NCBI RefSeq assembly: GCF_000507185.2
Contig: NZ_AYTM02000002.1
Location: 3,941,501-4,005,500, forward strand
Direction: 5' to 3'
Length of the DNA: 64,000 nucleotides
From: Pseudomonas syringae KCTC 12500
Lineage (GTDB): Bacteria > Pseudomonadota > Gammaproteobacteria > Pseudomonadales > Pseudomonadaceae
Shown here piece after piece: positions 1-64,000 of this stretch. The notes beneath the pieces are model-generated. The model worked only from the letters and a program-made list of their open reading frames with translations. It did not search any database and was not told the origin of the DNA. Position 1 is the stretch's first letter; every line of letters begins with the position of its first letter. Both the position numbers and the translations under genes were made by a program.

Positions 1-1197
<1,197 letters not shown>

Positions 1198-1198
1198 A

Positions 1199-1316
1199 GC
1201 CTCCAGCTTCAAGCCCCAAGCAATCAGCTACAAGCGGTAGTTACGCAAGTGTAACTACCGCATTGATTCCGACAACTTGCCGCTTGCAGCGTATAGCTTG
1301 CAGCTGCTCAGAGAGT
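1199..1316. repeat. guaB-guaA intergenic hairpin region
   Basis: The gap between guaB and guaA holds a perfect 11-bp inverted repeat, GCGGTAGTTAC at 1234-1244 and GTAACTACCGC at 1251-1261, with a 6-base loop. Around it lie looser complementary arms rich in CAAGC and GCTTGCAG words. There is no T-run after the stem, so it is not a classical terminator. It could attenuate or process the guaBA message; this is inference. Related GCTGCAAG-rich hairpins occur at 28686-28720 and 40290-40321. Confidence 0.6.
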
Positions 1317-1320
1317 TTCC

Positions 1321-2898
1321 ATGGCCCTCGACATTCACGCCCACCGTATCCTGATCCTCGACTTCGGTTCCCAGTACACCCAGCTGATCGCCCGCCGCGT
1401 GCGCGAAATCGGCGTGTATTGCGAGCTGCATCCGTTTGACATGGACGACGAAGCGATTCGCGAATTCGCTCCAAAAGGCGTGATCCTCGCCGGCGGCCCC
1501 GAGTCCGTACACGAAGCCGACAGCCCGCGCTGCCCGCAAGCGGTATTTGACCTGGGTGTGCCGGTTTTCGGTATCTGCTACGGCATGCAGACCATGGCCG
1601 AGCAGTTGGGCGGCAAGGTTGCCGGTTCCGAGCTGCGCGAGTTCGGCTACGCTCGCGTTGACGTAGTCGGCAAAAGCCGTCTGCTCGATGGTATCGAAGA
1701 CCATATTGACGCAGACGGCCTGTTTGGCCTCGACGTATGGATGAGTCACGGTGACAAGGTCACCAAACTGCCGGAAAACTTCCACATTCTGGCCAGCACC
1801 CCGAGCTGCCCGATTGCCGGTATGGCTGACGACGCTCGCGGTTACTACGGCGTGCAGTTCCACCCGGAAGTGACCCACACCAAGCAGGGCGGTCGCATCC
1901 TGTCGCGCTTCATCCTCGACATCTGCGGCTGTGAAGCCCTGTGGACCCCTTCGAAGATTGCTGAAGACGCTATCGCTCAGGTTCGCGCCCAAGTGGGTAC
2001 TGACAACGTGTTGCTGGGCCTGTCCGGCGGCGTTGACTCCTCTGTGGTCGCGGCGCTGCTGCACAAGGCCATCGGCGATCAACTGACCTGCGTATTCGTC
2101 GACAACGGCCTGCTGCGCCTGCATGAAGGCGAGCAAGTGATGGCCATGTTCGCCGAGAACATGGGCGTCAAGGTGATCCGCGCCAACGCCGAAGAGCAGT
2201 TCCTGAACAACCTGGCAGGCGAGAGCGATCCAGAGAAGAAGCGCAAGATCATCGGCCGCACCTTCATCGACGTGTTCGATGCCGAGTCCTGCAAGCTGGA
2301 CAACATCAAGTACCTGGCGCAAGGCACCATCTACCCGGACGTCATCGAGTCGGCTGGCGCGAAAAGCGGCAAGGCCCACGTCATCAAGTCGCACCACAAC
2401 GTGGGCGGCCTGCCGGAAGAAATGAACCTCAAGCTGGTCGAGCCACTGCGCGAGCTGTTCAAGGACGAAGTCCGCCGCCTGGGCCTCGAACTCGGCCTGC
2501 CCTACGACATGGTCTACCGCCACCCATTCCCAGGCCCAGGCCTGGGCGTGCGCATCCTCGGCGAAGTGAAGAAGGAATACGCCGACATCCTGCGTCGTGC
2601 CGACCACATCTTCATCGAAGAACTGCGCAAGGCCGACTGGTACCACAAGGTCAGCCAGGCATTCGTCGTGTTCCAGCCGGTCAAATCAGTCGGCGTCGTC
2701 GGCGACGGCCGCCGCTACGCCTGGGTCGTCGCACTGCGCGCGGTGGAAACCATCGACTTCATGACTGCTCGTTGGGCACACCTGCCTTATGAGCTGCTGG
2801 AGACGGTGAGCGGCCGGATCATCAATGAGATCGAAGGGATCTCGCGGGTGACTTATGATGTGTCGAGCAAGCCGCCGGCTACTATTGAGTGGGAGTAG
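1321..2898 (+). CDS. guaA: GMP synthase (glutamine-hydrolysing)
   Basis: Converts XMP to GMP with ATP and glutamine. The 525-residue length is normal. The N-terminal class I amidotransferase has the nucleophile in GICYGMQ and the His/Glu pair in QFHPEVTHT; the ATP-pyrophosphatase domain has the PP-loop SGGVDSS; the C-terminal dimerisation domain ends in the conserved PATIEWE. Its last codons (2884-2898) form one end of an integration site: a second copy of the IEWE-stop sequence lies at 5093-5107. The protein is intact because the incoming DNA restored the terminal codons. Its presumed original terminator is now at 5156-5178. Confidence 0.98.
2884..2898 (+). other. attachment site attL in guaA 3' end
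   Basis: These 15 bases encode Ile-Glu-Trp-Glu-stop of guaA. The core GAGTGGGA (2887-2894) recurs at 5096-5103, again reading IEWE followed by a stop. The 3' end of guaA is an established integration site for genomic islands in several bacteria. The two copies bracket an AT-rich segment, so I read this one as the left attachment site. Confidence 0.65.
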
Positions 2899-3017
2899 GG
2901 ATTATTGTCATCTATTTGATTTTTTGTGAAAAATAAAACTAGATAGTGATGCTTACTAGGTCATCAATGTCGTTTTTCATGGTGCGCATGGTTGGTATCA
3001 GCAGAGAAGTGCCTCGA

Positions 3018-3051
3018 TACCATGTTCGGCATTAGTAATGCCGGCATGGTA
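3018..3051. repeat. long hairpin between guaA and immunity gene
   Basis: An almost perfect palindrome: outer arms TACCATG and CATGGTA, inner arms CGGCATTA and TAATGCCG around a single G, separated by one wobble pair and one bulged base. It lies between the convergent ends of guaA and the immunity gene and could act as a two-way terminator or RNA-stabilising stem. There is no poly-T tract on either side. Confidence 0.5.
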
Positions 3052-3111
3052 TGGAGAGTGTTAATTTTGCAGATGTGGTCAGGGGCTGAATTGCCGGTAT
3101 GGAACACTTTC

Positions 3112-3480
3112 TCAACCCTGCCTTGTAAATTTTGATAAAAAGTTTTGTACGCGGACTTCGTATTCTTTATCAAGCAAACTTACAACATTCGTTAAAAATA
3201 CATGCAGATCTCCATCAAAATAATCTTCAACGAAAGATGTTTCTTGCCCGAACGGGGGAGCTACATATTCCAAACCTTCCGAGGTCATGTGATTTTTGAT
3301 ATATCTTTTGATTTGTCTCTTTAGGAAGAAGACATTAAGCAGGTTGCGTTCATCAATGTAGCTCTTAACTATTTGGTCCAGGCTCAAAGGCGTAAACTGC
3401 GCCTTCTCATCATCTGGTAGGAACTCCCCGACACCCTCACCCACATCATAAATGAAGTCAATTATTAACCCGTATGCCAT
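3112..3480 (-). CDS. probable immunity protein for the adjacent RNase toxin
   Basis: A 122-residue acidic cytoplasmic-type protein with no signal peptide or membrane segment. I do not recognise its family from the sequence with certainty. Its role is inferred from position: it starts 10 bases after the stop codon of the toxin gene on the same strand, the normal place for a cognate immunity gene. Immunity proteins of the CdiI type that guard RNase A-like CdiA-CT toxins are of similar size. The composition is AT-rich like the rest of the insertion. It starts at an ATG and ends just before a large hairpin (3018-3051). Confidence 0.55.
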   Translation of the reverse strand: MAYGLIIDFIYDVGEGVGEFLPDDEKAQFTPLSLDQIVKSYIDERNLLNVFFLKRQIKRYIKNHMTSEGLEYVAPPFGQETSFVEDYFDGDLHVFLTNVVSLLDKEYEVRVQNFLSKFTRQG

Positions 3481-3490
3481 AACTCTAGTC

Positions 3491-4339
3491 TCATATTGAT
3501 GGAAAGGCAGTTACTATGAAGTATGGCATATGGTTGTACTCAACAAATTTAATCACTACTGTTACTTTTGACATGTTTATTTTAGTGTTGGGCGCTTCTC
3601 TTTTTATACCCCAGCCAATTGGTTTTTCCAAAGTTGTCGAAAGCTCAAGTCGCTTTTCTTTAAGGATAAGCCTGGCTTTAGATTGCATTAGTATTTTAAG
3701 TCTGTTTCTTTGTAGGACTTGGCTTACCGCCCATTCTGCCGTTTCTAGATCATAAAATGTAGATGAGATGTGAACTTTTTTTGATGAAAATCGTGTTTTC
3801 AAATTTTCTATATTTTTATCGACGTGCTTTAAAATTGTATGCCCGCCGCCCAGTTTTTTAGGCGCTTGAAGTGGTTTTTCACTGGTAATAACGGATATGC
3901 GTCCTGCTCTTACTGATGAAGCTCGAAAAGCGTTATAAAGCGAAGCAGTGGTAAGAGGAACCGCAAATTCGGTGGCCAAGCCAATTACCTGACCAGTTGT
4001 TCTTGAAGCCCCCAATACCTCTGCAACAGTTGCCCCGGCTTTGAATGCATATGAATCGGTTTGCCTGCCCGTAACGATTTGCGTGGTAGCTGCCGAAAGC
4101 TGGTCAGATGCATGAACGCCCATGGCCACGCACCCGACTTTTGAAATCATCGTTGGCTCAGGTAATGCAAATAATACGCCAGAACCAGCAAGCTCAATGA
4201 TTCCGCCGACCAGCCGAAGGCTTCCAAATATACGATTTGACCTTATCTCCGCAGGCGTAAGCGACTCTTGCGTTAAGATAGCAGCTAGTTGTGCGAAGCT
4301 GAGGGCAACGCGAAAATCTCCATCCTCAAAGTCAGACAT
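3491..4339 (-). CDS. polymorphic toxin with C-terminal RNase A-like domain
   Basis: A 282-residue protein in two parts. Residues ~1-160 are rich in Gly, Ala and small hydrophobics (for example LVGGIIELAGSGVLFAL), resembling membrane-interacting regions seen in type VI effectors. Residues ~165-282 match the bacterial CdiA-CT RNase A-like pattern: GGHTILKHV with the presumed catalytic His, an Arg in the following helix, STFYDLETAEWAV, and a C-terminal TAFP motif whose Thr is a likely active-site residue. It probably degrades RNA in competitor cells. The gene lies between hcp and a putative immunity gene, suggesting delivery on an Hcp tube. The RNase assignment is from motif memory. Confidence 0.7.
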   Translation of the reverse strand: MSDFEDGDFRVALSFAQLAAILTQESLTPAEIRSNRIFGSLRLVGGIIELAGSGVLFALPEPTMISKVGCVAMGVHASDQLSAATTQIVTGRQTDSYAFKAGATVAEVLGASRTTGQVIGLATEFAVPLTTASLYNAFRASSVRAGRISVITSEKPLQAPKKLGGGHTILKHVDKNIENLKTRFSSKKVHISSTFYDLETAEWAVSQVLQRNRLKILMQSKARLILKEKRLELSTTLEKPIGWGIKREAPNTKINMSKVTVVIKFVEYNHMPYFIVTAFPSI

Positions 4340-4350
4340 GACGCGTTTCC

Positions 4351-4845
4351 TTACGCAAAAGGCTTTTTAGCGGTCCGGTCCCAGCCGCCCGAGACGATAC
4401 CGGCACTGCCGCCATCTGAACGTCTTTGCTGCGTGTATTCGAATTTAATGCGCCCGTAATTCAGGGTTACGACTTCGACAGGGAAGCCGGAGTTTTCTGC
4501 GCCTTGTCCGCTGACCAATGCGATCAGCACCTCTTCAAGCACGATGTCCAAATACTTAAATTTTTCTGTTCCTGCACGATGGACTCGAATTGTCACGGTT
4601 TTGATATGCGAGCCTGTGCAGCAAAGCTCAAATATCTTAGGAGTGGCACGGTCAATGTACTTGCTGATCTGAAAATCCCCGAGGGAAACACCTCCAGCGG
4701 TAGCACCGCCACTGGAGCTGGCTGTCTGACTAATGGACTGCATAGCATCGTAGTGATAGGAAAGCAGCTCAATCCAACCTTTGTGCCCGTCGTCCAGCGA
4801 CTCGCCCTCAACCCCATCAACCTTCATAAATGCATCAAATGACAT
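4351..4845 (-). CDS. hcp: type VI secretion tube protein Hcp
   Basis: Hcp forms the hexameric rings of the T6SS inner tube and can carry small effectors in its lumen. The 164-residue protein has the family hallmarks: MSFDAFMKVDGVEGES at the start, KGWIELLSY, the ASSSGGATAG loop, SPK/TPK-type helix with ELCCTGSHI, and the C-terminal YTQQRRSDG followed by GGWD. I start at 4845 rather than at an upstream ATG (4866) because GGGAG lies just before it and it matches the conserved Hcp N-terminus. No other T6SS structural gene is nearby, so this is an orphan hcp serving as carrier for the downstream toxin. Confidence 0.93.
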   Translation of the reverse strand: MSFDAFMKVDGVEGESLDDGHKGWIELLSYHYDAMQSISQTASSSGGATAGGVSLGDFQISKYIDRATPKIFELCCTGSHIKTVTIRVHRAGTEKFKYLDIVLEEVLIALVSGQGAENSGFPVEVVTLNYGRIKFEYTQQRRSDGGSAGIVSGGWDRTAKKPFA

Positions 4846-5092
4846 GGTTTGCTCCCTGCTTTTCATAAAATTTGGTCAGAACACTAACTGAATTTCAGCA
4901 CGAATTACCAGCCCGACATGTGCTTAGGTTGGTCGGACGTTGAGAGGTTGTCATGAGCCTTGCCAATCGACAGACGTATCTGATGGTAGGCAGGCAAGCA
5001 TCAGTCAGGATTTGAATGGTATATTTCATGATTTCTACATTTGTGTTGTTTATAACTAATTGATTTATATTGGTTTTTATTTTTTATTGATA
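4846..5092. other. AT-rich upstream region of hcp
   Basis: The stretch before hcp must hold the promoter of the hcp-toxin-immunity operon (reading leftwards), but I cannot point to convincing -35/-10 boxes. The part 5030-5095 is strongly AT-rich. No gene is visible. Confidence 0.4.
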
Positions 5093-5107
5093 ATAGAGTG
5101 GGAATGA
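5093..5107 (+). other. attachment site attR, copy of guaA 3' end
   Basis: Reads ATA GAG TGG GAA TGA, that is Ile-Glu-Trp-Glu-stop, duplicating the last codons of guaA (2884-2898) with the exact core GAGTGGGA at 5096-5103. It marks the probable right end of the insertion. The ordinary chromosomal flank resumes here and contains a plus-strand terminator 50 bases on. Confidence 0.65.
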
Positions 5108-5155
5108 TTGGACGTCCGGCATTGTCCGGCACCCACTAGCAAGAAATGCCATGGA

Positions 5156-5178
5156 GCCCGCTTAATTGCGGGCTTTTT
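5156..5178 (+). terminator. rho-independent terminator, probably the original guaA terminator
   Basis: Stem GCCCGC (5156-5161), loop TTAATT, stem GCGGGC (5168-5173), then five Ts. It points on the plus strand, but no plus-strand gene now precedes it within 2 kb; guaA is the natural owner before the insertion. Confidence 0.8.
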
Positions 5179-5212
5179 GGGTCTGGCCGATCTCTTTTTG
5201 AGAATGATGTGA

Positions 5213-6802
5213 TTACTTTTCACGCAATATGCTCACCCCCAGCCTACCTGCGAGCCGAGTCAGGTTCGCGCGATCCAGATTAAGACCTCTAGCTGCAGCA
5301 GAAACATTGCCTTCTGAAAGCCTGAGAGCCTCTTCCAATATCGCTTTCTTGTATCCGTCGACAGATGATTTGAAATCGTGAGACGGGAGCTGCTGTGCAA
5401 GGATAGAGCCTGACTTTTCCGCAACCCTCTCGGAGGGCGATTCCAGGAGGTCAAGGTCCTGCAATTCCAGCGACAAGACACTCTGCCTTTTCAAAGACGC
5501 CGCTCTTTTTTTTGCCTTCAGCGCCGCCCTTGCCATCAGGTGTTCCAGCTCCCGAATATTCCCTGGCCACGAGTAGCCGACTAATGCCTGGCGGGCGGAG
5601 TCGGAAAATCGCAACGAAGGTACGCCGACCCTCCAGCGGTTTTCTTCCGCGAAAGCTCCGGCCAGCAACATGATGTCGTCCCGACGTTCTTTCAAAGAGG
5701 GGACGCGTAATGGGTAGACGCTTAGTCGGTGATACAAGTCTGCTCGAAAGCGACCCGCACGCACTTCCTCAATCAGGTCTCGGTTGGTGGCGGCAATCAA
5801 ACGAATATCGACGACATGGAGCTTGTCGGAACCGACCCGCTGAAGCTGGCCGCCCTGAAGTACTCTAAGCAGGGTGGCTTGTGCGGCCAACGGCAGCTCG
5901 CCGATCTCATCCAGAAATAGTGTGCCAGTGCTGGCCACTTCAAATTTACCCAGCCGATTTTCGATGGCTCCCGAAAAGGCGCCTTTGACGTGTCCGAAAA
6001 GCTCGCTTTCAATCAGGTGCTCAGGAAGGGCGGCGCAATTGACCGTTATGAACGGTTTGTCCGCTCGCGCCGAGAGATCGTGCAGCCGCTGGGCAACCAG
6101 TTCCTTACCTACTCCGGTTTCGCCGGTAATCAAAACCGTGAGGTCGCTTGAAGCGACCAGATCGATTTCAGAGAGGAGTTGCCTGAAATTGTCGCTGTTC
6201 CCAATCATTTCAGGCTTGGGCCTGCGTGCAGAGAGTCGATAGGCTTCTGCTCGTTTCCGTTCTCCGGCAACGGTGCGCAATAGATCATCAAATCGGGATG
6301 CCGCTACGACGGTCGCCGCGGCGAACATGGCAAAGGTCTCGACGGTTTGAAGATCCTGCTCGGAGAACTGCCCCACGGTCAGGGCGTCCAGGGTCAGAAC
6401 CCCCCAGGTTTTGTCATTGATCCGCAACGAGCAGCCCATGCAGTCGTGCACGGGCAAGGCGCTTGAACCGATCAGTCCGTCATAGGGGTCTGGAAGATCA
6501 CAGTTCGGTGGAAACAGAACGGCCCCCTGCGCTTCAATGATTGCCTTCAGTCGAGGATGGTTTGCGACACGGTAGCGTCGGGCCATTGCGTCACCGGCCA
6601 AACCATGCGCGGCAACAGGAATAAGTTCGCCCTGCTCCAAGCGCAGTAATGCCACAGCATCCGAGGGGACCAGCTCTCGTAACGCGTCCAGAACACGGTA
6701 GTAACGATGCTCGGCAGGCAGCTCTACTGCTAAATCCCCCAAGAGCGGAAGAAGGGCATGCAACGCCTTCAATTGATGAGTCGAAATGACATCTTTTTTC
6801 AC
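5213..6802 (-). CDS. norR: NO-responsive sigma-54 activator NorR/FhpR
   Basis: A 529-residue enhancer-binding protein that senses nitric oxide and activates the divergent flavohaemoglobin gene; the equivalent in Pseudomonas aeruginosa is FhpR. The N-terminal GAF domain (~20-175) contains the cysteine-bearing CMGCS stretch expected for the NO-sensing iron site. The AAA+ domain (~195-430) has Walker A GETGVGKE and Walker B TLFLDEIGE. The sigma-54-contacting loop reads GAFSGA instead of GAFTGA. A Fis-type helix-turn-helix (NVSAAARGLNLDRANLTRL) closes the protein. Divergence from fhp over 128 bases with matching operators supports the role. Confidence 0.92.
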   Translation of the reverse strand: MKKDVISTHQLKALHALLPLLGDLAVELPAEHRYYRVLDALRELVPSDAVALLRLEQGELIPVAAHGLAGDAMARRYRVANHPRLKAIIEAQGAVLFPPNCDLPDPYDGLIGSSALPVHDCMGCSLRINDKTWGVLTLDALTVGQFSEQDLQTVETFAMFAAATVVAASRFDDLLRTVAGERKRAEAYRLSARRPKPEMIGNSDNFRQLLSEIDLVASSDLTVLITGETGVGKELVAQRLHDLSARADKPFITVNCAALPEHLIESELFGHVKGAFSGAIENRLGKFEVASTGTLFLDEIGELPLAAQATLLRVLQGGQLQRVGSDKLHVVDIRLIAATNRDLIEEVRAGRFRADLYHRLSVYPLRVPSLKERRDDIMLLAGAFAEENRWRVGVPSLRFSDSARQALVGYSWPGNIRELEHLMARAALKAKKRAASLKRQSVLSLELQDLDLLESPSERVAEKSGSILAQQLPSHDFKSSVDGYKKAILEEALRLSEGNVSAAARGLNLDRANLTRLAGRLGVSILREK

Positions 6803-6834
6803 GGATCAGGTCTTAATAACACAGTCATAAAGAC
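6780..6834. promoter_or_regulatory. three GT-N7-AC NorR-type sites
   Basis: Three 11-mers fit the known NorR core GT-N7-AC: GTCGAAATGAC at 6780-6790 (inside the first norR codons), GTCTTAATAAC at 6810-6820 and GTCATAAAGAC at 6824-6834. Three such sites upstream of the sigma-54 promoter is the arrangement known for norVW in E. coli. The pattern is loose, so one or more could be fortuitous. Confidence 0.65.
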
Positions 6835-6876
6835 TCTATACGCCTTCGGCTTGCTGTTTTACAAGGCTTTTATGCC

Positions 6877-6892
6877 TGGCACGGCGGTTGCT
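6877..6892 (+). promoter_or_regulatory. sigma-54 promoter of fhp
   Basis: TGGCACGGCGGTTGCT matches the -24/-12 consensus TGGCACR-N4-TTGCW at every fixed position. It lies 39 bases before the fhp start and 43 bases after the nearest NorR-type site, an ordinary enhancer-binding-protein layout. Confidence 0.9.
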
Positions 6893-6930
6893 CTAACCAG
6901 GGTATAGATTCCTACCCTCTGGAGCCCACC

Positions 6931-8118
6931 ATGCTGACCTCAGTCCAGCGCGACATCATCAAAGCAACTGTGCCTCTGCTTGAAACAGGAGGGGAAGCGC
7001 TGATCACTTATTTTTATCAACTCATGCTCGATACGCACCCTGAGGTGCGTCCGTTGTTCAATGAGGCGCATCAAGCTAACGGGGCGCAGCCCCGTGCGCT
7101 TGCCAATGGCGTGCTGATGTATGCCAGGAACATCGACAGGCTCGAAAATCTGGGAGGGCTGGCGAGCCAGATAATCAACAAGCATGTGGCGCTGCAGATC
7201 CTTCCCGAGCATTACCCTATTGTCGGCTCCTGCCTTTTGCAGGCTATCCGCGAGGTGCTGGGCGCAGAAATCGCGACAGATGAAGTCATCGCAGCGTGGG
7301 CCGCAGCCTATCAACAGCTTGCAGATATCCTCATCGCCGGTGAGCAGAGTGCCTATGACGCCATTGCTGCAGCACCGGGCGGATGGCGGGGTGCCCGCCC
7401 ATTCACAGTTCTGAGAAAGGTGGCCGAAAGCGCTGAAATTACGTCATTTTATCTTGCGCCCACTGATCATCAGCCCGTTATCCGGCATAAAGCCGGCCAG
7501 TACATCGGCGTACGGCTCATGATCGATGGTAAGGAAGTGCGGCGTAACTACTCTTTGAGTGAGCAGGCTAACGGTGTTCGATATCGAATCAGCGTCAAGC
7601 GTGAGCTGGGGGGACTCGCGTCTACTTATCTGCATGATTATGTGGAAGAGGGAAGCACCCTCGATGTGTTTCCTCCCTCCGGGGATTTCACGCTTAACGA
7701 CCATATCAAGCCACTGATACTTATCAGCGGCGGCGTCGGTATCACGCCAACGTTGGCAATGGCCGAGCAAGCGCTGGAGTCCGGGGAGCGACCATTAACC
7801 TTCATTCACTACGCACGTAATGGTCAGGTGCATGCGTTCTCAGACCTCCTGCGAGACTGGCAACAACGCTATCCGCTGTTCAGGGCTCATGTCGTTTATG
7901 CAGAGCGGGCCGATCATGAAGTCTACACGCCAGACGCCATTGGCTTTCCCTTAATCACTCACCTTGAACAATGGCTGCCGGCCGACCGCGATGTCGACGT
8001 TTATTTCCTGGGACCCAAACCATTCATGGCATTCATGAAACGGGCCTTAAAGGATCTGGGAGTACCAGAGAAGCAGGCCCGGTATGAGTTTTTCGGTCCC
8101 GCGCAAGCCTTGGCGTGA
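6931..8118 (+). CDS. hmp: flavohaemoglobin (nitric oxide dioxygenase)
   Basis: Detoxifies NO to nitrate using O2 and NAD(P)H; called fhp in pseudomonads. The 395-residue protein has a globin domain (~1-140) with the proximal-histidine region NKHVALQILPEHYPIVG, an FAD domain (~150-255) with RNYSLS, and an NAD-binding domain with GGVGITPT and a C-terminal FFGPA. GGAG lies upstream of the ATG. Expression from the consensus sigma-54 promoter at 6877 under NorR control is expected. NO from plant hosts or denitrification would be the substrate. Confidence 0.96.
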   Translation: MLTSVQRDIIKATVPLLETGGEALITYFYQLMLDTHPEVRPLFNEAHQANGAQPRALANGVLMYARNIDRLENLGGLASQIINKHVALQILPEHYPIVGSCLLQAIREVLGAEIATDEVIAAWAAAYQQLADILIAGEQSAYDAIAAAPGGWRGARPFTVLRKVAESAEITSFYLAPTDHQPVIRHKAGQYIGVRLMIDGKEVRRNYSLSEQANGVRYRISVKRELGGLASTYLHDYVEEGSTLDVFPPSGDFTLNDHIKPLILISGGVGITPTLAMAEQALESGERPLTFIHYARNGQVHAFSDLLRDWQQRYPLFRAHVVYAERADHEVYTPDAIGFPLITHLEQWLPADRDVDVYFLGPKPFMAFMKRALKDLGVPEKQARYEFFGPAQALA

Positions 8119-8206
8119 GGTTGCAAGGCAACTCTAGGGCAGTGGCTAAAGAGTTCGTATTTGCTTTGGCAGATTCGGCTCAAAGACAATAAATGAGATC
8201 AGAGTG

Positions 8207-9391
8207 ATGCATAACCAGGCGTTACCTGCACGAAATAATCAAAACCAGAACTTGCTATGGTCTGCGGTCGCTGCGGCCATGGTAATGGCCATTGGCATGG
8301 GCTTTGGACGTTTTGCTTATACCGGCGTCTATCCTGTGATGGTTCACGAGGGCATAGTGAGCCTGCATGACGGCACTTTGGCTGCATCAGCCAATTATGC
8401 CGGATACTTGTTAGGCGCTTTACTGGCTGCGCGCTTATCAAGCGGTCATTCACGCAGGTGGATAGTGGTCTCTATCCTCGCCAGCGTGGCGTGCCTGATT
8501 GCGCTGGCCTATACCGCACTGCCTTGGCTAATTATCAGCATTCGAGGCGTGGCAGGGCTCTTCAGTGCGCTGTCCATGATCGCCGCATCGCAGTGGTTGT
8601 TGCAGCACAAGGGGCATCATGAGGGAGCCCCCATACTCTTTTCAGGAGTGGGCATAGGAATCTTCTTGTCAGCAGAAATTTTGGCCATTGCTCAAGGCGT
8701 CGGACTTAACAGTTTTAGTCTGTGGCTTACGCTGGGCGCGAGCAGCGCCGTACTAAGCGGCATTGCCATAAAGAAACTGGATAAGCGCTCCACCCATTTA
8801 ATAGCCCCATCAGCCAGTGAGGCTCCTGGGCGTCATATGGTGTTAGGCGCGTGGCCTTTAATTGCGGCCTATGGGTTGGCGGGTTTTGGCTACATTATTA
8901 CGGCGACGTACCTTCCGATGCTGGTGAAAAGCGCCTTTGGAGATATGAACCCCGTTCACATCTGGGCTATTTTCGGTCTTGGAGCCGCGCCCTCCTGCTA
9001 CCTCTGGCACACACTTCACCTGAGATTTGGTACTCACGTTGCGCTCCGTGCAAACCTTCTGCTTCAAGCGTTCGGCGTCATTCTGCCAGTTATATCACCT
9101 ACCGTGGTGGGATACGTGGGCAGCGCGATAATTGTCGGCGGAACATTCATGGGCACCGTAACCATAGCCATGCCCGCCGCAAAACGCGTTTCACACACTA
9201 TTAAGCACAACCTTATCGCTGTCATGACTGCAGCCTATGGCATAGGTCAAATCATTGGGCCGTTATTAGCGAGCTACCTGTTCGCATACAGCGGCTCGTT
9301 TAACACCTCGCTGATCGCCGCAGGCGTTGGCCTGCTGCTCTCGACACTGCTGACCGTTCGACTTCCTTCACCACTCCAGACAGGCAGGTAG
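8207..9391 (+). CDS. YbfB/YjiJ-family MFS transporter
   Basis: An inner-membrane major facilitator protein of about 394 residues with roughly twelve hydrophobic segments. The N-terminal helix [19 protein letters not shown] and the overall pattern fit the YbfB/YjiJ group, whose substrates are unknown. ATG at 8207 is preferred over GTG at 8204 for spacing from an upstream GAGA. The next gene starts 4 bases after its stop, so it is translationally close to the nitronate monooxygenase gene and may import or export a nitro-compound; that link is inference. Codon use is slightly more AT-rich than surrounding core genes. Confidence 0.85.
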
Positions 9392-9395
9392 TGAC

Positions 9396-10481
9396 ATGAA
9401 CACCACTAATTTCTGGTCCAGCATAGGGGTTCGGCTACCCATTATTCAGGCGCCGATGGTTGGCGTTTCAACTCCAGTACTTGCTGCCGAGGTTAGTAAC
9501 GCAGGAGCCCTGGGATCGATCGGCCTTGGCGCCAGCACCCCGGATCAGGCACGAGCCCTTATAAAACAGACGCGCGAACTGACTGACCAACCGTTCAACG
9601 TGAACATGTTCTGCCATAGACCTGCCCGTTTTAGCCATACGCAGAATGATGCCTGGCTGGCCTATACCGCAAAATGGTTCTCCGAATTCGATGCAGCGCC
9701 TCCTCAAGAAATACGCGAAATTTATAAAAGTTTTCTGAGTGACCGGGTGATGCTTGAAGTGCTGTTAGCCGAGCGGCCCGCCGTAGTCAGCTTCCACTTC
9801 GGCACACCCGACTCGGCCTGGGTAGCTGAGCTACGAGAGGCGGGCATTGTTACGCTGGGTTGTGCCACCACGCTTAAAGAAGCACAAATGCTTCAGAAGG
9901 CCGGCGTAGATGCCATTGTCGCGCAAGGCTATGAGGCAGGTGGGCACCGTGGCGTATTCGACGATGCGCCCAATCAGGACCACGAGCTTGGGTTGTTCCC
10001 ATTGACCCGCATGCTGACAACGCACATACGCTTACCGGTGATCGCAGCCGGTGGGATCATGGACGGCGCAAGCATTAATGCAGCATTGGCACTAGGAGCC
10101 GCAGGGGTACAAATGGGAACCGCCTTTATCCTGTGTCCGGAGTCCTCAGCTACGCCCGAGCATCGCGCAGCGCTTATCTCCGCAAGAGCCCATGAAACTC
10201 GAGTAACCAGCTATGTATCCGGCCGTCCTGCCCGTGGCTTGGCGAATCGTTTGTACCTGGAAAGCACTGGACAGCAGATCCCTGTCCCAGCCGAATATCC
10301 CTTGGCTTATGATGTGACCAAAGCACTGCACGCCGCCGCTGTTCTAAAAGGCTGTCATGATTTTGCCGCTCAATGGGCCGGGCAAGGGGCGCCGCTCGCA
10401 CGCGCACTCCCTGCAGCAGAATTGATCAAAACCCTGGTGGAAGAGATGCGTTCAGCGTCTAAATCCACAACCTTCCTGTAG
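9396..10481 (+). CDS. nitronate monooxygenase (2-nitropropane dioxygenase family)
   Basis: An FMN-dependent TIM-barrel oxygenase of 361 residues that oxidises alkyl nitronates, such as propionate-3-nitronate, to carbonyl products and nitrite. Family features seen: [13 protein letters not shown] with the FMN-contacting start, [13 protein letters not shown], the GYEAGGHRG motif with the catalytic histidine, PVIAAGGI, and AGVQMGTAF for phosphate binding. Its position between an MFS transporter and a tautomerase, beside the NO-detoxifying fhp gene, suggests a nitro-toxin breakdown cluster, but the true substrate cannot be read from sequence. Confidence 0.88.
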
Positions 10482-10492
10482 AGAGACAATCA

Positions 10493-10882
10493 ATGCCATT
10501 GCTGAAAATTGATGTAATAGAGGGCCGTTCGGATCAGGAAATCGAGACGTTGCTGGATGCGATCCACGACGCGATGGTGAACGCATTCCAGGTTCCTGAA
10601 CGTGACCGATACCAGGTGTTGAATGAACACAAAAGAGATCGACTGATCATTCAGGATACGGGGCTTGGATTTACGCGGTCCGACAAAGTCGTTGTCATCA
10701 CCGCCATTAGCAGGCCGCGTCCAGCAGAGATGAAAAAGCGGTTTTATGCCCTGATAGCAGAAGGATTGGAGCGCAACTGTGGCATCGCAGCAGAGGACGT
10801 CATGGTTTCGATAGTGATCAACAGTGACGAAGACTGGAGTTTCGGTCTGGGGCGCGCTCAATTTCTAACAGGTGAGCTATAA
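10493..10882 (+). CDS. tautomerase-superfamily protein
   Basis: A 129-residue protein starting Met-Pro, so that removal of Met would leave the catalytic Pro-1 of the tautomerase/MSAD superfamily. The two-repeat beta-alpha-beta layout and the segment RYQVLNEHKRDRLI fit the Tautomerase_2 (malonate semialdehyde decarboxylase-like) group. It begins 11 bases after the nitronate monooxygenase stop. Nitronate oxidation of 3-nitropropionate yields malonate semialdehyde, so an MSAD-like enzyme would be a logical next step; this functional chain is inference. Confidence 0.82.
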   Translation: MPLLKIDVIEGRSDQEIETLLDAIHDAMVNAFQVPERDRYQVLNEHKRDRLIIQDTGLGFTRSDKVVVITAISRPRPAEMKKRFYALIAEGLERNCGIAAEDVMVSIVINSDEDWSFGLGRAQFLTGEL

Positions 10883-11220
10883 CGGAACTTCCGCCAATCA
10901 CCACCTCGAACTTCACGCTAGATGCTGGGCAAAAATCAATCAGGGTTGGGGCTTATGTGATCTATCAAACGGCCCGAGAACGCAAAGGAATCAGCGCTAC
11001 TTTACCCGCTGGTGATACGTCCCAATGAGCACTTTCGCGTAAGAGGCTGCCGTCGTGACGGACGTCTCAGCTCCTTACCGACCGTAAAGCACCTCATTTG
11101 AAACTGGCTTGAAGTTCGAGGAAAATCCGCTCAAAGGCACCCCAGGCCCAACATCGACGCAGGGGGCGCCCAGCAAAAAGATTCGATATTCACATCCCCA
11201 AAAACCAATGACCCCCGTTC
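10883..11220. other. gap with possible gene remnant
   Basis: No complete gene is visible. A stop-to-stop reading on the plus strand from 10876 to about 11028 has no start codon but gives protein-like text (…LDAGQKSIRVGAYVIYQTAR…), so it could be the relic of a lost C-terminus; I do not recognise it. The rest to 11220 should hold the promoter of the lipoprotein gene, not identifiable by eye. Confidence 0.3.
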
Positions 11221-11706
11221 ATGAAATCCCGATTTTCTCTCAGTTCATCTTTCCTGATCCTGTTGTCGCTGACAGGGTGCGCAGCGAATATGGATGCTCC
11301 AAAGCACGATCAGCCTGGAGAAAGTGCGCTTTACGGCAGTTGGCATGTTGCAGGCGTAGCGGTATCAGACTCAGGCGTGCAGGCACTGGGGGATGATGAT
11401 CCGAGCTTTATGGGGCGACGTCTCAACTTCAATCACGACCAGCTTGCATGGAAAGCGTCCACAGACTCTACGGAAGATGTGTGCAAGGGGCCTGTTTTTC
11501 ATAAGCTTCCGGCGATGACTGGAGCTGAACTGGAGCCGCAACTCCACAAGCTTGGCATCGAAAAAGCTGTGCGCTATAGCGTTGAATGCAAATCTGGAAG
11601 CTGGGGTCCTTTTGATAAAGACACGCCGGCATTTTTCCTGGCACAGGACGGGTCGTTAGCTCTTTCCTGGTATGACGGCGGACTGCTGAAGCTCGTGCGA
11701 GACTGA
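11221..11706 (+). CDS. hypothetical lipoprotein
   Basis: A 161-residue protein with a signal peptide ending in the lipobox LTGC (Cys about residue 20), so it should be exported and lipid-anchored. The mature part begins with a flexible stretch and then GSWHVAG, resembling the opening of small beta-barrel lipoproteins, but I do not recognise a family. It has two cysteines in the mature domain (VCKG, VECKS) that could form a disulfide. No good Shine-Dalgarno sequence precedes the ATG. It stands alone between the tautomerase operon and the TPR gene. Confidence 0.7.
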   Translation: MKSRFSLSSSFLILLSLTGCAANMDAPKHDQPGESALYGSWHVAGVAVSDSGVQALGDDDPSFMGRRLNFNHDQLAWKASTDSTEDVCKGPVFHKLPAMTGAELEPQLHKLGIEKAVRYSVECKSGSWGPFDKDTPAFFLAQDGSLALSWYDGGLLKLVRD

Positions 11707-11714
11707 TCACGCAC

Positions 11715-11744
11715 AGACCCTTCGCATAGCGCTGTGAAGGGTCT
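11715..11744. repeat. inverted repeat after lipoprotein gene
   Basis: Perfect 9-bp arms AGACCCTTC (11715-11723) and GAAGGGTCT (11736-11744) with a 12-base loop, just after the lipoprotein stop. It lacks a T-run on the plus strand, so it may be a weak or rho-assisted terminator. Confidence 0.5.
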
Positions 11745-11901
11745 ACTAAAAAAGAAACCCGCGCTGTAACCAGATGCAGCCGTAAATCCACCAGCCACCT
11801 GAAAAGCTCACTGAATATACACGCTAGCCCTCCGCACACGTTATGACCTGAAGCACCTGAAGCCACTTGCCCATTAACCCCAAACTGCGGCGACTCCATT
11901 T

Positions 11902-13878
11902 ATGTTCAAACGCATTCTGTCCGCTCTCAGCGGCAAGAAATCTCAAGCTTCAACAGATAACGCGCCTGCTGCTACGACGCCGCCAGAAGCTCACGACGGC
12001 GAGTTGATCACCGTCTACGACAGTTACGGGCGCGAGATGAAGATCACTCGGAGCGAGTGGCGCGAGAAGGTGTTCCTGCCCAATCTGAAACAGCAGTGGG
12101 GTGATGCTGACGAGCTTTACAACCTCATTGTTTCGGGGCTCAACGATGGATTTGCGACTGACCTGATGCCTGCCGCCGAACGACTGGTCGAGATCGACGC
12201 TAATCCCGAGCGCAGTTATGTGGTGAACGGCATCGTGCTGATGCATAACGCCCTGCTCGATGCTGCAGAAGCCACGCTGCGCGAAGGGCTGGCTAAAGTC
12301 GGCGTGTCGGGAATCATTCTGACCAATCTGGCCAAGGTGTTTGCCGAGCGTGGTGATCAATCAGTTGCAGAGGCGACGCTTTGGCAGGCGGTTGAGGCCG
12401 ATCCGAATCAGGAAAACGGCCTGTTATGGTGGCTGAGCATTCAGCAGGAACGGGGCGGTGAGGCCGCCTATCTCGATGCTCTACGCACTGTAGCGGCGTT
12501 GCCGGGCAGTTGGCGTGCGCAGTTGTGGATGGCGCGGCATTACCTGCAGCAGCAGAACGTCGCGCAGGCGCGTGTGTTGTATGAAGAGGTACTGGCGGGC
12601 GGTCATTTCGACCGCAGTGCCTTGCAGATGATATCGGGTGACTTGGGCAACAATGGCCACATTCCGCTGATCATCGAGATTGTCGGGCCTGCTTATGATG
12701 AGCACAAACATGATTCGACGGCAGGTCTCAACTTGCTGCGTGCCTATCAGGAACTGGGCAGGGTGGATGAAGGCGAGGCGTTGCTTACTCGCTTGTATGC
12801 ACTCGGCTTTGCGCCTATCAAAAGTCATCTTGACCAGTTTGCGCATGCTTTCGAGGACGTGCGCAGGCAGGAAGACAAAGGCATTCCGATTGATCCTGCC
12901 AGCGTGACGATCAGTACCTTGGCGCTGAACAAGCCGGTCTGGCACTACGGTTTGCGCAATGCTGACTGGCTCTTCGCGCAAAAACCGGAAGGTGCGCCAG
13001 AAATCGGTTTCTTCGCCTTGTCCAAAATCATGGAGAAAGCAGAGCCTGCCGAATCGCAGCGCGAGGATGATGTGGGGCGCTATACGCGTGCCATTCCTCT
13101 TTACATGGCTGAGTCGGTTCACTACTGGAACGACTATGTAGCCAATTGTTATGTTCAGGTCGCGGAGGGTGCGGGGCCGGTTGTATCGGGGGTTGAGGTC
13201 GACGGCAACACACTGTTCGATATCGTCCCGCCAACGACGAAGTATTTCGTGACGGGCGAAGTGGGTTGTTCGGGTGAGGGCGATCAGGCCCAGTGGCGGA
13301 TTTCACTGAGCCTATGGAATTGTGCGACCCGCACCCGGCAAACCGTTGAAAACGGTAGTGCAGGCAAGGCAGAACTTGGTGCGTTGGTACTTGATCTTCA
13401 ACAGCGCTTGCTGGCCGGTATCGGACTCAAGCGTGAGCAGCCACTGGATGTGTTTTACCAGCAGCCTGCAGCCGAGGTCTTGCCGGTGTATCTGACCCAG
13501 TTGGGCCAATCATTCATGCTGACGTTGCTTGCGAACGACCATTTGCCCAAGTCGTCAATGTGGGGTGAGCGGGCCATGCTCGAATGGCCCCTGAATATGG
13601 CGCTCCAGTGGCCTGAGATGGAGACCGCAAAACTGATGTACATCTCAGGGCTGGGAAAGGCGTTCGGTTACAAGTCGGAGACAGTGGCCGAGCACCAGCA
13701 ACGAAGCCTGCAAGTGCTGAGCGAACTGGAACGGGCAAACAGCCCGGCATGGCGCCTTGCACCGTTGGTATGGAAAGTGTTCGGCATGCAGGCAGAGCTG
13801 GAGGACTACCGCGTCAATCTTCCGCCTGATACAGAGCCGGCCTACATCGAATGGCTGGAGCGGGTGAGCCAGGCATAG
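11902..13878 (+). CDS. TPR-repeat protein of unknown function
   Basis: A 658-residue soluble protein without signal peptide. Residues ~90-310 form several helical TPR-like units (for example AAEATLREGLAKVG, VAEATLWQAVEADPNQENG, QARVLYEEVLAGG). The C-terminal half (~330-658) has mixed secondary structure with no motif I recognise. A partner-binding scaffold is likely but the process is unknown. A bidirectional terminator follows at 13893-13933. Confidence 0.75.
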   Translation: MFKRILSALSGKKSQASTDNAPAATTPPEAHDGELITVYDSYGREMKITRSEWREKVFLPNLKQQWGDADELYNLIVSGLNDGFATDLMPAAERLVEIDANPERSYVVNGIVLMHNALLDAAEATLREGLAKVGVSGIILTNLAKVFAERGDQSVAEATLWQAVEADPNQENGLLWWLSIQQERGGEAAYLDALRTVAALPGSWRAQLWMARHYLQQQNVAQARVLYEEVLAGGHFDRSALQMISGDLGNNGHIPLIIEIVGPAYDEHKHDSTAGLNLLRAYQELGRVDEGEALLTRLYALGFAPIKSHLDQFAHAFEDVRRQEDKGIPIDPASVTISTLALNKPVWHYGLRNADWLFAQKPEGAPEIGFFALSKIMEKAEPAESQREDDVGRYTRAIPLYMAESVHYWNDYVANCYVQVAEGAGPVVSGVEVDGNTLFDIVPPTTKYFVTGEVGCSGEGDQAQWRISLSLWNCATRTRQTVENGSAGKAELGALVLDLQQRLLAGIGLKREQPLDVFYQQPAAEVLPVYLTQLGQSFMLTLLANDHLPKSSMWGERAMLEWPLNMALQWPEMETAKLMYISGLGKAFGYKSETVAEHQQRSLQVLSELERANSPAWRLAPLVWKVFGMQAELEDYRVNLPPDTEPAYIEWLERVSQA

Positions 13879-13892
13879 CGGTTGATTGATGC

Positions 13893-13933
13893 AAAAAGCC
13901 GGAGCGGGCGTCACTGCCTTGCCCGGCTTTTTT
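13893..13933. terminator. terminator after TPR gene
   Basis: Arms AAAAAGCCGG and CCCGGCTTTTTT flank a loop that contains a second small pairing (GGGC/GCCC). A- and T-runs on opposite sides allow termination in both directions; on the plus strand it ends the TPR-gene transcript. Confidence 0.8.
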
Positions 13934-14054
13934 ACGCCTCGACTTCAGTTCGTGGTATCCACCCTTATCTTTACGCAAATGCAGGTGTATCGTATTCGCC
14001 CCTCGCATTTGCTCGCAGATGCGCTCAGTCGTCGTTTTCGAGGTTGCGCCGTTC

Positions 14055-15424
14055 ATGTCCTTTACCCGTCGTCAAATCCTTACAGGCATCGCCGGTCTGG
14101 CCGTAGTCGGCCTAGGCGCGGGTGGTGCTTCGCGTTACTGGATGGGGCGTCGCGAGTCTGAAGCGGGCTCTGACTTCGTTCTGATCGCCGCTCCGCTGGA
14201 TGTGGAACTGGTGGCGGGCCACAAGACGCCTGCCTGGGCCTTCGGCGGTTCTGCGCCGGGCACGGAGTTGCGCGTGCGGCAGGGTGAGTGGCTGCGCTTG
14301 CGTTTCATCAATCAGTTGCCGGTCGAGACGACCATTCACTGGCACGGCATCCGCTTGCCGCTGGAGATGGACGGCGTGCCGTATGTGTCGCAGTTGCCGG
14401 TCAAGCCGGGTGAATACTTCGATTACAAATTCCGTGTGCCGGACGCCGGTAGCTACTGGTATCACCCGCACGTCAGCAGCAGTGAAGAGCTGGGCCGCGG
14501 TCTGGTCGGGCCGCTGATTGTCGAAGAACGCGAGCCGACCGGTTTTGCCCATGAGCGCACGGTCAGTCTGAAAAGCTGGCATGTGGACGAAGTGGGTGTG
14601 TTCACCGAGTTCAGTGTGCTGCGTGAAGCGGCACGTGAGGGCACGGCGGGGCGGCTTTCAACGTTGAACGGCATTGCGCAGGCGGTAATTGAGCTGCCTG
14701 CCGGGCAGATCACTCGCGTGCGCTTGCTCAATCTCGACAATACCGTGACCTATAGACTCAATCTGCCGGACGCCGAGGCGCAGATCTATGCGCTGGATGG
14801 CAATCCGGTGAAGCCGCGTCCCTTCGGCGACGAATACTGGCTGGGGCCGGGCATGCGCATCTGTCTGGCAATCAAGGCCCCGCCGGCGGGCGAGGAGATC
14901 TCGCTGCGTAACGGCCCAGTGCGCTTGGGTACGTTCCGCTCGGTCGCCAATAACGACGCGCCTGGCCAGTGGCCGCCCGAGCTGCCGGCCAATCCGGTGG
15001 CCGAGCCTGACATGGAAAACGCCGAGAAGATCAATTTCAACTTCGAGTGGGTGGGCTCGATGTCGGTCAACACCGACAATGGCAAGCCGCCGAGCCTGTG
15101 GCAGATCAATGGCGAAGCGTGGGACATTACCGACAAGACCTGCGCCGATCGGCCTATCGCCAGGTTGAAGCTGGGCAAGAGCTATATCTTCGAACTGAAG
15201 AACATGACTCAGTATCAGCACCCGATTCATTTGCACGGTATGAGTTTCAAGGTGATCGCCTCCAATCGGCGCAAGATCATCCCGTACTTTACCGACACCT
15301 TCTTGCTGGGGCGTAACGAGCGGGCGCGAGTGGCGCTGGTGGCGGATAACCCCGGTGTATGGATGTTCCATTGCCACGTGATCGATCACATGGAAACCGG
15401 CCTGATGGCCGCCATCGAGGTGGC

Positions 15425-15428
<4 letters not shown>
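14055..15428 (+). CDS. Tat-exported multicopper oxidase
   Basis: A periplasmic laccase-type oxidase of 457 residues. I choose ATG at 14055, which gives a Tat signal TRRQILTG followed by a Gly/Ala-rich hydrophobic segment; the longer frame from 14019 would bury it. All copper motifs are present: HWHG, YWYHPHV, HPIHLHG and the C-terminal HCHVIDHMETG with the type 1 Cys and Met. Candidate roles are copper or iron oxidation or phenolic oxidation; no copper chaperone or regulator is adjacent. Its stop overlaps the tadA start, implying translational coupling. Confidence 0.9.
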
Positions 15429-21543
<6,115 letters not shown>

Positions 21544-21548
21544 GGCGC

Positions 21549-21860
21549 GTGTACAAGCTCGCCTTCTTCGTTCCGCCGAGCCATGTGGACGAGGTCAAGA
21601 ACGCCGTATTCGCTGCTGGTGCAGGGCGAATCGGCGCTTACGATCACTGCTCGTGGCAAGTGCTCGGCCAGGGCCAGTTCCGCCCGCTGGATGGCAGTCA
21701 GCCATTTATCGGGCAGAGCGGTGTGGTCGAGTCGGTGGAAGAGTGGAAGGTCGAGCTTGTCGTCGCTGACGAGCTGATTCAGCACGTGGTGGTGGCGCTC
21801 AAGCAGAGCCATCCTTACGAAACGCCTGCTTACGAAGTATGGCGGCTGGCAGAGTTCTGA
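21549..21860 (+). CDS. YqfO/NIF3-like small protein
   Basis: A 103-residue protein related to the insert domain of YqfO/NIF3 proteins, with a PII/CutA-like ferredoxin fold. It contains VPPSHVDEVKNAVFAAGAGRIG and ends with SHPYETPAYEVW, both typical. It begins with GTG 5 bases after purL, so it is probably co-transcribed and translationally coupled. Its biochemical role is not established; metal or nucleotide binding is possible. Confidence 0.85.
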   Translation: MYKLAFFVPPSHVDEVKNAVFAAGAGRIGAYDHCSWQVLGQGQFRPLDGSQPFIGQSGVVESVEEWKVELVVADELIQHVVVALKQSHPYETPAYEVWRLAEF

Positions 21861-21870
21861 ATCGCCTGCA

Positions 21871-22006
21871 AAGCTGGACGCAGAGCGTCCGCAAATGCGT
21901 TACCACGCTGGAGCGTGGGGACGATAATCATCCTGTAACTATCGTGCCAATGCTACGCACTCAGACTTGTACATAAATCTTGTGGGAGCGAGCTTGCTCG
22001 CGAATG
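21871..22006. repeat. intergenic repeats including one REP
   Basis: Two dispersed elements. The first (about 21873-21932) has paired short palindromes, GGACGCAGAGCGTCC and CCACGCTGGAGCGTGG, a combination I associate with P. syringae intergenic repeats. The second (21981-22004) is a Pseudomonas REP: TGTGGGAGCGAGCTTGCTCG with GCGAGC/GCTCGC arms. They separate the YqfO-like gene from the convergent L,D-transpeptidase gene. Confidence 0.75.
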
Positions 22007-22021
22007 CGCAACGCCGCACAT

Positions 22022-22585
22022 TCAAGGTCGAATTTCGATCATCGTCCCGTCTTTCACCAGATCCCATATTTCCCGCATGTCGTTGTTCTTCAGCGCAATG
22101 CAGCCGTTGGTCCAGTCCAGCGTGTGGAAATACCATTCCGGATACTCTTCATCCACCGGTGTGCCATGAAGCATGATCATGCTGCCCGGTTTCACGCCCT
22201 CGGAGCGTGCGCGTGCCGAGTCCGAGACATTCGGGTAGGAAATGTGCATCGACAGGTTGTAGTTATTGCTGGGTTTGCGCCAGTCGATCCAGTAGAAACC
22301 TTCCGGCGTGCGTTGGTCGCCTTCCTGCAGCTTGGTGCCCTTGGGGTTCTTGCCCAGCGAGATTCGGTAGGTCTTCAAGGCCTCGCCACCGCTGATCAGC
22401 TGCAATTGGCGCGCTGACTTGAGCACCAGCACCTTATCGATCGGCTTGCTGGCGATACTCTCGGTATTGATGACCTTGTTATTGATGATTTTCTGTTCGC
22501 TGCCCTTGGGCACGATGGTTTGAGTAAACGCGGCCTGCGAAAGCGGCATGAACGACATGCAAAAGAGGGCGAGCAACCAGCGCAT
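22022..22585 (-). CDS. L,D-transpeptidase family (YkuD) protein
   Basis: A 187-residue exported protein with a cleavable signal ending SQAAFT. The YkuD catalytic region is present: MLHGTPVDEEYP followed by WTNGCIALKN with the active-site cysteine. The subfamily has TNGC rather than the SHGC of classical enzymes. Preceding elements TYRISLGKNPKGTKLQEGD and RTPEGFYWI are typical of this family. It probably forms or trims 3-3 peptidoglycan cross-links or attaches proteins to the wall. Confidence 0.88.
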   Translation of the reverse strand: MRWLLALFCMSFMPLSQAAFTQTIVPKGSEQKIINNKVINTESIASKPIDKVLVLKSARQLQLISGGEALKTYRISLGKNPKGTKLQEGDQRTPEGFYWIDWRKPSNNYNLSMHISYPNVSDSARARSEGVKPGSMIMLHGTPVDEEYPEWYFHTLDWTNGCIALKNNDMREIWDLVKDGTMIEIRP

Positions 22586-22647
22586 TACAATTTCCCTGAA
22601 GATACTTCTTTGACAAAAAGCGCCGATGTTGTGTGCGACCCTGGCGT

Positions 22648-23199
22648 TCAGGTGTCCAGCAACGGACGTGACGGGGGAAGGGCGCTAGTATGAACCGGGT
22701 AGGCCTGGCGACGCCGATCCGCGAAGAAGTATTCTAGGGTACGCCCGACTGTCATGAAAGCCAGGTCCGACCACGGAATGTCTGCTTCGTCGAATAACTG
22801 CACCTCCAGGCTCTCGATGCCTGCGGCGAATGCCTCATTCGCCATCTCTCCACGATAGAACACATGCACCTGATTGATATGCGGCACGTCGATCAAGGTG
22901 TACAGATGCAGTTCGCTCAGGGTGGCGCAGGCTTCCTCCATGGTTTCGCGCCGTGCAGCCTGTTCGATGGTTTCGCCGTTTTCCATGAAACCGGCCGGCA
23001 GCGTCCAGAAACCCAGGCGCGGCTCGATGGCCCTGCGACACAGCAGCACTTTGCCGCCCAGCGTCACCAGACAGCCCGCAACGATGTTCGGGTTCTGGTA
23101 ATGAACGGTGTGGCAATGCTCGCAGACATAGCGCAAACGGCTGTCGCCTTCGGGAATGCGCTGGATAACAGGGTTGCCGCACTGGCTGCAAAATTTCAT
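22648..23199 (-). CDS. Nudix hydrolase with N-terminal zinc ribbon
   Basis: A 183-residue hydrolase of nucleoside-diphosphate-linked compounds. The N-terminus carries two CxxC pairs (CSQC, CEHC), a zinc-ribbon arrangement like that of NudC-type and related proteins. The Nudix box reads GFMENGETIEQAARRETMEE, then ACA where most members have xGU, so the invariant Gly after the EE is replaced; the metal-binding Glu residues remain. The exact substrate is unknown. It stands alone between the transpeptidase gene and the divergent CoA pyrophosphatase gene. Confidence 0.88.
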   Translation of the reverse strand: MKFCSQCGNPVIQRIPEGDSRLRYVCEHCHTVHYQNPNIVAGCLVTLGGKVLLCRRAIEPRLGFWTLPAGFMENGETIEQAARRETMEEACATLSELHLYTLIDVPHINQVHVFYRGEMANEAFAAGIESLEVQLFDEADIPWSDLAFMTVGRTLEYFFADRRRQAYPVHTSALPPSRPLLDT

Positions 23200-23349
23200 G
23201 GGATCAGTCGATAGTGAACGCAGTCGCTATCTTGGCCTGTCGTGCAGCGGCTCGGCAACCCTCTGTGTGACAGGAGTTGTCCTACAAGGGCTTGGGCGCA
23301 GCGTTGCTTTGGTGCATGATGCCAGACAGGCAACAGATCGAGATTTCCC

Positions 23350-23946
23350 ATGCTGGATGAGCTACTTCGCCGTGTAGTCAGGCACACGCCAGAAACCCTC
23401 GACTCGGATCGACAATTCCCCGAGGCGGCTGTTCTGGTGCCGATTACCCGCAGCGAGCAACCCGAGCTGATTCTGACCCTGCGCGCCAGTGGCCTGTCGA
23501 CGCATGGGGGTGAGGTGGCGTTTCCGGGTGGCCGGCGCGACCCCGGCGACCCCGATCTGATTTTCACTGCGTTGCGCGAAGCCGAGGAGGAAATCGGCCT
23601 GCCTCCCGGGCTGGTCGAGGTGATCGGGCCATTGAGTCCGCTGATCTCCAAGCACGGTATCAAGGTCACGCCCTACGTGGGGGTGATACCTGACTTCGTC
23701 GAATACCAGCCCAATGACGGCGAGATCGCTGCAGTATTCAGCGTGCCGCTGGAATTCTTTCGTCAGGACACGCGCGAGCATACTCACCGCATCGATTACG
23801 AAGGCCGCAGCTGGTACGTGCCCAGTTATCGTTATGGCGAGTACAAGATCTGGGGGCTTACCGCGATCATGATCGTCGAACTGGTCAACGTGCTGTACGA
23901 CACCAGAATCAGCCTGCATCATCCGCCCGAACGGTCGACGATCTGA
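23350..23946 (+). CDS. CoA pyrophosphatase (Nudix, NudL/YeaB-like)
   Basis: A 198-residue Nudix enzyme expected to cleave CoA or oxidised CoA to 4'-phosphopantetheine and 3',5'-ADP. It has the UPF0035 signature LTLRASGLSTHGGEVAFPGG before the Nudix box, GGRRDPGDPDLIFTALREAEEEIG. It leads a three-gene plus-strand group with gamma carbonic anhydrase and a DUF1289 gene. Confidence 0.9.
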   Translation: MLDELLRRVVRHTPETLDSDRQFPEAAVLVPITRSEQPELILTLRASGLSTHGGEVAFPGGRRDPGDPDLIFTALREAEEEIGLPPGLVEVIGPLSPLISKHGIKVTPYVGVIPDFVEYQPNDGEIAAVFSVPLEFFRQDTREHTHRIDYEGRSWYVPSYRYGEYKIWGLTAIMIVELVNVLYDTRISLHHPPERSTI

Positions 23947-24015
23947 GCCGCTGGCACCTTAAGCGTCACTGTTTATAGTTCGCCCCCATGAGTACGACCC
24001 GCCCGAGGAGGCCGC

Positions 24016-24540
24016 ATGAAATTTCGCCTGGGAGAATCCCGTGTCCAGACTGATCCGCAGAGCTGGGTGGCCCCCAATGCAACGCTGATCGGCAATGTCA
24101 GGCTCGAAGCCGGCGCAAGTGTGTGGTTCAACGCGGTATTGCGGGGCGACAACGAGCTGATTCACATCGGTGAAAACAGTAATGTGCAGGACGGTACGGT
24201 GATGCACACCGACATGGGGTCGCCGCTGAGTATCGGCAAAGGCGTGACCATCGGCCACAACGCCATGCTGCATGGCTGCAGCGTTGATGATTACAGCCTG
24301 ATCGGTATCAATGCGGTCATCCTCAACGGGGCGAAGATCGGCAAATACTGCATCATCGGCGCCAATTCGCTGATCGGAGAAAACAAGGTGATTCCTGATG
24401 GCTCGCTGGTCATGGGGACACCGGGTAAAGTGGTGCGCGAACTCACCGACGTGCAGAAGAAGATGCTGGAAGCCAGCGCAGCCCATTACGTACACAATGC
24501 CCAGCGTTACGCCCGTGACCTGGCGGTGCAGGAAGAGTGA
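24016..24540 (+). CDS. gamma carbonic anhydrase family protein
   Basis: A 174-residue left-handed beta-helix protein with hexapeptide repeats ([40 protein letters not shown]). The three zinc histidines are in place: VMHTD, IGHNA and MLHGC. Members reversibly hydrate CO2 or act as metal-dependent carnitine- or CoA-linked enzymes (PaaY/CaiE relatives), so activity is not certain. Its TGA overlaps the start of the next gene. Confidence 0.92.
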
Positions 24541-24758
24541 TGAGCACTGATACCCCGATCGAAAAACCGGTCCGTTCCCCATGTATAAGTATCTGTGCAC
24601 TGGATGAGCAGGATATATGCACCGGTTGCCAGCGAACCGTCACCGAAATCACCCGCTGGAGCCGCATGAGCAACGACGAGCGCCGCGTGGTGCTCGGCCT
24701 CTGTGACGAGCGCGCCCGAGCCAGCGGCCTGATGTGGACAGTGGGCGAAGCACGCTGA
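24540..24758 (+). CDS. DUF1289 Cys-rich small protein
   Basis: A 72-residue protein with the DUF1289 pattern: SPCISICALDEQDICTGCQR, in which four cysteines (CxxxC and CxxC) probably bind zinc or an iron-sulfur cluster, followed by EITRWSRMSNDERR. The ATG at 24540 overlaps the stop of the carbonic anhydrase gene. Function unknown. Confidence 0.88.
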   Translation: MSTDTPIEKPVRSPCISICALDEQDICTGCQRTVTEITRWSRMSNDERRVVLGLCDERARASGLMWTVGEAR

Positions 24759-24771
24759 TGTTCCGATGGCC

Positions 24772-25590
24772 TTGTAGCCGCGAACTTGTTCGCGAAGGAG
24801 TCGATGCATTTCCTGCGTCAGGAATAGCGCTTTCGCGAACAAGTTCGCTCCTACAGGTTATCCGCGAGCTTTTGTAGGAGGAATAGCGCTTTCGCGAACA
24901 AGTTCGCTCCTACAGGTTATCCGCGAGCTTTTGTAGGAGCGAACTTGTTCGCGAAGAGGTCGGTGCAGTCGATGCATTTCCTGCGTCAGGAATGGCGCTT
25001 TTGCGAACAAGTTCGCTCCTGCAGGTTATCCGTGAGCTTTTGTAGGAGCGAACTTGTTCGCGAAGAGGGCGGTGCAGTCGATGCATTTCCTGCGTCAGAA
25101 ATAGCGCTTTCGCGAACAAGTTCGCTCCTGCAGGTTATCCGCGAGCTTTTGTAGGAGCGAACTTGTTCGCGAAGAGGGCGGTGCAGTCGATGCATTTCCT
25201 GCGTCAGGAATAGCGCTTTCGCGAACAAGTTCGCTCCTGCAGGTTATCCGCGAGCTTTTGTAGGAGCGAACTTGTTCGCGAAGAGGGCGGTGCAGTCGAT
25301 GCATTTCCTGCGTCAGAAATAGCGCTTTCGCGAACAAGTTCGCTCCTGCAGGTTATCCGCGAGCTTTTGTAGCGAACTTGTTCGCGAAGAGAGTGGTGCA
25401 GTCGATGCATTTCCTGCGTCAGGAATAGCGCTTTCGCGAACAAGTTCGCTCCTACAGGTTATCCGCGAGCTTTTGTAGAGGCGAACTTGTTCGCGAAGAG
25501 GGTGGTGCAGTCGATGCATTTCCTGCGTCAGGAATAGCGCTTTCGCGAACAAGTTCGCTCCTACAGGTTATCCGCGAGCTTTTGTAGGAG
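24772..25590. repeat. tandem array of ~109-bp paired-REP units
   Basis: Each unit has a forward REP (TGTAGGAGCGAACTTGTTCG), a spacer with the small hairpin TTCCTG-CGT-CAGGAA, an inverted REP (CGCGAACAAGTTCGCTCCTA), and a joint GGTTATCCGCGAGCTTT. Regular units begin at 24932, 25041, 25150, 25259, 25368, 25474 and 25583; the period is 109 except 106 where GGA is lost. A degenerate unit begins at 24772 and a short deleted unit at 24873. The last unit is split by an IS110-type element and resumes at 26769. REPs with a GTAG head are typical substrates of RAYT transposases; no RAYT gene is in the window. Confidence 0.92.
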
Positions 25591-25613
25591 ATTCTATGGT
25601 TTTGGGAAAGCCC

Positions 25614-26561
25614 TCAAGCCACTTTTGTTTGATATTCGCTCTGGTTCTTTAACAGAGCGAAGACTACTCGAGCCAACTTTCGGGAGAGCATGACCAGCGC
25701 TTGAGTTGTACTAAAGCCACGCTTTCTCTGCTCTTCATAAAAAGGCTTCCAGGCCGGCGTACGGCTCCCGGACATAGCCGCGTTGTGCAGCAACCGTCGG
25801 GCTTCTGGATCGCCGCGTTTGGTCAATCGACGAGGTCCATCACTTTGCCCTGATTTGGATACTCTCAGGTCCAGCCCAAGAAACGCGATAAAGGCGTTCG
25901 CTCCGCTGAACTCGCCTCGCTGAAAAGAAGTGACCAAACGAGCTGCAGTCAGAAAGCCGATCCCCTCTACTTTCATACAGCGGTTGACCTGCCTCATCAG
26001 CCCGGCTTCCTGCAGTACATCGCGAATCTTCTTTTCAACGAGCGCCTCAAATCGTTTCATCGAGTTGACCTGATTGGCGAACGCTGTTCTCAGAAAAGGC
26101 TCGTTGGTCCAGCTTTGTACCAGGCCAGTACGAGCCTGAACCAAGGCTGCACGACGTCGGAACAGGCTCAGAAGCTGCCGATAAAGCGGGCTCGCAGGTA
26201 TCCAGGGCCGCAACTCATCAAGCTCGTTTTTCAGGTATCGGGCCAACAAACGAGCATCTTGGGCATCGGTTTTGGCGCGTATGTTGACGCCTTTACGGTA
26301 ATGACTGAGCTGATAGCCATCCACCATATAAATGTCACAGCCTGCTTCGTGGGCCGCATCCGCGAACAGGACGTGATAGACGTTAGTGGCTTCGATGGCG
26401 ATGGCGCAGCTGCTCGCCAAGGCCTTCAGCCATTGGGTGATGGCGACTTTGGTATTGGGGATTGCCTCAAGTCGATCATATTGATCGTGGTAGATCACCA
26501 GCTCATTCTTGGCGACATCTACACCGATGATCGGTTTTTGCAGAGTAACCCGCATTGCCAT
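25614..26561 (-). CDS. IS110-family transposase (bridge-RNA-guided recombinase)
   Basis: A 315-residue DEDD recombinase. The RuvC-like N-terminal domain has D15 (IGVDVAK), E57 (IEATN), D99 and D102 (KTDAQDA). The C-terminal transposase_20 domain contains VEGIGFLTAARLV, AFLGLDLR and the serine-bearing HNAAMSGS (probable nucleophile near S264). ATG at 26561 is preceded by an excellent ribosome site, GAGGAGGCGTT. The frame is intact, so the element may be active. It is transcribed leftwards, downstream of the predicted bridge RNA. Confidence 0.95.
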   Translation of the reverse strand: MAMRVTLQKPIIGVDVAKNELVIYHDQYDRLEAIPNTKVAITQWLKALASSCAIAIEATNVYHVLFADAAHEAGCDIYMVDGYQLSHYRKGVNIRAKTDAQDARLLARYLKNELDELRPWIPASPLYRQLLSLFRRRAALVQARTGLVQSWTNEPFLRTAFANQVNSMKRFEALVEKKIRDVLQEAGLMRQVNRCMKVEGIGFLTAARLVTSFQRGEFSGANAFIAFLGLDLRVSKSGQSDGPRRLTKRGDPEARRLLHNAAMSGSRTPAWKPFYEEQRKRGFSTTQALVMLSRKLARVVFALLKNQSEYQTKVA

Positions 26562-26587
26562 AACGCCTCCTCGGGGATAAGGTTTAC

Positions 26588-26757
26588 AGACTTGAAGGGG
26601 CCACCCAGAGGCGCAGGCTTGTTTCTATCGTAGGTTGTGAGCCTTAAGCATTCTTTATCGGCGCTTGGGTGAAAGGAGGAGGGGTGAAATCTCCTACGGG
26701 TCTGTACTGCGCGAACAGTCAGAAGCGAACTAAGTCCCTCCTCCTCCCTTCAAGTCT
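26588..26757 (-). ncRNA. predicted IS110 bridge RNA
   Basis: About 170 nt on the transposase strand, closed by a perfect 12-bp stem: AGACTTGAAGGG (26757-26746) with CCCTTCAAGTCT (26599-26588). Inside are two arms. The target arm is closed by AGGAGGAGGG/CCCTCCTCCT (26745-26736 and 26683-26674) and holds AGTTCGCT (26731-26724), a TCTG/CAGA stem, and GTAGGAG (26697-26691). AGTTCGCT equals the left target strand and GTAGGAG is complementary to the right target CTCCTAC, exactly the REP site occupied. The donor arm is closed by CACCC/GGGTG and GCGC/GCGC (26671-26661 and 26614-26602) and contains AGAAT and ACAAG, matching the element's own ends. The size resembles the known IS621 bridge RNA. Confidence 0.85.
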
Positions 26758-26766
26758 TACCATACA

Positions 26767-26832
26767 AGCGAACTTGTTCGCGAAGAGGGCGGTGCAGTCG
26801 ATGCATTTCCTGCGTCAGAAATAATGCTTTCG
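26767..26832. repeat. remainder of REP array after the IS
   Basis: From the AG core at 26767 the interrupted REP unit continues: CGAACTTGTTCGCGAAGAGG, the spacer with TTCCTG-CGT-CAGAAA, and then a degenerate end near 26832 that lacks the inverted REP. It proves that the array existed before the IS110 element arrived. Confidence 0.88.
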
Positions 26833-26903
26833 TTTTCGCTTGGGCGCGGCTCTTGTCCGCGTTTGCTATCATTGCCGCTCGCTTGCACAGGCCCAAACCC
26901 TCC

Positions 26904-27371
26904 ATGCTTTTCCTGATCGCCTACATCAGCAGTGTCGTGCTGATCAACTTCGCCTTTTCCAGTGCGCCGCATCTGGACATGATCTGGTCTGCCTGGGGCG
27001 GGTTGGTGTTCATGTTGCGGGACATGGTGCAGATTCGCTTTGGCCACGGCGCGATCATTGCCATGCTGGTGGCGCTGGTTCTGTCATATGTCACCAGCGA
27101 CCCCACCATCGCCCTGGCCAGCGCCACGGCGTTTGCGGTTTCCGAGTGCATTGACTGGCTGGTGTTCAGCATTACCAGACGCCCGTTACGTGATCGGTTG
27201 TGGATCAGCTCGGCGCTCAGCATTCCACTGGATACCTTTATCTTCTTCGGCATGATCGACGCCCTGACGGCGCCGGTCGTGCTCACCGCGCTGGCATCGA
27301 AGTTCGCCGGCGTTACCATTGTCTGGATGATCATGGCCTGGCGGGCGCGCAACAGTGCCTGTCCAGGCTGA
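26904..27371 (+). CDS. VUT-family (queuosine precursor transporter-like) membrane protein
   Basis: A 155-residue integral inner-membrane protein with about five or six hydrophobic helices. I start at ATG 26904 (MLFLIAYISS). The sequence features FAVSECIDWLVFSITRRPLRDRLWISS and PLDTFIFFGM are characteristic of the VUT/YhhQ group, which includes preQ0/preQ1 importers; the substrate here is not certain. It precedes purT by 103 bases on the same strand. Confidence 0.82.
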   Translation: MLFLIAYISSVVLINFAFSSAPHLDMIWSAWGGLVFMLRDMVQIRFGHGAIIAMLVALVLSYVTSDPTIALASATAFAVSECIDWLVFSITRRPLRDRLWISSALSIPLDTFIFFGMIDALTAPVVLTALASKFAGVTIVWMIMAWRARNSACPG

Positions 27372-27474
27372 GCGCCCATTTGTCGGGGCTTCGTGGTAAA
27401 TTGCGCGCCTTTCTTCACAGCGGTTGCTTGCATACGGCGGGCAGCCCTCGACATCTGCTTCACGAGGACCTGAG

Positions 27475-28656
27475 ATGACTCAAATCGGAACTCCACTGTC
27501 GCCCACCGCGACGCGCGTATTGTTCTGCGGCAGCGGCGAACTGGGCAAGGAAGTCGTGATCGAGCTGCAGCGCCTTGGCGTTGAAGTGATCGCTGTTGAC
27601 CGTTACGAGAACGCGCCGGCCATGCAGGTCGCTCATCGCAGCCATGTGATCAACATGCTCGACGGTGCGGCACTGCGCGCGGTCATCGAGGCCGAGAAGC
27701 CGCATTTCATCGTTCCGGAAATCGAAGCCATCGCCACCTCGACGCTGGTCGAGCTTGAGGCCGAAGGTTTCACCGTGATCCCGACCGCACGTGCCGCGCA
27801 GCTGACCATGAACCGCGAAGGCATTCGTCGTCTGGCAGCCGAAGAGCTGAAGCTGCCGACCTCGCCTTACCACTTTGCCGACACCTTCGAGGCGTACAGC
27901 AAGGCGGTCGAAGACCTCGGTTTCCCGTGTGTGGTCAAGCCGGTCATGAGTTCTTCGGGCAAAGGGCAGAGCCTGCTCAAGAGCACCGATGACGTACAGA
28001 AAGCCTGGGATTACGCGCAAGAGGGCGGTCGGGCTGGCAAGGGTCGCGTCATCGTCGAAGGCTTCATCGACTTCGATTACGAAATCACCCTGCTGACCGT
28101 GCGTCACATCGGTGGCACCACGTTCTGCGCGCCGGTTGGGCATCGTCAGGAAAAGGGCGACTATCAGGAATCCTGGCAGCCGCAGGCCATGAGCCCGGTT
28201 GCACTGGCAGAGTCCGAGCGGGTTGCCAAGGCGGTGACCGAGGCATTGGGTGGGCGCGGGATGTTTGGCGTCGAACTGTTTATCAAGGGCGATCAGGTGT
28301 GGTTCAGCGAAGTCTCGCCGCGCCCGCACGACACCGGTCTGGTGACACTGATTTCTCAGGACCTGTCGCAGTTTGCTCTGCACGCGCGCGCGATTCTTGG
28401 CCTGCCGATTCCGTTGATCCGCCAGTTCGGCCCGTCGGCTTCGGCAGTCATTCTGGTCGAGGGCCAGTCCACGCAAACCGCTTTCGCCAACCTCGGCGCT
28501 GCACTGGCCGAGCCTGATACCGCATTGCGTCTGTTCGGCAAGCCGGAAGTCAACGGTCAGCGGCGCATGGGCGTTGCCCTGGCGCGTGACGAGTCCATCG
28601 AAGAGGCCCGTGCCAAAGCGACCAGGGCATCGCAGGCGGTAAACGTAGAACTGTAG
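27475..28656 (+). CDS. purT: formate-dependent GAR transformylase
   Basis: Converts GAR, formate and ATP to FGAR in purine synthesis, an alternative to folate-dependent PurN. The 393-residue ATP-grasp enzyme shows [17 protein letters not shown], the ATP-grasp strand [30 protein letters not shown] and [13 protein letters not shown] at 27475 has a good Shine-Dalgarno sequence (GAGGACCTGAG), unlike the upstream start at 27424. FGAR made here is the substrate of PurL encoded at 17647. Confidence 0.97.
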
Positions 28657-28685
28657 GGGCGCAGCGGTAAGGCCTCAAGGCTCAA

Positions 28686-28720
28686 GCTGCAAGAAAGAGC
28701 ACCACGCTTCTTCTTGCAGC
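28686..28720. repeat. GCTGCAAG hairpin between purT and the MHS transporter gene
   Basis: Arms GCTGCAAGAA (28686-28695) and TTCTTGCAGC (28711-28720), followed by further TTGCAGC copies. It lies between convergent genes and may end both transcripts, although there is no T-run. It belongs with the similar hairpins at 1199-1316 and 40290-40321. Confidence 0.6.
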
Positions 28721-28734
28721 TTGCAGCTTGCAGC

Positions 28735-30045
28735 TCAAAGCTCTCTATCTCTCGTCTCTTTCAGGCTCAACACCGCCAGCACGCTGATCAGCGCTGCTGC
28801 AGACACATACCCGCCCACCCAGCTCAGGCCACCCATCGCCACCAGTTTCTGGGCGAAAAAGGGGGCGACCGACGCTCCGACGATTCCACCCAGGTTGTAG
28901 GCCGCCGATGCCCCGGTGTAGCGGACCTGTGTCGGGAACAGCTCCGGTAGCAGCGCGCCCATCGGCGCGAACGTGATGCCCATCAGAAACAGTTCGATGC
29001 ACAGAAACAGCGCCACAGCCCAGGTGCTGCCGTGGGTCAACAGCGGCTCCATGGTGAAACCTGACAGGATCGCCAGCACACCACCCGCAATCAACACTGG
29101 CTTGCGCCCGAAGCGATCACTCGCCAGTGCGGCCAGTGGTGTTGCCGCCGCCATGAACAGCACCGCAAAGCACAGCAGCCCCAGGAATGTCTCACGGGTA
29201 TAGCCCAGCGTGGCCACGCCGTAGCTCAACGAAAACACCGTTGAGATATAAAACAGCGCGTAGCAGACCACCATCGACGCTGCACCGAGCAGCATGGGTT
29301 TCCAGTGCTGGCTGAAGGTCTCCACGATTGGCAGGCTGACCCGTTGGTGACGAGCCATGGCCTTGGCGAACACGGGTGTTTCTTCCAGCTTCAGGCGCAC
29401 GTAAAGCCCGACCATGACCAGTACGGCACTGAGCAGAAATGGAATCCGCCAGCCCCACGAACGGAACTGCTCGTCATCCAGGGTCATGGCCAGCGCCAGA
29501 AACAGGCCGTTGGCTGCGAGGAAGCCGATCGAAGGGCCCAGTTGCGGAAACATGCCGAACCAGGCGCGCTTGCCTTTCGGGGCATTCTCGGTCGCCAGCA
29601 GCGCCGCGCCACCCCATTCGCCACCCAGGCCAAGTCCCTGACCGAAACGCAGCACACATAACAGAATCGGCGCCCATGCCCCGATCGTCGCGTAACCGGG
29701 CAATACGCCGATCAGCGTGGTGCAGATACCCATCAACAGCAGCGAGGCCACCAGCGTCGACTTGCGTCCGATCCGGTCGCCGAAGTGACCGAACAGCGCC
29801 GACCCCAGGGGGCGAGCGAGAAAGGCGATGCCGAAGGTCAGAAATGACGACAGCATCTGGGCTGTGCCCGAGGTCTGTGGGAAAAATACCGGACCGATCA
29901 CCAGAGCGGCGGCGGTGGCATAAACGTAAAAGTCGTAGAACTCGATGGCTGTGCCGATGAAGCTGGCCGTAGCGACGCGGGTCGTCGAATTCACCGGCTT
30001 TGCGGGCGCGTCTTGGTCTTCGCGAGAGAGCAGGGTGCTGGTCAT
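28735..30045 (-). CDS. MHS-family MFS transporter (ShiA/YhjE-like)
   Basis: A 436-residue, twelve-helix proton symporter of the metabolite:H+ symporter family. Typical marks are GTAIEFYDFYVYATAAAL in helix 1, GHFGDRIGRKSTL between helices 2 and 3, and RFGQGLGLGGEWGGAALLA in helix 4. Relatives carry shikimate, alpha-ketoglutarate, betaine or other organic acids; the substrate here is unknown. ATG at 30045 has AGGA upstream and is preferred to the open extension to 30105. Confidence 0.88.
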   Translation of the reverse strand: MTSTLLSREDQDAPAKPVNSTTRVATASFIGTAIEFYDFYVYATAAALVIGPVFFPQTSGTAQMLSSFLTFGIAFLARPLGSALFGHFGDRIGRKSTLVASLLLMGICTTLIGVLPGYATIGAWAPILLCVLRFGQGLGLGGEWGGAALLATENAPKGKRAWFGMFPQLGPSIGFLAANGLFLALAMTLDDEQFRSWGWRIPFLLSAVLVMVGLYVRLKLEETPVFAKAMARHQRVSLPIVETFSQHWKPMLLGAASMVVCYALFYISTVFSLSYGVATLGYTRETFLGLLCFAVLFMAAATPLAALASDRFGRKPVLIAGGVLAILSGFTMEPLLTHGSTWAVALFLCIELFLMGITFAPMGALLPELFPTQVRYTGASAAYNLGGIVGASVAPFFAQKLVAMGGLSWVGGYVSAAALISVLAVLSLKETRDREL

Positions 30046-30203
30046 GCGGATTTCCTGACAGTCGACTCGCCGGTCGGCAACGACCGTACTCCGGCAAGCG
30101 TGCATTTATTGTGATTGTGGTTACAGCGTCGAGCAGAGTAACCCGAATGGGTCGAGAGGCAAGGGCGGTGCAGGAATCTATTTGAAGGCAGACAGCTATT
30201 TAG

Positions 30204-31451
30204 CTATTTGAAGGTGCGGACCAGTGTGTTCTGCCACATGGCGACACGCTTGACTCGGTTGTCCTCGGTCTCGAGGATTTCCAGTCGGTAAGGCCCTATC
30301 TTCAAGCACACCGGAGCGTCCGGGATGGTCTCGAGTGCTTCGGTAACCAGTCCGTTGACAGTTTTCGGACCGTCTGAGGGCAGGTGCCAGCTAAGGCTCT
30401 TGTTCAAATCGCGGATGGACGCTGCGCCTTCGACTTCCAGACGCCCGTCGTCCTGTTGTTTGACGTGCGGGTTATCCAGTCGCTGCTCGCTTTCGAACTC
30501 GCCGACAATCTCTTCGAGAATATCCTCGAGGGTGACGATGCCCAGCACTTCGCCGTATTCATCGACCACCACGCCGAGACGCCGTTGCTGTTTGTGAAAA
30601 TTCAGCAACTGCAACTGCAACGGGGTGCTTTCCGGCACGAAATAAGGCTCGTAGCAGACCGCCAGCAACTGCTCCTTGGTCAAGGTGCCCTTGGGCAGCA
30701 GGTGGCTGATGTCACGGGTATTGATGACGCCTTGCACCTGATTGATGTCGTTGTGATAAACCGGCAGGCGCGTGTGCCGTGAAATGATCAGGCGTTCGAT
30801 GATCATTTCCATGGGGTCATCAAGGTTGACGCCGTCCACTTCGTTGCGCGGGATCAGGATGTCATTGACCGTAATGCTGTCCAGCGCACGAATCCCTGAG
30901 AGCACGCTGGCGCGTGGCGAATATTCCTGAGCAGCATCGTTGCGTGGAGTGTTTTGCGTATCGTCTTCGAAGGCCTGATCCTGCTGCTGTACAGCACGTG
31001 ACAGGAAGGGGCGCAGCAGTGTCTTGGCCAGAACATTGAACACGTAGGCCAGCGGCCAGACGATCTTCATCGGAATGCGCAGTACGCTGTTGCCCAGCAG
31101 CAGCGTCGAGACAGGGTGGCGGTTCGCCAGGCGGCGGGGCATGTATTCGGCGAACACCAGCATGATGCTCACAGTACCGAGCCAGGCCACGGTCGGACCG
31201 TTGTAGAACCAGTAATTGGCGGCGATAAGCGTCGCGATGACGGTGATCAGTACCCTGATCAGGGTATTGCCCAGAATCAGACTGTTCAGGTTGAACGCCA
31301 GCTCGGGGAGCGGCGCCGACTTTTCCGGGCGGCTGGCGGCGCGCATCGCCTTGACCTGATGATGAGCGGCCTCGACCGCGGTCAGCAGGCCGGCCCACAG
31401 CAGCAGTAGGGCGAGGACACCGAGCAACGGGCCCAGGGGCAGATTATCCAT
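30204..31451 (-). CDS. CNNM/CorC-family transporter protein
   Basis: A 415-residue inner-membrane protein of the HlyC/CorC (CNNM, YfjD/CorB-like) family. It has an N-terminal CNNM (DUF21) membrane domain (~1-180; the AEYMPRRLA motif), two CBS domains (~190-320; LIPRNEVDGV, GVVVDEYGEVLGIVTLEDI) and a C-terminal transporter-associated domain (~335-415; IRDLNKSL). Relatives affect Mg2+ or Co2+ efflux. It is 12 bases from the CcsA-like gene and in the same direction, so they form an operon. Confidence 0.9.
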   Translation of the reverse strand: MDNLPLGPLLGVLALLLLWAGLLTAVEAAHHQVKAMRAASRPEKSAPLPELAFNLNSLILGNTLIRVLITVIATLIAANYWFYNGPTVAWLGTVSIMLVFAEYMPRRLANRHPVSTLLLGNSVLRIPMKIVWPLAYVFNVLAKTLLRPFLSRAVQQQDQAFEDDTQNTPRNDAAQEYSPRASVLSGIRALDSITVNDILIPRNEVDGVNLDDPMEMIIERLIISRHTRLPVYHNDINQVQGVINTRDISHLLPKGTLTKEQLLAVCYEPYFVPESTPLQLQLLNFHKQQRRLGVVVDEYGEVLGIVTLEDILEEIVGEFESEQRLDNPHVKQQDDGRLEVEGAASIRDLNKSLSWHLPSDGPKTVNGLVTEALETIPDAPVCLKIGPYRLEILETEDNRVKRVAMWQNTLVRTFK

Positions 31452-31463
31452 GATCAGGGCCCG

Positions 31464-32276
31464 TCAGATGTGCAGGATGAATTCGCGTACCAGCTTGCTG
31501 CCGAAATAGGCGAGCATCAGCAGGCAGAAGCCGCCCAGGGTCCAGCGAATAGCCTTGTGCCCACGCCATCCAAGGCGGTTACGGCCCCATAGCAGCACAC
31601 TGAACACGATCCAGGCCAGGCAGGCCAGCAGGGTCTTGTGCACCAGATGCTGGGCAAACAGGTTTTCGACGAACAGCCAGCCGGAAATCAGCGACAGCGA
31701 GAGCAACGACCAGCCAGCCCACAGGAAGCCGAACAGCAGGCTTTCCATGGTTTGCAACGGCGGGAAGTTCTTGATCAGCCCGGAAGGGTGCTTGTGCTTG
31801 AGGCGATAGTCCTGCAACAGCAGCAGCAGTGCCTGGAATGCAGCAATGGTAAACATCCCGTAAGCCAGCAGCGACAGCAGGATGTGGCTGAGTATGCCGG
31901 GCTCTTCCATAATCGGCTGCACGGTGCCGCTAGGGGCGAACTGGGCGAGCAGTACAGTAACCATGCCCAGCGGGAACAACAGCACCAGCAGGTTTTCCAC
32001 CGGGATGCGCGACGTGGCGATCAGGGTGACGACGATCACCGAAGCCGCGATAAGGCTGGCGGAGTTGAAAAAGTCCAGGCCAAGGCCGACCGAGTGCATC
32101 AGTTGGGAAAACAGACCAATGGCATGTGCGATGACCGCCAGCGTACCGAGCACGCAAAGCAGCCGCTTGTCGGGCTTGACGGCCTGGCTCAGACGCAGGC
32201 TCTGATAGACGGTCGCAGCGGCATAGATGATGGCGGCGGCGAGGCTGGGAAGCAGGCTGGGTGGCAAAGGGGACAT
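31464..32276 (-). CDS. CcsA-like cytochrome c assembly family membrane protein (YpjD)
   Basis: A 270-residue protein with about eight hydrophobic helices. ATG 32276 begins MSPLPPSLLPS; the frame extends upstream but lacks a plausible start. It belongs to the CcsA/YpjD group, seen in the segment LLSLLAYGMFTIAAFQALLL and the conserved WAGW. Despite the family name it is usually found next to ffh and CorC-like genes in pseudomonads and lacks a proven role in haem delivery. It is divergent from ffh. Confidence 0.85.
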   Translation of the reverse strand: MSPLPPSLLPSLAAAIIYAAATVYQSLRLSQAVKPDKRLLCVLGTLAVIAHAIGLFSQLMHSVGLGLDFFNSASLIAASVIVVTLIATSRIPVENLLVLLFPLGMVTVLLAQFAPSGTVQPIMEEPGILSHILLSLLAYGMFTIAAFQALLLLLQDYRLKHKHPSGLIKNFPPLQTMESLLFGFLWAGWSLLSLSLISGWLFVENLFAQHLVHKTLLACLAWIVFSVLLWGRNRLGWRGHKAIRWTLGGFCLLMLAYFGSKLVREFILHI

Positions 32277-32383
32277 AGATCCTGATGGACGGGCCTGAAA
32301 GACGCTGAGTTTGGCATAGAACCGGTAAATCACGAAAGACCACAGAAGCAGTCTGCGTGGTGTCCGTGCGACGGAGTCTTCGC

Positions 32384-32389
32384 TATAAT
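32384..32389 (+). promoter_or_regulatory. probable -10 box of ffh
   Basis: TATAAT in the CcsA-like/ffh divergent region, followed by a GC-rich stretch, 100 bases before the ffh start. The -35 hexamer 17 bases upstream (TGTCCG) is poor. Confidence 0.4.
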
Positions 32390-32488
32390 CTGCGACCTGC
32401 TCAAGCCGCAGGCTCGCCGAGCGCCATTTCTGCATTACGGGCCGGGCCGCATCAACCGGGGTTCGACGAGAGCCTGAAAGGATCGCGC

Positions 32489-33865
32489 ATGTTTGAAAAT
32501 CTGACTGACCGCCTCTCGCAGACGCTGCGCCATGTTACTGGCAAGGCCAAGCTGAACGAGGACAACATCAAAGATACCTTGCGCGAAGTGCGTATGGCGT
32601 TGCTCGAAGCCGACGTCGCCTTGCCGGTGGTCAAAGACTTCGTCAACAACGTCAAGGAACGCGCCGTCGGCACTGAGGTGTCGCGCAGCCTGACCCCGGG
32701 TCAGGCGTTCGTGAAGATCGTCCAGGCCGAACTTGAAAGCCTGATGGGTGCGGCCAACGAAGACCTGGTGCTCAACGTCACGCCGCCTGCCGTCATCCTG
32801 ATGGCGGGTTTGCAGGGCGCGGGCAAGACCACCACTGCCGGCAAGCTGGCGCGCTTCCTTAAAGAGCGCAAGAAGAAAACCGTGATGGTGGTGTCGGTCG
32901 ACGTTTATCGTCCCGCGGCCATCAAGCAGCTCGAAACCCTGGCCAACGACATCGGCGTGACGTTCTTCGCCTCCGACATCAGCCAGAAGCCGGTGGACAT
33001 CGCCCAGGCGGCCATTAAAGAAGCCAGGCTCAAGTTCATTGACGTGGTCATCGTCGACACTGCCGGTCGTTTGCACGTCGATGTCGAGATGATGGGCGAG
33101 ATCCAGGCGCTGCACGCGGCGGTCAAACCGGCCGAGACGCTGTTCGTGGTCGATGCCATGACCGGCCAGGATGCGGCCAACACCGCCAAGGCCTTCGGTG
33201 ACGCACTGCCGCTGACCGGCGTGATCCTCACCAAGGTCGACGGTGATGCGCGCGGTGGTGCGGCGCTGTCGGTGCGTGCCATTACCGGCAAACCGATCAA
33301 GTTCATCGGTATGGGCGAGAAGAGCGAGGCGCTGGAGCCGTTTCACCCGGACCGCATCGCGTCGCGCATCCTCGGCATGGGCGATGTGCTCAGCCTTATC
33401 GAGCAGGCCGAACAGACCCTCGACAAGGACAAGGCCGACAAGCTGGCGAAAAAGCTCAAGAAGGGCAAGGGCTTCGACCTCGAAGACTTCCGCGACCAGT
33501 TGCAGCAGATGAAGAACATGGGTGGTCTTGGCGGCCTGATGGACAAACTGCCGAGCATCGGCGGCGTCAACCTGTCGCAGATGGGCAACGCCCAGGGCGC
33601 AGCGGAAAAACAGTTCAAGCAGATGGAAGCCATCATCAACTCGATGACCCCTGCCGAGCGCCGTGATCCGGATCTGGTCAGTGGTTCGCGCAAGCGCCGC
33701 ATTGCGATGGGTTCGGGCACTCAGGTTCAGGACATCGGGCGTCTGATCAAGCAGCACAAGCAGATGCAGAAGATGATGAAGAAATTCTCCGCTAAGGGCG
33801 GAATGGCCAAAATGATGCGCGGCATGGGTGGAATGTTCCCCGGCGGCGGCATGCCAAAAATGTAA
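32489..33865 (+). CDS. ffh: signal recognition particle protein Ffh
   Basis: The GTPase subunit of SRP that binds 4.5S RNA and hydrophobic signal sequences and targets ribosomes to FtsY. The 458 residues comprise the N domain, the G domain with GLQGAGKTTTAGKLA, VDVYRPAAI, DTAGR and TKVDGDARGG, and the Met-rich M domain (~300-458) with the RNA-binding SGSRKRRIAMGSG region and a Gly/Met tail. ATG at 32489 is preceded by GAAAGGA; the frame upstream to 32357 is not family-like. A terminator follows. Confidence 0.98.
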   Translation: MFENLTDRLSQTLRHVTGKAKLNEDNIKDTLREVRMALLEADVALPVVKDFVNNVKERAVGTEVSRSLTPGQAFVKIVQAELESLMGAANEDLVLNVTPPAVILMAGLQGAGKTTTAGKLARFLKERKKKTVMVVSVDVYRPAAIKQLETLANDIGVTFFASDISQKPVDIAQAAIKEARLKFIDVVIVDTAGRLHVDVEMMGEIQALHAAVKPAETLFVVDAMTGQDAANTAKAFGDALPLTGVILTKVDGDARGGAALSVRAITGKPIKFIGMGEKSEALEPFHPDRIASRILGMGDVLSLIEQAEQTLDKDKADKLAKKLKKGKGFDLEDFRDQLQQMKNMGGLGGLMDKLPSIGGVNLSQMGNAQGAAEKQFKQMEAIINSMTPAERRDPDLVSGSRKRRIAMGSGTQVQDIGRLIKQHKQMQKMMKKFSAKGGMAKMMRGMGGMFPGGGMPKM

Positions 33866-33922
33866 TTGCGTCGCGTGCAAGAGGCTTTGCACGCGTCCCA
33901 TCTGGGGGGTGACCCCCAGTCA

Positions 33923-33943
33923 GCCCGCACTATGCGGGCTTTT
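33923..33943 (+). terminator. ffh terminator
   Basis: Stem GCCCGC (33923-33928), loop ACTAT, stem GCGGGC (33934-33939), then TTTT. A second GC-rich hairpin CTGGGGGGTGACCCCCAG lies just upstream (33902-33919). Confidence 0.8.
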
Positions 33944-34012
33944 GCCGGCTGTCATACCGACAGCTCCCTCGCAAATCTGGAAGGCATGCCGATAGGCGCC
34001 GGAAAAAGACAT

Positions 34013-34040
34013 TTGCAAAAGTCGGGATATTCCTTAGAAT
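34013..34040 (+). promoter_or_regulatory. probable promoter of the rpsP operon
   Basis: TTGCAA (34013-34018), a 16-base spacer and TAGAAT (34035-34040), followed by a GC-rich discriminator as in many growth-rate-controlled promoters. The 15-mer from the -10 box onward is identical to that before purL. Confidence 0.55.
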
Positions 34041-34112
34041 ATGCGGCCTTTCGGGCACCTATGCCCGCTGTGCATCTTAGATTTGCAGCACCGACTACAG
34101 GAACGATGTTCA

Positions 34113-34370
34113 ATGCTAACCATCCGTCTTGCCCTTGGCGGCTCCAAAAAGCGCCCGTTTTACCACCTGACCGTAACCGACAGCCGCAACGCTCGTGACG
34201 GTTCCCACAAGGAACAGGTTGGTTTCTTCAACCCGGTTGCCCGTGGTCAGGAAATCCGTTTGTCCGTTAACGAAGAACGCGTCAACTACTGGTTGAGCGT
34301 GGGTGCACAAACTTCCGAGCGCGTTGCCCAGCTGCTCAAAGAGCACAACAAGACCAAGGCCGCGGCCTGA
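34113..34370 (+). CDS. rpsP: 30S ribosomal protein S16
   Basis: An 85-residue small-subunit protein starting [17 protein letters not shown], fully typical, with GFFNPVARG in the middle. It opens the rpsP-rimM-trmD-rplS operon. The start at 34113 matches the family; a longer frame to 34041 does not. Confidence 0.98.
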
Positions 34371-34375
34371 GTCTT

Positions 34376-34915
34376 ATGAGCGCGACGCCTGCATCTGCCG
34401 ACGATCTGATCGTCATTGGCAAGATTTACTCGGTTCATGGCGTTCGCGGCGAAGTGAAGGTTTATTCCTTTACTGATCCGATTGGAAACCTGTTGGACTA
34501 CAAAACCTGGACGCTTCGGCGCGAAGGCAGCGTTGATAAACAGGTGGAGCTGGTCAGCGGACGCTTGCAAAGCAAGTTTCTGGTCACAAAGCTCAAGGGT
34601 CTCGATGATCGTGAAGAAGCACGTCTTCTGTCCGGTTACGAAATCTGCGTGCCGCGTAACCTGTTCCCTGATCTGGACGATGGCGAGTACTACTGGTACC
34701 AGCTTGAAGGCCTGAAGGTCATCGACCAACTCGGGCAATTGCTCGGGAAAATCGATCACCTGCTCGAAACCGGTTCGAACGATGTAATGGTTGTAAAGCC
34801 CTGCGCGGGTAGCCTGGATGATCGTGAACGCCTGTTGCCCTATACAGAGCAATGCGTGTTGGCAATCGATATGGCTGCTGGCGAGATGAAGGTGGATTGG
34901 GACGCGGACTTCTGA
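34376..34915 (+). CDS. rimM: ribosome maturation factor RimM
   Basis: A 179-residue factor that binds S19 and helps mature the 30S head. The N-terminal domain has [22 protein letters not shown] and the PRC-barrel half has [12 protein letters not shown] and ANPC-like [12 protein letters not shown]. It begins 5 bases after rpsP, in the operon. Confidence 0.97.
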
Positions 34916-34920
34916 ATGCC

Positions 34921-35673
34921 ATGGCCAGCCTGCGCATAGAAGTCATCAGTCTGTTTCCCGAGATGTTTTCCGCCATCAGCGAATACGGCATTACCAGCCG
35001 TGCGGTGAAACAAGGGCTGTTGCAGCTCACTTGTTGGAATCCGCGGGATTACACCACTGATCGCCATCACACTGTGGATGATCGCCCATTTGGCGGTGGT
35101 CCGGGCATGGTGATGAAGATCAAGCCCCTTGAAGATGCTCTGGTTCAGGCCAGGCAAGCGGCAGGGGATGCGGCGAAGGTGATTTACCTGTCGCCACAAG
35201 GCCGCCAGCTGAATCAGTCTGCGGTACGCGAACTGGCGCAGGAGGAAGCGATTATCCTCATCGCCGGTCGTTATGAAGGCATTGACGAGCGTTTTATTGA
35301 TGCTCATGTCGATGAAGAGTGGTCGATTGGTGACTATGTTCTTTCCGGTGGCGAGCTGCCGGCGATGGTCCTGATTGACGCGGTTACGCGGCTGCTGCCT
35401 GGAGCTTTAGGGCATGTGGACTCCGCGGAGGAAGATTCCTTCACGGACGGTCTGCTGGATTGCCCGCATTACACCCGACCTGAGGTGTATGCGGATCAGC
35501 GTGTTCCCGACGTGTTGCTAAGTGGCAATCACGCGCACATCCGGCGTTGGCGTTTACAGCAGTCCCTTGGGCGGACCTATGAACGACGCGCTGATCTTCT
35601 GGAAAGCCGCTCGCTTTCTGGAGAAGAGAAGAAGCTGCTGGCGGAATACATCCGCGAGCGGGACGATAGTTAA
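34921..35673 (+). CDS. trmD: tRNA (guanine-N1)-methyltransferase
   Basis: Methylates G37 of tRNAs to prevent frameshifting, using S-adenosylmethionine in a deep trefoil knot. The 250-residue chain shows [37 protein letters not shown] and [17 protein letters not shown], the SAM-binding knot. ATG 34921 lies 5 bases after rimM. Confidence 0.98.
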
Positions 35674-35717
35674 CGTATCGATGGTCGATCCAGACGGATT
35701 ACCTTAGGAGCACCAGC

Positions 35718-36068
35718 ATGACTAACAAAATCATTCTTGCCCTCGAAGCAGAGCAGATGACCAAAGAGATCCCTACCTTTGCACCAGGCGACACCATCGT
35801 CGTCCAGGTTAAAGTGAAGGAAGGCGACCGCGCTCGTCTGCAAGCATTCGAAGGCGTTGTAATTGCCAAGCGTAACCGTGGCGTGAACAGTGCTTTCACT
35901 GTTCGTAAAATCTCCAACGGTGTTGGCGTTGAGCGTACTTTCCAGACTTACAGCCCGCAAATCGACAGCATGGCTGTGAAACGTCGCGGTGACGTTCGCA
36001 AGGCCAAACTGTACTACCTGCGTGACCTGTCCGGTAAAGCAGCGCGCATCAAGGAAAAACTGTCCTGA
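35718..36068 (+). CDS. rplS: 50S ribosomal protein L19
   Basis: A 116-residue large-subunit protein at the subunit interface, with [18 protein letters not shown] and [20 protein letters not shown]. It is the last gene of the operon, with AGGAG before its ATG and a strong terminator 20 bases after its stop. Confidence 0.98.
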
Positions 36069-36086
36069 TACAGTTTTTCGATGCAT

Positions 36087-36115
36087 AAAAAAGGCAGCCT
36101 CAGGGCTGCCTTTTT
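36087..36115 (+). terminator. terminator of the rpsP-rplS operon
   Basis: An A-run, stem GGCAGCC, loop TCAG, stem GGCTGCC, then TTTTT. Classical and strong. Confidence 0.92.
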
Positions 36116-36171
36116 GCTGTCTGTTGTTTGATGATTCATCCCTTGTCTACCGACACATGCACTGAGTGAAC

Positions 36172-37068
36172 ATGGCTGCCATCGACCACCCGCTGATTGA
36201 CCGGTTTCTGGACGCGCTCTGGCTTGAGAAGGGGCTGTCCGACAATACCCGGGATTCTTACCGCAGTGATCTGGCGCTGTTCAACGGCTGGCTGCAGGAG
36301 CGCAACGTTGACCTGATCAGTGCAGGGCGCGAAGTCATCCTCGATCATCTTGCCTGGCGCGTTGAGAATGCCTACAAGCCTCGCTCCACGGCGCGTTTCC
36401 TGTCCGGCGCACGTGGCTTCTACCGCTATCTGCTGCGCGAAAAGCTGATTTCCGTCGATCCTACCTTGCAGATCGACATGCCTCAGTTGGGCAAACCGTT
36501 GCCAAAATCGCTTTCCGAAGCCGATGTCGAAGCATTGCTTGCTGCTCCCGACCTGAGCGAACCCATCGGCGAACGTGACCGCGCCATGCTTGAGGTGCTG
36601 TATGCCTGCGGTCTGCGCGTGACCGAACTGATCAGCCTGACCCTGGAGCAGGTCAATCTGCGTCAGGGCGTGCTGCGCGTGATGGGCAAAGGCAGCAAGG
36701 AGCGACTGGTGCCCATGGGCGAAGAGTCCATCGTCTGGGTCGAGCGTTACCTGCGCGGTGCCCGCGACGAGTTGCTGGGCGGAAAGCCCAGCGACGTGCT
36801 GTTCCCGAGCACCCGCGGCGACCAGATGACCCGCCAGACCTTCTGGCACCGTATCAAGCATCAGGCGACTGTTGCGGGTATCGGCAAATCTCTGTCACCG
36901 CACACCCTTCGCCATGCCTTCGCCACCCATCTGCTCAATCACGGCGCTGACTTGCGCGTGGTGCAGATGTTGCTCGGGCACAGTGATCTCTCGACGACGC
37001 AGATCTACACCCATGTGGCGCGCGCGCGGTTGCAGGAATTGCATGCCAAGCATCATCCTCGGGGTTAG
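36172..37068 (+). CDS. xerD: tyrosine recombinase XerD
   Basis: Resolves chromosome dimers at dif together with XerC. 298 residues: the SAM-like N-terminal domain (~1-100; GLSDNTRDSYRSDL) and the catalytic domain with the Arg of ACGLRVTEL, Lys of GKGSKER, HTLRHAFATH, the GHSDLSTTQIYTHV box with His and nucleophile Tyr. ATG 36172 is chosen over GTG 36166 because it gives the usual length. It normally stands next to dsbC; here an extra reading frame lies between them. Confidence 0.96.
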   Translation: MAAIDHPLIDRFLDALWLEKGLSDNTRDSYRSDLALFNGWLQERNVDLISAGREVILDHLAWRVENAYKPRSTARFLSGARGFYRYLLREKLISVDPTLQIDMPQLGKPLPKSLSEADVEALLAAPDLSEPIGERDRAMLEVLYACGLRVTELISLTLEQVNLRQGVLRVMGKGSKERLVPMGEESIVWVERYLRGARDELLGGKPSDVLFPSTRGDQMTRQTFWHRIKHQATVAGIGKSLSPHTLRHAFATHLLNHGADLRVVQMLLGHSDLSTTQIYTHVARARLQELHAKHHPRG

Positions 37069-37106
37069 TGCTCTGTTGATAGATTCGAGAGTCAGGCGGT
37101 GTTTTA

Positions 37107-37130
37107 AGAATGATTATTACCAATCGTTCT
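37107..37130. promoter_or_regulatory. operator-like palindrome after xerD
   Basis: Arms AGAATGATT (37107-37115) and AATCGTTCT (37122-37130) pair at 8 of 9 positions around a 6-base centre. It is AT-rich, has no T-run and lies 80 bases before the unknown gene at 37210, so it looks more like a regulator-binding site than a terminator. Confidence 0.4.
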
Positions 37131-37209
37131 ACTGATGTATGCGCTCAGTGTCCGCTGGCACCTATCATTCAGGTGAGGTTTCTGAAACTCACTATCAAGG
37201 ATGATTGAC

Positions 37210-38082
37210 ATGTCTGACGAAAAAAAAGAGCGTTCATTTCTGGCGACGCTTGACCTGAAGGACGGTACCAAGCTGGGGTTTTCAAAAATTGCTGCAGGAG
37301 GTGCGCTGGAAGAGGTGGATGAGCTCTGTGCCAATTCAAGGCTCACACAATCGATCAGGATTTACTTTGAGCCCAATGATGAGGGCGACTACGTTATGTT
37401 TTTCAAAGGGTTTGCGGCGCCGGATAAAGTGTCGTCAACGCTTTCAAAAAATGAATCATTGGTGGAGGAAGGGCAAGGTGTGGAGCTCTTATATGAGGAA
37501 ACGGTTTACAAAGACGGAACACCGCCGCCTGAAAACCAAATAACGGCCTCCCAGGCTCCCGAGCAAGAGCCGCCTATTTATTTAGCCGTTAGCGAAGGCG
37601 GTTGGGTCCATAAATCAGAAGAATCTGGATATGCTTATCTGGCCGGGATAGCAGATTGCAGAGGCAGTAAGTTCTCGATTGACCGCACGGATGCTCAAGA
37701 GGTTTATTTGAAATCGTGGCGAAGCAAGAACTTCATGCAGACTTACAAACGTGAAGATTTTCCAGACAAGGCGTGGTTCGCCTGGATGACTGATTGCGAC
37801 GGCACCGATGCGGTATTGAAGCTGAAAATCATTGAGCGTTACAACGCAGACGGCTCGGTCAAAGCGCAAGGCGCGGGTAAGGGGTTGCCAGGGGTGGGGG
37901 CTGTGACCGCCCCATTCCGATCTGCACAGGAAAAGTCTGCAATCCATCCGGGAAATCTCCCGAATCATGACGGCCTGTCGGCCCCGCGAGCCTTATGTGG
38001 TAGGCTTTGCCGGTTTCGCCTATCAAGGCTGGCACGCCTTTTTTCGACAGTTGCCAGCCTGTCCGCCGTCATAGGAGTTTTC
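37210..38082 (+). CDS. unknown protein, frame open into dsbC
   Basis: A frame starting at ATG 37210, with AAGG at a good distance (the in-frame ATG at 37201 directly abuts it). It encodes ~225 convincing residues (acidic, few cysteines, aromatic-rich C-terminal half with KTYKRED-like and WFAWMTDCDGTD segments), then about 65 residues of Arg/Ser/Pro-rich text that correspond to the normal dsbC leader. There is no stop codon before dsbC, so translation could run through to 38823 as a 537-residue fusion. I recognise no family. The more AT-rich composition suggests an insertion that lost its own stop. Confidence 0.5.
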
Positions 38083-38823
38083 ATGCGTTTGCCACAGATT
38101 TTCGCTGCCGCCGCTTTGATGCTGGCCGGCACCTTCAGTATGTCTGCCCTGGCGGATGCAGCCCCCGATCAGGCCATCCGCAAGACGCTCGACTCGCTGG
38201 AATTGCAGCTGCCGGTCGAGAGTATTTCGCCGAGCCCGCTCAATGGCCTCTATGAAGTGAAGCTCAAGGGCGGCCGCGTCCTGTACGCCAGCGCCGACGG
38301 TCAGTTCGTGGTGCAGGGTTACCTGTTTCAGGTGCAGAACGGCAAGCCGGTCAACCTGACCGAGAAGACCGAGCGTCTGGCCATTTCCAAGACCATCAAT
38401 GCCATTCCTGCTTCCGAGATGGTGATCTATCCGGCGGTGGGCGAGACCAAGTCTCACATCACGGTATTCACCGACACCACCTGTCCGTATTGCCACAAGC
38501 TGCATCAGGAAGTCGCTCAGTTGAACAAGATGGGTGTCGAAGTCCGTTACCTGGCCTTCCCGCGTCAGGGGCTTGGCTCTCCGGGTGACGAGCAGTTGCA
38601 GGCCGTCTGGTGCTCCAAGGACCGCAAAGGCGCGATGGACCGTATGGTCGATGGCAAGGACATCAAGGCCGCCAAATGCGACAATCCGGTCAGCAAGCAA
38701 TATGAGCTCGGCCAGTCGATCGGCGTCAACGGCACGCCTGCGATTGTCCTGGCCGACGGTCAGGTGATTCCGGGCTATCAGCCTGCGGCGCAGGTTGCCA
38801 AGCTGGCACTGGGCGCCAAATAA
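38083..38823 (+). CDS. dsbC: thiol:disulfide interchange protein DsbC
   Basis: A periplasmic disulfide isomerase of 246 residues. The signal peptide ends near SALADA; the N-terminal dimerisation domain is followed by the thioredoxin fold with the active-site CPYC (FTDTTCPYCHKLH) and the cis-Pro loop GVNGTPAIV. A second Cys pair (WCSKD, AKCDN) is conserved. ATG 38083 has a clear AGGAG, so independent initiation is expected even though the frame upstream is open back to 37201. Confidence 0.95.
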   Translation: MRLPQIFAAAALMLAGTFSMSALADAAPDQAIRKTLDSLELQLPVESISPSPLNGLYEVKLKGGRVLYASADGQFVVQGYLFQVQNGKPVNLTEKTERLAISKTINAIPASEMVIYPAVGETKSHITVFTDTTCPYCHKLHQEVAQLNKMGVEVRYLAFPRQGLGSPGDEQLQAVWCSKDRKGAMDRMVDGKDIKAAKCDNPVSKQYELGQSIGVNGTPAIVLADGQVIPGYQPAAQVAKLALGAK

Positions 38824-38889
38824 GCCGGTGTTTTCAGACGCGCCTTGTGCAGACAGGGCGCAAGCAGCCGGAGTGTCGTCAAAATTTCA

Positions 38890-38916
38890 GCCGCATGGCG
38901 CCATGCGGCCGTTTTT
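38890..38916 (+). terminator. dsbC terminator
   Basis: A 20-base perfect palindrome (arms GCCGCATG and CATGCGGC) followed by CGTTTTT. Confidence 0.85.
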
Positions 38917-38959
38917 CCACAGCCGATTCAGGTTCGGCTGTTTTTCGGGGAGTTCATCA

Positions 38960-40264
38960 GTGAAACCGGTCAAAGTAGGCATATGTGGGCTGGGTACTGT
39001 CGGTGGCGGTACTTTCAACGTACTTCAGCGTAACGCCGAGGAGATTGCCCGCCGTGCCGGGCGTGGAATCGAAGTTGCGCAAATTGCGGTTCGTACACCA
39101 AACCCCAATTGCCAGATTACCGGTACGCCGACCACCAGCGATGTGTTTGCCATTGCGACCAACCCTGAAATCGACATCGTCGTGGAACTGATCGGCGGCT
39201 ATACCGTTGCCCGCGACCTGGTGCTCAAGGCCATCGAAAACGGCAAGCACGTGGTAACCGCCAACAAGGCGCTGATCGCTGTGCATGGCAATGAAATCTT
39301 CGCCAAGGCGCGTGAGAAGGGCGTTATCGTCGCTTTTGAAGCAGCTGTTGCCGGTGGTATTCCGGTCATCAAGGCCATCCGCGAAGGCCTGTCGGCAAAC
39401 CGCATCAACTGGGTTGCCGGCATCATCAACGGCACTGGCAACTTTATCCTCACCGAAATGCGCGAGAAGGGCCGTACCTTTGCCGATGTTCTGGCCGAGG
39501 CTCAGGCGTTGGGGTACGCCGAAGCCGATCCGACCTTCGACGTCGAAGGAATCGATGCGGCACACAAGCTGACCATCCTTGCCTCCATTGCCTTCGGCAT
39601 TCCGCTGCAGTTCGACAAGGCCTACACCGAAGGCATCACCAAGCTGACGACTGCAGACGTCAACTATGCCGAAGCGCTGGGCTATCGCATCAAGCACCTG
39701 GGCGTTGCACGCAGCACGTCTCAAGGCATCGAACTGCGCGTACACCCGACGTTGATCCCGGCCGATCGCCTGATCGCCAACGTCAACGGCGTCATGAACG
39801 CTGTGATGGTCAATGGCGATGCGTCTGGCTCGACGCTGTTCTACGGTGCAGGTGCCGGCATGGAGCCCACTGCATCTTCAGTGGTGGCCGATCTGGTCGA
39901 TGTGGTCCGTGCGATGACCTCTGACCCCGAAAATCGCGTGCCTCATCTGGCCTTCCAGCCAGATTCATTGTCCGCCCACCCGATCCTGCCGATCGAAGCC
40001 TGCGAGAGCGCCTATTACCTGCGCATTCAAGCCAAGGATCACCCGGGCGTGCTGGCTCAGGTCGCGAGCATCCTGTCCGAGCGTGGTATCAACATCGAAT
40101 CGATCATGCAAAAGGATGTCGAAGAACACGATGGCCTGGTGCCGATGATCCTGTTGACACACCGGGTAGTGGAGCAGCGTATCAATGACGCCATTCAAGC
40201 CCTGGAAGCCCTGCAGGACGTGGTTGGCCCGGTGGTTCGTATCCGCGTCGAGCACCTTAATTAA
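38960..40264 (+). CDS. hom: homoserine dehydrogenase
   Basis: Reduces aspartate semialdehyde to homoserine, the branch to threonine and methionine. 434 residues beginning at GTG 38960, after GGGGAG. NAD-binding GICGLGTVGGGT, catalytic core NGTGNFILTEM and EADPTFDVEGIDAAHK, and a C-terminal ACT domain (~350-434; YYLRIQAKDHPGVLAQVA) for threonine feedback. It is followed by thrC after 98 bases. Confidence 0.97.
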   Translation: MKPVKVGICGLGTVGGGTFNVLQRNAEEIARRAGRGIEVAQIAVRTPNPNCQITGTPTTSDVFAIATNPEIDIVVELIGGYTVARDLVLKAIENGKHVVTANKALIAVHGNEIFAKAREKGVIVAFEAAVAGGIPVIKAIREGLSANRINWVAGIINGTGNFILTEMREKGRTFADVLAEAQALGYAEADPTFDVEGIDAAHKLTILASIAFGIPLQFDKAYTEGITKLTTADVNYAEALGYRIKHLGVARSTSQGIELRVHPTLIPADRLIANVNGVMNAVMVNGDASGSTLFYGAGAGMEPTASSVVADLVDVVRAMTSDPENRVPHLAFQPDSLSAHPILPIEACESAYYLRIQAKDHPGVLAQVASILSERGINIESIMQKDVEEHDGLVPMILLTHRVVEQRINDAIQALEALQDVVGPVVRIRVEHLN

Positions 40265-40289
40265 CATCAACTGCAAGCTCTCAGCTCCA

Positions 40290-40321
40290 GGCTGCAAGCC
40301 GGTCGTTTCGACCTTGCAGCC
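40290..40321. repeat. hom-thrC intergenic hairpin
   Basis: Arms GGCTGCAA and TTGCAGCC enclose a second stem GGTCG-TTT-CGACC. There is no T-run. The GCTGCAAG words match hairpins at 1199-1316 and 28686-28720. It might modulate read-through from hom into thrC. Confidence 0.6.
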
Positions 40322-40362
40322 TTGGAACCCTGGCTTTCAGCACAGACCAAAGGTTTGATCCC

Positions 40363-41772
40363 ATGCGCTATATCAGTACTCGCGGCCAGGCGCCGGCCCT
40401 GAATTTCGAAGACGTGCTGTTGACTGGTCTGGCCAGCGATGGCGGCCTCTACGTGCCGGAAAACCTGCCGCGCTTCACACAGGAAGAGATCGCTTCGTGG
40501 GCAGGTCTGCCTTATCACGAACTCGCCTTCCGGGTGATGCGCCCCTTCGTGGCTGGCAGCATCCCGGATGCCGACTTCAAAAAGATTCTCGAAGAGACCT
40601 ATGGCGTGTTTGCCCACAGTGCTGTTGCGCCGCTGCGCCAGCTGCATGGCAACGAGTGGGTGCTCGAACTGTTCCATGGTCCGACACTGGCCTTCAAGGA
40701 CTTCGCACTGCAACTGCTTGGCCGCCTGCTCGACTACATTCTGGCCAAGCGTGGCCAGCGTGTCGTGATCATCGGCGCGACCTCGGGCGACACCGGTTCT
40801 GCGGCAATCGAAGGCTGCCGTCGCTGCGATAACGTCGACATTTTCATCCTGCACCCGAACAACCGGGTATCGGATGTACAACGTCGGCAGATGACCACCA
40901 TCTTCGGCGACAACATTCATAACATTGCAGTCGAAGGCAACTTCGACGACTGCCAGGAAATGGTCAAGGCCAGCTTCGCTGACCAGAGCTTCCTGAAGGG
41001 CACACCGCTGGTCGCAGTCAACTCGATCAACTGGGCGCGGATCATGGCCCAGATCGTTTACTACTTCCACGCGTCGCTGCAACTGGGCGGACCTGCGCGT
41101 TCGGTATCGTTCTCGGTACCGACCGGTAACTTCGGCGATATCTTTGCCGGTTATCTGGCGCGCAACATGGGGCTGCCGATCAACCAGTTGATCGTCGCCA
41201 CCAACCGCAACGACATCCTGCACCGCTTCATGAGCGGCAATCAGTACGTCAAGGAAACGCTGCACGCCACGCTGTCGCCTTCCATGGACATCATGGTGTC
41301 GTCCAACTTCGAGCGCCTGCTGTTCGACATGCACGGTCGTAACGGCGCTGCCATTGCCGAGTTGATGAGCACGTTCCGCCAGGGCGGCGGTTTCAGCGTC
41401 GAAGAAGAGCGCTGGACCGAGACCCGCAAACTGTTCGATTCGCTGGCGGTCAGTGATGAAGACACCTGCACGACCATCGCCGAAGTGTTCGCCAGCACCG
41501 GCGAGTTGCTCGACCCGCATACCGCTATCGGGGTGAAGGCTGCGCGCGAATGCCGCCGCAGTCTGGACACGCCGATGGTGATTCTGGGCACGGCGCATCC
41601 GGTCAAGTTTCCGGAGGCGGTGGAGAAAGCCGGTGTAGGAAAAGCGCTTGAACTGCCTGCACATTTGTCTGATTTGTTCGAGCGGGACGAGCGCTGTACG
41701 GTTCTGCCAAATGACCTGAAAGCCATACAGGCGTTTGTCAGCCAGCATGGTAATCGCGGTAAACCGCTCTGA
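40363..41772 (+). CDS. thrC: threonine synthase
   Basis: A PLP-dependent enzyme converting O-phosphohomoserine to threonine. 469 residues of the longer class, with ISTRGQAPALNFEDVLLTGLASDGGLYVP compressed at the N-terminus, the PLP lysine in LAFKDFALQLL, and ATSGDTGSAAIEG for phosphate binding. It completes the threonine branch started by hom. A strong terminator follows. Confidence 0.97.
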   Translation: MRYISTRGQAPALNFEDVLLTGLASDGGLYVPENLPRFTQEEIASWAGLPYHELAFRVMRPFVAGSIPDADFKKILEETYGVFAHSAVAPLRQLHGNEWVLELFHGPTLAFKDFALQLLGRLLDYILAKRGQRVVIIGATSGDTGSAAIEGCRRCDNVDIFILHPNNRVSDVQRRQMTTIFGDNIHNIAVEGNFDDCQEMVKASFADQSFLKGTPLVAVNSINWARIMAQIVYYFHASLQLGGPARSVSFSVPTGNFGDIFAGYLARNMGLPINQLIVATNRNDILHRFMSGNQYVKETLHATLSPSMDIMVSSNFERLLFDMHGRNGAAIAELMSTFRQGGGFSVEEERWTETRKLFDSLAVSDEDTCTTIAEVFASTGELLDPHTAIGVKAARECRRSLDTPMVILGTAHPVKFPEAVEKAGVGKALELPAHLSDLFERDERCTVLPNDLKAIQAFVSQHGNRGKPL

Positions 41773-41797
41773 CAGAAGCGTCGTGTAACAACTTTAG

Positions 41798-41825
41798 GCC
41801 CGCCATCTGGCGGGCCTTTCTGTTT
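41798..41825 (+). terminator. thrC terminator
   Basis: Stem GGCCCGCC, loop ATCT, stem GGCGGGCC, then TTTCTGTTT. Confidence 0.88.
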
Positions 41826-41892
41826 CTACGTGCCAAACTTCGCTGGTTTTTCGAACCATAGAGTTGAGTCATTCGTAGTGAAGCAGGCAAGT

Positions 41893-44800
41893 ATGCAGAG
41901 CGTAGTCAGGGAGGCAGGCAGTACATCGGGATGCAGCGCATGGCGCAAGGTATGGGTATTGCTGGCGCTGATTTTTGCCGGAGCAGCCAATGCGGCGCAA
42001 AGCTTGCCGTTTTCACTGACAGCCCCTTTTGTGGTTTCCGCGGATCTGGCGCTCAAAGATCAGGACCGTGCCTGGCTCGACCAGCGCAAGGTACTTCGGG
42101 TCGGCATTGCTATCGCAGACTACGAGCCGATCGATATCACCAGTGATCGCAACCGTTATCAGGGCATCAGTGCCGATTACCTGGGGCTGGTCAGCGACCA
42201 GTTGAACCTCCCGGTGCAGGTCACCGGGTACGCCAAGCGTGACGAGGCTATCGAAGCGCTTCGCGGCGGCAAGATAGACCTGCTGACCAGTGCCAATGGT
42301 TTCGAGCGGGGTGTGAAGGGGCTGTCCTTCTCAACCGAATACATGCCCGATCGATCGGTAGTCGTTGGCCGCGGTAACGATCTGAGCCCGCCGTCGAACC
42401 TGGCTGGCAAGAAGGTCGTGCTGCTTGATGGCTATGCCGATTCGGAGGTGCTGCACCGCGTTTATCCCGACAGCCAGATCATTATTGCGCCTAACCTCTA
42501 CAGTGCTCTGGAAGCCTTGAGTCAGGGTGAAGTGGACGTTTTCATCGGCAACGAAGTCATAGTCCGTGCCTACACCGCCCTGCGGCCCTACCTCGGTTTG
42601 CAGATCAAATTCGAAAGTCGTTTGCCCCCGGTGGGGTTTTCCTTTGCGGTGCGGGGTGACGAGCAGCGCTTGCTGACCTTCATCAATCGCGCCCTGGACA
42701 GCATTGCACCCTCGACCAGTCGTGAAGTGCTCGGCCGCTGGACTATGGGGCTGGGCGCTGACGTTGAAGGACAACGCATTCGCCTCACCAGTGCCGAGCG
42801 ACGCTGGCTGCTCAAGCATCCGAGTGTGACCATCGCGACCGTGCAGCACCCACCGTATATCTACAAAGACAAGAACGGCCACTGGGTGGGGTTGAACGCA
42901 GATGTGCTGTCACGTATCTCGCGCATGACCGGCTTGCAGTTCGTCCATCAGGAACTGCCCTCCACGCAGTTGAGTATCGACATGCTGCGCGCCGGTCAGG
43001 CCGACATGAACACGACGCTCGCGGAAAATACCGAGCGCCGACGGTTCCTGGATTTTACCTATTCGTTCGGCGGCAATAGCTGGATGTTCGTAGTGCGCTC
43101 CGACCGCTCGTCGCACATATCGCTCGACAGTCTGACCGGGAAAGTACTGGCACTGCCGGCCAGGCATGCGCTCGAGGACCTGATCAGGCGCGAGCACCCC
43201 TTGATCCAGCTGCGCCTGGTGGACACCTACGATCAGGCCCGTGCGCTGGTGGAAAGTGGTGCCGCCGACGCGACCATTCAGAATGAAGTGGGGGCTTACC
43301 TGTTTCCGTCCGGACAACTGAAAGTTGCCAGAAGTGTCGAAGGCCAGTGGTCGCCCGACAGATTTTCAGTGATCAAGACTCAGCCCGAACTGCTGGGGAT
43401 TCTGAACAAGGCGCTGGAGGAGTTTCCGGTGGCCGAGTTGCGCTCGATCCGTCTGAAGTGGCTGGGCTCGGCGCTGCCTCAGCCGTCGCTCTGGGGGCGC
43501 ATACCGCCGTGGGTGTTCTGGGTCGTGTCTCTGGCTTTGCTGATCGGGCTGGTGTCGCTGACCTGGAGCAGTCGCCTCAAGGTACAGATTCGCCAGCGCC
43601 AAAGGGTGCAAAGGCAGCTCAATGATCAACTGGCCTTTAAACACGCTCTGCTCGACGGTATCCCTAATCCGATTTATGTGCGCGATCTCAAAGGGCGCCT
43701 GATTTCCTGTAACCGTAGCTACGAGCAGAGCCTGGGCATCAGTTTCGAACAGATGAATGGCCGACGCCTCACGGATGTCAATCTGATCCCGCGTGCGTTG
43801 GCCGAGCAGATGCATACCGATTACCTCACTCTGCTGGAGAATCATCAGCCGGTCTTTTCTGATCGCACCATCGAACTGCCGGGCAAACGTATGGACGTCT
43901 GGCAATGGACGGTGCCTTTCTTCGCTGCCGATGGACAGTTGCAGGGGCTGCTCGGCGGCTGGATCGATATCACAGAGCGCAAGCAACTGGAACAGCAGCT
44001 TCAGGAAGCCATGCGCCTGGCCGATCAGGCCAATGAGGCAAAAAGTGCTTTTCTGGCCAGCATGAGCCATGAAATTCGCACGCCGATGGGGGCAATCATT
44101 GGTTTGCTGGAACTGGAATGCGAACAAGCCTTGCGCCTGGGCAAGATTCCATCGCAGGGCCTGCAAGTGGCTCACCGCTCGGCTACGGAACTGGTCGCGC
44201 TGATTGGCGAAAGTCTTGACCTGGCCAGAATCGAAGCGGGCGGCATGCAGTTGTCACTGGCTGTGACGTCCCTGCAAGGACTTTTCGACGGCGTGATTGA
44301 GCTTTTTTCCGCGCAGGCTGGGGAAAAGGGCGTGGAACTGCGCCTGGAATTCTCCGGGCAGGCGCGCGGCGACTACTGGCTGGATCCCTTTAGATTGCGT
44401 CAGGTGCTGCATAACGTGCTGGGCAACGCCTTGAAGTTCACCCGGCAAGGTGCGGTAGTCGTGACGCTCGACGTGACCCATGACTCGCCTGAGTCCACGC
44501 GTGTGCGCATTGGTATTCAGGACAGCGGCGAAGGTATCGATCCGCAGCGTCAGCAGCAGGTATTTCAACCTTTCACCCAGGCAAGCGATGACACGGCCGC
44601 ACACTACGGAGGCAGCGGGCTGGGGTTGAGTATTACCCGGCAACTGGTGGAACTGATGAAGGGCGACATCAGCCTGCACAGCGAGCCGGGCAAGGGGACC
44701 CTGGTCACCATCGATCTGCCGTTGACCAGGGTGAGCGAGCCGGTTTTGCCCGCGGACGATGTGACGGATGTGCTTGTCGACACGCGTAGCCTTCATCTGT

Positions 44801-45522
44801 TGGTGGTTGATGACATGTCCGCCAATCGTCTGGTGTTGACCCGGCAGCTGGAGTTTCTTGGCCATCAGGTAACGGCTGTCGAAGACGGCAAGGCGGCGTT
44901 GTCGAGCTGGTGCGAAGGTGTGTTCGATGCGGTCATCACCGACTGCAATATGCCGGGTATCAGCGGCTATGCATTGACCCAGGCCATTCGCCAGATCGAA
45001 GAGAAAGAGCAACGTCAGCGCTGCCCGGTGATCGGCTGTACCGCCAACGCAATGAGTGACGAGGCTGCACGTTGCGAGCAGGCAGGCATGGATGGCCTGC
45101 TGATCAAGCCGCTGTCACTGGCGCGTCTGGCCCATGAGTTGGCGGATCGGGTACGTGAACCGACGTTCGACATCGGCACGCTACAAACCATGACTCAGGC
45201 CAACCCGCAACAGATGCAACGGTTGCTGAGCGAATTATGGAAGAACCTCAGGCATGAGCACGCGTTGCTGGAGCCCGCGGTGTCGGCCAATGACTGGAAG
45301 ACCCTGAGCGCCTGTCTGCATCGGCTCAAGGGCGCTGCGAGTCTGGTTGACGCAGTGCCGCTTGCCAAGGCCTGTGCCGCGCTGGACGACAGTGTTCGGC
45401 TGCAGAGCACGGCCAGCCTGGCCGAACGCTGGCAGGCACTGGAAGTGGCCATGACCGGTCTGCGCGCGGATATCGAATTGCAACTGGTGGCCGTGCCCGA
45501 GACCGCAGGGTCAGGCAATTGA
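41893..45522 (+). CDS. BvgS/RocS-like hybrid sensor histidine kinase
   Basis: A 1209-residue unorthodox kinase when started at ATG 41893, just before a signal peptide (VLLALIFAGAANA); the frame is open to a GTG at 41830. Order: two periplasmic SBP3-like Venus flytrap domains (~45-290, ~295-530), a membrane helix (~538-558), a PAS domain (~590-700), HisKA with H726 in MSHEIRTP, HATPase, a receiver domain with D1017 (ITDCNMPG), and an HPt domain with H1143 (LHRLKGAAS). Only one membrane helix precedes the PAS, as in BvgS. With the next two genes it reproduces the RocS1-RocR-RocA1 set of P. aeruginosa. Confidence 0.92.
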   Translation: MQSVVREAGSTSGCSAWRKVWVLLALIFAGAANAAQSLPFSLTAPFVVSADLALKDQDRAWLDQRKVLRVGIAIADYEPIDITSDRNRYQGISADYLGLVSDQLNLPVQVTGYAKRDEAIEALRGGKIDLLTSANGFERGVKGLSFSTEYMPDRSVVVGRGNDLSPPSNLAGKKVVLLDGYADSEVLHRVYPDSQIIIAPNLYSALEALSQGEVDVFIGNEVIVRAYTALRPYLGLQIKFESRLPPVGFSFAVRGDEQRLLTFINRALDSIAPSTSREVLGRWTMGLGADVEGQRIRLTSAERRWLLKHPSVTIATVQHPPYIYKDKNGHWVGLNADVLSRISRMTGLQFVHQELPSTQLSIDMLRAGQADMNTTLAENTERRRFLDFTYSFGGNSWMFVVRSDRSSHISLDSLTGKVLALPARHALEDLIRREHPLIQLRLVDTYDQARALVESGAADATIQNEVGAYLFPSGQLKVARSVEGQWSPDRFSVIKTQPELLGILNKALEEFPVAELRSIRLKWLGSALPQPSLWGRIPPWVFWVVSLALLIGLVSLTWSSRLKVQIRQRQRVQRQLNDQLAFKHALLDGIPNPIYVRDLKGRLISCNRSYEQSLGISFEQMNGRRLTDVNLIPRALAEQMHTDYLTLLENHQPVFSDRTIELPGKRMDVWQWTVPFFAADGQLQGLLGGWIDITERKQLEQQLQEAMRLADQANEAKSAFLASMSHEIRTPMGAIIGLLELECEQALRLGKIPSQGLQVAHRSATELVALIGESLDLARIEAGGMQLSLAVTSLQGLFDGVIELFSAQAGEKGVELRLEFSGQARGDYWLDPFRLRQVLHNVLGNALKFTRQGAVVVTLDVTHDSPESTRVRIGIQDSGEGIDPQRQQQVFQPFTQASDDTAAHYGGSGLGLSITRQLVELMKGDISLHSEPGKGTLVTIDLPLTRVSEPVLPADDVTDVLVDTRSLHLLVVDDMSANRLVLTRQLEFLGHQVTAVEDGKAALSSWCEGVFDAVITDCNMPGISGYALTQAIRQIEEKEQRQRCPVIGCTANAMSDEAARCEQAGMDGLLIKPLSLARLAHELADRVREPTFDIGTLQTMTQANPQQMQRLLSELWKNLRHEHALLEPAVSANDWKTLSACLHRLKGAASLVDAVPLAKACAALDDSVRLQSTASLAERWQALEVAMTGLRADIELQLVAVPETAGSGN

Positions 45523-45553
45523 ATCCAGCGACACAGTGTGGCGGGTTTAGGAC

Positions 45554-46915
45554 ATGTCCTATGGGGCGGGTGTCCGGGACGAGCTACAGTTGGCGTTATC
45601 CCGGGCCGATGGCTCTGACTCCGCAGGCGTGATCGTGCACTCACTCAAGGTTCTCATTCTCGAAGACCATCCTTTCCAGCTGATGGCTCTGCATCAGATG
45701 CTCAACGCCAATCAGGTGTTCGATGTGCTGGCGGCCGACAGCGTCGAGGTCGCCAGGCTTTCCCTGCAAAGCCGCGGCCCTGTCGACATCGCGATCTGTG
45801 ACTTGCAGATGGAAGGGCCTGATGGTCTGGAGCTGATCCGCTTCATGGCTGAGAACGGCCTGGCGCGCGCGCTGATCATTGTCAGCTGTTCTGCCGCCTG
45901 CGTGTTGGAAGGGGTGGCGCAACTGGCGCTCGCCCAAGGCCTGAACGTTCTGGGCTATATGCAGAAACCGGCCTCCGCGGGGGCGTTGTACGAGCTGCTC
46001 GAGGCGTATGGACCCGGCCGCTCAGACTGTATAGAGCAAGCAGTGTCGGGCAGCACGTTCAGCGCTCTTTGCGCCATCGAATTGTTTGACCCGACCGGCA
46101 GCGGAGCGATAGACGTGGCGTCCATCGCCGAACAATGGATCACCTATTTTCAACCCAAGGTCAGTCTGCAGGGCGAGTTGCTGGGCGCCGAAGCGTTGGT
46201 TCGCTGGCAGCATCCGGTGTACGGCCTGCTGGCACCCGGGCGATTTATCGAGGCCATCGAGGCTGAAGGACTCACCGTTGCGTTGACCTGGCGGGTGCTG
46301 GATCAGGCGCTGCAGTTTTCTGCGCAGGCCATGCGCGAGCAGGGTGAGGCGCTGTCGGTTGCCGTCAACATTGACCCACAAGTGCTGCAACAGCTGGATT
46401 TCGCCGAGCAGATCACGCAAGCGCTTGCCCGTCATGGCGTGCCGGCCACCGCGCTGACCCTGGAAATTCTCGAGCAGGACGCCGCGCGCCCGGAAACCTG
46501 GCAGCTCGAAGGCCTGCTGAGGTTATGCATGCAGGGCTGCAAGTTGTCTATCGATGACTTTGGTATGGGCGCCTCGAATATCGACCGTCTTCTGCAATTA
46601 CCTTTCAGCGAGCTGAAAATACCGACCGAGTTCGTGCGCGGCATGGCCGACGACGCGCGTAAATCGGCGGTGGTGGCCGGTGCCTTGCTGATGGCGCAGA
46701 GGCTGTCGATGTCGGTCGTGGTTGAAGGTGTCGAGACGATTGAAGACGTCCACAGTCTGCTGGCGTTGGGCGATCCCGCCATTCAAGGGTATTTCATCGC
46801 TCGCCCGATGTCGGCCTCGGCGTTCATGCGCTGGGTCGCCGAGCGTGACAGCGGCCACCTGCACGCCGTTTGCAGAGACGACCCGCTTCAGGACATTCCG
46901 CTTTCCTGCAAATAA
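45554..46915 (+). CDS. RocR-like response regulator with EAL domain
   Basis: A receiver domain (~25-150; phospho-acceptor in AICDLQMEGPDG) fused to an EAL phosphodiesterase (~195-440) that should hydrolyse cyclic di-GMP. Catalytic residues look complete: EALVRW, the Asn of VAVNID, LEILEQD, IDDFGMG, LKIP with Lys, VVEGVET and IQGYF. The start is uncertain; 45554 is crowded by its AGGA, and a GTG near 45632 is an alternative. It follows the sensor gene by 31 bases. Its 3' end overlaps the convergent regulator gene by 28 bases. Confidence 0.9.
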   Translation: MSYGAGVRDELQLALSRADGSDSAGVIVHSLKVLILEDHPFQLMALHQMLNANQVFDVLAADSVEVARLSLQSRGPVDIAICDLQMEGPDGLELIRFMAENGLARALIIVSCSAACVLEGVAQLALAQGLNVLGYMQKPASAGALYELLEAYGPGRSDCIEQAVSGSTFSALCAIELFDPTGSGAIDVASIAEQWITYFQPKVSLQGELLGAEALVRWQHPVYGLLAPGRFIEAIEAEGLTVALTWRVLDQALQFSAQAMREQGEALSVAVNIDPQVLQQLDFAEQITQALARHGVPATALTLEILEQDAARPETWQLEGLLRLCMQGCKLSIDDFGMGASNIDRLLQLPFSELKIPTEFVRGMADDARKSAVVAGALLMAQRLSMSVVVEGVETIEDVHSLLALGDPAIQGYFIARPMSASAFMRWVAERDSGHLHAVCRDDPLQDIPLSCK

Positions 46916-47622
46916 ATGAACAGGGCTGCGTCATTGGCCAGTCCGAGCTTACGCATGGCGGCGACTTTCTGAGCGCTGACGGTCTGTTTGCTGCGATTGA
47001 GTTGCGCAGCGATCCGGCCAACCGTATGGCCCGCCGAGAGCAGGCGTAACACTTCCAGCTCCCTTGGCGACAAGCGATCTGCCGGCAGTAGCGCATCGGG
47101 GCCATGCTGACGGGCTTCGCTCAGCACGCTGCGTACCGAATCGGCGACAAAAAGCTCACCGCGCCTGACCCCCTTGATGGCAGCAGGCAGCTCTCCGGCA
47201 AGGCTGGCCTTGCTCAACAGACCTCGGACATCCAGGTCGAGCATGGACTGAAACAGTCCGGCATTGCTCAGGGTCGTGACAACGATCACCGGCAGCGTCG
47301 GAAAGTCCCGGCGGATGCGCTGCAGCAGACGCAGGCCATCGTTCTGCCGTTCGACGGGCATCATGAAGTCGGTCACCAGCACATCGCATGCGTGGCGTTC
47401 GAGTGCCTGGAGCAGTTCGTCCGGATTGCAGGCCTCGGCGACGACGCTGGCCAGATTGTCCTGCTCCAGGACGACCCGCAGGCCGATGAGAAAAATCGGG
47501 TGGTCATCAGCCACGATGACCCGCAGCGGGCGATCAGCGGACTCGCTCAAGAGGTGGCTCCGTGAAAAGGCTATACGGGTATTGCACGCGCTGGAGGTGT
47601 TTAGCGCAGTGATCAAGAGCAT
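46888..47622 (-). CDS. RocA/EvgA-like LuxR-type response regulator
   Basis: A receiver (RVIVADDHPIFLIGL, phospho-Asp in VLVTDFMMPV) followed by a NarL/LuxR helix-turn-helix (LSPRELEVLRLLSAGHTVGRIAAQLNRSKQTVSAQ). This is the BvgA/EvgA/RocA output type. ATG 47622 gives an odd N-terminal extension; TTG 47550, with GGAG 7 bases upstream, would give a standard 220-residue protein and may be the true start. It is convergent with the EAL gene and overlaps it by 28 bases. It is the likely partner of the BvgS-like kinase and may control fimbrial or toxin genes elsewhere. Confidence 0.88.
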   Translation of the reverse strand: MLLITALNTSSACNTRIAFSRSHLLSESADRPLRVIVADDHPIFLIGLRVVLEQDNLASVVAEACNPDELLQALERHACDVLVTDFMMPVERQNDGLRLLQRIRRDFPTLPVIVVTTLSNAGLFQSMLDLDVRGLLSKASLAGELPAAIKGVRRGELFVADSVRSVLSEARQHGPDALLPADRLSPRELEVLRLLSAGHTVGRIAAQLNRSKQTVSAQKVAAMRKLGLANDAALFIYLQESGMS

Positions 47623-47628
47623 AGGCAC

Positions 47629-47672
47629 CTTGTAGGACGCGTAGCGGAATTATGTTGGATTCTTCCTACAAG
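47629..47672. promoter_or_regulatory. inverted repeat upstream of the RocA-like gene
   Basis: CTTGTAGGA (47629-47637) and TCCTACAAG (47664-47672) form a perfect 9-bp inverted repeat just upstream of the regulator start. The word TTCCTACA resembles known EvgA/BvgA half-sites (TTCYTACA), so autoregulation is possible. It could instead be a degenerate REP pair, since REPs share TGTAGGA. Confidence 0.4.
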
Positions 47673-47838
47673 CTCGCTTTCTGTTGTCATTGGCGTCCGG
47701 TTTTTTCCTTGTCACATTCAACAGGCATGCTCGAAATGACAGACAGGTGCTGCGATTCGGCGATAGAAAGAACTTTCTGCTGTCGCCGATGGTCATTGAT
47801 TAGCACCTTTGCATTCAAACTGTTGAGTGGTGATCCGG

Positions 47839-48135
47839 ATGGAAAATATCAGCTTACTGCTAAGCGAAGCGCTGGCTCCCTATCAGGCCAGTATTGGCCC
47901 GGCCGGCTCTCGGGGCGAACGTCTGGTGACTCTGAAAGACAAATCGGGCACCAGTGTGATCGAACGCGCATTTGGCGCTGATCAACTGAGCGACAAGCGT
48001 CAGCTCACCGACGTGGTAGACGGTCTGCGCCGCGATCTGATGGTTGCGGAGGGTCGAATCGAACCCTGCGTCATTGCCGCCATGCGCAATGCTGCAATCA
48101 GCCGCACGTTTGCCGGCACTCCATCATTTGCTTAA
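47839..48135 (+). CDS. DUF3509 protein
   Basis: A 98-residue protein of the Pseudomonas-restricted DUF3509 family: MENISLLLSEALAPYQ at the start, a VTLKDKSG strand and ADQLSDKRQLTDVVDGLRRD. Role unknown. ATG 47839 has a weak ribosome site. It is divergent from the RocA-like gene. A terminator follows at 48264. Confidence 0.85.
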   Translation: MENISLLLSEALAPYQASIGPAGSRGERLVTLKDKSGTSVIERAFGADQLSDKRQLTDVVDGLRRDLMVAEGRIEPCVIAAMRNAAISRTFAGTPSFA

Positions 48136-48263
48136 CAGTTGCTTAACCGACGTCTCCGATACCGGAACCTGACGGGTTCGCTGCACTCCTATCCATTACG
48201 TCAGGTTTGATCATTGTGCTCCGGTGATCAAGGGCTGACGTACTGACCACAATGGTCATGTTT

Positions 48264-48300
48264 ACCCCGAGCAGGTCCCCCTCTGCCCGGGGTTTCTTTT
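48264..48300 (+). terminator. terminator after DUF3509 gene
   Basis: Stem ACCCCG with GCAG inside, paired to CTGC and CGGGGT (one mismatch bubble), followed by TTCTTTT. Convergent with the binding-protein gene. Confidence 0.75.
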
Positions 48301-48306
48301 GTCTGG

Positions 48307-49185
48307 TCATTCCTTGTCCAGCAGTGCCTTGACGTCCTCCAGGTAGCCGGCCCGTTGCGCAGGTTCCAGCCACTGCGCATAAAAGCCCATCAGGCTGGTT
48401 TCGCGCAGCACGCGCATCACGCGGTTGACCAGTGCGATGGCCTGCTCGCCCTCGGGCGAGCTGCTGCAGCTGACGTAGACGAACTGGTATGCAGGATTGC
48501 CCTTGATCGGCAAGAAGGCCAGTTCCTCCGGCCTTATGCCTTGTTGCATGGCATGATAGCGCGCCTCCGGCCAGAAGCTGATAAAGGCTTGCAGACGCTC
48601 CAGACGCTCCATTTGCAGCAGGCTGCCGACGGCATCGTTACCGTAGTGCGGGACGAGGGTGCCCTCATCGACGTCGTGCAACGTGTGGTCGATCATCTCT
48701 CCATAGCTGCGTTCGGCAACGATGCCCAATTTGATCGTCCGGCTGGCCATCAAGGCCGCGACGTCGATTTTTCCGTCCTCGACGTAGGGCTCGAACTTCG
48801 ACATTTCCTCCTTGCGCACAATCAGACCGCTGCTGAGGATGGCGCCGATCGGTATGGAAAAAAGCAGGGTTCTGGCTCTTTCTGCCGTCCACAGCATGGT
48901 GGGATCACAACTGAGAGACGTGTCGTCGCTCAGCATTTGCAGAGCCCTGGCGCGGTTGACCCGCATCAGCACATGATCGTATTCGGGCATTTGCGCGGTC
49001 AGCAAGGGCATCAGCTGATCAATTGCTCCTTGCCCGCGCATGGAACCGGAAAAAATCGTCGAAGGAGGGATGTCGCGCATCAGCCAGGTCAGCGTCTCCC
49101 TGGCCTGGCTGATACACGGCATGGCAGCCAGCGACAGGGCGAGCATCAATCGAGCCGTTGTACAGTACGAGGCAGGAAGGGGCAT
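48307..49185 (-). CDS. TIGR02285-type periplasmic binding-like protein
   Basis: A 292-residue exported protein (signal LMLALSLAAMPCISQA) with an SBP3-like solute-binding fold. The pattern LTWLMRDIPPSTIFSGSMRGQGAID and later MGFYAQWLEPAQRA is that of the TIGR02285 family, whose ligand is unknown. It lacks a partner ABC permease. The gene is alone between the DUF3509 and yaeQ genes. Confidence 0.8.
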   Translation of the reverse strand: MPLPASYCTTARLMLALSLAAMPCISQARETLTWLMRDIPPSTIFSGSMRGQGAIDQLMPLLTAQMPEYDHVLMRVNRARALQMLSDDTSLSCDPTMLWTAERARTLLFSIPIGAILSSGLIVRKEEMSKFEPYVEDGKIDVAALMASRTIKLGIVAERSYGEMIDHTLHDVDEGTLVPHYGNDAVGSLLQMERLERLQAFISFWPEARYHAMQQGIRPEELAFLPIKGNPAYQFVYVSCSSSPEGEQAIALVNRVMRVLRETSLMGFYAQWLEPAQRAGYLEDVKALLDKE

Positions 49186-49396
49186 TCGCGGGTGTCATCC
49201 TCGAAAAGGGTTCAACAGTCTGAGGTAGGGTTGGCAGCTCTTTGAATGGCGCTGCGCCAGTGGCGTCACATTCAGGTGCCCCGGTTGGGAGTCCGGGTGC
49301 TCGCCGCATATCGTCATTAGCACAGATATGTATCAGAAATTTGTTTCAAACTATCGATTTTTGTTCGTCCTGCAAATGGGGGGCAAACACATCCTT

Positions 49397-49419
49397 GCGC
49401 GAGCAAGTTCGTTCACAGG
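49397..49419 (-). repeat. degenerate REP
   Basis: GCGCGAGCAAGTTCGTTCAC is a decayed inverse REP (compare CGCGAACAAGTTCGCTCCTA in the array), in the 286-base gap before yaeQ. Confidence 0.55.
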
Positions 49420-49471
49420 CCCGGCATCGGGTAGACTTGCCGTCTTCCCTCCAGACTCTAGAAGCCCGTTC

Positions 49472-50014
49472 ATGGCCCAGCCGTCCACGACCTACAAATT
49501 CGAACTCAACCTCACCGACCTCGATCGCGGCGTGTACGAGAGCGTCAAGCAGACCATCGCCCGCCATCCTTCGGAAACCGAAGAGCGCATGACCGTGCGT
49601 CTGCTGGCCTATGCCTTCTGGTACAACGAACAGTTGTCGTTCGGTCGCGGCCTGTCTGATGTCGACGAGCCCGCTCTGTGGGAAAAAAGCCTGGATGACC
49701 GGGTTCTGCACTGGATCGAAGTGGGCCAGCCGGACGCCGACCGACTGACCTGGTGCTCGCGCCGTACCGAACGCACCAGCCTGCTGGCCTACGGCAGCCT
49801 GCGCGTCTGGGAAGGCAAGGTCATCCCGGCGATCAAGAACCTGAAAAACGTCAATATCGCCGCCGTCCCGCAGGAAGTGCTGGAAGTGCTGGCCAAGGAT
49901 ATGCCGCGGGTCATCAAGTGGGATGTGATGATCAGTGAAGGGACGGTGTTCGTCACTGACGACCGCGGCCAGCATGAAGTCCAGTTGCAATGGCTTGCGG
50001 GCGAGCGCGGCTGA
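49472..50014 (+). CDS. yaeQ: YaeQ family protein
   Basis: A 180-residue protein of the YaeQ family, which has a PD-(D/E)xK-like nuclease fold of unclear activity. It starts MAQPSTTYKFELNLTDLDRGVYE and includes RLLAYAFWYNEQLSFGRGLSDVDEPAL-type text (abbreviated), and WCSRRTERTSLLAYG. ATG 49472 is family-consistent; the longer frame is not. It precedes recJ by 62 bases. Confidence 0.93.
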   Translation: MAQPSTTYKFELNLTDLDRGVYESVKQTIARHPSETEERMTVRLLAYAFWYNEQLSFGRGLSDVDEPALWEKSLDDRVLHWIEVGQPDADRLTWCSRRTERTSLLAYGSLRVWEGKVIPAIKNLKNVNIAAVPQEVLEVLAKDMPRVIKWDVMISEGTVFVTDDRGQHEVQLQWLAGERG

Positions 50015-50076
50015 CAGCCGCCGGTTCCGATCGAAATCACATTCATCGACACTGCAAAGAGAATCAGCTGACCCGC

Positions 50077-51792
50077 ATGCGCATCGAACCTCGTCTATTG
50101 CCCGACACCTTGCCGTTCCTTGGCGACCTGCCGCCCCTGCTCACACGTCTGTACGCAGCACGAGGTGTGGCCTGCGAGGCCGAACTGGACAAAAGCCTGG
50201 CGCGGCTGATCCCCTATCAGCAACTCAAGGGGATCGATGCGGCAGTAGACCTGCTGGTGACTGCGCTGCGCGAGGGCCAGCGTATGTTGATCGTCGGCGA
50301 TTTCGACGCCGATGGCGCGACTGCCAGCACGGTGGGTGTCCTGGGCCTGCGTCTGCTGGGCGCGGCGCATGTGGATTATCTGGTGCCCAACCGGTTCGAA
50401 TATGGCTACGGCCTGACGCCGGAAATCGTCGAAGTGGCGTTGCAACGCGAACCTCAGCTTTTGATCACCGTGGATAACGGTATTTCGAGCGTCGAGGGCG
50501 TGGCGGCGGCCAAGGCGGCCGGCTTGCAAGTACTGGTGACCGATCACCATTTGCCTGGCCACGAGCTTCCGGCTGCCGACGCCATCGTCAACCCGAACCA
50601 GCCAGGCTGTACCTTTCCCAGCAAATCGCTGGCCGGTGTCGGGGTCATTTTCTACGTGCTGATGGCCTTGCGAGCGCGTCTGCGCGAGACCGGCTGGTTC
50701 GAGAGCAATCAGCGTGCCCAGCCCAATCTGGGCGAGCTTCTGGACCTGGTTGCGCTGGGCAGCGTGGCCGATGTGGTGCCGCTGGATGCCAACAACCGCA
50801 TTCTGGTCCATCAGGGGCTGATGCGCATTCGTGCCGGGCGTGCCCGACCCGGGCTGCGCGCCATTCTGGAAGTGGCCCGGCGTGAACCTTCGCGCATCAC
50901 CTCCACCGACCTGGGGTTCATTCTCGGGCCACGCCTGAACGCGGCGGGGCGCCTGGATGACATGAGCCTGGGGATTGAGTGCCTGCTCTGCGACGACCCG
51001 ACCCTGGCGCGGGAAATGGCCGTGCAACTGGACGAGTTGAACCAGGATCGCAAATCCATCGAGCAGGGCATGCAGCGTGAGGCGCTCGCCCAGCTCAAGG
51101 ACCTGCCGCTGGAGTCGATGCCGTTCGGCCTCTGCCTGTTCGACGCCGAGTGGCATCAGGGTGTCATTGGCATCCTTGCTTCGCGGCTCAAGGAACGTTA
51201 CCACCGTCCCACCATCGCGTTCGCCAGCGCCGGGGAGGGCGTGCTCAAAGGTTCGGCCCGTTCGGTACCGGGGTTTCACATTCGCGATGCGCTGGACGCC
51301 GTGGCGGCCAGTCATCCGCATCTGATCAGCAAGTTCGGTGGTCACGCCATGGCGGCAGGCCTCTCGCTGCCTGAAGAGAACTTTCCGGCGTTTGCCGAAG
51401 CATTCGACCGGGAGGTACGTCGTCAGCTCGACGAGCAGGACCTGACCGGGCGTCTGCTGTCCGACGGCTCGCTGGCCGTCGAGGAATTTCATCTGGAACT
51501 GGCCCGCGCGCTGCGCAATGCCGGTCCCTGGGGGCAGCACTTCCCCGAGCCCTTGTTCCACGGCGTGTTTCAGCTGGTCGAGCAGCGAGTGGTGGGCGAG
51601 CGTCACTTGAAGATGGTGCTCAAGACCGAGTGCGGCAGCGTCAAACTCGATGGCATTGCGTTTGGCGTCGACCGGGATATTTGGCCCAACCCTAATATTC
51701 GCTGGGTCGAGCTGGCCTACAAACTCGACCTCAACGAGTTTCGCGGCAACGAAACCGTGCAACTGATGGTGGTGCATATCGCGCCACGCTGA
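50077..51792 (+). CDS. recJ: single-stranded-DNA exonuclease RecJ
   Basis: A 5'-3' ssDNA exonuclease acting in RecFOR recombination and mismatch repair. 571 residues with DHH-family motifs: VGDFDADGATAS, ITVDNGISS, VTDHHLPG, the DHHA1 region with GFILGPRLNAAGRL and SKFGGHAMAAGLSL, and a C-terminal OB fold. ATG 50077 gives the usual length and the conserved MRIEPRLLP start. Confidence 0.97.
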   Translation: MRIEPRLLPDTLPFLGDLPPLLTRLYAARGVACEAELDKSLARLIPYQQLKGIDAAVDLLVTALREGQRMLIVGDFDADGATASTVGVLGLRLLGAAHVDYLVPNRFEYGYGLTPEIVEVALQREPQLLITVDNGISSVEGVAAAKAAGLQVLVTDHHLPGHELPAADAIVNPNQPGCTFPSKSLAGVGVIFYVLMALRARLRETGWFESNQRAQPNLGELLDLVALGSVADVVPLDANNRILVHQGLMRIRAGRARPGLRAILEVARREPSRITSTDLGFILGPRLNAAGRLDDMSLGIECLLCDDPTLAREMAVQLDELNQDRKSIEQGMQREALAQLKDLPLESMPFGLCLFDAEWHQGVIGILASRLKERYHRPTIAFASAGEGVLKGSARSVPGFHIRDALDAVAASHPHLISKFGGHAMAAGLSLPEENFPAFAEAFDREVRRQLDEQDLTGRLLSDGSLAVEEFHLELARALRNAGPWGQHFPEPLFHGVFQLVEQRVVGERHLKMVLKTECGSVKLDGIAFGVDRDIWPNPNIRWVELAYKLDLNEFRGNETVQLMVVHIAPR

Positions 51793-51904
51793 CGATAGCA
51801 GGAACCCCTCTCGCTACCGGGTTGTCGACACTACACAGTCTGCCAAACCTGTTCTTTGAATGAACGGAACCTGGACACCTGAATTTTCATTACGAGAGGT
51901 TGCC

Positions 51905-53011
51905 ATGAGCCTGCTGCTTGAACCCTATACCCTGCGCCAATTGACCCTTCGCAATCGCATCGCAGTGTCGCCGATGTGCCAGTATTCCAGTGTCGACGGC
52001 CTGGCCAATGACTGGCACCTGGTTCACCTGGGAAGCCGTGCCGTTGGCGGCGCCGGCCTGGTCATCACCGAAGCGATGGCGGTGACGCCGGACGGGCGCA
52101 TCACTCCCGAAGACCTCGGGCTGTGGAACGACGAACAGATCGAACCGCTGCAACGCATCACCCGTTTTATCAACGCTCAGGGTGCGGTTGCAGGCGTCCA
52201 GCTGGCGCACGCCGGCCGCAAGGCCAGCACCTGGCGCCCGTGGCTTGGCAAGCACGGCAGTATTTCCCTGAATGAAGGCGGCTGGACCCCGGTCGGACCT
52301 TCGGCAATTGCTTTCGATCCGCAGCACACCACCCCTGTGCAACTGAGCGAAACGCAGATTCAGGAGTTGATCAAGGCGTTTGTCGATTCCGCACGGCGTG
52401 CCTTGGAGGCGGGCTTCAAAGTGGTGGAAATTCACGCCGCCCATGGTTATTTGCTGCATCAGTTCCTGTCGCCTCTGAGCAACCAGCGTACCGACGAGTA
52501 TGGCGGTTCATTCGAGAACCGCATTCGCTTTACGCTGCAAGTCACCGAAGCCGTACGCGCGGTGTGGCCTGCAGAGCTGCCGGTGTTCGTTCGTGTGTCC
52601 GCCACCGACTGGGTGGAAGACGGCTGGAACGCCGATGAAACGGTCGAGCTGGCGCGTCGATTGAAAGCCATCGGGACCGATCTGATCGATGTATCGTCGG
52701 GCGGTACGTCAGCCAACGCGGAAATTCCGGTCGGTCCGGGCTACCAGACGCGCTTCGCCGAGCGGGTTCGCAAGGAGTCCGACATCGCGACAGGCACGGT
52801 GGGCATGATTACCGATCCGGCGCAGGCAGAGCACATTCTGCGTACCGGGCAGGCCGATATCATCCTGCTGGCGCGTGAGCTACTGCGTGATCCGTACTGG
52901 CCTCTGCGCGCCGATGAAGACCTGGGTGGCCGCCTGGCAACCTGGCCTGCGCAGTATCAACGTGCGACGCACCGTGATCAGCCGATTCATGAGTCTGACT
53001 TGCGCGACTGA
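51905..53011 (+). CDS. old yellow enzyme family oxidoreductase (XenA/YqjM-like)
   Basis: A 368-residue FMN-dependent ene-reductase. N-terminal RNRIAVSPMCQYSS includes the Cys/Tyr pattern of the YqjM/XenA subgroup; the catalytic HAAHGYLLHQFLSPLSNQRTD (abbreviated to its H-x-x-H core) and GGSFENRIRF are also typical. Such enzymes reduce enones, nitro-esters or quinones. ATG 51905 follows GAGAGG. A terminator shared with the convergent kinase gene follows. Confidence 0.93.
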   Translation: MSLLLEPYTLRQLTLRNRIAVSPMCQYSSVDGLANDWHLVHLGSRAVGGAGLVITEAMAVTPDGRITPEDLGLWNDEQIEPLQRITRFINAQGAVAGVQLAHAGRKASTWRPWLGKHGSISLNEGGWTPVGPSAIAFDPQHTTPVQLSETQIQELIKAFVDSARRALEAGFKVVEIHAAHGYLLHQFLSPLSNQRTDEYGGSFENRIRFTLQVTEAVRAVWPAELPVFVRVSATDWVEDGWNADETVELARRLKAIGTDLIDVSSGGTSANAEIPVGPGYQTRFAERVRKESDIATGTVGMITDPAQAEHILRTGQADIILLARELLRDPYWPLRADEDLGGRLATWPAQYQRATHRDQPIHESDLRD

Positions 53012-53042
53012 TCGCCAATCGCTTCGCTGCTGGCAATACCGA

Positions 53043-53073
53043 CAAATGAGCGCCGCACGGCGCTCATTTTTGT
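53043..53073. terminator. bidirectional terminator
   Basis: Arms ATGAGCGCC and GGCGCTCAT, loop GCAC, then TTTTTGTT; the left side carries an AAA. It separates the convergent oxidoreductase and kinase genes. Confidence 0.8.
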
Positions 53074-55169
53074 TACTCGCCTTCCAGCAGCTCGGTGACG
53101 CGGCTGATCAGTTCGGCAATCGCAAACGGCTTGGGCAGCACATGCATGCCCGGCTCGAGCGTGTCATGCGCCAATACAGCGTTTTCAGCATAACCGGTCA
53201 CGAACAGGATTTTCAGGTCGGGCCGGACGTCACGAGCCGCGTCTGCGACCTGACGACCGTTCATGCCGCCCGGCAGACCGACGTCGGTAATCAGCAGGTC
53301 GATGGCCGCTTTGGACTGCAGTATGGTCAGCGCATCGGCGCCTCGTTCAGCCTGCAAAACGATATAACCTAGGTCTTCAAGCAACTCTGCAATGAGCAAG
53401 CGCACCGCGGGTTCGTCATCGACAACCAGAATGGTTTCGTCGCCGGTGCTCGAGGCGGGGACTTGCAACGGGCTGTCATCGAAGGCCACCGTTTCAGCTT
53501 CACCTTCGTGCATCGGCAGCAGAACGCAGACCTTCGAACCCTCACCCAGCTTCGAGGCAATGTGCACGCCGCCGCCTGACTGCCGTGCAAACCCGTAAAT
53601 CATCGACAGCCCCAGCCCGGTGCCCATGCCTAACGGTTTGGTGGTAAAGAACGGGTCGAAGGCCCGCGCCATGACGTCGTTGCTCATGCCCGTGCCGGTG
53701 TCGCTGACGGAGAGTTCCACATAGCGGCCTGCGGGCAACTGATACCTGGTCGCAGTGGCGGCAGTCAGGTGACGGTTGCCCGTCTGGATCAGCAGTTTTC
53801 CACCATCGGGCATGGCGTCCTTGGCGTTGATGCACAGGTTGAGCAGCGAGTTTTCCAGTTGATGCGGATCAACCAGGGTCGCCCACAGCCCGTGCGAGGC
53901 ATTGACCTGCATGTCGATCGCCGGGCCCACAGTGCGCCGGATCAGCTCGTCCATGCCCGCGACCAGCAGGTCGATATCCGTAGCCTTGGGCGCCAGTGTC
54001 TGACGGCGCGAGAATGCCAGCAGTCGGTGTGTCAGGGATGCCGCGCGTCTCGAGCCTTCCAGGGCTGCGTTGATGTAGCGATCCAGTTCCGTGAAGCGCT
54101 CCTGTCTGATCCTCGACAGCAGCAGCTCCATGTTGCCGGTGATGCCCATCAGCAGGTTGTTGAAGTCATGAGCCAGCCCGCCGGTCAATTGCCCGACCGC
54201 TTCCATTTTCTGCGATTGAATCAAGGCCTCCTCGGCAATACGCAGGGCCTTGATGCGGTCCTTCTCGTGGGTCAGGTGCTTGCCCAGTGCAAAAATGATT
54301 CCATTGCCAGGCGCAGCGGTCCAGCCGAACCAGTGGTAGCTGCCGTCGACATGCTGGTAACGATTTTCAAACAGCGGCAGTACGTGGTTGATGGTGTGTT
54401 TCAAGGCGTTCTGGGTGCTGCTGACATCATCCGGATGCAGCAGGGTCATGATTGACGTGCCCAGCAGGTCGTGTTCCGGGTGGCCCAGCAGCGCTGTCCA
54501 GGCCGGGTTTACGCGCAGAAAAATACCGTTGAAATCGAGTATCGCCAGCGGGTCAGGAGAAATCTCCCAAAACGTGTCCAGCTCCAGTGTGCGTTGTTCA
54601 AGTCTGGCGGTCTGCTGTCGTTCCAGGTTGACCAGGTCATCGATCAGTTTCAGGCGTTTGCGCTCGCTTTCCTGCAGCGCTTGCTGATTGAGGACATGCG
54701 CGGTGGTTTCGTTGGTGATGCAGAACATGCCAACCACCACGCCGTGCTCATCGATTACCGGTGAAAACGAGAATGACCACCATGTCTGTTCGATCTCGCC
54801 GTAGCGCGCCATGCTCAGCGGCATATCCGTGTAGCTGCAGGGCTTGCCGGCGAACGCATCGATCACCAGCGGCGCGACCTGATCCCATACGTCTGCCCAC
54901 AGATCCGGGATCAGCGCACCGATGGCGTTGTTCTTGCGCGGCCCGAGGATCGGGGTATAGGCGTCGTTGTGGAAAAACACCAGCTCCGGCCCCCAGAGCA
55001 GGTACATCGACTCCGGGGAATTAAGGATCAGATTCAGGGTGTTTTTCAGCGATACCGGCCAGTGTTCGATCGGTCCGAGTGGTGTCTGGCTCCAGTCCCT
55101 GGATCGAATAATCCCGGCGGCTTTGCCGTTGGCGGTCGGGAAACCAGTGGGCGATGTCACGTCAGACAA
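53073..55169 (-). CDS. hybrid histidine kinase with C-terminal receiver
   Basis: A 698-residue cytoplasmic kinase: an N-terminal PAS-like region (~20-160), a second PAS (~190-310; FNGIFLRVNPAWTALLG), HisKA with H334 in GGLAHDFNN, an HATPase (DTGTGM, GTGLGLSM), and a receiver (~580-698; LVVDDEPAVRLLI, phospho-Asp in LLITDVGLPGG). No membrane segment or light-sensing LOV cysteine motif is visible. The output target is unknown; no separate response regulator is adjacent. Confidence 0.88.
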   Translation of the reverse strand: MSDVTSPTGFPTANGKAAGIIRSRDWSQTPLGPIEHWPVSLKNTLNLILNSPESMYLLWGPELVFFHNDAYTPILGPRKNNAIGALIPDLWADVWDQVAPLVIDAFAGKPCSYTDMPLSMARYGEIEQTWWSFSFSPVIDEHGVVVGMFCITNETTAHVLNQQALQESERKRLKLIDDLVNLERQQTARLEQRTLELDTFWEISPDPLAILDFNGIFLRVNPAWTALLGHPEHDLLGTSIMTLLHPDDVSSTQNALKHTINHVLPLFENRYQHVDGSYHWFGWTAAPGNGIIFALGKHLTHEKDRIKALRIAEEALIQSQKMEAVGQLTGGLAHDFNNLLMGITGNMELLLSRIRQERFTELDRYINAALEGSRRAASLTHRLLAFSRRQTLAPKATDIDLLVAGMDELIRRTVGPAIDMQVNASHGLWATLVDPHQLENSLLNLCINAKDAMPDGGKLLIQTGNRHLTAATATRYQLPAGRYVELSVSDTGTGMSNDVMARAFDPFFTTKPLGMGTGLGLSMIYGFARQSGGGVHIASKLGEGSKVCVLLPMHEGEAETVAFDDSPLQVPASSTGDETILVVDDEPAVRLLIAELLEDLGYIVLQAERGADALTILQSKAAIDLLITDVGLPGGMNGRQVADAARDVRPDLKILFVTGYAENAVLAHDTLEPGMHVLPKPFAIAELISRVTELLEGE

Positions 55170-55458
55170 ACTCCTGAAAATCTGAATCGAAGTGCAATGG
55201 CATTCATATGAATGTACGTGTGTATTGGGTCAATTCAGAAAAGGGTCTGTATGCCTGCTTTTACCTGCAGCTTGTACATTATTGACTCTTTGCTACAGGT
55301 GCGGGTTTCAAGCATTTCGCTGTCGCGCGGGGCAGATTGACGAACGGGTAGTGCTTTTAGCCGTAACATCCGGAAGCAAACCGGTAATAGCCAGGCAGTG
55401 ACTTCTCTTCAACTTGTGGGTCAATGAACTATCTGACAAACCTTGTAGGAGGCTTCCT

Positions 55459-56205
55459 GTGAATACGCGTGGTTTACTCGATCAATTGCTCAAGTCCGGA
55501 CAAAGCATGTTGCAGGACAAGAACAAAGGCAAATCCGGCAAGCAATCGTCGGGCAGCGATTCATTGATCAATGGTCTCGGCAGCCTGCTTGGCGGTGGTA
55601 AAGGGCAGGGCGTTTCCCAGAATGGACTGGGCAGCCTGCTATCTGGCGCCGGTGGTGGTGCGCTGGCCGCAGGTGCCATGAGCCTTCTGCGCGGCAAACG
55701 CTCACGCGGGATGGGCGGCAAGGTCTTGACCTACGGAGGTCTGGCGGCGCTGGGGGTACTGGCTTACAAGGCGTACAACAACTGGCAGGCCAGTCAGGGA
55801 CTCACCGCTCAGCGCGAACCGCAAACCATCGACCGGCTGCCCGAGGCTGAAGCCGAGCAGCACAGCCAGGCGATCCTGCGCGCACTGGTCGCCGCCGCAA
55901 AGGCCGATGGCCATGTCGATGAGCGCGAGCGCGAACTGATCGAGGGAGAGTTCACCAAGCTGAACAACGATCAGACGCTTCAGCAGTGGCTTCATGCCGA
56001 GTTGAACAAGCCGCTGGACCCGGCCGAGGTGGCCCGGGCCGCGACCACGCCGGAAATGGCCGCGGAGATGTACATTGCCAGTGTGATGCTGGTGGATGAA
56101 GAGCACTTCATGGAACGCGCCTACCTTGATGAGTTGGCGCGTGAGTTGAAACTTGAACCCGGCCTCAAGACCGAGCTTGAGGGCCAGGTGCGGAACGCTC
56201 AGTAA
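55459..56205 (+). CDS. DUF533/TerB-like protein
   Basis: A 248-residue protein. I start at GTG 55459, with AGGAGG six bases upstream; earlier in-frame ATG 55414 lacks this. The N-terminal part is Gly/Ser-rich with SGAGGGALAAGAMSLLRG, followed by a hydrophobic segment (YGGLAALGVLAYKAY) and a C-terminal TerB-like helical domain (LRALVAAAKADGHVDERER). Resembles YebE. Function unknown; TerB domains bind metal. Confidence 0.88.
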   Translation: MNTRGLLDQLLKSGQSMLQDKNKGKSGKQSSGSDSLINGLGSLLGGGKGQGVSQNGLGSLLSGAGGGALAAGAMSLLRGKRSRGMGGKVLTYGGLAALGVLAYKAYNNWQASQGLTAQREPQTIDRLPEAEAEQHSQAILRALVAAAKADGHVDERERELIEGEFTKLNNDQTLQQWLHAELNKPLDPAEVARAATTPEMAAEMYIASVMLVDEEHFMERAYLDELARELKLEPGLKTELEGQVRNAQ

Positions 56206-56231
56206 ACTGGCGCTCCGGCCGCCGGCTGCCC

Positions 56232-56248
56232 GGCACGCCTTGCGTGCC
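56232..56248. terminator. hairpin between convergent genes
   Basis: Perfect arms GGCACGC and GCGTGCC with a CTT loop, between the convergent TerB-like and NEL genes. There is no T-run, so termination efficiency is unsure. Confidence 0.4.
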
Positions 56249-56263
56249 AGGCAACTCGATCAA

Positions 56264-59200
56264 TCAATGATGTTCCATTCCTTCGGCGTTGGTCAGCTCC
56301 CTGATCAGCGCTGTCTGCTGCTCTTTGAATGTGGCTTCGAATTCTAGAATCCGTCCTTCGTATTCCGGGTCGTCAAGGCTGATATTGCGTTGCTCGAACT
56401 CGTCGGTGAGTCGATGCAGTTCAGTCCTGTAGTTACGTTCGAGTGCTTCGAAGCGTCCAGAGTGGGTTTCGCGCAGGTAGTTGATCCAGTAATCCTGCTG
56501 CCCGGCAAAGCGCAGGAAGGGCTCGCCGCGTTCACCGATTTGCACGCGAAGCAGTGCCGTCTCGAACTCCCCCGGCCTGATGGCGGCGTGGGCCGGGTAC
56601 ATCATGCCTTCCGGCGGCACGGGCAAGTCCAGCGTGCTGGCCCAGTGCGTGCGATACGCCAGACGTACCTCGGCTTCATCACGGTTTCCGGCCTGTTCGC
56701 GGGCTGCGACATCCAGCTCCGACAGGCGATACAGCCGCACGGTCAGTCGATACAACAGGGCTCCACGCTGCTCCGTTACGACGTCCTGCAACGACTGGCG
56801 GATGAACACCAGCACCTCCATCTGGTTAAATTCCAGAAGGATGCCGTCCGAGCAAGTGTCGTTGTGATGAAACAGCCTGAGCGGTTCCTCGGCGATGGCG
56901 TTGAGGGTCAGTGCCAGTTGAGGGTCCTCACTCACGGTCGCCAGTACTCGCCAGACGCGTTCGCGCAGCGCTGCACGGCTGGCGATGTTGCGATAATCGG
57001 CGCTGTGACGCAGCGAATCGATCAGGTCGAGCAGGTGGCGGGTGTGCTCTCTCGCTTCCAGTTGCTCCCAAATCTCGCGCCGTCCGGTGCTCAACGGGTT
57101 GCTGTCGTCCAGCCAGGGCTCTACCGTGACGGGTTCCGGAGTCGCTGCCCGGCTGTCCTCTGATGACTCGTAATCTGATATCGATGAGTCCGAATCATGG
57201 TGTTCCGTCCAGTCCATTGCGCTGAGTTCGGGCGGCAGGTCCATGTCGAAAGTGAATGAGCGTCCATAACGCTCTGACAAATGCGCCCGCCGCATGGTGT
57301 CGTCGGAAAGCGGATTGCTCAGCAGGCTTATTTCCGTGTGCGCAAACTCGCTGCCGGGATTGGCGAGTATGTGCTCTGGCAATTCGCTGATCAGATTGCC
57401 CTCCAGCAACAGTGTCCTGATTTGCGCCGGCACCATGCTCTCCACCCAGGTTGGCCATTCGACCAGCCCTGCATTGTTCAGTGACAGCCAGTTGAGCGCT
57501 GTGCCACCGAGGCTGTTCAGGTTGTTGATGGCGCCTATCCGGTTGCCATCCAGTTCCAGCCGCTCAAGCGTGGCAATCCGGCCGAAGAAATCGATGTGCT
57601 GTTGATCGACCAGCATTCCCTGATCCATCAGCGATAGCGAACGAAGTGATCGAAGCTCGAGCAGTGCCGGTGGCAGTTGCAGCAGGGGCGCGACATGCCC
57701 GTTCAATTCCAGCGAGGTCAGGTCAGTCATGCGGCGCAACAGTTGATCAAGATCAGCGGCCGTGCCGGTGACTCTGCTCAGATGCAGATAGCGTACCTGG
57801 CGATAAAAGAAATCTGGCAGTTGGCGCGGAAAGTCGGTCAACGCAATGTCTGCAAGGCGCAGGGGGCTGTGGATTTGTCCCAGGCTGAAGGTTCGCCAGT
57901 GATTGATCAGGATCCTGCCGATCTGACGGCGCGATTCGATGAGCTGCTCGCTTGGTGCGGCCATTGAGCTGGAGGCATGCGTCCACTGATCAACGGCGGC
58001 AAATAGTTCGGCGCCTTGTGTCAATTGCCTGTTCACAGCGGCCCTCACGGCAAGCGGAGTGTCCATGACAAAACTGAAGGAACTGCCAGCGACCGCTTCG
58101 TTGATACGTGCGTGTATTGCGGTGTGTCGGGACAAGGCGTTGCCGCGCAAGTCAATCACGGTTCGATGCTCTGCGCTGGGGGGATTGTCGAGGATCCACC
58201 CGGGCAGTTCCGTCAGGTTGTTGTGGGCCACCGACAGTTCGCGGATGTTGTTGGGGATCATGTCGGTCAACCAGGACGGCCAGCGGTGCATGCCGACCCG
58301 CTCCAGCACCAGCCGATCGAGGTGCAGCCAGCTCAGGTCCATGGGCAATACGCTTATCAGTCGATTGCCACTGAGGTCCAGCATCCTCAGGCCGGGCATG
58401 TTGCGTAAATGATTCATCTGCGCCTGATCCAGAAAAATCCCCTGGTTGATCAACCCCAGTTCGGTCAGTTGTGGCAGCACACGGGACACTTGTTGAGGCA
58501 GGTTGAAAAAGACCGAGGTCTCGGGGGCGAGCCCGGCAGATGGCTCACTGACCAGGTTCAGTGCCCGGGTATGCGGGAAGCGTTGCAGGAAGACTCCCAG
58601 TTCGGCGCTGTTGTTCAGTTGCCGGGGCAGGTTCATGCCGGCAGGCGCCAGGTCAATTGCATCCGGCTCGACCGCTATGTTTTCCAGACGCAGCGCGGTA
58701 ACGCGGCTGAAGAAGAAATCCGGCAGATGTCGCGGAAAGTCACTCAACGAGACCTGCTGCAGGCGCAGCGGCTCAAGCGTGCGTCCTATCTCGGGGAGAT
58801 TGTTGAGGCGCCAGTGGCTCCAGATCGCGTCGTTGAGACGCCTGCGACTGTCTATATGAGTCTGACTCATAGCGGGCATTGCCACGGATTCATAAGCCCA
58901 GGCATCGAGACTTGCGCGCAACAGCATTTGCTCGCCCAGCAGGTCGTTGAGGCGCGCATCAATGGTTCTGTTGTCCCAGCCGGTGTGGCGCAGGCGGTTG
59001 AGAATGTCGTCGGGAAAGGCGTCTTCCAGTTCAAGCATGCGGATCTTGTCCAGCAGGCTCTCGTCGGTCATGTGCCAGTCGACCCTGGCGCCGCCGCTTA
59101 ACGGATAGCCAAGGCGACCGTCGGCCAGGCGCATGGGAGATTTCGTGCCTGGCTTGATCGCCTGCATGTTCAGCAATGGCGCGAGGTGCCGGCGGGGCAG

Positions 59201-62200
59201 GGGGTTTTCCTGGATCAGCGCTGCCAGCGCCTGACCCTGGCCGGGGTGGGCAAAGCCCAATTGGTTGCGCTCGGCATCGGGCAGGGCGTGCAGCACGGAC
59301 GAGTAAAGATCGTCGAGCCCGTGCAGGTGCCGGTCGTCGGCGTCACGGGTTTCGTAGCGATTGCCGTCCTTGATCAGCACTTTGCGTACCGGCGCATCCG
59401 TCGGACCAATGCTGTCGATCAAACGGCCACCGAAATACCGGTTATGGACCTCAAGCCTGACCTGTGCAGGCCATTGCGGCAGGGCTTCAAGGCTGTGCAA
59501 CGCTAGACAGTCGCTGTTGGCGCTGGAGACCGAGGTCAGATAAAGCCCCTCATAGGCCCGCGCCAGCCTCACTTGTTGTAAATAGGCGCTGGCCTCTTCG
59601 GCAATGGGCAGTGGCACACGGCGTTCCGTCGTCAGTTGCAGTCGCTCTGCCGACGAGGCGTGGCTGGCCAGCTCCTGAGCGACCAAAGGTGGCAGGCCGG
59701 GAAATGCCTTCTGCAAGGTTTGCGCTCCGTCCGCCTCGGCGACGTTCAATGCGCGGTAACGGGACTCGAACAGCCAGCCTCTGGTGGCGCGGGCGCGTGC
59801 CGCCAATTGCGCCCGTAGCGTGATCAGTCGCGGTGACATGCCAAGCTGACCTGCGCCGAACTCTTCATTGAGCAGGGTGCGGATTTCGTTGTTGCTGAGC
59901 TTTTCCAGCACCTGACGCAGGGCATCCGGCTGATCGGCATGTACAGTGATGTCGAGGGTGTCAGCCGCGACCGGCTGGTACGCCGGGGCGAATGTCTGGA
60001 GCTTTTGGCCCTCGGCATCCACCAGCACCAGCGCGCGATTGCCAGGCCAGCCACGGTCCTGGCTCAGCAGTTCAAGTTGAAGCGGTGCCGCCGCGTTTAC
60101 ATCGTTGGCTTCCAGTTGCTCTATGCCGTGCTCGATCTCCTGGTCCAGTTGGAACCGGCGCGCAGTGTCCTCAAGCAATGCGGGAGGGCGACGCTGATCG
60201 GTCAGTGCCTCGCGCATCACCGATTCAGGCGTGTTGCTGACATTGACGATGCGCCTGGCGGTGCTGTCGGAAAACGTATCGCTGGAATAGCCCAGCCGTC
60301 GAAACAGGTTCAGTCCTTCCATCGCCAGCGGCTGATCGAGCTCATGCAGCCATGCTCCGGCGCCGTTGTGTCGCAAGGCGGGCCGGTAGCTGTCCGCGCG
60401 GGTCGGATGCTCGATCAGGTAACCGTCGCCGTTGGCGGCAGAGCTGACCGAATAGGTGCGTCCTTCAAGTGGCAACCATTGTTTACCCTGCCATGTGTAC
60501 AGGCCTGTAGCGTCGGGCTGCAGACCCTTGGGCAGGACGATGTCATGGGCAAAGGGGGTCAGATCAGGCTTCCACAGGCGGGTCATGCCGCCCGGCAAAT
60601 CCACGGGCTTGAGGCTGTTCACGAATTCGGGCGCCTGTACCGCCGGGATGCCTGCTGCGCTCGTCGCCGCAGCGCCAAGCGCCGATATCAGCGCAACGTT
60701 CTCGACCACATCGAACAGGTAGGCGAACGCCTGCTGCTTCTCGTCCCTGGCCCAGCTCTCCACGCCCTCATACACTTCGTGAGCCAGCTGGATAGCGGTG
60801 ACCGCCATCATCACCTCGCCCAATACCGGAACCACGAAGCCTGCAATATTCAGAACATTGAAGGCGGTGTCCATGAAGTACTGCACGCGCTCATCGAAGG
60901 TCTTCTGGTCCTGTGCCGCATTAGGCACACCATGAAACAGTGCGTCGTCGCGCAAGGCTGCGCGTTTGCGCTCGTACAGGTTGTCCAGCAGCGGACCTTG
61001 CAGCACGGTTTCTCTCAGGTCGAGTCGGGCGTTTCTATCCGCCTCACGCTCCAGCCACTGACGCTCGAAAATGCCGCCTTTCTTGACTTTGGGGTGCAGG
61101 CGCTCGGACAACTTTTCAAACAAGGCACTTCGATGGCGCGCAGGTATGAAGCGCATGAAGAAGTTCAGGTAGCCGTTAATGAACATCCGGTCGCGCAATG
61201 CGTTTATAAACACTTCGACCGAGTCGTACTCCTTCAGCGGCGCAACGGGATCATCCGGGATATACACCACAATCCGTTCTGTCTGCGTGGCCATCTCCCG
61301 GTCTTTGCCAATCACCAGAATACCGGTTAGTTCGATATCGCCCAGGCACAGTACGCTGCAACTGACCGGCCGGTTATCGAGTCGGACATGCTGTTTGCCA
61401 TCGAGAAGCTCCAGTAAGGCGCCTTGCAAACCCCGGCTGATCAGCTGTTGCAATGACGCAATCTGCAACTGTAGCCGGATCGACGATGCTTCCAGTTGCA
61501 TGAAGCTCTGGCGCAGTCTCGATGCCGCAGCGTCTGCCGTTTCGTCGGGTGTCGAAGGCCTGCTGAAGGCGGCCTGGATATGCGCCTGATATTGGCCGCC
61601 CAGATCCAGCTCACGGCACAGCGCCGCAAAGCCGGTCGGGGGGATCGGCAAGGACGTGCCGCTGATCTGTTGGCCGATGATGTCGAACGAAGAGAACACC
61701 TGGGCCTTGATCCCGGTGCTGGAGTCCATTGCGCCCGGAGCTGTTTCCCAGGCTTCGAAATTCTGCAACGCGGCCTTTAGCAGGCTCTGGGTCGACGCCC
61801 TCAGGGCAATGTTTGCCTGCGTTATCGGGTCTCTGGATGCCGTATTGAATGATTGGTCGACCCGTGCACGGCTGGCGTGGAACAGCCAGGTGTTGGCGAC
61901 GTCCACTTCCAGCCCGAAGCGATCCTTGATGGCAGCTGTCAGCAGGGGCCTTGCGAAGTTCTCCAGCGTCGACAGACTGTCCAGCGTCGGACGAACCTGT
62001 TGTTCGTACTTGCGATGCTCGGCATACAGGCGCTGCAGCTCGGCGAGCTGATCAGGGCTGGACTTGCGTGCGCCTGCCAGCCATCGCAACGGGCGCCGAA
62101 GGGCTTTGCGCAAGGTTGCATGGGTTGCCGGCGCTGCGTGAAGCAGCCACTCGGGGGATTTGTCTTTTATCAGTTGCAGATGCGGGGGCTCAGGAGCCTT

Positions 62201-62224
62201 GCCCGTCAGAGATAGATCCAGCAT
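56264..62224 (-). CDS. giant LRR protein with NEL-type E3 ubiquitin ligase domain
   Basis: A 1986-residue effector-like protein. Residues ~1-1000 resemble the dermonecrotic-toxin/DUF6543 region of Pseudomonas toxins, with hydrophobic helices around 455-535. Two LRR-containing modules follow (~1160-1450 and ~1460-1740), each beginning DFPRxLPDFF and including xLPxxIL-type repeats. The C-terminal NEL domain (~1750-1986) has the candidate catalytic Cys1791 in TCSDG, matching the CxD motif of IpaH/SspH ligases. It may ubiquitinate host proteins after secretion. There is no visible N-terminal signal and no adjacent chaperone gene, so the export route is unknown. Confidence 0.85.
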   Translation of the reverse strand: MLDLSLTGKAPEPPHLQLIKDKSPEWLLHAAPATHATLRKALRRPLRWLAGARKSSPDQLAELQRLYAEHRKYEQQVRPTLDSLSTLENFARPLLTAAIKDRFGLEVDVANTWLFHASRARVDQSFNTASRDPITQANIALRASTQSLLKAALQNFEAWETAPGAMDSSTGIKAQVFSSFDIIGQQISGTSLPIPPTGFAALCRELDLGGQYQAHIQAAFSRPSTPDETADAAASRLRQSFMQLEASSIRLQLQIASLQQLISRGLQGALLELLDGKQHVRLDNRPVSCSVLCLGDIELTGILVIGKDREMATQTERIVVYIPDDPVAPLKEYDSVEVFINALRDRMFINGYLNFFMRFIPARHRSALFEKLSERLHPKVKKGGIFERQWLEREADRNARLDLRETVLQGPLLDNLYERKRAALRDDALFHGVPNAAQDQKTFDERVQYFMDTAFNVLNIAGFVVPVLGEVMMAVTAIQLAHEVYEGVESWARDEKQQAFAYLFDVVENVALISALGAAATSAAGIPAVQAPEFVNSLKPVDLPGGMTRLWKPDLTPFAHDIVLPKGLQPDATGLYTWQGKQWLPLEGRTYSVSSAANGDGYLIEHPTRADSYRPALRHNGAGAWLHELDQPLAMEGLNLFRRLGYSSDTFSDSTARRIVNVSNTPESVMREALTDQRRPPALLEDTARRFQLDQEIEHGIEQLEANDVNAAAPLQLELLSQDRGWPGNRALVLVDAEGQKLQTFAPAYQPVAADTLDITVHADQPDALRQVLEKLSNNEIRTLLNEEFGAGQLGMSPRLITLRAQLAARARATRGWLFESRYRALNVAEADGAQTLQKAFPGLPPLVAQELASHASSAERLQLTTERRVPLPIAEEASAYLQQVRLARAYEGLYLTSVSSANSDCLALHSLEALPQWPAQVRLEVHNRYFGGRLIDSIGPTDAPVRKVLIKDGNRYETRDADDRHLHGLDDLYSSVLHALPDAERNQLGFAHPGQGQALAALIQENPLPRRHLAPLLNMQAIKPGTKSPMRLADGRLGYPLSGGARVDWHMTDESLLDKIRMLELEDAFPDDILNRLRHTGWDNRTIDARLNDLLGEQMLLRASLDAWAYESVAMPAMSQTHIDSRRRLNDAIWSHWRLNNLPEIGRTLEPLRLQQVSLSDFPRHLPDFFFSRVTALRLENIAVEPDAIDLAPAGMNLPRQLNNSAELGVFLQRFPHTRALNLVSEPSAGLAPETSVFFNLPQQVSRVLPQLTELGLINQGIFLDQAQMNHLRNMPGLRMLDLSGNRLISVLPMDLSWLHLDRLVLERVGMHRWPSWLTDMIPNNIRELSVAHNNLTELPGWILDNPPSAEHRTVIDLRGNALSRHTAIHARINEAVAGSSFSFVMDTPLAVRAAVNRQLTQGAELFAAVDQWTHASSSMAAPSEQLIESRRQIGRILINHWRTFSLGQIHSPLRLADIALTDFPRQLPDFFYRQVRYLHLSRVTGTAADLDQLLRRMTDLTSLELNGHVAPLLQLPPALLELRSLRSLSLMDQGMLVDQQHIDFFGRIATLERLELDGNRIGAINNLNSLGGTALNWLSLNNAGLVEWPTWVESMVPAQIRTLLLEGNLISELPEHILANPGSEFAHTEISLLSNPLSDDTMRRAHLSERYGRSFTFDMDLPPELSAMDWTEHHDSDSSISDYESSEDSRAATPEPVTVEPWLDDSNPLSTGRREIWEQLEAREHTRHLLDLIDSLRHSADYRNIASRAALRERVWRVLATVSEDPQLALTLNAIAEEPLRLFHHNDTCSDGILLEFNQMEVLVFIRQSLQDVVTEQRGALLYRLTVRLYRLSELDVAAREQAGNRDEAEVRLAYRTHWASTLDLPVPPEGMMYPAHAAIRPGEFETALLRVQIGERGEPFLRFAGQQDYWINYLRETHSGRFEALERNYRTELHRLTDEFEQRNISLDDPEYEGRILEFEATFKEQQTALIRELTNAEGMEHH

Positions 62225-62521
62225 TTAAGTGCCTTGTCGTGAATGAACAGGCGACAAAGCTTACGGCCGCGACTTGCCGTGCAAGTGCTAACTATCTATG
62301 TACTCTCGCTGTTTCTGAAGGCCATTGCTCAAGTAGTGGTCGCGATGGCCGACAAGACATGAAGAAGGGTGAAATAGCGGCGTTCGATAGCGGCCGTGAC
62401 TTCATTTTGTATTACCCATGTAACGTTTGACGGCTGGGCTATACTCACGCCGTTTGGACCGTCCGTCGGTCCGCTTCTTGAACACGGCCCGACGCCGTCG
62501 TTGAACTCTTGAGGGCTGACT
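62225..62521. other. divergent promoter region, NEL gene / wspA
   Basis: The 297-base gap must carry promoters for both divergent genes. A TATACT (62440-62445) 77 bases before wspA is a -10 candidate, without a convincing -35 box. No gene or strong hairpin is visible. Confidence 0.35.
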
Positions 62522-64000
62522 GTGAAGAACTGGACCTTGCGCCAACGGATTCTGGCGAGTTTCGCCGTCATCATCGCAATCATGCTACTGATGGTGGTTG
62601 TATCTTATTCACGGTTGTTGTCCATCGAGTCCAGCGAGGAAGATGTACGTCTCGATGCGTTGCCCGGTGTCTACTACAGCACCTTGGTGCGCAGTGCCTG
62701 GGGCGAGAGTTACATCCGCACGCTGGAGCTGATTGCCGAAGGGCAGGGGCGGCCGCTGACCAAGCAGGAACGAGACCAGTTTCAGGGCTTTGACGAAAAC
62801 CTGCAGGCCCAGATGGACGGCTACAAGAAGTCCATTTTCGATGATTCAGACAGAGACAGCTTCGCGCTTTTCGAAAAGCGCCGCGAAGCTTATTCGCGCA
62901 TGCTCGCCGAGGTTCACGCCAAGTACGATCGCGGCGACTACGCAGGCGCGCGTGCCGAGTTCTATGGCGATGTCAACCCGGTCTGGCTCGCCGGCCGCAA
63001 GCAGCTCAATGAGCTTATCGTGGCCAACAAACAGCTGGCTGATCAGGCCACCACCAACATTGTCAACGCCGTGCTGGCGGCCAAGATCAGCATGATCCTG
63101 TCGCTGTTGGTTGCTGTGCTGGCGGCTGCGGCCTGCGGTCTGTTACTGATGCGTTCGATCATGGCTCCAATGCAATTGATCGTGAGTATCCTGGACGTCA
63201 TGCGCAAGGGGGATTTGAGCACCCGTCTGAGCCTGTCGCGCAAGGACGAGTTCAATGCGGTCGAGACCGGTTTCAACGACATGGTCACTGAGCTCACCGC
63301 GCTGGTTGCGCAGGCGCAGCGCTCCTCGGTACAGGTCACTACCTCGGTCACCGAGATCGCTGCAACGTCACGTCAGCAGCAGGCCACCGCCACCGAAACC
63401 GCTGCAACCACCACCGAGATCGGCGCTACGTCGCGGGAAATCGCCGCCACTTCGCGGGACCTGGTGCGGACCATGACCGAAGTCACTTCGGCGGCAGACC
63501 AGGCGTCGGTTCTTGCCGGTTCCGGCCAGCAGGGCCTGGCACGCATGGAAGACACCATGCATCAGGTGATGGGCGCTGCCAATCTGGTCAACGCCAAGCT
63601 GGCGATTCTCAACGAGAAGGCCGGTAACATCAATCAGGTCGTCGTCACCATCGTCAAGGTCGCCGACCAGACCAACCTGCTGTCGCTCAATGCCGCCATC
63701 GAGGCCGAAAAGGCCGGTGAATACGGTCGCGGGTTCGCAGTGGTGGCCACCGAGGTGCGTCGCCTCGCCGATCAGACTGCCGTTGCCACGTATGACATCG
63801 AGCAGATGGTGCGGGAAATCCAGTCGGCGGTGTCTGCTGGCGTGATGGGTATGGACAAGTTTTCCGAAGAGGTGCGCCGCGGCATGTTCGAGGTCACTCA
63901 GGTCGGCGAGCAATTGTCGCAGATCATCCATCAGGTTCAGGCGTTGGCACCCCGTGTGCTGATGGTCAACGAAGGCATGCAGGCCCAGGCCACCGGCGCC
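62522..64000 (+). CDS. wspA: methyl-accepting chemotaxis protein WspA, 3' end missing
   Basis: Starts at GTG 62522 ([14 protein letters not shown], the WspA start as I recall it) and is open through base 64000 (493 codons). It has an N-terminal membrane helix, a ~150-residue periplasmic domain, a second helix (~175-205), a HAMP domain and a signalling domain with the hairpin tip [20 protein letters not shown]. WspA is the surface-contact receptor that drives WspR diguanylate cyclase in pseudomonads. The rest of the wsp operon should lie beyond the window. Confidence 0.88.

Follow-up and report, generated by a model that had tools for sequence, protein, structure and literature searches.

An IS110-group insertion sequence in Pseudomonas REPs with a predicted leader bridge RNA whose guides agree with their targets across lineages

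The bridge RNA of IS621 was established by Durrant et al. in 2024 with covariation on 5,511 RNA–target pairs, and ISPpu10 is drawn in an Extended Data figure among the elements with predicted guides (PMC11208160); the structure is given in a companion paper (PMC11208158). Reports that ISPpu9, ISPpu10 and ISPa11 insert into REPs go back to 2006, with 7/7 ISPpu9 and 7/7 ISPpu10 copies located in REPs of Pseudomonas putida (PMC1525189). Control of ISPpu9 by sRNAs was described in 2021 (PMC8450116), and natural redirection in the IS1111 type, together with reprogramming in both types, in 2024 (PMC11187229).

The window analysed here (that is, the whole stretch of 64,000 nucleotides) holds on its minus strand what is very probably a complete and probably active IS110-group insertion sequence with a leader bridge RNA that guides insertion into REPs. 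Given that IS621 targeting is established and the ISPpu10 prediction published, this is a known kind of element and not a new mechanism. It represents a natural Pseudomonas case consistent with bridge-RNA targeting to the single-base level, and its predicted guide RNA is unusually legible: it reads out the REP that was entered, and in most relatives a changed guide accompanies a changed repeat.

The element and its landing site

The element occupies 25591–26768 on the minus strand, including one CT core (26767–26768), and its limits are set by the host genome itself (G000; 6.15 Mb, two contigs), in which six full-length copies have the same 1178 bp in common and diverge beyond the REP. The genome holds seven copies, six full-length and one rearranged, all of them flanked by CGCGAACAAGTTCG on the left and CT-CCTAC on the right, with different sequence farther out. 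The minus-strand order at the locus is TTCGCGAACAAGTTCG-CT, TGTATGGTAAG...CATAGAAT, CT-CCTACAAAAG; the left target AAGTTCG (26769–26775, minus strand) is the 3′ arm of a REP hairpin, and the second CT core (25589–25590) and the right target CCTAC (25584–25588) together span 25584–25590 on the same strand. A sequence-only reading of this DNA had proposed a complete IS110 element at this place, and the six full copies bear this out, with boundaries between the AAGTTCG-CT and the CT-CCTAC of a REP. A tandem REP array (24879–25590; 6.6 copies of a 109-bp unit) stops where the element starts; each unit contains paired REPs, with a 95% match, and some units have deviant REPs (for example, CTCCTGC). 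The seventh copy (L007/L008, G000:C2:23555-24811), which was examined separately, has about 80 bp directly duplicated inside the 3′ part of its transposase gene, and its transposase protein match ends at residue 290.

The transposase (25614–26561, minus strand; 315 aa) has the DEDD_Tnp_IS110 and Transposase_20 domains (PF01548, 6.3e-21; PF02371, 1.1e-16), scores 173.6 bits against NF033542 (cut-off 140) and is homologous to IS621 (8wt6_A, E 1.2e-20, HMMER) and to ISCro4. Its residues D15, E57, D99, D102 and S237 align with the catalytic residues of IS621 in the HMMER alignment to 8wt6_A, a correspondence that uses an inferred two-residue numbering offset of that chain. The non-coding stretches measure 207 nt upstream of the gene (core included) and 23 nt downstream of its stop codon, and the element ends TGTATGGT and ACCATAGAAT have, by eye, a 6-bp inverted match in common. 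With both domains, a long upstream non-coding region and no long subterminal inverted repeats, the element belongs to the IS110 group; the subterminal inverted repeats of IS1111 elements are given as 7–17 bp in the literature.

A predicted two-armed leader RNA

The leader is predicted to encode an RNA of about 170 nt (26757–26588, minus strand) in which a three-way junction joins a target arm and a donor arm. Its minimum free energy (MFE) is −68.3 kcal/mol, compared with −48.7 (s.d. 3.9) for dinucleotide shuffles (z −5.0), 0/200 of which fold as well. The fold that had been proposed by eye, with a 10-bp arm stem, is present in the MFE structure: the closing stem P1 pairs 26746–26757 with 26588–26599, and the outer stem of the target arm pairs AGGAGGAGGG (26736–26745) with 26674–26683, all on the minus strand. 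Between the two target guides stands an apical hairpin (26701–26723, minus strand; 91.4% of cells paired, 2/9 pairs double-changed). In the MFE folds of 36 distinct relatives (window included), the closing stem appears in 36/36, the target-arm stem in 35/36 and the apical hairpin in 33/36, the target guides being partly paired in many of them. Conservation among relatives, on which the sequence-only reading had staked the fold, is thus found for both stems, and the target-arm stem also covaries. The 12-bp closing stem is indeed perfect in the window, but only 7/12 of its pairs are invariant among the 36 sequences, the other five being often broken or changed; because these seven never vary, the closing stem says little on covariation.

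The two halves of the target-arm stem vary jointly (AGGAGGAGGG/CCCTCCTCCT, GGTGGGAC/GTCCCACC, GGAGGGAC/GTCCCTCC and GGGCGGGAC/GTCCCGCCC). When the structure was taken from the window's own fold and the alignment then fitted to that structure, double changes were found in 18/42 pairs, a number that 0/500 shuffles reach, and in 8/10 pairs of the target-arm outer stem; further pair types showed no excess in this alignment (127/500 shuffles have as many). The unfitted alignment has double changes in 9/42 pairs (33/500 shuffles as many), including 2/10 in the outer stem, and a covariation score of 0.084 (1/500 as high), with further pair types below every shuffle (500/500 as many). With a MAFFT alignment as input, in which two subgroups were misaligned, RNAalifold distorted the target arm for that reason and still placed double changes in 5/31 pairs. 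Together, fold and alignments point to a structured leader RNA with two arms that would resemble a bridge RNA.

A covariance-model search had matches in 34/34 genomes (weak in G091, with G004 outside that search), largely by construction because the model derives from sequences in these same genomes, and Rfam contained no match to the leader RNA at gathering scores. Seven covariance-model matches, which had no transposase among the transposase matches listed (best seven candidates per genome), were candidates for orphan bridge RNAs. The five examined give no evidence of such RNAs: two in G216 lie beside full-length transposase matches, those in G251 and G204 beside broken ones, and G039:C2 is at a contig end with no transposase in view; the two outside these five (G039:C27 and G123:C15) start within 82 bases of a contig end. 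Decayed relatives were also seen, with a shortened bridge RNA in G091 (L029) and, in G251 (L150) and G204 (L153), an RNA next to a broken transposase gene.

Target guides and REPs across Pseudomonas

The left target guide of the window element (AGTTCGCT, 26731–26724, minus strand) consists of AGTTCG and the core-binding CT, and the right target guide (26697–26691, minus strand) is GTAGGAG, the complement of CT-CCTAC; counted with the core, they are 8 and 7 nt long. Both, like AGAAT and ACAAG in the donor arm, lie where the sequence-only reading had placed them. Its description of the left guide as a copy of the left target and the CT core stands for six target bases and the core (AGTTCG-CT is found at 7/7 own copies), but one base before these the RNA has T where the target has A. 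The two motifs in this order, with GTAGGAG at any point of the 207-nt leader downstream of AGTTCGCT, arose in 1/40,000 dinucleotide shuffles, for motif lengths that were the reader's choice. Judged from the sequences, the target guides would complement both target strands, core included.

For comparison, 298 Pseudomonas genomes were searched, 40 of which had a transposase match at E ≤ 1e-60, with at least 134 places in these 40 genomes among the matches listed (best seven candidates per genome). We used 115 loci in 35 genomes, yielding 113 copies with both ends in 34 genomes; the two loci without a usable left end are L062 (contig edge) and L029 of G091 (decayed). All places in G005, G009, G022, G236 and G282 were left out, as were 14 places within the genomes that were used (fragments, additional G213 and G124 copies, and the rearranged copy of the window's own genome); L009 duplicates L002. 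The 113 copies were grouped as 35 genome-and-guide units with 13 types of left guide, and their transposases are 49–100% identical to that of the window. All 113 have the ends CTTGTATG and CATAGAAT, a uniformity that is partly by construction because the search words were CTTGTATG and ATAGAATCT, yet only 2/115 loci failed. A contig search returned one relative, in P. gingeri, and plasmid records contained no relative of at least 60% identity, only relatives below 60%. The longer relative in G080 (L036, L102–L106) measures 1371 bp, some 195 bp of which are additional and separate the transposase from the right end, and has an unusual GCCGCC in left guide and target alike; in G066 (G066:C45:124217-126694; L027/L076), two copies about 1350 bp apart have an identical left flank.

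Across the 35 units, guides match their own targets at 0.875 versus 0.724 when permuted (highest 0.792; 0/20,000 reach the observed value), and the 13 left guide types match theirs at 0.836 versus 0.599 when swapped between types (0/50,000), both sets of permutations ignoring relatedness. A transposase tree of the 35 units places 16 changes in the guides and 17 in the targets. Independent pairs on this tree differ at position −3 in the same way in 4.4 cases and the opposite way in 0.0, with no difference in 0.6, and at position −6 in 3.9, 0.2 and 2.9, respectively; the contrasts in this tree-aware test all point the same way, but the pairs are too few for significance at any one position, and many guide differences occur without an accompanying target difference. 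Insertion at other targets with unchanged guides, which the sequence-only reading had named as the observation that would speak against it, is not the rule given this agreement beyond permutation, although there are misfits (for example, G066 and G212).

On the left side, guide and target are identical in G070 (AAGCCGG), in G062, G010 and G123 (AGGCTCG, as in 4/5 copies each of G273 and G110), in G232, G251, G260 and G052 (AAGCCCG, as in 5/6 copies of G182), in G039, G159, G124 and one G289 unit (AAGCTCG), in G295 (AAGCCAG, 5/6) and in G080 (AGCCGCC, 6/6); the guide CAATTCG of G018 faces NNATTCG (5/5), and TAGTTCG of the window's own genome faces AAGTTCG (6/6). Guides one base off are AGGCTCG against AAGCTCG (G266, G204 and one G289 unit), a difference that a G–U type pair could cover, AGACTCG against AGGCTCG (G215, G011 and G253), AAGCCCG against AAGCCCC, at the last base (G004 and 3/4 copies of G138; that is, 4/5 G138/G004 copies), and ATGCCCG of G216, which is one base off mixed targets; AAGCTCG has a mixed fit in G099 and in G213 (1/3 exact in each). 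The fit is poor for CAGTTCG, the one guide common to G066 and G212, which faces AAGCTCG, AAGCCCG and AGGCTCG, for ATACCCG against AAGCCCG in G244, for G127, in which the register is off by one base (match 0.25), and for G185, with its odd flank. In this last case (L017), where the guide mismatches the left flank, a CTCCCACATTTGGTAG stretch is seen in both flanks, as if there had been a loss or rearrangement nearby. At the core, the left guide has CT in 1/35 units (the window lineage only), AT in 28 and CA in 6, and only CT matches both bases; the single core-base mismatch in the other lineages may be a functional feature.

On the right side, the window lineage sets GTAGGAG against CTCCTAC in 6/6 copies. 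This guide is exclusive to the window unit among the 35, which is also the only unit with CCTAC at all copies and the only one with a joint right-side change (from G to A in the RNA and from C to T in the REP). The guide of the remaining 34 units is GTGGGAG, except GTGAGAG in G080, and their target is CTCCCAC, except one of four G138 copies (CTCTCAC) and one of two G253 copies (CTCCTAC); with these exceptions, the right-side evidence comes to one joint change, one guide-only change (G080) and little else. The proposal that the right guide complements the core and right target fits every unit but for one mismatch in G080. When the right target of G080 was predicted from the RNA alone, CTCTCAC was expected and CTCCCAC is read, one base wrong.

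Potential landing sites were counted as exact 13-base matches; the counts cover 13 of the 34 genomes, except for one pattern counted only in G216 and one only in G000, and include neither the G070 and G080 targets nor those of most G138 copies. Intact AGTTCGCTCCTAC sites number 126 in G000 versus 0–4 in the 12 other genomes, and AATTCGCTCCCAC sites 134 in G018 and at most one elsewhere. The remaining classes are AGCCAGCTCCCAC (363 in G216, 314 in G295), GGCTCGCTCCCAC (543 in G273, 310 in G212, 300 in G039, 6 in G000), AGCCCGCTCCCAC (639 in G039, 398 in G295, 375 in G251, 311 in G244, 306 in G212), AGCTCGCTCCCAC (350 in G039, 270 in G251, 122 in G212, 104 in G066, 80 in G000) and AGTTCGCTCCTGC (13 in G000). 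The other REP classes in G000 are unoccupied by its seven copies (P = 0.017 if copies are independent). Eight such within-genome tests, two of them on G216, gave four values below 0.05 and four not, all hand-picked and uncorrected.

These insertions could also be attributed to a transposase protein that recognises the REP hairpin, with a leader RNA that only regulates translation of the transposase, as the sRNAs and 5′-UTR do in ISPpu9. In nearly all copies the left flank contains the REP hairpin arm, the leader of ISPpu9 and its antisense sRNA control translation (PMC8450116; regulation and guidance by one leader would be compatible), and the G066 and G212 copies occupy REPs poorly fitted by their guide. 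Against this, the guides change across lineages along with the bases by which the REPs differ, 0/7 copies of G216 are found at its 363 AGCCAG-type sites (P 0.025) and 3/3 usable copies of G039 are in the AGCTCG class, which makes up 27% of the counted sites (P 0.02), the latter two tests being small, hand-picked and uncorrected; we consider recognition by protein improbable. Less probable still is an inherited agreement, in which elements and REPs would each have followed the phylogeny of the host and would not pair functionally: in the genomes counted, most targets belong to REPs that are common in the genome concerned, and rows are related whereas the permutations ignore relatedness, but the agreement holds at individual bases, on the strand and in the register that pairing would require, with 16 guide changes on the tree, donor guides are nearly constant while target guides vary, and, despite more than one abundant REP class in several genomes, all or most copies of G039, G251 and G295 are in the guide-matching class.

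We tentatively suggest that repeated small guide steps track the REPs of each host lineage, so that retargeting of the IS would be coupled to REP evolution in the host, a possibility that we rate as somewhat less likely than not. G212 is a counter-example to guide tuning to host REPs: it has three abundant REP classes with one copy apiece, and its guide is a poor fit to all three.

Donor arm, proposed mechanism and known systems

In the donor arm, the putative left donor guide AGAAT (26650–26654, minus strand) is identical to the right end of the element, CATAGAAT, and the putative right donor guide ACAAG (26618–26622, minus strand) is the complement of the core and left end (CT-TGT); the donor sequence of the element would be AGAATCTTGTATG. 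Both motifs fit the element's own ends, as had been claimed, except that no CT-core match follows AGAAT, the RNA having GC there. Among the 113 copies, the left donor guide is AGAAT in 80 and GGAAT in 33, and the right donor guide ACAAG in 87 and GCAAG in 26; because the ends are invariant in these copies and were also the search words, the match to AGAAT-CT-TGT is a fit and not covariation. Following the IS621 model, AU after the right target guide (26689–26690, minus strand) is a candidate handshake dinucleotide, which would complement the last two bases of the left donor (AT); the corresponding dinucleotide is AC in 53 copies, AT in 49, AA in 6 and AG in 5. The donor-arm candidate is a C (26617, minus strand), the complement of G at target position −1. 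This base after the right donor guide forms a Watson–Crick pair with target −1 in 108/113 copies (C where the target has G, 102 copies; G where it has C, 6 copies, G080), and in G138/G004 a U stands unpaired against C in four copies and forms a G–U pair in one; the handshake base data amount to one informative switch (G080) and one contrary lineage (G138/G004).

By analogy with IS621, from which we infer expression of the RNA, the circle, the protein–RNA complex, its chemistry, donor pairing and the handshake, the bridge RNA from the 5′ leader would be bound by a DEDD/serine recombinase, and transposition would most likely proceed through a circle closed at the CT core. The donor arm would pair with the element's own joined ends, AGAAT-CT-TGT, and strand exchange at CT would leave one CT at each end. 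The suggestion that the element follows the logic of IS621 is supported by guide–target agreement, a conserved fold and a homologous transposase. As for a REP specificity in Pseudomonas, the targets are REPs, but the novelty is weaker than the sequence-only reading implied, as the literature already contains REP insertions and a predicted bridge RNA of ISPpu10. An open-literature search of partial coverage, with ISfinder outside the comparison, returned no title on this element family. What appears to be new, as far as the sequences go, is a tight natural retargeting series in one family with constant ends; new also is a left guide with a full match to the core, which among the 35 units is confined to the window lineage. 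As a set of 13 natural guide types whose targets are known, whose ends are identical and whose proteins are related, the series is useful for measuring which positions and mismatches in the guides count, and landing sites are abundant in one genome (126 exact ones in G000).

Among described systems, ISPa11 of P. aeruginosa (IS1111 group) resembles the window element in targeting REPs, in its type of transposase and in having been studied as a guide-RNA element, but IS1111 elements carry the guide RNA downstream of the transposase gene, with the guide halves in the other order. ISPpu9 of P. putida KT2440 belongs to the IS110 family, has a long 5′-UTR and occupies the same REP target position as ISPpu10; unlike the window element, it is flanked by the sRNAs Asr9 and Ssr9 (PMC8450116, in the main text of which the word 'bridge' is absent). 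IS621 of Escherichia coli has in common with the window element the DEDD and Transposase_20 domains, a leader bridge RNA, a CT core, the logic of left and right guides and REP targets, yet it is distant in sequence (E 1.2e-20), its RNA has a 5′ stem-loop ahead of two arms whereas one stem closes both arms in the window RNA, and its guides, counted with the core, measure 9 nt (left) and 4 nt (right) compared with 8 and 7 nt here. ISPpu10 (IS110 group, P. putida KT2440), compared by description only, is like the window element in lying in REPs with a 2-bp direct repeat (7/7 copies) and in having a published predicted bridge RNA, the loops of which complement target and donor.
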